Origin: Ferrithrix thermotolerans DSM 19514
GTDB lineage: Bacteria > Actinomycetota > Acidimicrobiia > Acidimicrobiales > Ilumatobacteraceae
Length of the DNA stretch: 32,178 nucleotides
Reading direction: 5' to 3'
NCBI GenBank assembly: GCA_945861325.1
Contig: CAMATY010000011.1
Coordinates: 1 to 32,178 of the forward strand
The notes under the pieces are model-generated. The model worked only from the letters and a program-made list of their open reading frames with translations. It made no database searches and was not told where the DNA came from. Below are positions 1 through 32,178 of this stretch, in pieces. Both the position numbers and the translations under genes were made by a program. Numbering within the stretch: position 1 is the stretch's first letter; every line of letters begins with the position of its first letter.

Positions 1-689
1 GAGTAGTGTTCAATTGCCCCTTGCGAGTCTCGAACGATCTGCAAAACAACGTCAAGCGTGCGCATAATTCCATCTGCACTTCGAAACCCAACTTCGCCTT
101 GCCAGCGATTTGATGTTGTGCCGGTGGTGATCTCACGCGGAAGTTGATCACGAATCGCTTGAATAAAAGTTTGTAGTGCGGCGTCACCTTGTGCAGCAGT
201 TTCGTTAAGTCCAACTAATCGTTGTGCGTAGTCGTTGGCAAACATCAAACCACCGTTTCGATCAAACACCAGCACTGCGTCATGCGATGCGTCTAGCAAA
301 CCGATCAGTTGTTCACTCAACATGCGTCGCGCGACTGCCTGCGTCACATCGTGAGCCGTGCCGATATGACTAGTCACGACGCCAGCATTATTTTTTTGTG
401 GTTGCGTCGAAATTAAAATCCACATCGCATCGCCGTTGGGTTGCCAAAGTCGAAACTCAAAATTAAATTGCGATTGAGTTTGCTTTGCAAGTTGCCAAGC
501 GCGCTCGGCTGAGGTTCGCTCTTGCGGTTGTGCGTTCACCCACGGTGCCGTACCAACCACAAGCGGTGCTCCTGCGAGTGCAAGTAAACGAAATGCGTCG
601 TTAGCAGCAACAAGTCGACCGTCGGTATCTGTTTCAAATAAGCAGATCGGCAGAGCCGTCAGCAGGGACGCGATGTTTGGGTCTATGCC
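1..689 (-). CDS. Tandem PAS-domain sensor protein (partial, runs off the left edge; N-terminus disrupted)
   Basis: My reverse-strand translation is open from 689 to 1: ...NIASLLTALPICLFETDTDGRLVAANDAFRLLALAG...LIGLLDASHDAVLVFDRNGGLMFANDYAQRLVGL..., with two PAS-like segments. There is no ATG/GTG/TTG in frame before the first PAS segment (see findings). It is absent from the ORF track, probably because it is open at the window edge. Confidence 0.75.
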
Positions 690-716
690 TCAATCATTAC
701 ACGCAACACGGATGCG

Positions 717-1373
717 TTACGGGGTTTGGGCGAAGAATCGAGTTTCAGCAGAGTCGAAGGCACTGGATTGAATTGCCTCATAAAGTAATTTTGCGTCAGT
801 TAGTGATGTCGGATCAGGAGTGAACTCAAGCATTTGATCAAGTGCGTAGACGACGAGTAGATATTGATGTAGTTCACTATCTGTGGGGCATGGACCGTTG
901 TATCCGGCTTTAACTTTCTTGCCGTTTGTTGTTGCTCCAACGATTACTCCGTCGGGAAGTCCGCCTTCTTGGATCGATGTCTGACTTGGACTGATGTTTG
1001 CCACCACCCAAAGTGGGTTTTCTGGAACGGCTAAATCAGTAACTGTGATCGCCAAACTTATGGCCGAACTTGGCGTATTTAAAATAGTTAAAGAAGGGGA
1101 GATGTTGGCACCAGCGCAGGTGTGTCGCGAATCAATTGCGCCATCATCAAGCCATGTTCCCGAAACAGTAAAAGTTGCCTGTACACCCGTGTCCTGCACT
1201 TCGGTCGGTGGGGCAACTGTCGTTACGACAATTGCTACTGATTCACCTTGTCCAGGTCCGGCTTCACGAAGTACGCGACCATCATTTGAACACGATGCAA
1301 CGGCGAAAGCTACCGAACAAAGCGCAGCGATACGCGCGGCGCGATTGCCAAGAAATTTTTGTTTGATCAGCAT
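717..1373 (-). CDS. YbhB/YbcL (PEBP, Raf kinase inhibitor-like) family lipoprotein
   Basis: 218 aa. N-terminal lipoprotein signal with lipobox-like FAVASC. PEBP-like motifs include FTVSGTWLDDGAIDSRHTCAGANISPSL and YNGPCPTDSELHQYLLVVYALD. Confidence 0.85.
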   Translation of the reverse strand: MLIKQKFLGNRAARIAALCSVAFAVASCSNDGRVLREAGPGQGESVAIVVTTVAPPTEVQDTGVQATFTVSGTWLDDGAIDSRHTCAGANISPSLTILNTPSSAISLAITVTDLAVPENPLWVVANISPSQTSIQEGGLPDGVIVGATTNGKKVKAGYNGPCPTDSELHQYLLVVYALDQMLEFTPDPTSLTDAKLLYEAIQSSAFDSAETRFFAQTP

Positions 1374-1427
1374 TGAAGTTAGTTTACGGCATCAATAGCC
1401 AACTCAAAGATCACTAGCCTGCACGAG

Positions 1428-2369
1428 GTGAGAAAATCTACTTTGCGAACTTCGCCGCGCTACGACGCGCAAGGCAATCAGTTATGCGCGATGACTATTC
1501 ATGCGCACCCAGACGATGAAGCATCAAAGGGCGCACCGACTTTTGCAATGTACAGCGAGTCGGGCGTACGCACAGTGTTGGTTTGTTGCACTGGTGGCGA
1601 AGAGGGCGATCTAAATAATCCTGCACTCAAAGAACCTGGTATGCCGTTTCATGGACTTGATGAGATTGCTCAACAAAAATTGATGGAGGCTGTGCGTCCC
1701 GTCGAACTTGCGAACAGTGTTGAGATTATTGGATTTAGCAAATTACACATGCTTGGATATCGCGACTCAGGAATGGTTGACAGTCCAAAAAATTTGAACC
1801 CAGAGTGTTTTCATATGGCAGATATGGACCAAGCCACTGGTCGACTCGTTAAATTAATTCGAACCGAGAAACCACATGTGTTGGTGACATATAACGATGA
1901 CCATCGCGGTTATCCGCACCCAGATCACGTCAAGGTGCATGAGATCAGTGTTCGAGCTTTTGATCGCGCGGGTGATCCGTTTTGGTATCCAGATGCCGGG
2001 CAGCCATGGCAACCTTCAAAGATGTACTACTCGGTTTGGTCACGCTCGCGATTGACAGCAGTACACGAAGCACTGTTGCGCTTGCGTGGTTCTTCGCCGT
2101 ATGAGGATGATTGGTTCAAGCGGCCAAACATGGACGACCGAATAACGACCAAATTAGAGATTGCTAAATATTTATGGGCTCGCTCTGGGTCGCTGAGAGC
2201 GCATGCAACACAAGTCGACGAAAAAGAACCATTTTGGTTCGGGCTTAGCGATGAAGAACTTGCTGATGTATATCCGTTTGAAGATTGGATTTTGGCAAAG
2301 TCAAGTCTTGAAAATCACACCGCAGATTCACAGCACCTTGAAAGTGATTTGTTCGCCGGAATTCGCTAG
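1428..2369 (+). CDS. mca: PIG-L family deacetylase, mycothiol conjugate amidase Mca-like
   Basis: 313 aa. AHPDDEASKG zinc-binding motif, TGGEEGDLNNPAL, YNDDHRGYPHPDHVKVHE. GTG start, divergent from the YbhB gene. Confidence 0.8.
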   Translation: MRKSTLRTSPRYDAQGNQLCAMTIHAHPDDEASKGAPTFAMYSESGVRTVLVCCTGGEEGDLNNPALKEPGMPFHGLDEIAQQKLMEAVRPVELANSVEIIGFSKLHMLGYRDSGMVDSPKNLNPECFHMADMDQATGRLVKLIRTEKPHVLVTYNDDHRGYPHPDHVKVHEISVRAFDRAGDPFWYPDAGQPWQPSKMYYSVWSRSRLTAVHEALLRLRGSSPYEDDWFKRPNMDDRITTKLEIAKYLWARSGSLRAHATQVDEKEPFWFGLSDEELADVYPFEDWILAKSSLENHTADSQHLESDLFAGIR

Positions 2370-2393
2370 TTAAATATTAAGCGAGCAGACCAT

Positions 2394-3239
2394 CTAGCTG
2401 GTTCGCATCAGCGTGCGCAGTTCGCGAAAGCCGATCATTGTTGCACCACTCGCAGTTATTGCATCTCTGATTTCTTGATCATTAACAACGAGTTCGTAGT
2501 CATCGATCCAACTTTGTGAGATTTCGCCAAGTGCGCGCACCTCGGGTGTGTCGATACACGGTTGCACATGAATTTCAGTTACGCCTGCTCGCAGCGTGTC
2601 GAGTGAGTGCATCACTCTTTGTCGGCTTCCATGTCGCCAATCATGATCAAAAAAATCTGGAAACTCGACGCCTTCTTTGGTCGCAAGTTTTCTAAATGGG
2701 AATCCAGCCTGCTCTTCATTTATTGAACTCGGCAAACGAATTGGCAAACGAAATTCAATCGCCAGTTCAAGATAAATATCAAAAAATTCCGGTCGCAATG
2801 TGATCGCGGTTAAATGGGGAGCAAGATGAGTTGGGTCAAGTCCCCAGGCGATTGCTCGTTCAATTTGTGCGCGACATTCTCGCAAAACTTCGGCAGGGTC
2901 GGCATGCTCCCAAAGATCATCGATTGTTCTCGGAAATCCACCCTCGCCCGAAGCCAATGAAGCCGAATTAGTAATTGACCCCCAGCGATAATTTGCGTGT
3001 TCGGCGTTGAGCGTTAAATGAACGCCGATGTCTTCGCCGTTGTAAATGTTGATCGCATGGCGAGCCCACGGTGCTGGAACCATTAGCGAGGCGCAGGTGG
3101 CCACGCCTTTGTTTAATGCATCGTAGACGCCGATATTTGCTGCATGAAAGGCACCAAGGTCATCACAACTTAAAATAACTAGGCGAGCGTGCGGCGAGTG
3201 CCCAAGTCGTTCAACAAGACTTTTCTTCGCGGACGACAC
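2394..3239 (-). CDS. ChbG/YdjC-like carbohydrate deacetylase family protein
   Basis: 281 aa. LVILSCDDLGAFHAANIGVYDAL, GVHLTLNAE and DPTHLAPHLTA are typical YdjC/ChbG motifs. Confidence 0.85.
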   Translation of the reverse strand: MSSAKKSLVERLGHSPHARLVILSCDDLGAFHAANIGVYDALNKGVATCASLMVPAPWARHAINIYNGEDIGVHLTLNAEHANYRWGSITNSASLASGEGGFPRTIDDLWEHADPAEVLRECRAQIERAIAWGLDPTHLAPHLTAITLRPEFFDIYLELAIEFRLPIRLPSSINEEQAGFPFRKLATKEGVEFPDFFDHDWRHGSRQRVMHSLDTLRAGVTEIHVQPCIDTPEVRALGEISQSWIDDYELVVNDQEIRDAITASGATMIGFRELRTLMRTS

Positions 3240-3259
3240 ATCTTCACGCTACCTCTGGT

Positions 3260-3295
3260 GCGCTATACGCGCTATACGCGATGTACCAGATGTAC
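3260..3295. repeat. Short degenerate 9-bp tandem repeat (4 units) between SNase and ChbG/YdjC-like genes
   Basis: Read directly: gcgctatac / gcgctatac / gcgatgtac / cagatgtac. Ends exactly at the SNase stop codon complement (tta at 3296). Flanked by TCTGGT (3254-3259) and ACCAGA (3285-3290) in inverted orientation. Confidence 0.7.
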
Positions 3296-3772
3296 TTAGC
3301 AGTTGAGCCACAGCCCAATTCGATTTTTGCTGGCTTCAGTTTGGACTGTGGCAAATTTACTTGCAAATGCTGTGTTCGGCTGAATACTCATTGTTCGCGC
3401 GAAGCCAAGGCGGACTAATTCTTGATTGATAAATGTTCCATCTGTCAGATACAGATAAACAAGTAACCGCTGGTATCGGTCGCGTGCTTCGACATCTCGT
3501 CGCAACTGCACTTTTGTTTTTGGCTTGAGAACTGTTTGCATGAATGCCGATGCCTGTGGTCCAAAACATTCAACGGGTTTCGTTGGGTGCACCGTTTCTG
3601 GAGTATTCACACCGATCAGTCGAACCGTCTCAGTGGATCCATTGATGCTGAGAACTACCGTGTCGCCATCGACGACTTGAATCACCGTGGCAAAATCATC
3701 CGAAATTTTTTGCTGATCGCCACAAGCAAAAATCGTGGCTAACAAAATTATTGATATTACGAGTCGTTTCAC
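3296..3772 (-). CDS. Thermonuclease (SNase-like) family lipoprotein
   Basis: 158 aa. Lipoprotein signal (LLATIFAC), then VVDGDTVVLSINGSTETVRLIGVNTPETVHP, EARDRYQRLLVYLYLTDGTFINQELVRLGFA. Confidence 0.9.
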   Translation of the reverse strand: MKRLVISIILLATIFACGDQQKISDDFATVIQVVDGDTVVLSINGSTETVRLIGVNTPETVHPTKPVECFGPQASAFMQTVLKPKTKVQLRRDVEARDRYQRLLVYLYLTDGTFINQELVRLGFARTMSIQPNTAFASKFATVQTEASKNRIGLWLNC

Positions 3773-3814
3773 ACATTGATGTGTAACACGAATGACGAGT
3801 ATGGTAGTTAAATA

Positions 3815-4729
3815 ATGAAAAAATATTCTGATTTCGAACTTGGTCGTGTCGGCATTTGGACTTCAGCGCTAGATCTGCAGCCGATGTCAAAATCAAAAGA
3901 AGCAGCGATAGAACTCGAAGAACTTGGATTTAGATGCATCTGGGTTCCTGAGGCTGTGAATCGTGAGCCGTTTGCCTCATGTGGAGTTTTGCTTGAGGCG
4001 ACGAAAAAAATGACATTGGCTACCGGCATCGCGTCGATGTATGCAAGAAGTGCTGCAACGATGAATGCTGGATGGAGGACTCTGACAGAAGCATTCGGCC
4101 ACAGATTTCTCCTTGGAATCGGCGCAAGCCATCAGCACCTCGTTGAAAAAGTTCACAAGACTAGTTACGAAAAACCGTATTCGGCAATGGTCGAATATTT
4201 AAAGGCGATGGATAGCGGGCTATTTTTTGCTGCTGCGCCGACGGTTGCGCCTCGCAGGGTTTTGGCGGCACTAGGTCCAAAGATGCTGAAACTTTCTGCA
4301 GAAATGGGAATAGGTGCCCATCCATATTTTGTGCCGCTTGAACACACAAGTTCTGCGCGAAAAATTCTTGGTGACGATGCGTTACTCGCACCAGAGATTG
4401 CAGTCGTGTTTGACACGAATCCAGAGACTGCTCGAGCGACTGCGAGAAAATTTATGTTGACGTATACGCGACTTCCTAACTATGCGAATAATTTAATTCG
4501 CTTGGGCTGGAAACAAGATCAAATAGTCGGCCCAGACAAAATGCCGTGCGATGCGCTAGTTGACGCAATCGTCGCATGGGGAACTCTTGACACAATCACG
4601 GCTCGAATTAAAGCCCATCTTGACGCTGGGGCTTCTCATGTTTCAGTGCAAGTAATTGACGCCGATCCACTCGCGTTGCCAATGCGTCAGTGGCGCGAAC
4701 TGGCCACGACACTAGCTAATTTTGGCTAG
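3815..4729 (+). CDS. LLM-class F420-dependent oxidoreductase
   Basis: 304 aa luciferase-like monooxygenase fold sequence: ELEELGFRCIWVPEAV, ATGIASMYARSAATMNAGWRTLTEAFGHRFLLGIGASH. Confidence 0.85.
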   Translation: MKKYSDFELGRVGIWTSALDLQPMSKSKEAAIELEELGFRCIWVPEAVNREPFASCGVLLEATKKMTLATGIASMYARSAATMNAGWRTLTEAFGHRFLLGIGASHQHLVEKVHKTSYEKPYSAMVEYLKAMDSGLFFAAAPTVAPRRVLAALGPKMLKLSAEMGIGAHPYFVPLEHTSSARKILGDDALLAPEIAVVFDTNPETARATARKFMLTYTRLPNYANNLIRLGWKQDQIVGPDKMPCDALVDAIVAWGTLDTITARIKAHLDAGASHVSVQVIDADPLALPMRQWRELATTLANFG

Positions 4730-5535
4730 CGCGAGATTAACGGGAAGCGTTCGTCAGTTAATAAATCGCCGGGGCGCAATGAATTTGATTCGAGTGGTGG
4801 CGAAGTCTTCCATGGGCGAGTTGCCCAAACTGCGTCTGTGTCAACGTACCGAAAACTAATAACGCGGCGGCGGCCTTCGTAGTCAGTGGTCGCTGGGGCG
4901 CTGTGCAGCGTTCGAAAGTGAAACGCGACGATGTCACCTGGCATCGCTGCAAAACTTTCAATGTCTGTTGATTCGTCAAGTAGTTGCGGCTCAGGAAATT
5001 GTTCGTAACCGCGAGCATCGTTGACATATGCAGTTTGATCCACAAACCTTCGCGGAATAAAATTTTTATCGAAGTCTCGTCGTGACTTTATTGTCTGCAG
5101 CGCGATTTTTTCAGGAATCGGATCAAGCGGTACCCACAAACTGACATTGTTGCTCGAATTGACGCCATAGTACGGGTCGTCGTTGTGCCACGGCGTGATC
5201 TGGTTGTTGCCGGCTTCTTTGACTAAAACGTGTTCGTGAAAGAATCGACCCGAGGTAGTTTGCATTAGTTCGAGTGCTATTTGTGGAAGCGCGCCAGTTA
5301 ACGCATGGTTTTTGTAAGCGTCAAATCGCGACCAGTTGACGTAGTCGTCAAAAAACCGTCCCTGCTTCGAGTTGGCCGCATATTCATTTGCCCAAGGCCC
5401 GGGTGATTGCATGTTTTGTTCAACTGCAATTGCAAGTTCTCCAAGCGCCTGATCACTGACAACACTTCGTAACACGACAACGCCGTCACGTCGGTATTTT
5501 TCTACATCGCCCGCAGTGACTAAACTATTGCACAC
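4726..5535 (-). CDS. Phytanoyl-CoA dioxygenase (PhyH) family protein
   Basis: 269 aa. YRRDGVVVLRSVVSDQAL; Fe-binding HND motif TPWHNDDPYY; distal His region MPGDIVAFHFRTLHSAPA; RRVISFRYV. Confidence 0.88.
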   Translation of the reverse strand: MCNSLVTAGDVEKYRRDGVVVLRSVVSDQALGELAIAVEQNMQSPGPWANEYAANSKQGRFFDDYVNWSRFDAYKNHALTGALPQIALELMQTTSGRFFHEHVLVKEAGNNQITPWHNDDPYYGVNSSNNVSLWVPLDPIPEKIALQTIKSRRDFDKNFIPRRFVDQTAYVNDARGYEQFPEPQLLDESTDIESFAAMPGDIVAFHFRTLHSAPATTDYEGRRRVISFRYVDTDAVWATRPWKTSPPLESNSLRPGDLLTDERFPLISR

Positions 5536-5557
5536 GTTCTATTCGCACGTTCTAGTT

Positions 5558-6364
5558 TTAGACGCCTAGTGTTCGAAGTTGCAGTTTGCGCATTCCAGCA
5601 AGCCAGCGTTGATGTTCGGTTGCTTTCTTGGCAACGAATTGCGCAACTTCAGGGTGTGGCAAAATTAAAAACGATTCTTCGCGCAAAGTATCAACAACTA
5701 TTTGTGCAACTTGTTCAGGTTCGAGAACTTCACCAGAAGCGCGAACAACATTTCCGTTGTCGGCAGCTGTTGCTTCATCTGAGCGTCGCAACATATTTGT
5801 GTTGACACCTTGCGGGCACAAGCAACTTACGCGAAGTCCACGATTGCCGTAAGTGATTGAAAGCCACTCGGCGAATGCCAGCGCAGCATGTTTAGTCAGC
5901 GAATATGGGGCAGAACCAATAGCGGTAAGCAAACCTGCAGCCGACGCGGTGCTAACAAAATATCCTTGACCAGCGGCTAGCCAATCGTCAATTAAATATT
6001 TCACAGCCCATCGGTGGGCATGCACGTTGATTGCAAACGATGTGTCCCATGCTTCTTCGGTGGTTGTGAGATCGGTGCCCATCGCCACACCAGCATTCGC
6101 ATAGAACAGATCAATGAAACCTAAAAATTGTTTTGACTTCGCAACCAGATCTGCATTCGCGTGTTCAGTGGATAAGTCAGACGCAACTGCGAGAGCCGAA
6201 TTTGGACGCTTGGCATTTAAGTTTGCTACAACTTCATTCAAAAGTTTTTGATCGCGATCCGCCAACACCACCCGCGCCCCATAATTATGAAATGCTTCGG
6301 CGACTGCTTTGCCGATGCCATTTGCGGCGCCAGTTACTACGGTGTTTTTATCAATAAGTTCCAC
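5558..6364 (-). CDS. SDR family oxidoreductase
   Basis: 268 aa. NTVVTGAANGIGKAVAEAF (TGxxxGxG), NAGVAMG, STASAAG, YSLTKHAALAF (YxxxK). Confidence 0.92.
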   Translation of the reverse strand: MELIDKNTVVTGAANGIGKAVAEAFHNYGARVVLADRDQKLLNEVVANLNAKRPNSALAVASDLSTEHANADLVAKSKQFLGFIDLFYANAGVAMGTDLTTTEEAWDTSFAINVHAHRWAVKYLIDDWLAAGQGYFVSTASAAGLLTAIGSAPYSLTKHAALAFAEWLSITYGNRGLRVSCLCPQGVNTNMLRRSDEATAADNGNVVRASGEVLEPEQVAQIVVDTLREESFLILPHPEVAQFVAKKATEHQRWLAGMRKLQLRTLGV

Positions 6365-6544
6365 ATTGTGATGCTAGGCACAAGCGAGCAAGACCTGCGA
6401 CTTACATTGCCAGCAATGACTAATATCGCACACGCTTCTGACATAATTTGGTGGCAAAGACGTTGTCTCGTGCGCACCCGCACTAGCCTTCGGAATAGTA
6501 ATTAGTTAATAACTAGTTTGAGAAATGTGAAAGAGGAATACCAA

Positions 6545-6718
6545 ATGAAAGATTCTCGCGAAACAGCAGTAATAAGCGAAGCCCTTAGCGTTATTGACAA
6601 GGCACTCGGCGAAATGTTGCAGCGCGAACTTGTTTCAACTGGTGAAGTTGCTGACCTGTTATTAGATGTTCGGTTACTGCTCACCAATACCGAGATACCT
6701 ACTGCCACTGAAGTTTAA
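6545..6718 (+). CDS. Small acidic hypothetical protein (57 aa)
   Basis: ATG at 6545 preceded by AGAGGAAT; MKDSRETAVISEALSVIDKALGEMLQRELVSTGEVADLLLDVRLLLTNTEIPTATEV. The track ORF begins upstream at 6518, but the SD placement supports 6545. Confidence 0.6.
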   Translation: MKDSRETAVISEALSVIDKALGEMLQRELVSTGEVADLLLDVRLLLTNTEIPTATEV

Positions 6719-6743
6719 ATAACCCGCGCATTTGCGCCGTTAG

Positions 6744-7283
6744 TTAAAGCAAGTTCAAAACTAGGCGGGCGACAATGCCCATCACAGCGCCAATAATTGC
6801 GCCGACAAAAATATCGCTGGCATGATGAATTCGCACTGCGACTCGACTTAGCGCAACGACCGTCGCCATGCTGAACCAAAGCGCGATTACTGGCCCAGTT
6901 GACCAGCCAGTGAGTACAACCGCGGCGAAAAATGCCGAACTGGCGTGTCCGCTAGGAAAACTCGAAGTGCGTGGTTTACGAATTTTGAACCGTGCATCAC
7001 CTTTGACTGTTGGTCGCTGGCGTTTGAAGAAAGGTTTGATGCCTTGGTTGAGTAGCAAACTCTCAATACCCATCAGTGATGAAAGAATTAGTGCTTGACG
7101 CACTCGCCTTGAGTCAGCAAGTGCGCGGATGATGCCAACGATGTGCCAAAGCAGACCAAAATCACCAAGAGCCGTCGCGCAATTAAATAGCCAAATAGTT
7201 GGCTTGAAGTTGCGCGTTGGCTCAAGAAAACGGTCAACTCGCTGATCAAAAGCGTGGAACTTTGCGCGGCGTGATTCGTTCAT
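6744..7283 (-). CDS. PAP2-family phosphatase, membrane protein
   Basis: 179 aa. KPFFKRQRPT, SSFPSGHASSAFF and SRVAVRIHHASDIFVGAIIG match the three PAP2 motifs. Confidence 0.9.
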   Translation of the reverse strand: MNESRRAKFHAFDQRVDRFLEPTRNFKPTIWLFNCATALGDFGLLWHIVGIIRALADSRRVRQALILSSLMGIESLLLNQGIKPFFKRQRPTVKGDARFKIRKPRTSSFPSGHASSAFFAAVVLTGWSTGPVIALWFSMATVVALSRVAVRIHHASDIFVGAIIGAVMGIVARLVLNLL

Positions 7284-7292
7284 GAAATATCG

Positions 7293-8126
7293 CTAGTTTT
7301 TTTCGAGTGCTGGGTAGAGCACGGGTGCTTGAATTTGTGCTTGTGTTGGATCTCCGCCGAACTCTGGGCACCATTGTTTGAAAGCACAAAAATTGCACAG
7401 TCCTGAACGATGGGTCTCAAATTCTCCTGTTTGACATGACTCAGCAATTTGGTCAAAGGTTTTAATCGCGGCCGCGTCGCATGCAGCATTTGATTCATCT
7501 GTGACGTCAACTTCAATTGGGGTACTTGACTTTAGATACATCAGTCTAAGTTTTTTTGGTAACTCACCACGCACACGTAAACATAGTGATGCGTAAAGGT
7601 GCATGTTGTCCATTTTGTTTGCGCCGTATTTTGGATTGGGCACTTTGCCTGTTTTGTAATCGCTGATCACCAGATCGCCGTGTTCATCGTGTTCAAGGCG
7701 GTCGATGATGCCACCGAGTTTGAATTTTCCAAAGTCAGAGTCAAGACGCATTTCAAGACCTATGACTTTTGTGTTTCGAGGGTTTTCCATTCGGTAATAA
7801 CCATTGACGAGTTCTCGAGAGTCTTTGAAGAATGCTTCTCGATCTTCTTGGCTCAAGCCAAGCGCAACAAATCGAGCAGATGGTTCGTATTCTGCTTTAG
7901 CAAGTTCAAAATCTTCGCGCGCCGCATCTACTGTGCGCAGTTCAGGTTCGTGGGCAAGCAATAATTCGAGTACTCGGTGTACAAAGTTGCCTTTGACTAA
8001 ATGGATCTGTGGCGGCTCGGGCAGTTTTTCAATTGACGCAAAACGAAATTGCATTGGGCATGTGCGAAAACCACTGATGCGCGAAGGGGACAATGTCAAT
8101 GGAATTGGATAAACAGACTGTGACAC
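7293..8126 (-). CDS. RecB-family PD-(D/E)XK exonuclease with probable Fe-S cluster cysteines
   Basis: 277 aa. SPSRISGFRTCPMQFRF, KGNFVHRVLE, GGIIDRLEHDEHGDLVISDYKTGK and C-terminal CNFCAFKQWC; one N-terminal plus three C-terminal Cys as in Cas4/AddB-like nucleases. Confidence 0.88.
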   Translation of the reverse strand: MSQSVYPIPLTLSPSRISGFRTCPMQFRFASIEKLPEPPQIHLVKGNFVHRVLELLLAHEPELRTVDAAREDFELAKAEYEPSARFVALGLSQEDREAFFKDSRELVNGYYRMENPRNTKVIGLEMRLDSDFGKFKLGGIIDRLEHDEHGDLVISDYKTGKVPNPKYGANKMDNMHLYASLCLRVRGELPKKLRLMYLKSSTPIEVDVTDESNAACDAAAIKTFDQIAESCQTGEFETHRSGLCNFCAFKQWCPEFGGDPTQAQIQAPVLYPALEKN

Positions 8127-8145
8127 TAGTTGTTCAATCTACGCA

Positions 8146-9093
8146 CTATTCGTTTGTTGGTGTTGCGTTATCAGATGCGAGTTTGTCAACTTCGCCGATG
8201 AGTGAGGCGAGCCGGTCGGGTTGCTGCATTGGGCCAAAGTGTCCAACATCTGACCATTGGATGAACTTCGCGTTCTGAATCTCTTTGGCGATTAATTCGG
8301 ACCATGCAGAAGGTTGGTTCGGCGCAACAGCGCCGGCGACGACCCAAGTCGGAACTTGGAGCAGGTGAAGTTGATCCCAAGTTTGATGTGCGGCTCCAGT
8401 TTCGTATGTTCGTGCTTCATGCTCGGGAAGGCATTTGAGCACTACTGAACGCTGTTTAGTTTTTGTATCCTCGATGTCATTAAATCCGTACTCGACATAG
8501 GCACGAAGAGATTCGTTTTTGAACACGTTCATTGGCGGTTTTGAAGAATAATTTGCTAACGCTTCTTCTCGCGAAGCAAATGTTGTGCGACGGCGACGAG
8601 CACCTTCGACGAGTGGGCTTGGCACATGCAAATCTTTGGCTGCCTGACGAAATGTGGCTGGAAAAATAATAGGTTCATAAATAATCAGCGCTTTAAATAG
8701 TTCGGGTGCTATCAGCGCGGCCATAATTAAGGCCGCACCACCCATTGAATGCCCAACAGCGATTATTCGGCCGTGATCGCGAAGCGAACTGGCAACCGCA
8801 AGTGCGTCGTCACAATAGCCTTGCCACTCGACCTGCCAATCTGAGTCCAACTTTGAGTCGCCGAAGCCTCGATAGTCAAATGATGTGCAGTCGAATTTGT
8901 TTTTTAGAGAATTAACAACTGGATCAAAACATCGACCATGAAATCCTGTGGCATGAGACAATAAAACCTGGCGGTTGGCGCTGGACTTTGATGGGTAGCT
9001 ATAGACGCTGAGTTGTATCGAGTCCGAAGATTCGATGAAGGTTCGCTTCGGCATTTCAATATTCATAGTCTTGCATTGTGTCAGGTAGTTCAA
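8146..9093 (-). CDS. Alpha/beta hydrolase
   Basis: 315 aa. Nucleophile elbow AVGHSMGGAA, VLLSHATGFHGRCFDPV, C-terminal DVGHFGPMQQPDRLA. The real start may be an internal Met (MNIEMPKRTF). Confidence 0.9.
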   Translation of the reverse strand: MNYLTQCKTMNIEMPKRTFIESSDSIQLSVYSYPSKSSANRQVLLSHATGFHGRCFDPVVNSLKNKFDCTSFDYRGFGDSKLDSDWQVEWQGYCDDALAVASSLRDHGRIIAVGHSMGGAALIMAALIAPELFKALIIYEPIIFPATFRQAAKDLHVPSPLVEGARRRRTTFASREEALANYSSKPPMNVFKNESLRAYVEYGFNDIEDTKTKQRSVVLKCLPEHEARTYETGAAHQTWDQLHLLQVPTWVVAGAVAPNQPSAWSELIAKEIQNAKFIQWSDVGHFGPMQQPDRLASLIGEVDKLASDNATPTNE

Positions 9094-9106
9094 CTATGAT
9101 GTGCCA

Positions 9107-9373
9107 ATGGCTACAAAGCGCAAACCGAAAAAAACAACCACGAAGAAACCTGCTGCAAAGAAACCTGCTGCAAAGAAACCTGCTGCAAAGAAAACGCCTG
9201 CTAAAAAAGCAGTATCAGGTGGGTCAACTTTGAAAATCAAAGATCTTGTTGCGGTTGCCAAGCGAGTTGAAGAATCAAAGTCAAAAGCCAAGTCTCCAGC
9301 AACAAAAAAAGGCGATTTTGACCTTTTGGCGATGTTGATTAAATGGTTCAAAAAGTTAGTTAACCAAAAATAG
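9107..9373 (+). CDS. Small Lys/Ala/Pro-repeat histone H1-like protein
   Basis: ATG 9107 (alternative GTG 9101). MATKRKPKKTTTKKPAAKKPAAKKPAAKKTPAKKAVSGGSTLKIKDLVAVAKRVEESKSKAKSPATKKGDFDLLAMLIKWFKKLVNQK. Confidence 0.8.
   Translation: MATKRKPKKTTTKKPAAKKPAAKKPAAKKTPAKKAVSGGSTLKIKDLVAVAKRVEESKSKAKSPATKKGDFDLLAMLIKWFKKLVNQK
9143..9187 (+). repeat. Three perfect 15-bp tandem repeats encoding KKPAA
   Basis: aagaaacctgctgca repeated three times without mismatch at 9143-9157, 9158-9172 and 9173-9187, followed by partial aagaaa. Confidence 0.95.
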
Positions 9374-9414
9374 GTTCATCGCGGCGTTGCCCGTTATAGA
9401 TGTTGCATTGAACT

Positions 9415-9430
9415 GGTAGTACGAACTACC
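9415..9430 (+). promoter_or_regulatory. Hairpin-forming element just upstream of the acyl-CoA synthetase start; similar sequence upstream of the small H1-like gene
   Basis: GGTAGT-acga-ACTACC inverted repeat ending 2 nt before GTG 9433 and 8 nt before ATG 9439. The paralogous segment at 9084-9097 reads ggtagttcaactat. Confidence 0.5.
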
Positions 9431-9438
9431 GTGTGTCA

Positions 9439-11235
9439 ATGGCCACAAAATCAAAAAAAACACGCAAGAAAACATCAAAGAACCGCGCATCTAAAAAAGT
9501 AGCGAAGAAGACAGCCAAAAAATCCGCCAAGAAGACGGCCAAAAAGTCTGTCAAAAAAACTGTTAAAAAATCCGCGAAGAAGACTGCCAAAAAGACTGTA
9601 AAGAAGACAGCTATAAAATCTGCCAAGAAGAAAGTCGCTAGTAAAAAAGTAGTTCGTCCGCGAAACCCGTTTTTGGCGATCAAAGATATTGGTGGGATCG
9701 TCCGATACCACGCAAAACAACAGCCAGATGCGTTGTCACTTGTGCTGGGTGAGCGCACTCTTACATGGGCGCAATTGCTTTCGCGCTCGGCACAAGTTGC
9801 ACAGGGTTTAAAGCGAGCCGGAGTAAAAGCCCAGGATCGTGTTGCGTTTTTAGACAAAAATGGTATTGAGCATTTCGAAGTTTTCTACGGATGTGCGTTA
9901 CTCAACGCAGTCAGTGTTGATATCAACTGGCGACTAGCCGCGCCAGAAGTTTTATTTATTGTCAACGACTCGCGGGCCGAAGTGCTAATCGTCGGCCAGG
10001 AGTTTGTGCCAGTGCTTGATGCAATCATTGGCGAACTGACTCAGGTCAAAACAATCATTGTGATTGGTGGACACTCGAACCACGACGATTATGAGCGATG
10101 GGTCAATGCGCAATCAGCGACCGATCCAAAAGCGTCAACTAAGAGCAGCGATGTTGCGTTTCAGTTGTATTCAAGTGGCACCACTGGTCGGCCAAAAGGT
10201 GTGATGTTGACTAATGATAATTTTTTCGCACTTCTTCCTGCTGCACAAAAAATTTGGCACATGTCTGAGACAACGATAAATCTTGTGGCGATGCCATTGT
10301 TTCATATTGGTGGTGGTGGTTGGGCAACCGCAGGACAATATTGTGGCGCGCGCTCAATAATCATGCGCGATATTAATCCTGCAGAAATAGTTGCGTGGAT
10401 TGAGAAGTATCGGATCACTCACGCGTTCATGGTGCCTGCGCTATTGCAGTTTGCACTTGCAATGCCAAATATCGGCACAACAGATTTCTCGAGCCTTGAA
10501 CTAATTGCGTATGGCGCATCACCGATTTCTGAATCAGTCCTTGAAGGTGCGATCAACGCATTTAAGTGTCCGTTTATGCAGGTCTATGGGTTGACAGAAA
10601 CGACGGGAGTAGTGACGGTTCTTGGGCCAGAAGATCACGACTTGAGTTCAGCCAATAAGGGCCGCTTGCGTTCGTGCGGCAAACCATTTACGGGCATTGA
10701 GTTGCGAATCGTAGATTCGGACACGGCGAAAGATGTTCCGCTCGGAGAGGTTGGCGAAATTTGGATTCGGTCTCGCCAAGTTATGAAGGGCTATTGGAAT
10801 ATGCCTGAAGAAACTGCAAAGTCAATCGTTAATGGTCGGTGGTTCAGATCAGGTGATGCTGGATACTTCGACAAAGACGGATATGTGTACATCTTCGACC
10901 GTGTCAAAGACATGATTGTCTCGGGTGGCGAAAATGTTTACCCAGCAGAAGTCGAGAATGCGCTGATGGCTCATCCGGCGATTGCCGATGTTGCAGTTAT
11001 TGGCGTGCCTGATGAGAAGTGGGGAGAGGTGCCGATGGCACTTGTCGTGCGAAAACCGGACACGCAAGTTACCGAGAGCGAGATTCTCGCATTCGCACGT
11101 GAGCGTCTTGCTGGGTTCAAGACTCCGAAAACTGTTGGCTGGATCGATGCCCTGCCGCGTAATCCATCTGGCAAGATTCTTAAAAAAGATCTTCGTGAGC
11201 CATACTGGAAGGGTCACGCCCGTCGAGTTAACTAG
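9439..11235 (+). CDS. Long-chain acyl-CoA synthetase (AMP-binding, FadD-like) with N-terminal H1-like Lys-rich tail
   Basis: ~598 aa from ATG 9439 (GTG 9433 possible). Tail MATKSKKTRKKTSKNRASKKVAKKTAKKSAKKTAKKS...KKKVASKKVVRPR is followed in frame by IKDIGGIVRYHAKQQPDALSLVLGERTLTWAQL. AMP-binding motif YSSGTTGRPKGVMLT; VYGLTETTG; SGGENVYPAEVENAL; PRNPSGKILKKDLRE. Confidence 0.93.
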   Translation: MATKSKKTRKKTSKNRASKKVAKKTAKKSAKKTAKKSVKKTVKKSAKKTAKKTVKKTAIKSAKKKVASKKVVRPRNPFLAIKDIGGIVRYHAKQQPDALSLVLGERTLTWAQLLSRSAQVAQGLKRAGVKAQDRVAFLDKNGIEHFEVFYGCALLNAVSVDINWRLAAPEVLFIVNDSRAEVLIVGQEFVPVLDAIIGELTQVKTIIVIGGHSNHDDYERWVNAQSATDPKASTKSSDVAFQLYSSGTTGRPKGVMLTNDNFFALLPAAQKIWHMSETTINLVAMPLFHIGGGGWATAGQYCGARSIIMRDINPAEIVAWIEKYRITHAFMVPALLQFALAMPNIGTTDFSSLELIAYGASPISESVLEGAINAFKCPFMQVYGLTETTGVVTVLGPEDHDLSSANKGRLRSCGKPFTGIELRIVDSDTAKDVPLGEVGEIWIRSRQVMKGYWNMPEETAKSIVNGRWFRSGDAGYFDKDGYVYIFDRVKDMIVSGGENVYPAEVENALMAHPAIADVAVIGVPDEKWGEVPMALVVRKPDTQVTESEILAFARERLAGFKTPKTVGWIDALPRNPSGKILKKDLREPYWKGHARRVN

Positions 11236-11273
11236 CCCGATTTTCTGCCCGCCCAAAAATTGAAAGAAGTTTT

Positions 11274-12329
11274 ATGAAACTATCGATGATGATCAACTAT
11301 ATTTCTGATTTTCAAACATCAGCCAAGCAGGTTGTTGAACTTGAAAAGGTAGGTCTTGACATTGTGTGGATCGCTGAGGCATACAGTTATGACTCAATTT
11401 CGCAAGTGGGATATTTGGCTGCGGTTACCAATCGTGTACAGATCGGCACCGGGATCATCAATGTCTATTCACGAACTGCTGCATTAACTGCAATGACAGC
11501 AGCGGGTTGCGACTATGTCAGCAACGGTCGATTCATTTTGGGACTTGGCGCTTCCGGGCCACAAGTGATCGAAGGTTTTCACGGCGTGCCATACGAAAAA
11601 CCGATGCAACGAACAAAAGAATACATCGAAGTTTGTCGCGAAATTTGGAAACGCGAGAAGCCGCTTAATTATGATGGCAAGACTGTACAAATTCCGTTGC
11701 CTGCTGGTCAAGGCACTGGTTTAGGAAAGTCAATGAAGTTGATAAATCATCCGGTGCGTTCTGAGATTCCGGTGTGGTGGGCATCACTTAAAGATAAGAG
11801 CGTTGAAGCGACCGCAGAAATGGCTGATGGTTGGATGCCAATTTTCTTTTTGCCCGAGAAGTTTCAAAATGTCTGGGGTAAGTCGCTAAAAGCCGGTCAG
11901 GCAAAGCGTGATGCATCCATGAAGCCGCTTGACATATCGGCGGGGGGAATGTTGCATATTGACGAGTCGCTGACACCACAAAAACAAAATGAAATTTTAG
12001 ATTTCGCACGACCAAGTTATGCGCTGTATGTCGGTGGCATGGGCGCGCGTGGTAAAAACTTCTACAACGATATTTGTCGCGACTATGGATACGAAAAAGA
12101 GGCCGTTGAAATTCAAGATTTATATCTTGACGGCAAAAAGAAAGAAGCCGCTGCGCTGATTCCAAGTGACTGGCTGCAACTATCAAACCTCGTTGGCCCG
12201 AAGAGTTTCATCAAAGAACGTCTCGGGGCATTTAAAGAAGCTGGTGTAACTGTGTTGCAGGTAAACCCAGTTGGCCCTGACCCAGTGCGTGAAGTTGAAG
12301 TTCTCCGCGGAATTATTGACGACGTGTGA
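11274..12329 (+). CDS. LLM-class F420-dependent oxidoreductase
   Basis: 351 aa. VELEKVGLDIVWIAEAYSYDSISQVGYLAAVTNRVQIGTGIINVYSRTAALTAMTAAGCDYVSNGRFILGLGASGPQVIEGFHGVPYEKP. Confidence 0.9.
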   Translation: MKLSMMINYISDFQTSAKQVVELEKVGLDIVWIAEAYSYDSISQVGYLAAVTNRVQIGTGIINVYSRTAALTAMTAAGCDYVSNGRFILGLGASGPQVIEGFHGVPYEKPMQRTKEYIEVCREIWKREKPLNYDGKTVQIPLPAGQGTGLGKSMKLINHPVRSEIPVWWASLKDKSVEATAEMADGWMPIFFLPEKFQNVWGKSLKAGQAKRDASMKPLDISAGGMLHIDESLTPQKQNEILDFARPSYALYVGGMGARGKNFYNDICRDYGYEKEAVEIQDLYLDGKKKEAAALIPSDWLQLSNLVGPKSFIKERLGAFKEAGVTVLQVNPVGPDPVREVEVLRGIIDDV

Positions 12330-13548
12330 TTTCTTCGCTTAGGTTTTTTCGAACCGTGCGAGTCGCAAACAAATAAATAAGCGAAGCACAAACAGCAAGC
12401 AATGCAAACACGGCAATCGTTCCGCGCGCGCCAAAGTATTCAGAGACAACTCCTGCGAGCAAACTGCTGAGTCCAAGTGAAAGAGTAATTAATGCAAAGT
12501 CGCCGGCCAACACGCGTCCGCGCATCTCATCTGGGCAACGCACTTGTAATCCATACGTTGAAAGCGTCCATTGTGCGCCGCCACCCAAGTGTGCAAAACA
12601 GATGCATACGCAGGCGATTATAAAAAATGGTGAGGCGGCGGCGGCGAGATATCCGCCAGCAAAGCCCAGACCAGCGATGCCACACACGAGGATCACTTTC
12701 GAGAGGTCATTTTTGACGAACCGTGCGGCCAATAGCGGCCCAAGTGCGCTGCCCAAGCCGCGCAGTCCGAGCATGATTCCGCGACCCGCGTCGCCACGAT
12801 TGAACGAGTCAGCGGCAAAAACTGCTAGTTGACTGACGACTCCAGCGCCGACGGCAAATGTCATCTTTGACATCAATAGCGACATGATTGCTGGATCAGA
12901 TTTTGCGAGGTGTAGTGCTTCGTGCATATCTGAAATCGGACGGATTTTTTTACTGTGATTTGCCGCACGAGCTTCTTGCATAGGGCGATTGACGAGAGCG
13001 ATTAACCCAGCAGCGACAACAAAAGTTGCAATGTCGGCGATGAATGCTGCCTGCCGACCGAAAACTTGTGAGAAGATTCCGCCGATACCAGCGCCGACTG
13101 CAAGCATTACGCCCCAACTACTGCCAAATAGTGCATTGGCTTGCCGTAGTTCGTCTGGATCGCGAGCCAAGTTCGGAATCGCTGCTTCAAGTGCTGGTCT
13201 TACGAATGAGGCAAGTGCTGCGATCATGCTCTGGGCGACAAAAGCAATCCACACACGCGAGTCGCCAATAAATAAGAATCCACATGCAGCAATTGCTTGC
13301 AGAATTGAAACAACGATTAAAACTTTACGACGATCATGTTTGTCAGCAACTGGTCCGCCGATCGGTGAAGCCAAAAATGATGGTAGTGAAAATGCTACTA
13401 ATAGTAGAGAGACCAAAAATTTTGAACCAGTTATGTCTTGAACCAAGCCTGCTAATGCAACGAATGTAAACCAATCGCCGATGAACGAAAGATTTTGGGC
13501 AACAAACAGTAGACGTAATTCTCTATTAACTCTTAAAACTTTAAACAA
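12313..13548 (-). CDS. MFS transporter
   Basis: 411 aa, many hydrophobic segments; FIGDWFTFVALAGLVQDITGSKFLVSLLLVAFSLPSFLASPIGGPVADKHDRRKVLI (MFS motif A-like). Confidence 0.88.
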   Translation of the reverse strand: MFKVLRVNRELRLLFVAQNLSFIGDWFTFVALAGLVQDITGSKFLVSLLLVAFSLPSFLASPIGGPVADKHDRRKVLIVVSILQAIAACGFLFIGDSRVWIAFVAQSMIAALASFVRPALEAAIPNLARDPDELRQANALFGSSWGVMLAVGAGIGGIFSQVFGRQAAFIADIATFVVAAGLIALVNRPMQEARAANHSKKIRPISDMHEALHLAKSDPAIMSLLMSKMTFAVGAGVVSQLAVFAADSFNRGDAGRGIMLGLRGLGSALGPLLAARFVKNDLSKVILVCGIAGLGFAGGYLAAAASPFFIIACVCICFAHLGGGAQWTLSTYGLQVRCPDEMRGRVLAGDFALITLSLGLSSLLAGVVSEYFGARGTIAVFALLAVCASLIYLFATRTVRKNLSEEITRRQ

Positions 13549-13557
13549 TTTATTTAA

Positions 13558-14520
13558 CTATCTTTTTCTACCAAGTTGGAGTAAAATTTGTTCTGCCTGA
13601 GCGACGATGTCGCGAACTAAATCGCCAGCGGGTATCAAACTGCTGATAGCACCGGCTCCCTGGCCAGCGGGGTAGAACTCGCGCGATGTATCAACTTGTG
13701 TGCCGTTTGGGTATCCGAGATGATTTACATTTGCTTGCGACGATGCAATTGCTTGATGTGGAAAGGTTTTTATTTCTTGCGGGTGTTGCTCGTAATGGTT
13801 AGTCCATTCATTGCGCACAACTCGACATGGCTTGCCCGTGTACGAGCGACTAATAACTGTGTCATCTTCGCGACTCGTGACTAGCGCTTCTTTGTATCCA
13901 TTTACTGCTCGTGCTTCTGGTGTGGCGATGAATCTTGTACCGACCCAAACTGCATCAGCGCCGAGCGCAAGGCTTGCCGCTAGTCCGCGACCATCAAATA
14001 AACCCCCGGCCGCAACAACTGGCACGCGTGCCGAGACTGCGTCAACAACTTGTGGCACGAGTGCCATGGTTGCAACGAGCCCGGTGTGTCCGCCAGCTTC
14101 AGTGCCCTGGGCGACAACAAAATCACAACCACTTGCAACTGCTGAAACCGCGTGACGAACTTTTCCACACATTGATCCGACCAAGATGTTGTGGCTGTGT
14201 AACAGGTCGATTGCGTCGCGCGGCACACCAAGACCAGCGACGAAGATTCTTGCGCCGCCAGCAACTACATCGCGGATGCCTTGCTCCAAGTGTTGTGGTA
14301 GCGCGGTCAACAAGTCGACACCGAAAGGTTTTTGTGTGAGAGTTTTTAGTGCAGTTATTTCTCGAGCGAGTTCTCCATCGCGCATTGTTGAAGCACCAAA
14401 TGTTCCAATGCCACCTGCTTCACTGACTGCGGCGACCAGTTCGTGATAAGAAACTCCGCCCATCCCAGCGAGCATCACTGGATGTTCAATTTCGAATAGT
14501 TCGGTTATTCGGGTTCGCAT
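13558..14520 (-). CDS. Nitronate monooxygenase (2-nitropropane dioxygenase-like)
   Basis: MRTRITELFEIEHPVMLAGMGGVSYHELVAAVSEAGGIGTFGAS...VVAQGTEAGGHTG...VVAAGGLFDGRGLAASLALGADAVWVGTRFIATPEA. The track ORF extends to 14529 via an upstream Met. Confidence 0.92.
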   Translation of the reverse strand: MRTRITELFEIEHPVMLAGMGGVSYHELVAAVSEAGGIGTFGASTMRDGELAREITALKTLTQKPFGVDLLTALPQHLEQGIRDVVAGGARIFVAGLGVPRDAIDLLHSHNILVGSMCGKVRHAVSAVASGCDFVVAQGTEAGGHTGLVATMALVPQVVDAVSARVPVVAAGGLFDGRGLAASLALGADAVWVGTRFIATPEARAVNGYKEALVTSREDDTVISRSYTGKPCRVVRNEWTNHYEQHPQEIKTFPHQAIASSQANVNHLGYPNGTQVDTSREFYPAGQGAGAISSLIPAGDLVRDIVAQAEQILLQLGRKR

Positions 14521-14531
14521 AGCAATCAAAT

Positions 14532-15818
14532 CTAGTTGTTTGTGGCTGTGCCGCTTGATTCGAAGGCACCATCGCGTTTAAGAAACTTTCGATGCCAACG
14601 CCTTGGAGTTAGCACTGCGGCTCGTGGTTCGTCTTCGAACATCCAGCGCACGAAATTGCGCCTCGTCCAGTCGGTGAGACCTGCAACACGCAACACGCCT
14701 CGAGTCAAGAATTCATTTTTTAATACTCGACCAAGAACCTGCGACATTCGGTGGTCAGCGAAAAATTCGCGTTGCATTTTTCGTTGATATATTTTTCGCA
14801 CATTATCTGGATCTCGGTTACGCGAACCGATTATTGCTTCGCCTGCCAAAACTCCAGTCAACAGTGCCTGACCGATGCCTTCTCCAGTCATCGTGTCGGC
14901 AGCACAAACTGCATCACCAATGAACAGTGCACGACCAATTGAAAGCGTTGCACTAGTTACTTGCGCTGGTATCGGCCAAGCAGTATGTCGACCTTCAAGT
15001 ACCGCATCGTCTCCGAGTGATTGACGAATGTGTGGGCGAGCGAGAAGTTCTGGCCACAACGATTTCATGTCTTGCACCGAATATTTTGATCCGCGCAGAA
15101 TACCAAAGCCGAAATTGGCTCGTCCGTTTGGCAAGGGAAACGACCACGCGTAGCCAGGCAACAAGTCGGCGTCAAACCAAACATAAAGACGCTCGCGCGC
15201 AGGACCAGTGACATTGCTGACGTATTGGCGAAATGCGTGCCACTCGCCGAGATAACCAGGTTGCGATGCGCCAAGTGCTTTACGAACTGGTGACCACATG
15301 CCATCGGCAGCAATAATAAATTTTGCAGAGATTTCTTTGAATGAATCGACAGCATCAGTCGCCACTGTTATTTCTTGAGTTGTTTGTCGAATAACCGAAA
15401 CAAATGCACAACCTTCAATAATTTTTACTCCACGCGAGCGAGCGTGTTTAACGAGCGCGTTGTCAAGCTCGATTCTCGGAGCAATCGCCGCGAACTGAGT
15501 AGTTTTATTTTTGTCGACATTTGGTAATTCAAGTTGTATCTCGCGGCCAGATGGCGACCGTAGCCATACGTCCGAGCAAACTTTCCAATTGTCGACTGTT
15601 GCTGGGTTGAAACCGAGCATTTCAAGAATTCGAAGTGCGCCAGTTGTCAGTCCATCGCCACAACACTTGTCGCGCGGGAAAGAAGCTTTATCAATTACTA
15701 AAACATTTTGGCCGCTAGCAGTGAGTGTGATCGCCGCGGCGATGCCGGCGGGCCCCGCGCCGACAATTAAAACATCACATTGATTTTCCAAATTAGGTTT
15801 CGAAATAGCAATGGGCAC
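14532..15818 (-). CDS. Geranylgeranyl reductase family FAD-dependent oxidoreductase
   Basis: CDVLIVGAGPAGIAAAITLTASGQNVLVIDKASFPRDKCCGDGLTTGAL; FIGDAVCAADTMTGEGIGQALLTGVLAGEAI. The track ORF starts at 16052 but the ~78 N-terminal residues are low-complexity and overlap the divergent SDR; a GTG at 15818 is the likely start. Confidence 0.88.
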   Translation of the reverse strand: MPIAISKPNLENQCDVLIVGAGPAGIAAAITLTASGQNVLVIDKASFPRDKCCGDGLTTGALRILEMLGFNPATVDNWKVCSDVWLRSPSGREIQLELPNVDKNKTTQFAAIAPRIELDNALVKHARSRGVKIIEGCAFVSVIRQTTQEITVATDAVDSFKEISAKFIIAADGMWSPVRKALGASQPGYLGEWHAFRQYVSNVTGPARERLYVWFDADLLPGYAWSFPLPNGRANFGFGILRGSKYSVQDMKSLWPELLARPHIRQSLGDDAVLEGRHTAWPIPAQVTSATLSIGRALFIGDAVCAADTMTGEGIGQALLTGVLAGEAIIGSRNRDPDNVRKIYQRKMQREFFADHRMSQVLGRVLKNEFLTRGVLRVAGLTDWTRRNFVRWMFEDEPRAAVLTPRRWHRKFLKRDGAFESSGTATNN

Positions 15819-15843
15819 GACGCTCAGGCTAGAGTTCCCTGCC

Positions 15844-16767
15844 ATGAGTCGCTTATGTGAAGGTCGAGTAGTTGTTGTCACTGGTTCCGGTCGAGGCATC
15901 GGTCGTGAACATGCGTTGAGTCTCGCCAAACACGGGGCTCTAGTTGTGGTTAATGACCTTGGTGCTGGAGTTGATGGAAAAGGTGGAGACACCTCACCGG
16001 CGCAACAAGTTGTCAACGAGATTGAGGCAATGGGTGGCAAAGCAGTTGCCAACGGTGATGATATTTCATCGTGGGCAGGCGCCGAGCGATTGATTCAAAC
16101 CGCAGTTGAAACTTTCGGTGACTTGCATGCCGTTGTCAATAACGCCGGAATCTTGCGCGACCGAATGCTTGCCAACATGAGCGAAGAAGAATGGGACGCT
16201 GTAATTAAAGTTCACCTTAAGGGAACTTTTGCGCCGTCGCGATTTGCTGCAGCTTATTGGCGCGATCAAAACAAAGCAGGCAAGCCAGTTGACGGTCGAA
16301 TTATTAATACTTCTTCAGTTTCAGGAATTTATGGCAATGTCGGGCAAACGAATTATGGTGCAGCCAAGGCAGGCATCGCTGCGTTCACGACAATTGCATC
16401 ACTTGAACTCGGACGCTATGGAGTAACTGTCAACGCTGTTGCGCCGGTTGCCCTAACTCGGATGACAGAAAATCTTGGCCCAGCACCAGAAACGGAAGCC
16501 GAACGCGAACACCGTTCACCAAAGTGGATTGCGCCGATCGTTACATGGCTTGCGTCGTCAGAATCGGCAGGCATAACTGGTCGAGTGTTTGAAGCCAGCG
16601 GTGATGTTTTGGCGATCGCCGAAGGTTGGCATCGCGGGCCAACAAGTAAGCCTGTTGAAGATCCGACGAAACTTGGTCCAATTGTTGAAGAAATGATGGC
16701 CAAGGCACGCCTCAACGCAGGCATGGACGGTCGCGACGGAACATGGCCGCAACCACAAAAGAAATAA
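15844..16767 (+). CDS. SDR family oxidoreductase (HSD17B4/FabG-like)
   Basis: VVVVTGSGRGIGREHALSLAKHGALVVVNDLGAGVDGKGGDTSPAQQVVNEI; NNAGILRDRM; NYGAAKAGIAAFT. ATG 15844 is preferred over the track start at 15811. Confidence 0.92.
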   Translation: MSRLCEGRVVVVTGSGRGIGREHALSLAKHGALVVVNDLGAGVDGKGGDTSPAQQVVNEIEAMGGKAVANGDDISSWAGAERLIQTAVETFGDLHAVVNNAGILRDRMLANMSEEEWDAVIKVHLKGTFAPSRFAAAYWRDQNKAGKPVDGRIINTSSVSGIYGNVGQTNYGAAKAGIAAFTTIASLELGRYGVTVNAVAPVALTRMTENLGPAPETEAEREHRSPKWIAPIVTWLASSESAGITGRVFEASGDVLAIAEGWHRGPTSKPVEDPTKLGPIVEEMMAKARLNAGMDGRDGTWPQPQKK

Positions 16768-16773
16768 GCGAGA

Positions 16774-16793
16774 TTTTTTAGTTTCTTAAAAAA
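16774..16793. terminator. Possible AT-rich bidirectional terminator between convergent SDR and nucS genes
   Basis: ttttttagtttcttaaaaaa: a TTTTTTA / TAAAAAA inverted repeat spanning the nucS stop. A/T-only stem, so weak. Confidence 0.35.
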
Positions 16794-17445
16794 GTTTTAG
16801 ATCGTCAGATTTTTTGCCACGAAGTTCGTCGTAGTCAACTTCGCACCAACCAATATTTCGACTTTCGGCGAGCACGCGAGCTTGGGGCTTAATTGATTGG
16901 GCGACAAAGATGCCTCGAATTTTGCCGAGTGACGAGTCGGCGCGCAAGCAATCTAAATATCGCGCGAGTTGTTCGACACCGTCGATTTCGCCACGGCGTT
17001 TAATTTCTATAGCAACTGTTTGACCCGTTGCATCGCGACACAACAGATCAACTGGTCCGACCGCCGTTGGATATTCGCGGCGAATCAAAGTCAAACCAAA
17101 TTCAATTGCTTCAGGTGTTGCTGCAAGTAGAACTTGTAGATCGGCCTCAACACCATCTTTTGTTAAGCCAGGATCTTCGCCCAGTTCGTGGGCGAAGTCG
17201 GCGTGAACTTCGTGTAGATGAATTGTTAGAGTCTCAGCTTTTGGATTACGAACAACAAGGCAGCCGTTTAGTTCTTCAAATGTGTTTGGTGCGTTCATCC
17301 AGTTGAGTGGTTTATATGCACCACCGTCAGCATGAATTGCCACGCAGCCGTCGGCTTTGATCATAATTAGCCGTGTCGCAACTGGTAGCGAAGCATTCAA
17401 CCGACCTTCGTAACCGACACTGCAGGTCGCGATTATTATTCGCAT
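16786..17445 (-). CDS. nucS: Endonuclease NucS (EndoMS-type mismatch endonuclease)
   Basis: 219 aa. [92 protein letters not shown] (RecB-like nuclease core). Confidence 0.95.
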
Positions 17446-17450
17446 ATCTT

Positions 17451-19034
17451 TTAACGCTTGACGCGTTCTCGCATTCTTTTTTGAATTAGTTCGCGACGTT
17501 GTTGAAGTTCGCGATAAGTCAAACTATTGGTTTCTAGTTCGATGCCAAGTCCAGCTTTCACGCTGTCAAGGTTGATCTCAATTGCGTTGTGGTCAATACC
17601 TAATTCACGACCGAGTTGTTCGCCATGTCGCTGAGCAAACAGCATTGAGATCGCCGCAATCTCGCCGAGCAAGTCAAGGTCTGGCGCGAGACGAGAAATT
17701 GCACCATCAAGAAAAACCATGTTCTTGACATACAGCATTAATTCTTTTGGCATTCTTGCGCCGTATCCAAGAAGCGCTTTCATAATTCGTTGTACTTCTT
17801 TGACAAGTTCGTCAGCGGAGAGTTTTGTTGGATCAATTGGTGGACGATCTAGACCAAGATCAATAATCACTGCATCTAAGTCAGTATCCATTGGCAGAGC
17901 GCCAAGATCTCGCAACGCTGTGACTTGGCCCATGACGTCGTTCGTTGTTGCGCCAAGCATCAAGCGAAGAAATGCAAGACGGCGTGCGCCACTTAGTCGA
18001 CCGACGATGCCGAAATCTAATAGTGCAGTTCGGCCATCTTTCATTACAAATAAGTTTCCACCATGAAGGTCGCCATGAAATGCGCCGTGGATCATCGCAC
18101 CTTCCATAAACGCAATCATCCCTGTGCGAATAACTGCTTCGGTGTCTATGCCGGCATTTTTCATTCCGACGACATCGTCAAATTTGAATCCCTCAAGTCG
18201 TTCCATCACTAGAACGCGATGGGTGACGAGTTTTGGGTGTGGACGCGGAACGATGTAACCAGTTTGATTTAAGTCTTTAAGAATCTGCGCGATGTCGATC
18301 ATGTTGTCGGCTTCCATTCGGAAGTCAAGTTCTTCGACAATTGTCTCGGCAAACAGCTCAACAAGCGCGGGCGGATTAGCCAGCGCCGCGATTTTCAATC
18401 GGCCCACAAGGTGTGGCGCCAACCACGACATAACTTTCAAATCTTTTCGCACTAGTTGTTTGACGTTTGGACGTTGCACTTTGACCACAACCGTTTCGCC
18501 GGTTAGCAGGCGAGCCAGGTGAACTTGAGCGATTGATGCGGCAGCTAATGGAGTGGTTTCAAAGAGTGCAAAAGTATCGGCGATTTTCCCACCGAGGTCT
18601 TGCTCAACGACTTTGCGCACATCTGCAAATGACTCTGCCGGCACTTGATCTCGACAAAGTTTGAATTCATCAACAAGTTCGGTTGGAAATAATCCTTCTC
18701 CACTTGAAATTATTTGACCAAGTTTTATATACGTTGAGCCAAGTTTTTCTACTGCTTTGCGCATCCGCTTTGAAATATCAGTTCTTGAATCTTCTGCGCA
18801 AGCAAAGTGATTAAGTTTTTTGTGCCATAACCAAGGCAACAGTGCTGCAACGAGCGTGCGCATCACAACTAACAGGCGAAGCACAGGAGGTATTCGCGAA
18901 GGCTTGGTCAGCACAGGCACTTCTTTGCGCGCGGCCTGACGCAGAACGGGGGCAATAGCAAGCCAACTGATTTGGTCGCGGTCTAAAACCCAAGGTGGGT
19001 CATCGCTAAATGCGCCCCATTCAAGATCAGTCAT
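17451..19034 (-). CDS. ABC1/AarF/UbiB atypical kinase family protein
   Basis: [94 protein letters not shown]. Start set to the internal Met (MTDLEWG) at 19034 because the track start overlaps cysQ. Confidence 0.93.
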
Positions 19035-19050
19035 TGAGACAGTCTGCCGT

Positions 19051-19842
19051 TTAACGAGCAGATTTACGCAACGCGGCGAGCACTGGCTCAGCAAGATCGG
19101 CGCGACAGACAATTAAATCAGGTAGCCAAGTGTCGGCTTGATTGTAAATAAGTTCGCTTCCATCAATGCGACTCGTAAATAAACCTGCTGCGCGAGCAAC
19201 TGCAACAGGTGCAGCAGAGTCCCATTGATGTTGCCCGCCGGTGTGTAGATATATGTCACACTCACCGAGTACAACAGACATTGCTTTGGCGCCGGCTGAT
19301 CCGAGTCGCATTGCATCGCAGCCAAGTGCGTCGGCAACCAAAATTGCTTCGCGAGGTGTTCGTGTTCTCGACACCACAAGTCGCGGTGGGCCATCATGTT
19401 TCTCAGGAGTTTTATAAATTGGATCAGTTGACAGTGTTAATTCGATTGCCGGCAAACTCACAGCGCCTGCAACCAGTGCACCATCACTAGTTTCATTACT
19501 TTCCCATAGTGCGACATGCACAGCCCAGTCGTGTCGCTCAGGTTCGCTGAACTCTTGCGTGCCGTCAAGCGGATCAATTATCCAAACTCGTTTCGCAGAA
19601 AGTCGTGCGGTGTTATCAACTGCTTCTTCGCTCAGTACTGCGTCGTTGGGTCGATGTTCGCGAAGTTGCGACATCAAAAATTCTTGAGCCATTGCATCGC
19701 CAGCATCTTTTAGATCCCAGCCGTAGAAGCCTCTGCTTACGAGTTCTTTTCGTAATTTGACAAGACGCTTGCCAGTTTCGGTGGCTAAATATGTTGCGAA
19801 TTGCGCATCGTCTCGGTGTTTCAAATTTTCAGTGCTAGTCAA
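19051..19842 (-). CDS. cysQ: CysQ-like 3'(2'),5'-bisphosphate nucleotidase / inositol monophosphatase family
   Basis: 263 aa. AVLSEEAVDN, VWIIDPLDGTQEFSEP (DPLDGT metal site), HTGGQHQWDSAAPVAVARAAG. Confidence 0.85.
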   Translation of the reverse strand: MTSTENLKHRDDAQFATYLATETGKRLVKLRKELVSRGFYGWDLKDAGDAMAQEFLMSQLREHRPNDAVLSEEAVDNTARLSAKRVWIIDPLDGTQEFSEPERHDWAVHVALWESNETSDGALVAGAVSLPAIELTLSTDPIYKTPEKHDGPPRLVVSRTRTPREAILVADALGCDAMRLGSAGAKAMSVVLGECDIYLHTGGQHQWDSAAPVAVARAAGLFTSRIDGSELIYNQADTWLPDLIVCRADLAEPVLAALRKSAR

Positions 19843-20156
19843 GGTCGACGACCAAGTTTTGTCGCATCTCGAACAACTGAGCGCAGTGATGTTTCGTCAG
19901 TTCCCGATTTTACGAGCGCAGTAATTTTTCTCTCAAGCCGTTGTGCTTGTGCTTCGTTAAATACTTCAAGCTGCGTAGTAGATGCTGCAACTGTTGCGAT
20001 TAACAACACGATCGCCGCCACTGCCGTCGTTGCCCCAATTGTTGTAACTATTCCGACATTGTTACCAGCGATTGATGAGATGATCATGCCAGCGATGCCG
20101 AGCACAAAAATAACTGCACAAACGATTCGGATTCTGCGCAAAGCTGGTGTAGTCAT
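19839..20156 (-). CDS. Small membrane protein, two predicted TM segments
   Basis: MTTPALRRIRIVCAVIFVLGIAGMIISSIAGNNVGIVTTIGATTAVAAIVLLIATVAASTTQLEVFNEAQAQRLERKITALVKSGTDETSLRSVVRDATKLGRRP. 4-nt overlap with cysQ start. Confidence 0.7.
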   Translation of the reverse strand: MTTPALRRIRIVCAVIFVLGIAGMIISSIAGNNVGIVTTIGATTAVAAIVLLIATVAASTTQLEVFNEAQAQRLERKITALVKSGTDETSLRSVVRDATKLGRRP

Positions 20157-20160
20157 GTTC

Positions 20161-21840
20161 TTATTTTCGAGAAAGCGGCTTGTATTTAATTCGTTTTGGT
20201 TGATCAGCCGAGATACCGAGTTCTTTCTTGCGCCAAACTTCATAGTCAGAGAAGTTTCCTTCGAACCAGCGAACTTGGCTGTCTCCTTCAAAAGCCAAGA
20301 CATGCGTGGCAATGCGATCCAAGAACCAGCGATCGTGACTGATGACGACTACGCAACCAGGAAAACTTTCAAGTGCAGTTTCCAATGCCCGCAAAGTGTC
20401 AATATCGAGGTCATTAGTTGGTTCGTCTAACAGCAAAACATTGCCGGCATTTTTTAAAAGTTTTGCCAGGTGCACACGGTTTCGTTCGCCGCCTGAGAGA
20501 TCACCGACGCGTTTTTGCTGATCACTGCCCTTGAAGTTGAAACTCGCAACATATGCGCGACCGTTAATTTCGCGGTTACCGACTTTCATCACTTCTACAC
20601 CAGCGGTGATTTCTTCGTAAACAGAAGCGTCGGCGTTTAGTGTGTCGCGGCTTTGGTCAACATAACTAAGTGACACGGTGTCGCCAACTTTCACAGTTCC
20701 AGAATCTGGGCTCTCTTGCCCAGTGATCATTCGAAACAGAGTTGTCTTTCCTGCGCCGTTGGCACCAATAATTCCGACGATTCCGGCAGGTGGCAAATTA
20801 AATGTGAGATCTTCAATCAGCAATCGATCGTCATATCCCTTTGAAAGATTTTTGATTTCGATGACCACATCGCCTAATCGTGGTCCAGGTGGAATCGCGA
20901 TTTCTAGTTTGTTGTCGCCACGCTCAGCAGCCTGTGCTTCAGCGTGAAGTTTGTCGTATGCCGCAAGTCTGGCTTTACCTTTTGATTGTCGAGCCTTCGG
21001 CGCCATGCGCACCCACTCGAGTTCGCGTTGCAATGTGCGCCGACGAGTCTCGTTTGATTTTTCTTCTCGCCCGAGTCGCTCTTGTTTTTGTTCAAGCCAA
21101 CTTGTGTAGTTGCCCTCGAATGGAATGCCCTTGCCGCGGTCTAACTCAAGAATCCATTTTGCAACATTGTCCAAAAAATATCTGTCGTGAGTAATCGCAA
21201 CAACTGTGCCTGTGTATTCTTGCAAAAATCTTTCAAGCCAGTCGACACTCTCGGCATCTAAATGGTTCGTGGGCTCGTCTAGTAGCAATAAATCTGGACG
21301 ACTAAGTAGAAGTCTGCACAATGCAACGCGACGCCGCTCGCCACCTGAAAGTTTTATGACATCGCTGTCGTTAGGTGGACAGCGCAATGCATCCATTGCA
21401 ATTTCAACATTGCGTTCCAGGCTCCACGCATCGGCAGCATTGATTTTCGCTTCAAGCTTTGCTTGCAGTGCTCCAACTTTGTCAAAGTCGGCATCAGGCT
21501 CGGCCCACATCGCCGTCACTTTTTCGTACTCTGCCAACAGATCGCGAATTGGTGCGACTCCATCCATGACGTTGCCAAGGACATCTTTTGCTGGGTCAAG
21601 TTTTGGTTCTTGTTCAAGTAGCCCAACCGAAAAACCAGGCGTCAAGCGTGCTTCGCCAGTAAATTCGTCGTCAATACCTGCCATGATCTTGAGCAGGCTT
21701 GATTTTCCGCTGCCGTTTGAGCCGAGCACGCCGATTTTGGCGCCTGGGTAAAACGAAAGCGAAATATTTTCAAGCACAGTGCGGTCGGGCGGATAGAACC
21801 GTGCCAGTTTGTAACAGGTATAGATAAATTCAGCAGCCAT
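20161..21840 (-). CDS. ettA: Energy-dependent translational throttle protein EttA (ABC-F)
   Basis: 559 aa, two ABC domains: GSNGSGKSSLLKIM, LSGGERRRVALCRLLLSRPDLLLLDEPTNHLDAESVDWLE, GANGAGKTTLFRMI, LSGGERNRVHLAKLLKNAGNVLLLDEPTNDLDIDTLRALE. Confidence 0.95.
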   Translation of the reverse strand: MAAEFIYTCYKLARFYPPDRTVLENISLSFYPGAKIGVLGSNGSGKSSLLKIMAGIDDEFTGEARLTPGFSVGLLEQEPKLDPAKDVLGNVMDGVAPIRDLLAEYEKVTAMWAEPDADFDKVGALQAKLEAKINAADAWSLERNVEIAMDALRCPPNDSDVIKLSGGERRRVALCRLLLSRPDLLLLDEPTNHLDAESVDWLERFLQEYTGTVVAITHDRYFLDNVAKWILELDRGKGIPFEGNYTSWLEQKQERLGREEKSNETRRRTLQRELEWVRMAPKARQSKGKARLAAYDKLHAEAQAAERGDNKLEIAIPPGPRLGDVVIEIKNLSKGYDDRLLIEDLTFNLPPAGIVGIIGANGAGKTTLFRMITGQESPDSGTVKVGDTVSLSYVDQSRDTLNADASVYEEITAGVEVMKVGNREINGRAYVASFNFKGSDQQKRVGDLSGGERNRVHLAKLLKNAGNVLLLDEPTNDLDIDTLRALETALESFPGCVVVISHDRWFLDRIATHVLAFEGDSQVRWFEGNFSDYEVWRKKELGISADQPKRIKYKPLSRK

Positions 21841-21941
21841 AAGACATATAACCTACTCGCCGAGAAGTCGTGCTAGTTTTTTCGTGTTATTTTAGTTTGT
21901 TAAAACTAATTGAGATCTAGTCAAATTCAAAAGGAGAAATA

Positions 21942-22676
21942 ATGGAACTTTTAACTCAGGCGTACATCGGAGATTTTTTGTTTAGGTATCTGCACACTGC
22001 TGTGGGTATTACTTGGATTGGTTTGTTGTATTACTTCAATCTTGTGCAGGTTCCTGCGCTTGCTGCTTATGGAGATGAGGGCAAGGCCCGAATGTTGACT
22101 CTTGACAAAATTGCGCGTCGTGCGTTGTGGTGGTTTCGTTGGGCTGCAATTGCAACTTTAGTAACAGGTTTGTTGATCACCGGTCTAATCAAGGATTACT
22201 GGCAACAGAACAATGCGCACAATATGACAATTTCACTCGGCATGATTTATGGAACCTTGATGGCCGCCAATGTGTGGATGATCATTTGGAAGAATCAAAA
22301 AGTTGTTCTTGCGAACGCTGTCAATGTTTTGGGTGGCGCTGCTGCTGACCCTGCTGCTGCTGGCGCTGGTCGAAAAGCGTTGCTCGCTTCGCGTCAGAAC
22401 TTTATTTTCTCATTCTCGATGCTGTGGTTCATGGTTGGTTCTGTGCACTTCTACGGCTCGGCTTTCGGCGATGCAACACAAAGTAATGCGATGACTTTGT
22501 TGATCATCGGTGTCGTGCTTGGTGCAATCTTGCAGATCAATGCTCTTGGAATGCTCGGTGGTACTGCAGCAACAAACAAGTTGCTATGGCCATATGAGTC
22601 GCATAAGAACGCGATGATCACGGGCGGTGTTTTGTGGCTCATCCTTTGGGTTGCTTCAGAGGTACTTCTTAAATAA
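21942..22676 (+). CDS. Urate hydroxylase PuuD-like (DUF989) membrane protein lacking the cytochrome c domain
   Basis: 244 aa, multi-TM. FLFRYLHTAVGITWIGLLYYFNLVQVPALAAYGDEGKARM resembles the PuuD membrane domain. Strong SD AAAAGGAGAAATA before the ATG. Confidence 0.8.
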   Translation: MELLTQAYIGDFLFRYLHTAVGITWIGLLYYFNLVQVPALAAYGDEGKARMLTLDKIARRALWWFRWAAIATLVTGLLITGLIKDYWQQNNAHNMTISLGMIYGTLMAANVWMIIWKNQKVVLANAVNVLGGAAADPAAAGAGRKALLASRQNFIFSFSMLWFMVGSVHFYGSAFGDATQSNAMTLLIIGVVLGAILQINALGMLGGTAATNKLLWPYESHKNAMITGGVLWLILWVASEVLLK

Positions 22677-22677
22677 T

Positions 22678-22690
22678 TATCGTTACGATA
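22678..22690 (+). promoter_or_regulatory. 13-nt palindrome directly upstream of kgd
   Basis: TATCGT-T-ACGATA, lying in the 20-nt gap between the PuuD-like stop and the kgd ATG (22697). Confidence 0.5.
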
Positions 22691-22696
22691 TAAACG

Positions 22697-25600
22697 ATGG
22701 CTGATCGGTCTAACACCGAAGACTTTGGTGCTAACTCTTGGTTAGTCGAAGAGATGTACGAGAGGTATTGCGACGAACCTGAAAGTTTGTCGCCAGCATG
22801 GCTAGATTTCTTTAGTGACTACAAGCCAGTCGGATCACCAAAAACTGATCCGACTGGCGAGTTAGTTCGGCTAGTTACTGAAAATTTCGAAATTGAGTCT
22901 CAAGCAGGCGTGAAGTCGGCTGATAAAACAGTAGAGAATGTGTCTCAGGTTAAGCAAAGCGTTGCAACTTCGAATCCAGCAGTTGCGCAAAAGCCTGATA
23001 CTAAGTTGCAGGCAATTCAAACGCCACTTGAAATAGTTGCGCCAGAACCTTTGCGCGGAGTCTCGGCGGTTATTGCAGCGAATATGCAATCAAGTCTTGA
23101 AGTGCCAACTGCGACGAGTGTGCGCCAAGTACCAGCGAAACTTCTTGAAGTTAATCGAAAAGTGATCAATGGTTATCGCGGTCGCAGTGGCGAAAGCAAA
23201 GTCAGTTTTACGCACTTGATTGGCTATGCAATAGTTCGCGCAATCGCAGATTCGACTCCGAGCATGAAGCATGTGTTTTCGGTTGATGATCAAGGCAAAC
23301 CACAAATTCAAAAATTTAATCACGTGAATATGGGTTTGGCGGTTGACGTCGACAAAGGTAACGGGCTACGAAGTCTTGTTGTTCCGGTTTTACGTAATGC
23401 CGACACTCTTGATTTCTTCGGATTTCTGCTTGCATATGAAGACATCATTCGTAAAGTAAGGGCGAACAAACTGAGTCTTGAAGATTTCAAAGGCGCAAAC
23501 ATCAGCCTGACAAATCCCGGCACAATCGGAACTCAACAATCTGTACCTCGTTTAATGGTCGGGCAAGGTGTCATCGTCGGTGTTGGGTCAATTGACTATC
23601 CGGCAGAATTTCAAGGCAGCGATCAGCGAACACTTGGTCGACTCGGTGTTTCAAAAGTTGTGACGATTACGAGCACATATGACCACCGAATTATTCAAGG
23701 TGCTGAGAGTGGACGATTCTTGAAATATGTTCATGAACTGTTGATTGGCGAGCATAATTTTTATGCTGATGTATTCAGTAGTTTGGGCGTTCCATATCAG
23801 GCTGTGCAATGGCGCGAAGACTCAAATTCACTTGACAGCGAAGATGCATTATTAGAAAAACAAATGCAAATCGCAACTCTGATTCGAGTACATCGTGTTC
23901 GTGGTCATTTGATCGCTGATCTTGATCCATTGCATTGGCGCGCACCCGAAATGCCACGTGAACTTGACCCGGCAACTTATGGTCTGACGCTTTGGGATTT
24001 GGATCGTGAATTTTTGACAGGAGGCGTCGGCGGAGTAAGTCGTTCAACGCTGGGTGAATTATTGGGCGTGTTGCGCGATGCTTACTGTCGAACTATTGGT
24101 GTTGAGTACATGCATATTCACTCGACCGAAGAACAGCGTTGGATTCAAGAGCGATTTGAAGGTCATGGAGTAGGCGAACACGTTGTTGATCAACATCGCG
24201 TGCTTGAACGCCTTAATGCAGCCGAAGCATTTGAGCGGTTTCTAGCCACAAAGTATGTAGGCACCAAACGATTTGGACTTGAAGGTGCAGAATCACTGAT
24301 CCCGATGCTTGATGTGATTCTTTCATCATCGGCAGATAGCAAAATGCATTCGGCGGTGATTGGTGCTATGCATCGTGGTCGTCTGAACGTGTTGGCAAAC
24401 ATCATGGGCAAGAACCTAGAAGAAATCTTTGAAGAATTTGAAGATTATATTGACCCATCTTCGGTACAAGGTTCTGGTGACGTCAAATATCACCTTGGAA
24501 GCGTCGGGGTTTTTTCTTCACCAAAGGGTGGTTTGCTACCTATTGAGTTGTCCGCTAATCCGAGTCATCTAGAAACAGTTGGGCCAGTGGTATTAGGGAT
24601 GGTTCGATCGGCGCAAGACAGGATTGAGCCGCCTCTCTCATTTAGCGTCTTGCCACTTTTGTTGCACGGTGACGCAGCATTTGCCGGACAGGGTGTCGTC
24701 GCCGAGGCGTTTGCAATGAGCGATACAAGTGGATATCGCGTTGGTGGAAGTGTACATATTATCGTTAACAATCAAATTGGTTTTACTACGTCACCGCAGT
24801 ATGCGCGTTCTTCAAAGTATCCAAGTGATGTTGCCAAGACGGTTCAGGCGCCGATCTTTCATGTCAACGGTGATGACCCTGAAGCATGCGTGCGAGTTGC
24901 ACAACTCGCGTTTGAATATCGTCAAGAGTTTCACAAAGATGTCGTTATTGACATGATTTGTTACCGCCGATTTGGGCACAACGAAGGTGATGATCCGAGT
25001 TACACACAGCCTTTGATGTACAAAGCAATCGCCGAACGTCGAAGTGTGCGCAAACTTTATGTTGAGACTCTCGTAAAACGTGGAGATATCACGCTCGATG
25101 AGGCGGAGCAAGCACTCTCTGACTATCAAGGCAAATTGCAAGGAGCGTTGGATGCTGCCCGTGCCGCTAAACCGGCCCCGATAAAAGTACCGCCGCCGCC
25201 GAAGCCTATTGGTGTGGTTCCACACGTTGAGACTGGAGTTGAGCGTTCAACTCTGGATGGAATTTTTAATCACTTGTCGGCGTACCCGCCAGACTTTACT
25301 GCTCATCCAAAACTTGTGAGACAGTTTGCGCTTCGTGCTGAACTTTACAATTCGCAACAAGATGTTGATTGGGCGACTGCTGAAGCTCTGGCTTTTGGAT
25401 CACTTGTGATTGAGGGGACACCAGTGCGACTCATGGGTGAAGACGCACGTCGCGGCACTTTTAGTCAACGCCATTCAACGCTGGTTGATTACAACAATGA
25501 ACAGCGTTGGGTCCCAATCAATACATTGCCGAACGGTAAGGCGCGATTTTGGGTTTATGACTCTTTGCTTTCTGAATACGCGGCTCTCGGATTTGAATAT

Positions 25601-26395
25601 GGATATGCGCAGTCAAACGCTGATGCATTGGTGATGTGGGAGGCGCAGTTTGGAGACTTCGTGAACGGCGCGCAGATCGTGATCGACCAATACATTGTCG
25701 CAGCCGAAGATAAATGGGGACAGCAAAATGGTTTAGTTATGTTGCTTCCGCACGGATATGAGGGGCAAGGACCTGAACATTCTTCAGCACGACTTGAGCG
25801 ATTTTTGCAAATGTGTGCAGAAGACAACATTCAAGTTTGTTATCCGACAACTGCTGCCCAATATTTTCATATGTTGCGCCGTCAAGTACGCCGTGATTTC
25901 CGAAAGCCACTCGTCGTGATGACTCCAAAGCAACCGCTCAGAATGAAAGAGAGTAGGTCGTTGGTCAGCGAACTTACTTCGGGAAGCTTTCAAGAGATTC
26001 TTGATGATCCCACAGTTAGTGATAGAGAACGTATCACTCGAGTTGTTTTATGCACTGGGAAAGTCGCCTGGGACATAATGGGTGAGCGCAACAAGCGAAA
26101 TGCATTTGTTGCAGTGGTTCGTATTGAGCAGTTGTATCCGTTTCCAATTGCAGGTCTAAACGAAATACTCTCGCGCTATCCGAATGCAAAACAAGTTGTG
26201 TGGGTGCAAGAAGAGCCAGAGAATATGGGTGCATGGCGCTTCGTTGATGACATTGTTTGGTGCATTAAGAGCCAAGGCTTTGAGTGGCGTCATGTCGCCC
26301 GCTTTGAATCAGGAAGTCCTGCGACCGGATCAAAGACGATACATGACCAAGAATTAGCCAGCCTGCTTGAAAAAACCTTTGCCGACTGGCAATAA
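22697..26395 (+). CDS. kgd: Multifunctional 2-oxoglutarate decarboxylase/dehydrogenase (E1 with fused E2o succinyltransferase domain)
   Basis: 1232 aa. E1 N-terminal helix NSWLVEEMYERYCDEPESLSPAWLDFFSDY; E2-like VPAKLLEVNRKVINGY...VSFTHLIGYAIVRAI...TNPGTIGTQQSVPRLM...STYDHRIIQGAESG; E1 body GLEGAESLIPMLD, HRGRLNVLANIMGK, RRFGHNEGDDPSYTQPLMY, LLPHGYEGQGPEHSSARLER. Confidence 0.97.
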   Translation: MADRSNTEDFGANSWLVEEMYERYCDEPESLSPAWLDFFSDYKPVGSPKTDPTGELVRLVTENFEIESQAGVKSADKTVENVSQVKQSVATSNPAVAQKPDTKLQAIQTPLEIVAPEPLRGVSAVIAANMQSSLEVPTATSVRQVPAKLLEVNRKVINGYRGRSGESKVSFTHLIGYAIVRAIADSTPSMKHVFSVDDQGKPQIQKFNHVNMGLAVDVDKGNGLRSLVVPVLRNADTLDFFGFLLAYEDIIRKVRANKLSLEDFKGANISLTNPGTIGTQQSVPRLMVGQGVIVGVGSIDYPAEFQGSDQRTLGRLGVSKVVTITSTYDHRIIQGAESGRFLKYVHELLIGEHNFYADVFSSLGVPYQAVQWREDSNSLDSEDALLEKQMQIATLIRVHRVRGHLIADLDPLHWRAPEMPRELDPATYGLTLWDLDREFLTGGVGGVSRSTLGELLGVLRDAYCRTIGVEYMHIHSTEEQRWIQERFEGHGVGEHVVDQHRVLERLNAAEAFERFLATKYVGTKRFGLEGAESLIPMLDVILSSSADSKMHSAVIGAMHRGRLNVLANIMGKNLEEIFEEFEDYIDPSSVQGSGDVKYHLGSVGVFSSPKGGLLPIELSANPSHLETVGPVVLGMVRSAQDRIEPPLSFSVLPLLLHGDAAFAGQGVVAEAFAMSDTSGYRVGGSVHIIVNNQIGFTTSPQYARSSKYPSDVAKTVQAPIFHVNGDDPEACVRVAQLAFEYRQEFHKDVVIDMICYRRFGHNEGDDPSYTQPLMYKAIAERRSVRKLYVETLVKRGDITLDEAEQALSDYQGKLQGALDAARAAKPAPIKVPPPPKPIGVVPHVETGVERSTLDGIFNHLSAYPPDFTAHPKLVRQFALRAELYNSQQDVDWATAEALAFGSLVIEGTPVRLMGEDARRGTFSQRHSTLVDYNNEQRWVPINTLPNGKARFWVYDSLLSEYAALGFEYGYAQSNADALVMWEAQFGDFVNGAQIVIDQYIVAAEDKWGQQNGLVMLLPHGYEGQGPEHSSARLERFLQMCAEDNIQVCYPTTAAQYFHMLRRQVRRDFRKPLVVMTPKQPLRMKESRSLVSELTSGSFQEILDDPTVSDRERITRVVLCTGKVAWDIMGERNKRNAFVAVVRIEQLYPFPIAGLNEILSRYPNAKQVVWVQEEPENMGAWRFVDDIVWCIKSQGFEWRHVARFESGSPATGSKTIHDQELASLLEKTFADWQ
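22825..22858 (+). repeat. Perfect 13-bp inverted repeat inside kgd coding sequence
   Basis: GCCAGTCGGATCA (22825-22837) - CCAAAAAC loop - TGATCCGACTGGC (22846-22858), no mismatch. Confidence 0.95.
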
Positions 26396-26409
26396 AAATT
26401 AATCTAGAA

Positions 26410-26423
26410 GAGTTGTAAAACTC
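26410..26423. terminator. Possible weak terminator hairpin between convergent kgd and F420 oxidoreductase genes
   Basis: GAGTT-gtaa-AACTC inverted repeat overlapping the reverse-gene stop codon. Short stem, no clear U-tract on the kgd strand. Confidence 0.3.
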
Positions 26424-26946
26424 AGCCTGGTTCGCCGAATGTAGCGATGCTGTCAACCTTGCAGACGAAAAGCACTCGTCGCTCATTGATTGACGGGTCA
26501 CGCAATCCGTATTCTTCGCCTTGGCCGACGTACTTCTTCCAAATTCGATTCAACTGTGAAGTCACCCACGCGCCTTCTTTTGCATCGTCTTCTAAAATTT
26601 CACGCTCAACTGTTACCTTCATGCTCATCCAGTGGTACATGTTGGCTGGGTTGACGATGACGATGGTGATTTTCGGTGTTTTGCGAATCCATTTTGTCTT
26701 AGTGCGATGTGAAGCAACATTTACTAAAACTTTGTCGCCATCGTAGTCAAACCACATTGGCGTTAGATTTGGTCGACCGTCAGAACCCATTACAGCCATA
26801 ACGCAAGCGAATGGTTTGTCCATCAACATTTTATATTTTGGGTCAATGTCGGCGATCGAGTTGACAGTGGTCCGGTCTCCGACTGCAAACTGACCGGCTT
26901 GTAAGCCGTTTGCTACGTCGCGAAACTTAGCGAGTTTGATTCCCAT
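26422..26946 (-). CDS. PPOX-class F420-dependent oxidoreductase / pyridoxamine 5'-phosphate oxidase family
   Basis: 174 aa. FACVMAVMGSDGRPNLTPMWFDYDGDKVLVNVASHRTKTKWIRKTPKITIVIVNPANMYHWMSMKVTVE. Confidence 0.88.
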   Translation of the reverse strand: MGIKLAKFRDVANGLQAGQFAVGDRTTVNSIADIDPKYKMLMDKPFACVMAVMGSDGRPNLTPMWFDYDGDKVLVNVASHRTKTKWIRKTPKITIVIVNPANMYHWMSMKVTVEREILEDDAKEGAWVTSQLNRIWKKYVGQGEEYGLRDPSINERRVLFVCKVDSIATFGEPG

Positions 26947-27110
26947 ATGTTTGTTCCCCTTTGAATCGTTGACAGATTTTTTAAAACATTAGTTCATAAA
27001 TTTTAAGTTTGCAAAAATCAGCTATTTAGCGATGAGTAGACTCACCGACGTGATGGCTCAAGCTAAGTATTCACGAAAGTTTCTATTGTTTGGACGCTGC
27101 AATTAGGTCG

Positions 27111-28283
27111 ATGAAGGTTTCTATCGTCGGTGGATCGATCGGTGGTTTAACGGCCGCTTGCTTGTTGCGTGATGCGGGACATCAAGTGTCCGTATATGAG
27201 CGATCTGCGGTTCGCCTTGAGCAACGCGGGGCCGGAATTGGCTTTTTGCCAGCGAGTTATCGCTACCTGCAAACGCGCGCTGCATTAGATATAGATAAAA
27301 TATCAGTCAAGACTGAACATATTCGTTATCTGGATAAAGAAAGCAAAGTGGTTTACGACGCCAAACATCAGTACCGCTTCAGTTCTTGGAATACCGTATA
27401 TGCGTCAACGCTTGATCACTTCGGGACGACCGAATATCACTTGGATTCGGAGGTAATTGATTTTTCTCAGTCTTCTGAAAACGTATCGATTTCGTTAAAA
27501 AATGGTCGGTCGATAACCGCTGATCTTCTGGTCGGCGCTGACGGCATCGGCTCATTTTTGCGGGATAGTTTGGTGCCAACAAGCAAGTCGGTATATGCGG
27601 GTTATGTTGCCTGGCGAGGAATGATTCCCGAGTCAAAATTATCTAGTGAATTAATTGAACGCTTAGGCGACGCAATTACTTATTTCGTGTACCCAAATTC
27701 TCATATCTTGGTTTATCCGATTCCTGATCACGAAGGTCGCGTTACGTCTGGTGATCGACTTATTAATTTTGTTTGGTATTGCAACTATCCAAGTGGTAGA
27801 GAATTTAATTTTCTGATGACCGACAAAAATGATTTGCTACGAGAAGTTTCAATTCCGCCAGGATTGGTGAGTGAGCACAATGTTGAGCAAGTCAAGTTAA
27901 TGGCACTTAGATGTCTACCTAAGTTACTTAGCGATCTTGTTGTCGCCACAGTCGAACCTTTTGTGCAGGTTATTTACGATGTCGACATCGATCAGATGGC
28001 TTTTGGACGAATATGTTTAATTGGCGATGCAGGTATTGTCGCGCGCCCTCATGCCGCTGCTGGTACAGCCAAGGCGGCAGCCGACGGCTGGGCTCTTGCC
28101 GAAGCACTAGAAAAACACGAGGCGCTTGACGATGCACTTGATGCTTGGCAATTTTCACAACTTGCTCTCGCAAAAAATCTTTTAGAACGAACACGGCGGG
28201 TGGGTTCAAAGTCGCAATTTTTGAACACATGGGATTCACGTGACCCAGAAGTTATTTTCGGATTACATCAACCGGGCAACTAA
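27111..28283 (+). CDS. FAD-dependent monooxygenase (aromatic-hydroxylase type, 2,6-dihydroxypyridine hydroxylase-like)
   Basis: MKVSIVGGSIGGLTAACLLRDAGHQVSVYERSAVRLEQRGAGIGFLP; LLVGADGIGSFLRDSLVP; ICLIGDAGIVARPHAAAGTAKAAADGWALAEAL. Confidence 0.9.
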   Translation: MKVSIVGGSIGGLTAACLLRDAGHQVSVYERSAVRLEQRGAGIGFLPASYRYLQTRAALDIDKISVKTEHIRYLDKESKVVYDAKHQYRFSSWNTVYASTLDHFGTTEYHLDSEVIDFSQSSENVSISLKNGRSITADLLVGADGIGSFLRDSLVPTSKSVYAGYVAWRGMIPESKLSSELIERLGDAITYFVYPNSHILVYPIPDHEGRVTSGDRLINFVWYCNYPSGREFNFLMTDKNDLLREVSIPPGLVSEHNVEQVKLMALRCLPKLLSDLVVATVEPFVQVIYDVDIDQMAFGRICLIGDAGIVARPHAAAGTAKAAADGWALAEALEKHEALDDALDAWQFSQLALAKNLLERTRRVGSKSQFLNTWDSRDPEVIFGLHQPGN

Positions 28284-28293
28284 AGGATTAACA

Positions 28294-29397
28294 ATGTCAA
28301 GAAACATGATTAATGCGGCCCAAGAACTTTTTAATAGTTTTGATGACGCGCAGCGGATTCGAGGATTGTTTGACTTCGCAGATTTGAACGAACGCAAAAA
28401 ATGGTTTTATACACCCACTGATCATGGTGGGTTGCCTCTTGCTGAGATGTCATCAAGTCAGCATCGAATGGTTCACAAGTTATTAGCCACCGCGTTGTCA
28501 GAGAGTGGTTATGTAACAGTCTCGACGATAATGGGTTTAGAAAATGTACTTGACCGTCTTGAAGGATTTATCGCCGAATTTGAACGAGAGCGAGGAAGAG
28601 ATCCGATGTTGTATTGGATTTCGTTCTTTGGAGAGCCTCTTGAGACTGGTTTTTGGTCGTGGCGATTTGGCGGACATCATGTGTCGCTGCATTTCACGCT
28701 GAATGCCGGCGAAATAATTTCGACAACTCCGTGCTTTCTCGGCGCAGACCCAGCGAATTCTCTACTGCTTGGACCACATTTGTTGAGACCGCTGGCGGCA
28801 GCAGAGGACTTGGCAAGAGAATTCATACATTCGTTAACACCCGAACAGCGTCTTACCGCAGTGGTAAACAAGGTTCCACCTACTGACATTGTCGGTGCGA
28901 ATCGAAGTGCATTGACTGAAGGAGACACCGCACTTCCAATGTCGGATATATGGCGAAGACAGTTTGATGGGGCATTGGGCGATGCGGTGCAGACAATTCA
29001 AATGCGTGCTGATGCTGAATTATCAATTACTGCTGAAGACCTTCGGAAGTTGTCGTTTTCTCGGGTACCGAAGGGATTGTCGGCCCACCATTTGACTAAT
29101 TCGCAACGTAGCGATCTAAAGCAATTGTTGAAGGTTTATCTCAATCGAGTTTCAGATGATGTTGCCGACCGTGAATGGGCAAAACTTAGTGATGACAAAA
29201 TTCAGGAACTTTCGTTTCTCTGGGCCGGTGGAATAGAAAAAGGCCAACCTCACTATTACCGGGTGCAAGGAACAAGATTGTTTGTTGAATATGACAATAC
29301 TCAACGAGGAACAAATCACATCCATACGGTGTGGCGCGATTTAGAAAACGATTTTGGTGGCGACGTGCTAGCAAACCATTACACACATGAACATTGA
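28294..29397 (+). CDS. DUF3500 family protein
   Basis: ATG 28294 with AAAGGATT upstream. MSRNMINAAQELFNSF...MLYWISFFGEPLETGFWSWRFGGHHVSLHFTLNAGEIISTTPCFLGADPA; HYYRVQGTRLFVEYDNTQRGTNHIHTVWRDLENDFGGDVLANHY. The track start at 28240 overlaps the upstream gene and is less likely. Confidence 0.85.
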   Translation: MSRNMINAAQELFNSFDDAQRIRGLFDFADLNERKKWFYTPTDHGGLPLAEMSSSQHRMVHKLLATALSESGYVTVSTIMGLENVLDRLEGFIAEFERERGRDPMLYWISFFGEPLETGFWSWRFGGHHVSLHFTLNAGEIISTTPCFLGADPANSLLLGPHLLRPLAAAEDLAREFIHSLTPEQRLTAVVNKVPPTDIVGANRSALTEGDTALPMSDIWRRQFDGALGDAVQTIQMRADAELSITAEDLRKLSFSRVPKGLSAHHLTNSQRSDLKQLLKVYLNRVSDDVADREWAKLSDDKIQELSFLWAGGIEKGQPHYYRVQGTRLFVEYDNTQRGTNHIHTVWRDLENDFGGDVLANHYTHEH

Positions 29398-29435
29398 TGC
29401 CAGAATCCTTCGTACTGCAAGCGCGCTGAGCGTGG

Positions 29436-30470
29436 TTGAATGGGTGTGTGGTTAAACCGTTTACTCATGTTGTGGTTGACGGTTCGAATCTAGCGACCGA
29501 AGGTCGAACTGAACCAAGCCTGAAGCAACTTAACGAGGCAGTACTTTCGTTCATGAAAGAGTTTCCAGGCACAAAAATTACAGTCGTGGTTGATGCAACA
29601 TTCGGTCATCGGGTTGATCGAAAAGAACGAGCAGAATTTGATGCCGCAATTAACAACAATGAACTCGTTGCACCACCAGCTGGTGCAGTTGGTCGTGGTG
29701 ATGGATTTGTTCTAACGATCGCTGACAAAGTAAAGGCCAGCGTGTTGTCAAATGATAGTTATCAAGAATTTCACGACCAATACAAGTGGCTATTTGATGA
29801 AGGTCGACTTATTGGTGGCAAGCCTGTGCCAAATGTTGGTTGGGTATTTATCCAACGACTTCCGGTGCGCAAACAATCTGGTCGAGAAAGTGCTGCAACT
29901 GTGCGGCGGGCAAAGGCTGTTCGGGCGCCGGCGCGTCCGATGCCGGTACCGAAAAGTCCACCTCCAGCAGTAAGAGCTGCAGCAAACTCACCAAAGCCAG
30001 TCGCGCAAAGCAGTAAGCCGACTGCTAATTCAAAGCCGACTCCAAAACTAAACGAGATCACTGCATTTCTAAATTTTGTCGAGAAAAATCCAGTGGGCAC
30101 AAAACTTAAAGGCATCGTTGAGAGTTATGCATCTCATGGTGTTTATGTGAAAGTTGGCGAAGTGTTGGGCTATCTGCCGATGCGACTGATGGCCAACCCG
30201 GTTCCGCGAAGCGCTCGCGAACATGTCAAACTCGGGACTTCATTAAATCTTGTGATTGTTGGCTACACACCGTCAAGAAGAAGTGTTGAACTTGCCGTGT
30301 TTGGCGTAGAGCCAGTAACTACTCAGCGAACTGTTGCTCGCGCACCGACTCAGCGAACTGTTGGTCCGATTCGAACGGCGACAACTCGAATTGCACAAAT
30401 TAAAAAAGCCAAGCGTCGGCGCCAAAAGCCAAAAGCAGTCCAGAAGAAAGCGCCACACAAAAAACGCTAA
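29436..30470 (+). CDS. Zc3h12a/NYN-like ribonuclease domain fused to S1 RNA-binding domain and basic tail
   Basis: THVVVDGSNLATEGRTEPSLKQLNEAVLSFMKEFPGTKITVVVDATFGHRV...VLSNDSYQEFHDQYKWL (PIN/NYN-like acidic motifs); S1-like TKLKGIVESYASHGVYVKVGEVLGYLPMRLM; C-terminal KKAKRRRQKPKAVQKKAPHKKR. The start may be GTG 29448 rather than TTG 29436. Confidence 0.8.
   Translation: MNGCVVKPFTHVVVDGSNLATEGRTEPSLKQLNEAVLSFMKEFPGTKITVVVDATFGHRVDRKERAEFDAAINNNELVAPPAGAVGRGDGFVLTIADKVKASVLSNDSYQEFHDQYKWLFDEGRLIGGKPVPNVGWVFIQRLPVRKQSGRESAATVRRAKAVRAPARPMPVPKSPPPAVRAAANSPKPVAQSSKPTANSKPTPKLNEITAFLNFVEKNPVGTKLKGIVESYASHGVYVKVGEVLGYLPMRLMANPVPRSAREHVKLGTSLNLVIVGYTPSRRSVELAVFGVEPVTTQRTVARAPTQRTVGPIRTATTRIAQIKKAKRRRQKPKAVQKKAPHKKR
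30321..30363 (+). repeat. 16-bp direct repeat (two copies, 27-nt period) in the RNase/S1 C-terminal region
   Basis: ACTCAGCGAACTGTTG at 30321-30336 and 30348-30363, encoding TQRTV twice. Confidence 0.9.
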
Positions 30471-30525
30471 AAATAGAAAATCTCAGAACAAGCAACAGTC
30501 GCGTGATTTTTAGTACGGTGATGGC

Positions 30526-31302
30526 GTGCTGATCGCCACATGGAACGTCAATTCGTTAAAAGCCCGCCTTGAGCGCGTGACCCAATGGGTTGACGAGAAC
30601 AAACCTGATGTGTTGTGTATGCAGGAAACAAAAATGAAGAATGAAGTTTTTCCAACATCGGTGTTTTCTGAACTTGGCTATGAGTCCGCTCATTTTGGTC
30701 AAGGTCAGTGGAATGGCGTAGCGATCATTTCGCGCTTAGGTTTAGAAAATGTAATTTCAAATTTTGCACCGACTATTGAGCCTGACGCTGAAGCTCGAAT
30801 TATTTCTGCAACATGTGGCGGAGTCAAAGTTGTCAGTGTCTATGTACCAAACGGCAGGGCCCTAGATAATGATCACTACACCTACAAACTTGAGTGGATG
30901 AAGAAGTTGAAACAACACGCCGAAAAAATCGCCAGGCCGACTGAAGATTTAGTGATCGGAGGCGACTTCAATATCGCACCAACAGATGATGATGTTTGGG
31001 ATATCACCAAATTTGAAGGCGCGACTCATGTCAGTGCACCTGAGCGCAAAGCTTTTACTTCGCTATGCGAATGGGGATTGACCGATGTTTTTCGAGAGAT
31101 GCACTCGGAACCCAAAGTTTTCTCTTGGTGGGATTATCGCAACGGCAGTTTTCATAAAGGCGAAGGTATGCGGATTGACTTTTTGTTGGCGACGAAATCA
31201 GTTACTGAGCGCGTTAAATCATCTGAAATTGATCGCAATGCGCGCAAAGGTGAAAAGCCGAGTGACCATGTGCCAGTGATGATCACGGTTGAAAAGAAAT
31301 AG
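30526..31302 (+). CDS. xthA: Exodeoxyribonuclease III
   Basis: 258 aa, GTG start. LIATWNVNSLKARLERVTQWVDENKPDVLCMQETK; GGDFNIAPTDDDVWD; FSWWDYRNGSFHKGEGMRIDFLLAT; KPSDHVPVMITV. Confidence 0.95.
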   Translation: MLIATWNVNSLKARLERVTQWVDENKPDVLCMQETKMKNEVFPTSVFSELGYESAHFGQGQWNGVAIISRLGLENVISNFAPTIEPDAEARIISATCGGVKVVSVYVPNGRALDNDHYTYKLEWMKKLKQHAEKIARPTEDLVIGGDFNIAPTDDDVWDITKFEGATHVSAPERKAFTSLCEWGLTDVFREMHSEPKVFSWWDYRNGSFHKGEGMRIDFLLATKSVTERVKSSEIDRNARKGEKPSDHVPVMITVEKK

Positions 31303-31339
31303 CAAGAAATAGTAAGAAATAAATCTGATAACAAAAAAT

Positions 31340-32053
31340 ATGTCGACTCCTGATCCTGCGAATCTGCCAAATCCATTTAAGGGTTTTCATATACGCACCG
31401 AAGAACGATCAGAAAACGACAAGTGGCGAATTGAAATTGCACAAGAGGTGCGAACGGTGATTGATCAGTTGCTAGGAACTTCAGCCCCAGTTGAAGAACT
31501 TGAGCGCACACAGGCGATCATTAATCAAGCAGTTGCGTTGCTTAAATCTCGTTCGCATAGTCACGATTATGAAGGCCCATCTGAAGGTTCGTTGGCGCCG
31601 TTGAATAGTTTTTTAGATCGCAGTCCAATCATTGGTGGGATTAATCCGCTTTCGGTGCCGATGCGCATTGAGATTGATGGTGACGGAGGTACCGAGTCGA
31701 CTGTGGTCGGTCATGCAATATTTCCGGCTGCGTATGAAGGTCCACCAGGCTGTGTTCATGGCGGCTTCATCGCTGCATATTTTGACGAAGTGTTGGGTAT
31801 GGCTCAATCACTTAGTGGCAACCCAGGGATGACAGTGAATTTAACGGTTGACTATCGTGCGCCGACACCGCTAAAACAGCCAGTTATTTTTCGCGGACGA
31901 GTTGCTTCGATTGATGGTCGAAAAATTAGTGTCTCAGGGACTTTGCACCACGGCGAGACACTTTGTGCAGAAGCTAAAGGTCTATTTGTGTCAATGCGCC
32001 CAGAAGTTTTTTCGCGCTTAGTAGAAATTCGTCAGGCGCAACAAGACAGTTAA
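31340..32053 (+). CDS. PaaI-like hotdog-fold thioesterase
   Basis: 237 aa. AAYEGPPGCVHGGFIAAYFDEVLGMAQSLSGNPGMTVNLTVDYRAPTPLKQPVIFRGRVASIDGRKISVSGTLHHGETLCAEAKGLFVSM. Confidence 0.88.
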   Translation: MSTPDPANLPNPFKGFHIRTEERSENDKWRIEIAQEVRTVIDQLLGTSAPVEELERTQAIINQAVALLKSRSHSHDYEGPSEGSLAPLNSFLDRSPIIGGINPLSVPMRIEIDGDGGTESTVVGHAIFPAAYEGPPGCVHGGFIAAYFDEVLGMAQSLSGNPGMTVNLTVDYRAPTPLKQPVIFRGRVASIDGRKISVSGTLHHGETLCAEAKGLFVSMRPEVFSRLVEIRQAQQDS

Positions 32054-32070
32054 TTAGCTAGCTAGTTAAC
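32049..32070. terminator. 22-bp near-perfect palindrome between convergent stop codons (candidate bidirectional terminator)
   Basis: GTTAATTAGCTAGCTAGTTAAC; all positions pair, with one G/T wobble (32054/32065). It spans the thioesterase stop (TAA 32051-32053) and abuts the reverse-strand stop (32070-32072). Confidence 0.45.
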
Positions 32071-32178
32071 TAGACAGATGCATCAGCCTTGTTGATTAGC
32101 GAAAGTAGATCGGGGCCGATTTGTCTTGCCGTAATTTGTCCGACGATCTTGCCGAGATCTTCAATGCTCTTGGGCTTC
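32070..32178 (-). CDS. C-terminal end of an unidentified protein (partial, runs off the right edge)
   Basis: My reverse translation: ...KPKSIEDLGKIVGQITARQIGPDLLSLINKADASV*. Too short to name. Confidence 0.45.
   Translation of the reverse strand, partial: KPKSIEDLGKIVGQITARQIGPDLLSLINKADASV

Follow-up and report, generated by a model that had tools for sequence, protein, structure and literature searches.

Probable origin of an H1-like small gene from a partial tandem duplication at the 5' end of a lysine-tailed acyl-CoA synthetase gene

The window, that is, the whole stretch of 32,178 nucleotides analyzed here, belongs to what we take to be a freshwater Ilumatobacteraceae-like MAG. A small H1-like gene and an acyl-CoA synthetase gene lie in it side by side, between an alpha/beta-hydrolase gene and a gene for an F420-dependent oxidoreductase, and their features are listed in Table 1.

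Table 1. Features of the hydrolase to oxidoreductase region, in window positions.
Feature	Position	Strand	Details
Divergent alpha/beta-hydrolase gene	8146..9066	-	Pfam Abhydrolase_6, E 4.7e-18; marks the putative ancestral single-promoter position
Promoter copy 1 (predicted)	9071..9100	+	-35 TTGCAT 9071-9076, 18-nt spacer, -10 TATGAT 9095-9100, 6 nt to ATG
H1-like gene	9107..9373	+	88 aa, net charge +23; lysine-rich half, then two predicted helices
Post-tail segment LKIKDLVAVAK	9230..9262	+	Probable remnant of the synthetase core start; in register with 9673-9705
C-terminal amphipathic helix of the H1-like protein (predicted)	9314..9361	+	Residues 70-85; AlphaFold2 pLDDT ~75-79
Promoter copy 2 (predicted)	9403..9432	+	-35 TTGCAT 9403-9408, 18-nt spacer, -10 TACCGT 9427-9432, 6 nt to ATG
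Acyl-CoA synthetase gene	9439..11235	+	598 aa; AMP-binding E 2.7e-86, AMP-binding_C
N-terminal lysine-rich tail of the synthetase	9439..9660	+	74 aa, net charge +35; in g1 and g9, not in g5 or the other genera examined
Synthetase core start, LAIKDIGGIVR	9673..9705	+	Counterpart of 9230-9262
F420-dependent oxidoreductase gene, downstream, co-oriented	11274..12329	+	NCBIfam TIGR03559, 451 bits (cut-off 335); outside the duplication

Residues 84-596 of the synthetase matched the PRK06187 subfamily (NF004837; NCBIfam PRK06187.1) with 563.8 bits against a cut-off of 476, and by this classification its core is that of an ordinary fatty acyl-CoA ligase. FadD5/FadD13-type fatty acyl-CoA ligases (PDB 8r2q, 3r44) have the same core domains and are among its nearest solved sequence relatives. 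An earlier note on this DNA had described a lysine-rich tail on the enzyme; the tail is present, and its position is N-terminal. Across the genus of the window (g1) and its sister genus (g9) the tail has 45-87 aa and 40-54% Lys, and its charge has been maintained (+23 to +44) while its sequence has drifted, which suggests an electrostatic role. A literature search turned up no publication combining a lysine-rich, H1-like tail and an acyl-CoA synthetase.

The H1-like gene was found intact in seven genomes, with products of 83-119 aa, and is under purifying selection (dN/dS of the C-terminal part 0.16-0.44 in the seven genomes). AlphaFold2 run with seven sequences gave a model of low overall confidence (mean pLDDT 61), in which the lysine-rich half was unstructured and helices stood at residues 44-58 and, better supported, 70-85. 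The hydrophobic moment of the C-terminal helix lay in the 95th-99th percentile of this genome across homologues. Pfam and PDB relatives of the C-terminal part were not found, and the last ~30 residues had no counterpart in the synthetase; when the C-terminal part was aligned directly and locally with the whole synthetase, only the lysine tail was matched, mostly no better than other proteins, and this comparison was set aside. Low-complexity lysine-rich repeats are also typical of the Histone H1-like HC2 family (PF07382); the score for this family was 23.2 bits against a gathering cut-off of 40, the resemblance being compositional only.

Both starts have one layout in common, namely TTGCAT, exactly 18 nt, TAnnnT, 6 nt and ATG. 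The strings on which the similarity had originally been noticed were located at the positions given for them (GGTAGT at 9084-9089 with ATG at 9107, and GGTAGT at 9415-9420 with ATG at 9439), and the similarity is real, its extent having to be corrected, since it begins further 5' than claimed, at TTGCATTG (9071 and 9403). The 40-nt leaders alone gave a local alignment score of 13, compared with a mean of 6.3 and a maximum of 12 in 2000 dinucleotide shuffles. As background for start regions, 432 kb (25%) of the same genome (G000) with 462 other candidate ATG starts was used; the 50-nt pair scored 14, the other starts peaked at 12 and 13 against the two leaders, and among random start pairs 0.085% attained a score of 14. 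The two start regions are therefore homologous beyond chance, as in a tandem duplicate pair. A scoring matrix derived from nine one-gene relatives, each contributing its only start region, assigned 27.6 bits to start 1, 9.0 bits to start 2 and -11.3 bits to the next best of the 462, and start 1 was the top match across both strands of the 432 kb. Because these scores far exceed all 462 others, both start regions most likely descend from one ancestral synthetase promoter. Start 1 fits the ancestral single synthetase start better than start 2, the present start of the synthetase, does, and by adjoining the hydrolase it is the positional orthologue of that start. In clade B the start regions were more diverged by matrix scoring, most of all before the synthetase.

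A TAnnnT hexamer about 12 nt upstream of the start codon is the signature of leaderless genes in Actinobacteria (PMC3160421). TATGAT and TACCGT each begin 12 nt before their ATG, which agrees with this sequence definition, and in the 432 kb TAnnnT was counted 24, 24, 13 and 15 times at the distances of 6-9 nt before ATG, where most other distances had about 4. Since its placement matches the leaderless signature and this distance is enriched genome-wide, the shared 'leader' is most probably a promoter of leaderless type and not an mRNA leader, and the shared translational control that had been proposed would rather reflect the copying of a predicted leaderless promoter. A doubled GTG/ATG start had also been proposed: an in-frame GTG does stand two codons before each ATG in the window, but it lies behind the -10 hexamer and ahead of the point at which transcription is predicted to begin, which makes a doubled start unlikely. 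The GTG is not conserved, as G020 has ATG-TCA-ATG before the synthetase and both G020 and G024 are without GTG before the H1-like ATG. Rfam and tRNA scans of the window gave no matches. Leaderless starts seem to be common in this genome, TAnnnT being 3-6 fold enriched 6-9 nt before ATG over the 432 kb (L189-L208 plus the window).

The comparison with relatives covered the synthetase and its flanking regions in 62 genomes. Every g1 and g9 synthetase with a visible N-terminus carries the lysine-rich tail, which was not present in 17 of 17 g5 genomes, nor in the other genera of the family that were examined; the core tree unites g1 and g9 (support 92), consistent with a single gain of the tail. 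The hydrolase adjoins in all g1 loci that extend far enough. Between hydrolase and synthetase, the H1-like gene was found in seven g1 genomes (G000, G020, G024, G028, G006, G025 and G004), whereas the tailed synthetase directly adjoins the hydrolase in nine further g1 genomes whose locus could be read, and all tailed g9 loci are likewise without the H1-like gene. A profile of the H1-like C-terminal part, run on 222 genomes of the family, found nothing beyond the seven loci apart from one weak match in G124 (E 0.002), which was rejected as unrelated on inspection. The seven two-gene genomes form one clade on the hydrolase protein tree (support 96/86) and on a DNA tree of the core plus the downstream F420-dependent oxidoreductase flank (support 97/98), with G026, which has the tailed enzyme alone, as sister. 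A quick tree of the core protein, which evolves slowly, conflicts with this by nesting G026 within the clade (support 81), and would require loss of the H1-like gene there. Because the tail occurs at all visible g1 and g9 N-termini and the H1-like gene in one derived clade only, the tail on the synthetase is, judged from this distribution, older than the H1-like gene, an order on which the hydrolase tree and the DNA tree agree.

Along the same region, identity to G028 rises abruptly near window position 9656, being 71% over 7001-8960 and 87% over 9656-13000, and the group of G000 was placed differently by the hydrolase tree and the downstream tree; a recombination breakpoint at the border of tail and core (9656) is likely for these reasons.

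The segments behind the two lysine-rich stretches bear on the question of whether the duplication took in coding sequence as well as the promoter. LKIKDLVAVAK of the H1-like gene and LAIKDIGGIVR of the synthetase are identical at 19 of 27 nt, a value reached by 0 of 60000 random codon windows, the register having been picked by eye. When all offsets competed and pooled profiles of both families were used, p was 0.028 and the best offset fell exactly at the post-tail junction, where a KI-x-D-[LV] motif is common to the H1-like protein and the synthetase; position-free matching of single pairs at the junction was mostly not significant. The start of the H1-like protein, MATKRKPKK, is closer to the synthetase starts of g9 (MATKRRKPTKKK) and G026 (MATKRRKSSKK) than to that of the window's own synthetase (MATKSKKTRKK). 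The lysine-rich coding parts themselves were rejected as evidence of homology, as the H1-like gene scored 20 with the synthetase tail and 18, 22 and 23 with other, unrelated lysine-rich genes of the genome. We infer, with moderate support, that promoter, tail and first core codons were copied together.

The H1-like gene thus probably arose as a truncated copy when the 5' end of the synthetase gene was duplicated in tandem. In the ancestor of the genus, a single gene would have stood beside the divergent hydrolase, a lysine-tailed acyl-CoA synthetase under a sigma70-like leaderless promoter (TTGCAT-18-TAnnnT-6-ATG). In one sub-clade, a head-to-tail duplication would have taken in the promoter, the tail and probably about the first ten codons of the core; the copy on the hydrolase side would have kept its promoter where it originally lay, shed the enzyme and turned into a protein of 83-119 aa, and the enzyme would have remained behind the second promoter copy. 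The amphipathic helix at the C-terminus of the small protein would be new, or diverged beyond tracing.

That the tandem duplication included the promoter agrees with the earlier note, in which, however, an ancestral H1-like gene was duplicated and its downstream copy fused to an untailed synthetase. The promoter similarity would fit that order too, and untailed relatives do exist in g5 and other genera; yet the relatives with one gene at the locus, which comprise every tailed g9 locus and nine g1 loci that could be read, show a tailed synthetase and no H1-like gene, and the two-gene loci are a single derived clade among them, so that the H1-like gene would have to have been lost independently many times. 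We consider this order very improbable, and the proposed capture of a nucleoid-protein tail by a metabolic enzyme has to be reversed in direction, the H1-like gene at this locus not being the donor of the tail.

An unlikely, though less remote, course of events is a duplication of the promoter alone, which then captured an unrelated lysine-rich ORF from elsewhere in the genome. It would account for the ~30 C-terminal residues without a source, and the lysine-rich part of the H1-like protein does match the tail of a TatB-like gene and a small lysine-rich ORF as well as it matches the synthetase tail. Against it stand the KIKDL junction in register, a start (MATKRKP) like the ancestral synthetase starts, and a search of 222 family genomes in which no donor gene with the H1-like C-terminal part was found. 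Least probable of all is convergence, by which the starts would be alike merely as leaderless promoters followed by ATG-GCx-ACx-AAR codons: AACTAnnnT-6-ATG is indeed a common start signal in this genome, but TTGCATTG and GGTAGT are also common to both starts at near-equal spacing and none of the 462 other starts comes close.

If the truncated duplicate is accepted, the locus would represent a traceable birth of a bacterial small gene, in which promoter and disordered tail were copied from an enzyme gene, the enzyme was lost and a helix absent from the enzyme is now present, with the single-gene state still preserved in close relatives. Birth of small genes by partial tandem duplication is known; a lysine-tailed acyl-CoA synthetase as the source is the unusual part. 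It would also mean that a free H1-like gene can arise from a lysine-rich tail that was there before it, which corrects the direction of the supposed capture.

The conservation of the tail through two genera at 40-54% Lys, despite sequence drift, raises the question of where in the cell the enzyme is located. In both proteins the disordered polycationic tail may serve to hold the protein on a polyanion, and the small protein would then bind where the synthetase binds, without carrying an enzyme. Among actinobacterial proteins, Ku and HupB need their lysine repeats for interaction with DNA, and such repeats act in TopA as well (PMC7398561). These low-complexity, H1-resembling repeats are like the synthetase tail; they are C-terminal tails on DNA-binding proteins, whereas the tail here is N-terminal on a metabolic enzyme whose DNA binding is putative. 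From such repeats the tailed proteins may be nucleoid-associated, and nucleoid DNA is the polyanion that we tentatively favour. An anionic membrane is a less likely candidate. FadD13 adheres to membranes via a positive patch (PMC8253482), which consists of surface arginines of a folded domain, in contrast to the separate lysine-rich N-terminal tail of 45-87 aa found here. In the Rhodococcus lipid-droplet protein MLDS, lysine repeats bind DNA (PMC5504291), and a lysine-rich stretch of PAKKA type is joined to a lipid-surface part, comparable to the TPAKKA and amphipathic helix of the H1-like protein; the order of the parts is reversed, and the likeness is one without demonstrated sequence homology. 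It is doubtful, though conceivable, that the H1-like tail tethers the enzyme to the nucleoid or to some other polyanion, and that the enzyme-free paralogue, with tail and amphipathic helix, is its competitor on the same surface or forms a bridge there between membrane and DNA. We do not favour a PhaF-like role at granules, since a PHA synthase was not found in the genus: PhaC_N had no match in 29 genomes, most of them incomplete. In the search for a wax-ester synthase (WS/DGAT), the control genomes also gave no match.

Other lysine-rich genes were observed in the same genome. At a second site of this kind, a small lysine-rich ORF (L190:10333-10656) directly precedes the gene of a lysine-rich protein, there with long KKKLEL repeats (L190:10703-11899), and neither product had a Pfam match. 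An open frame on the minus strand of L199, at 4901, encodes a TatB-like protein with a lysine-rich C-terminal tail. In the window itself, 29436-30470 encodes a protein with an NYN ribonuclease domain, a weak S1-like match and a basic C-terminal tail.

Follow-up and report, generated by a model that had tools for sequence, protein, structure and literature searches.

A histone H1-like lysine-rich tail on the acyl-CoA synthetase FadD of an Ilumatobacteraceae-type actinobacterial lineage

A FadD-type acyl-CoA synthetase encoded in the window (the whole stretch of 32,178 nucleotides analyzed here) begins with a lysine-rich tail resembling that of histone H1, and the tail is a genuine, conserved part of the protein. 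Such tails are already known from nucleoid proteins of bacteria and from a small number of granule proteins. The novelty lies not in the type of tail but in finding it, conserved and apparently selected for charge, on an unexpected enzyme. The literature searched, in which subscription journals were thinly covered, yielded no description of an acyl-CoA synthetase tailed in this way. Our preferred reading, which we hold tentatively and at somewhat less than an even chance, is that the tail is a lineage-specific, disordered and cationic tether that would act by non-specific electrostatics, the nucleoid being its likeliest target, and that promoter and tail were copied together in one subclade. 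The case is a testable one of where a small bacterial cell keeps a soluble metabolic enzyme. The lineage belongs to the Ilumatobacteraceae-type (acIV) actinobacteria, known mostly from freshwater.

The Tail and the Enzyme Core

The reading frame from 9433 to 11235 is a single ORF without an internal stop. From the ATG at 9439 onward it encodes, in one frame, the tail and then a complete FadD-type acyl-CoA synthetase (Table 1), as the original prediction had it; a string quoted there, KKTAKKSAKKTAKKSVKKTVKKSAKKTAKKTVKKTAIKSAKKK, is found in the tail. That prediction ran the tail from 9433 to 9680. The tail stands, within the limits given in Table 1, but a start at the GTG is unlikely: the ATG is the likely start of translation, and GTG 9433 is just the mechanical first start of the ORF.

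Table 1. Features of the FadD locus, in window coordinates
Feature	Position	Strand	Basis or detail
Alpha/beta hydrolase, divergent, conserved neighbor	8146..9093	-	Pfam; synteny
Promoter of small H1-like gene	9071..9100	+	TTGCAT 9071-9076; 18-nt spacer; TATGAT 9095-9100; ATG 6 nt on
Stand-alone H1-like protein, 88 aa	9107..9373	+	Lys-rich N-terminus; C-terminal amphipathic segment
FadD promoter	9403..9432	+	TTGCAT (-35-like) 9403-9408; 18-nt spacer; TACCGT (-10-like) 9427-9432; ATG 6 nt on
Lys-rich histone H1-like tail at the FadD N-terminus, about 78 aa	9439..9672	+	Composition; AlphaFold disorder
FadD acyl-CoA synthetase core including stop codon, ANL superfamily	9673..11235	+	Profile matches; PDB neighbors
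P-loop/A3 motif YSSGTTGRPKG, residues 244-254	10168..10200	+	Alignment of 35 homologs
LLM-class F420-dependent oxidoreductase, Rv3520c-like, conserved downstream neighbor	11274..12329	+	TIGR03559, 451 bits (cut-off 335); synteny

The first 80 residues are 40% lysine (45% lysine plus arginine), contain no aspartate or glutamate and carry a net charge of +36, whereas the core of 518 residues has 5% lysine and a net charge of -5, a contrast far beyond chance. The residues beside the lysines are mainly alanine, threonine, serine and valine; hydrophobic and aromatic residues are almost absent. The tail is predicted to be intrinsically disordered: in the AlphaFold model its pLDDT is 30-42 and residues 1-73 all fall below 50, whereas most of the core is well modeled. 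By composition and pLDDT, then, FadD carries an H1-like disordered cationic tail, rich in lysine, spaced by Ala/Thr/Ser/Val/Pro and free of acidic residues. The repeat units mix synonymous codons, as the original prediction had noticed (18 AAA and 14 AAG for lysine in the window), and Tandem Repeats Finder (TRF) reports just 66-80% matches, at periods of 12, 24 and 48. Since the codons vary from unit to unit, recent slippage can be rejected as the origin of the tail.

Pfam profiles cover residues 90-579 with AMP-binding (290 bits, 2.7e-86) and AMP-binding_C (81 bits, 1.1e-22), both above cut-off, and the NCBIfam model for long-chain-fatty-acid-CoA ligase (NF004837) scores 563.8 bits against a cut-off of 476. 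The catalytic motifs, namely the A3 P-loop, YGLTE, GD, RxKD and the A10 lysine, are all kept in an alignment of 35 homologs. Invariant there are Y244, G247, T248, T249, G250, K253 and G254 of the A3 motif, and T386, E387, G472, D473, R488, K490, D491 and K579 of the others. The nearest structures in the PDB are FadD5, FadD13 and feruloyl-CoA synthetase. Judged by domains and motifs, the protein is a FadD, or long-chain acyl-CoA synthetase, of the ANL superfamily.

Distribution and Origin of the Tail

We call the window's genus clade A, a second genus of the same family clade B, and an untailed sister clade C. Among clade A FadD genes, 15 have complete tails, two are truncated by contig edges and one has a frameshift; clade B has six complete tails and three that are cut or N-masked. 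The 5′-ends of L072 and L075, affected by a contig edge or masked Ns, are not counted as untailed. Wherever the 5′-end is sequenced, every ortholog in clades A and B has the tail in frame. The exception is strain BS4 (L044, at about 3.7-3.9 kb), where an apparent frameshift close to the beginning of the tail, possibly a sequencing error, puts the ATG and first residues in another frame. The same in-frame tail recurs in independent assemblies, and an assembly error or accidental fusion of two genes is therefore rejected. Loss of the tail was never seen inside clade A or B. No tail was found on FadD of clade C or of any outgroup, nor a lysine-rich one on distant FadD paralogs (L144-L156) aligned into the tail region.

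The order hydrolase, FadD, F420-dependent oxidoreductase is identical in clades A and B and in the untailed C, with MFS and NMO genes in most loci, and hence the three sets of genes are orthologs at one locus. Clade C represents the enzyme core existing without the tail. The tree makes each clade firm and does not order them: A+B (p = 0.507) and A+C (p = 0.405) both survive the AU test, and the B+C grouping lacks support (84/34). Because the clades cannot be ordered, the tail may have been gained once and later lost, gained once in A+B, or gained twice. Farther along the window (22697-26395) lies a single-chain 2-oxoglutarate dehydrogenase in which acyltransferase, E1 and C-terminal domains are fused; fusions of this type are present in other Actinobacteria.

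Promoter and Translation Start

The tail ATG lies exactly 6 nt after a TANNNT box in all 15 complete clade A orthologs. A similar box precedes the tail ATG by 8 nt in clade B (read by eye from printed sequences) and the ATG by 6-7 nt in most genes of the untailed clade C (the 7-nt cases by eye). Leaderless transcripts with such spacing between -10 box and ATG are frequent in Actinobacteria. The FadD mRNA may well be leaderless from the tail ATG, a reading supported by complete tails beginning directly after the -10-like box. Translation from an internal TTG was considered and rejected. Internal starts are not conserved: L040, L041, L048, L054, L073 and L074 lack the TTG and others. In addition, none of the internal start candidates in the FadD orthologs has a -10 box ahead of it. 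Thus, on the points at which the original prediction could have failed, no downstream start is conserved, tailed relatives exist and independent assemblies agree.

A Probable Stand-Alone Copy

Between the hydrolase and FadD lies a small H1-like gene that is confined to the subclade of the window (L038-L042, L044). The pattern TTGCATTG-N14-ACTA occurs at exactly two sites in the 1.7-Mb genome, the FadD promoter and position 9071. The small-gene promoter is also identical at 29 of 40 positions to FadD promoters of relatives without the small gene (L043, L047, L051), a level matched by one in 5000 random 40-mers. The small gene is probably a partial tandem duplication, within the subclade, of the FadD promoter and tail. 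We limit the duplication to these two parts because the middle of the small protein matched the beginning of the FadD core no better than shuffled controls did. The C-terminal segment of the small protein scores high for helical hydrophobic moment; compared with shuffled sequences, the signal is clear in L040-L044 but weak in the window copy.

Other Tails in the Lineage

A search for the pattern KKxxKK in the window's own genome finds a WYL-type regulator and GyrA (both tailed N-terminally), TatB (C-terminally), a small basic protein and the tiny basic ORF described below; in relatives within the genus it adds thiol peroxidase (Tpx, N-terminal) and endonuclease III (Nth, C-terminal). The GyrA tail (L143, G000:C138) is about 50-60 residues long. 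The WYL-type regulators (L140, L161, L164, L167, L172, L176) are identified from sequence, without an NCBIfam match. The Nth tails (L162, L165, L166) are short, those of TatB are seen in L139 and L178, and the Tpx tails come from the set L213-L231, of which L217 (G012) and L231 (G032) are examples. Topoisomerase I of relatives, as recognized from sequence in L174, is probably tailed too. Just downstream of an untailed HU gene (4227-4496) in the window's genome, on the minus strand, a tiny basic ORF, MAAKKRKKAKKAAKKAPAKKKRKAKKK (L142, G000:C90), looks like a detached HU tail.

With so many proteins tailed, the FadD tail belongs to a wider habit of the lineage. The original prediction was right that the in-frame fusion is real, old and kept for its protein composition. 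It missed that the habit extends to many proteins, having seen neither the tails on GyrA, Nth, WYL, TatB and Tpx nor the stand-alone gene at 9107-9373. The FadD tail occurs in the window's genus (g1) and g9 and not in g5; the Tpx tail occurs in g1 and g5, and Tpx is untailed in g9 and others. This difference indicates that tails are gained and lost protein by protein. Tails on both FadD and Tpx suggest that the whole lineage places ordinary enzymes by such means. A broader version, which we consider possible but doubtful, is that the portable tail is a general address tag, FadD and Tpx being held on the nucleoid alongside gyrase and Nth, and that the module spreads as a stand-alone gene.

Selection on Charge

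Between the window and its near relative L038, all 32 tail lysines are kept, with seven synonymous AAA/AAG changes and no replacement. If lysine codons were free to change, about one-fifth of changes would be synonymous at a transition/transversion rate ratio of 3, and seven out of seven would then have a chance of about 1e-5. The other 48 tail codons show 12 synonymous and nine nonsynonymous changes. All lysines thus persist between near relatives while the spacers drift, which argues that the positive charge of the tail is under selection. It also agrees with the original view of an old repeat kept for its protein composition. In more distant pairs some lysines are replaced, and repeat number and spacer residues change fast. 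Nevertheless, 21 tails of 50-88 residues all carry between +25 and +44 and have four acidic residues altogether. As far as these sequences tell, charge is stable across orthologs while sequence turns over.

These data bear on the view that the tail has little specific function, the lineage being prone to gain tails that are tolerated, or aid solubility, and persist by chance. The spread of tails over unrelated proteins with differing distributions, and the fast change of repeats and spacers, would be expected then. The strictly synonymous changes at lysine codons in near relatives, and a tail never seen lost in clade A or B, speak the other way, and we consider the view quite unlikely.

What the Tail May Bind

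In the tether reading that we prefer, the tail would hold part of the enzyme pool to a polyanion through non-specific electrostatics. It would set the location of FadD and leave its chemistry unchanged; in the window's subclade, promoter and tail would also have been copied into the separate small protein. The nucleoid would be the likeliest target, with anionic membrane or polyphosphate as alternatives; the original prediction had proposed DNA, RNA, polyphosphate or acidic membrane as possible anchors. DNA leads because GyrA, Nth and the WYL regulator of the genus are tailed, and because of the roles of such tails elsewhere. The HupB tail is required for nucleoid association (PMC5676037), the lysine repeats of actinobacterial TopA are reported to be required for processivity (PMC7398561), and AlgP and PhaF have KPAA tails that bind DNA (PMC9239181, PMC5658603). 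According to these papers, lysine-rich tails of this type promote DNA binding in all four proteins. DNA is perhaps not the sole target, since the tailed TatB is membrane-located. Two further points weigh against the tether reading: clade C has the core without a tail, and the ortholog L044 has the apparent frameshift described above.

The main rival is recruitment to anionic membrane (cardiolipin or phosphatidylglycerol), the site of the fatty-acid substrate. A positive patch attaches FadD13, which is close in structure, to anionic membranes (PMC8253482), and the tail would replace or strengthen that patch. The lysine-rich tail of TatB in the same genome is in keeping with this, as is the small H1-like protein, whose tail is accompanied by an amphipathic segment at the C-terminus. 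The other tailed proteins of the genus, however, are mostly DNA enzymes or soluble, and the tail nearly lacks the hydrophobic and aromatic residues. We rate membrane recruitment as unlikely, if a serious contender.

Polyphosphate could also be bound, FadD and the other tailed proteins then sitting on polyphosphate granules. Of the 29 genus genomes, 28 encode a polyphosphate kinase (PPK) domain, and AlgP, with its H1-like tail, localizes to such granules; AlgP also binds DNA, however (PMC9239181). This target seems to us improbable. The acyl-CoA synthetase ACS1 is a protein of polyhydroxyalkanoate (PHA) granules (PMC5658603). A role on such granules is unlikely for FadD, as PhaC (PhaC_N) was found in none of the 29 genus genomes; a phasin domain was not found by Pfam in FadD or the small protein.

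Finally, as the original prediction proposed, the tail might be an acyl acceptor, its lysines reacting with acyl-AMP or acyl-CoA made by the enzyme itself; the shift in charge would link lipid state to binding. The fusion of a lysine-rich tail to an acyl-AMP-forming core invites the thought, and HupS, an HU protein with a lysine tail, is reported to bind DNA more tightly once deacetylated (PMC11229371). Electrostatics accounts equally well for the lysines, and like tails occur on proteins without acyl chemistry. We regard self-acylation as very improbable.

Comparison with Known Systems

The mycobacterial FadD5 and FadD13 share with the window FadD the ANL fold, the catalytic motifs and the core length, but their alignments to it start only at the core (query residues 75-81). 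FadD13 touches the membrane with a patch on the surface of its folded core, with no tail involved (PMC8253482).

HupB/HupS and actinobacterial TopA have H1-type Lys/Ala-rich repeats, as does the FadD tail. Their tails, however, are C-terminal and on DNA-binding proteins, whereas that of FadD is N-terminal and on a metabolic enzyme without an HU domain. Pfam finds no HU (Bac_DNA_binding) domain in FadD or the small protein, and the HU genes are located elsewhere. The small protein resembles HC2 (PF07382) in its Lys/Ala/Thr-rich composition, with a sub-threshold match (23.2 bits, under the cut-off of 40); the FadD tail has no match to this family.

The Pseudomonas H1-like granule proteins AlgP and PhaF have a disordered, lysine-rich repeat domain like the FadD tail. 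In PhaF an amphipathic helix accompanies the DNA-binding tail, and the small H1-like protein of the window's subclade may be built likewise.
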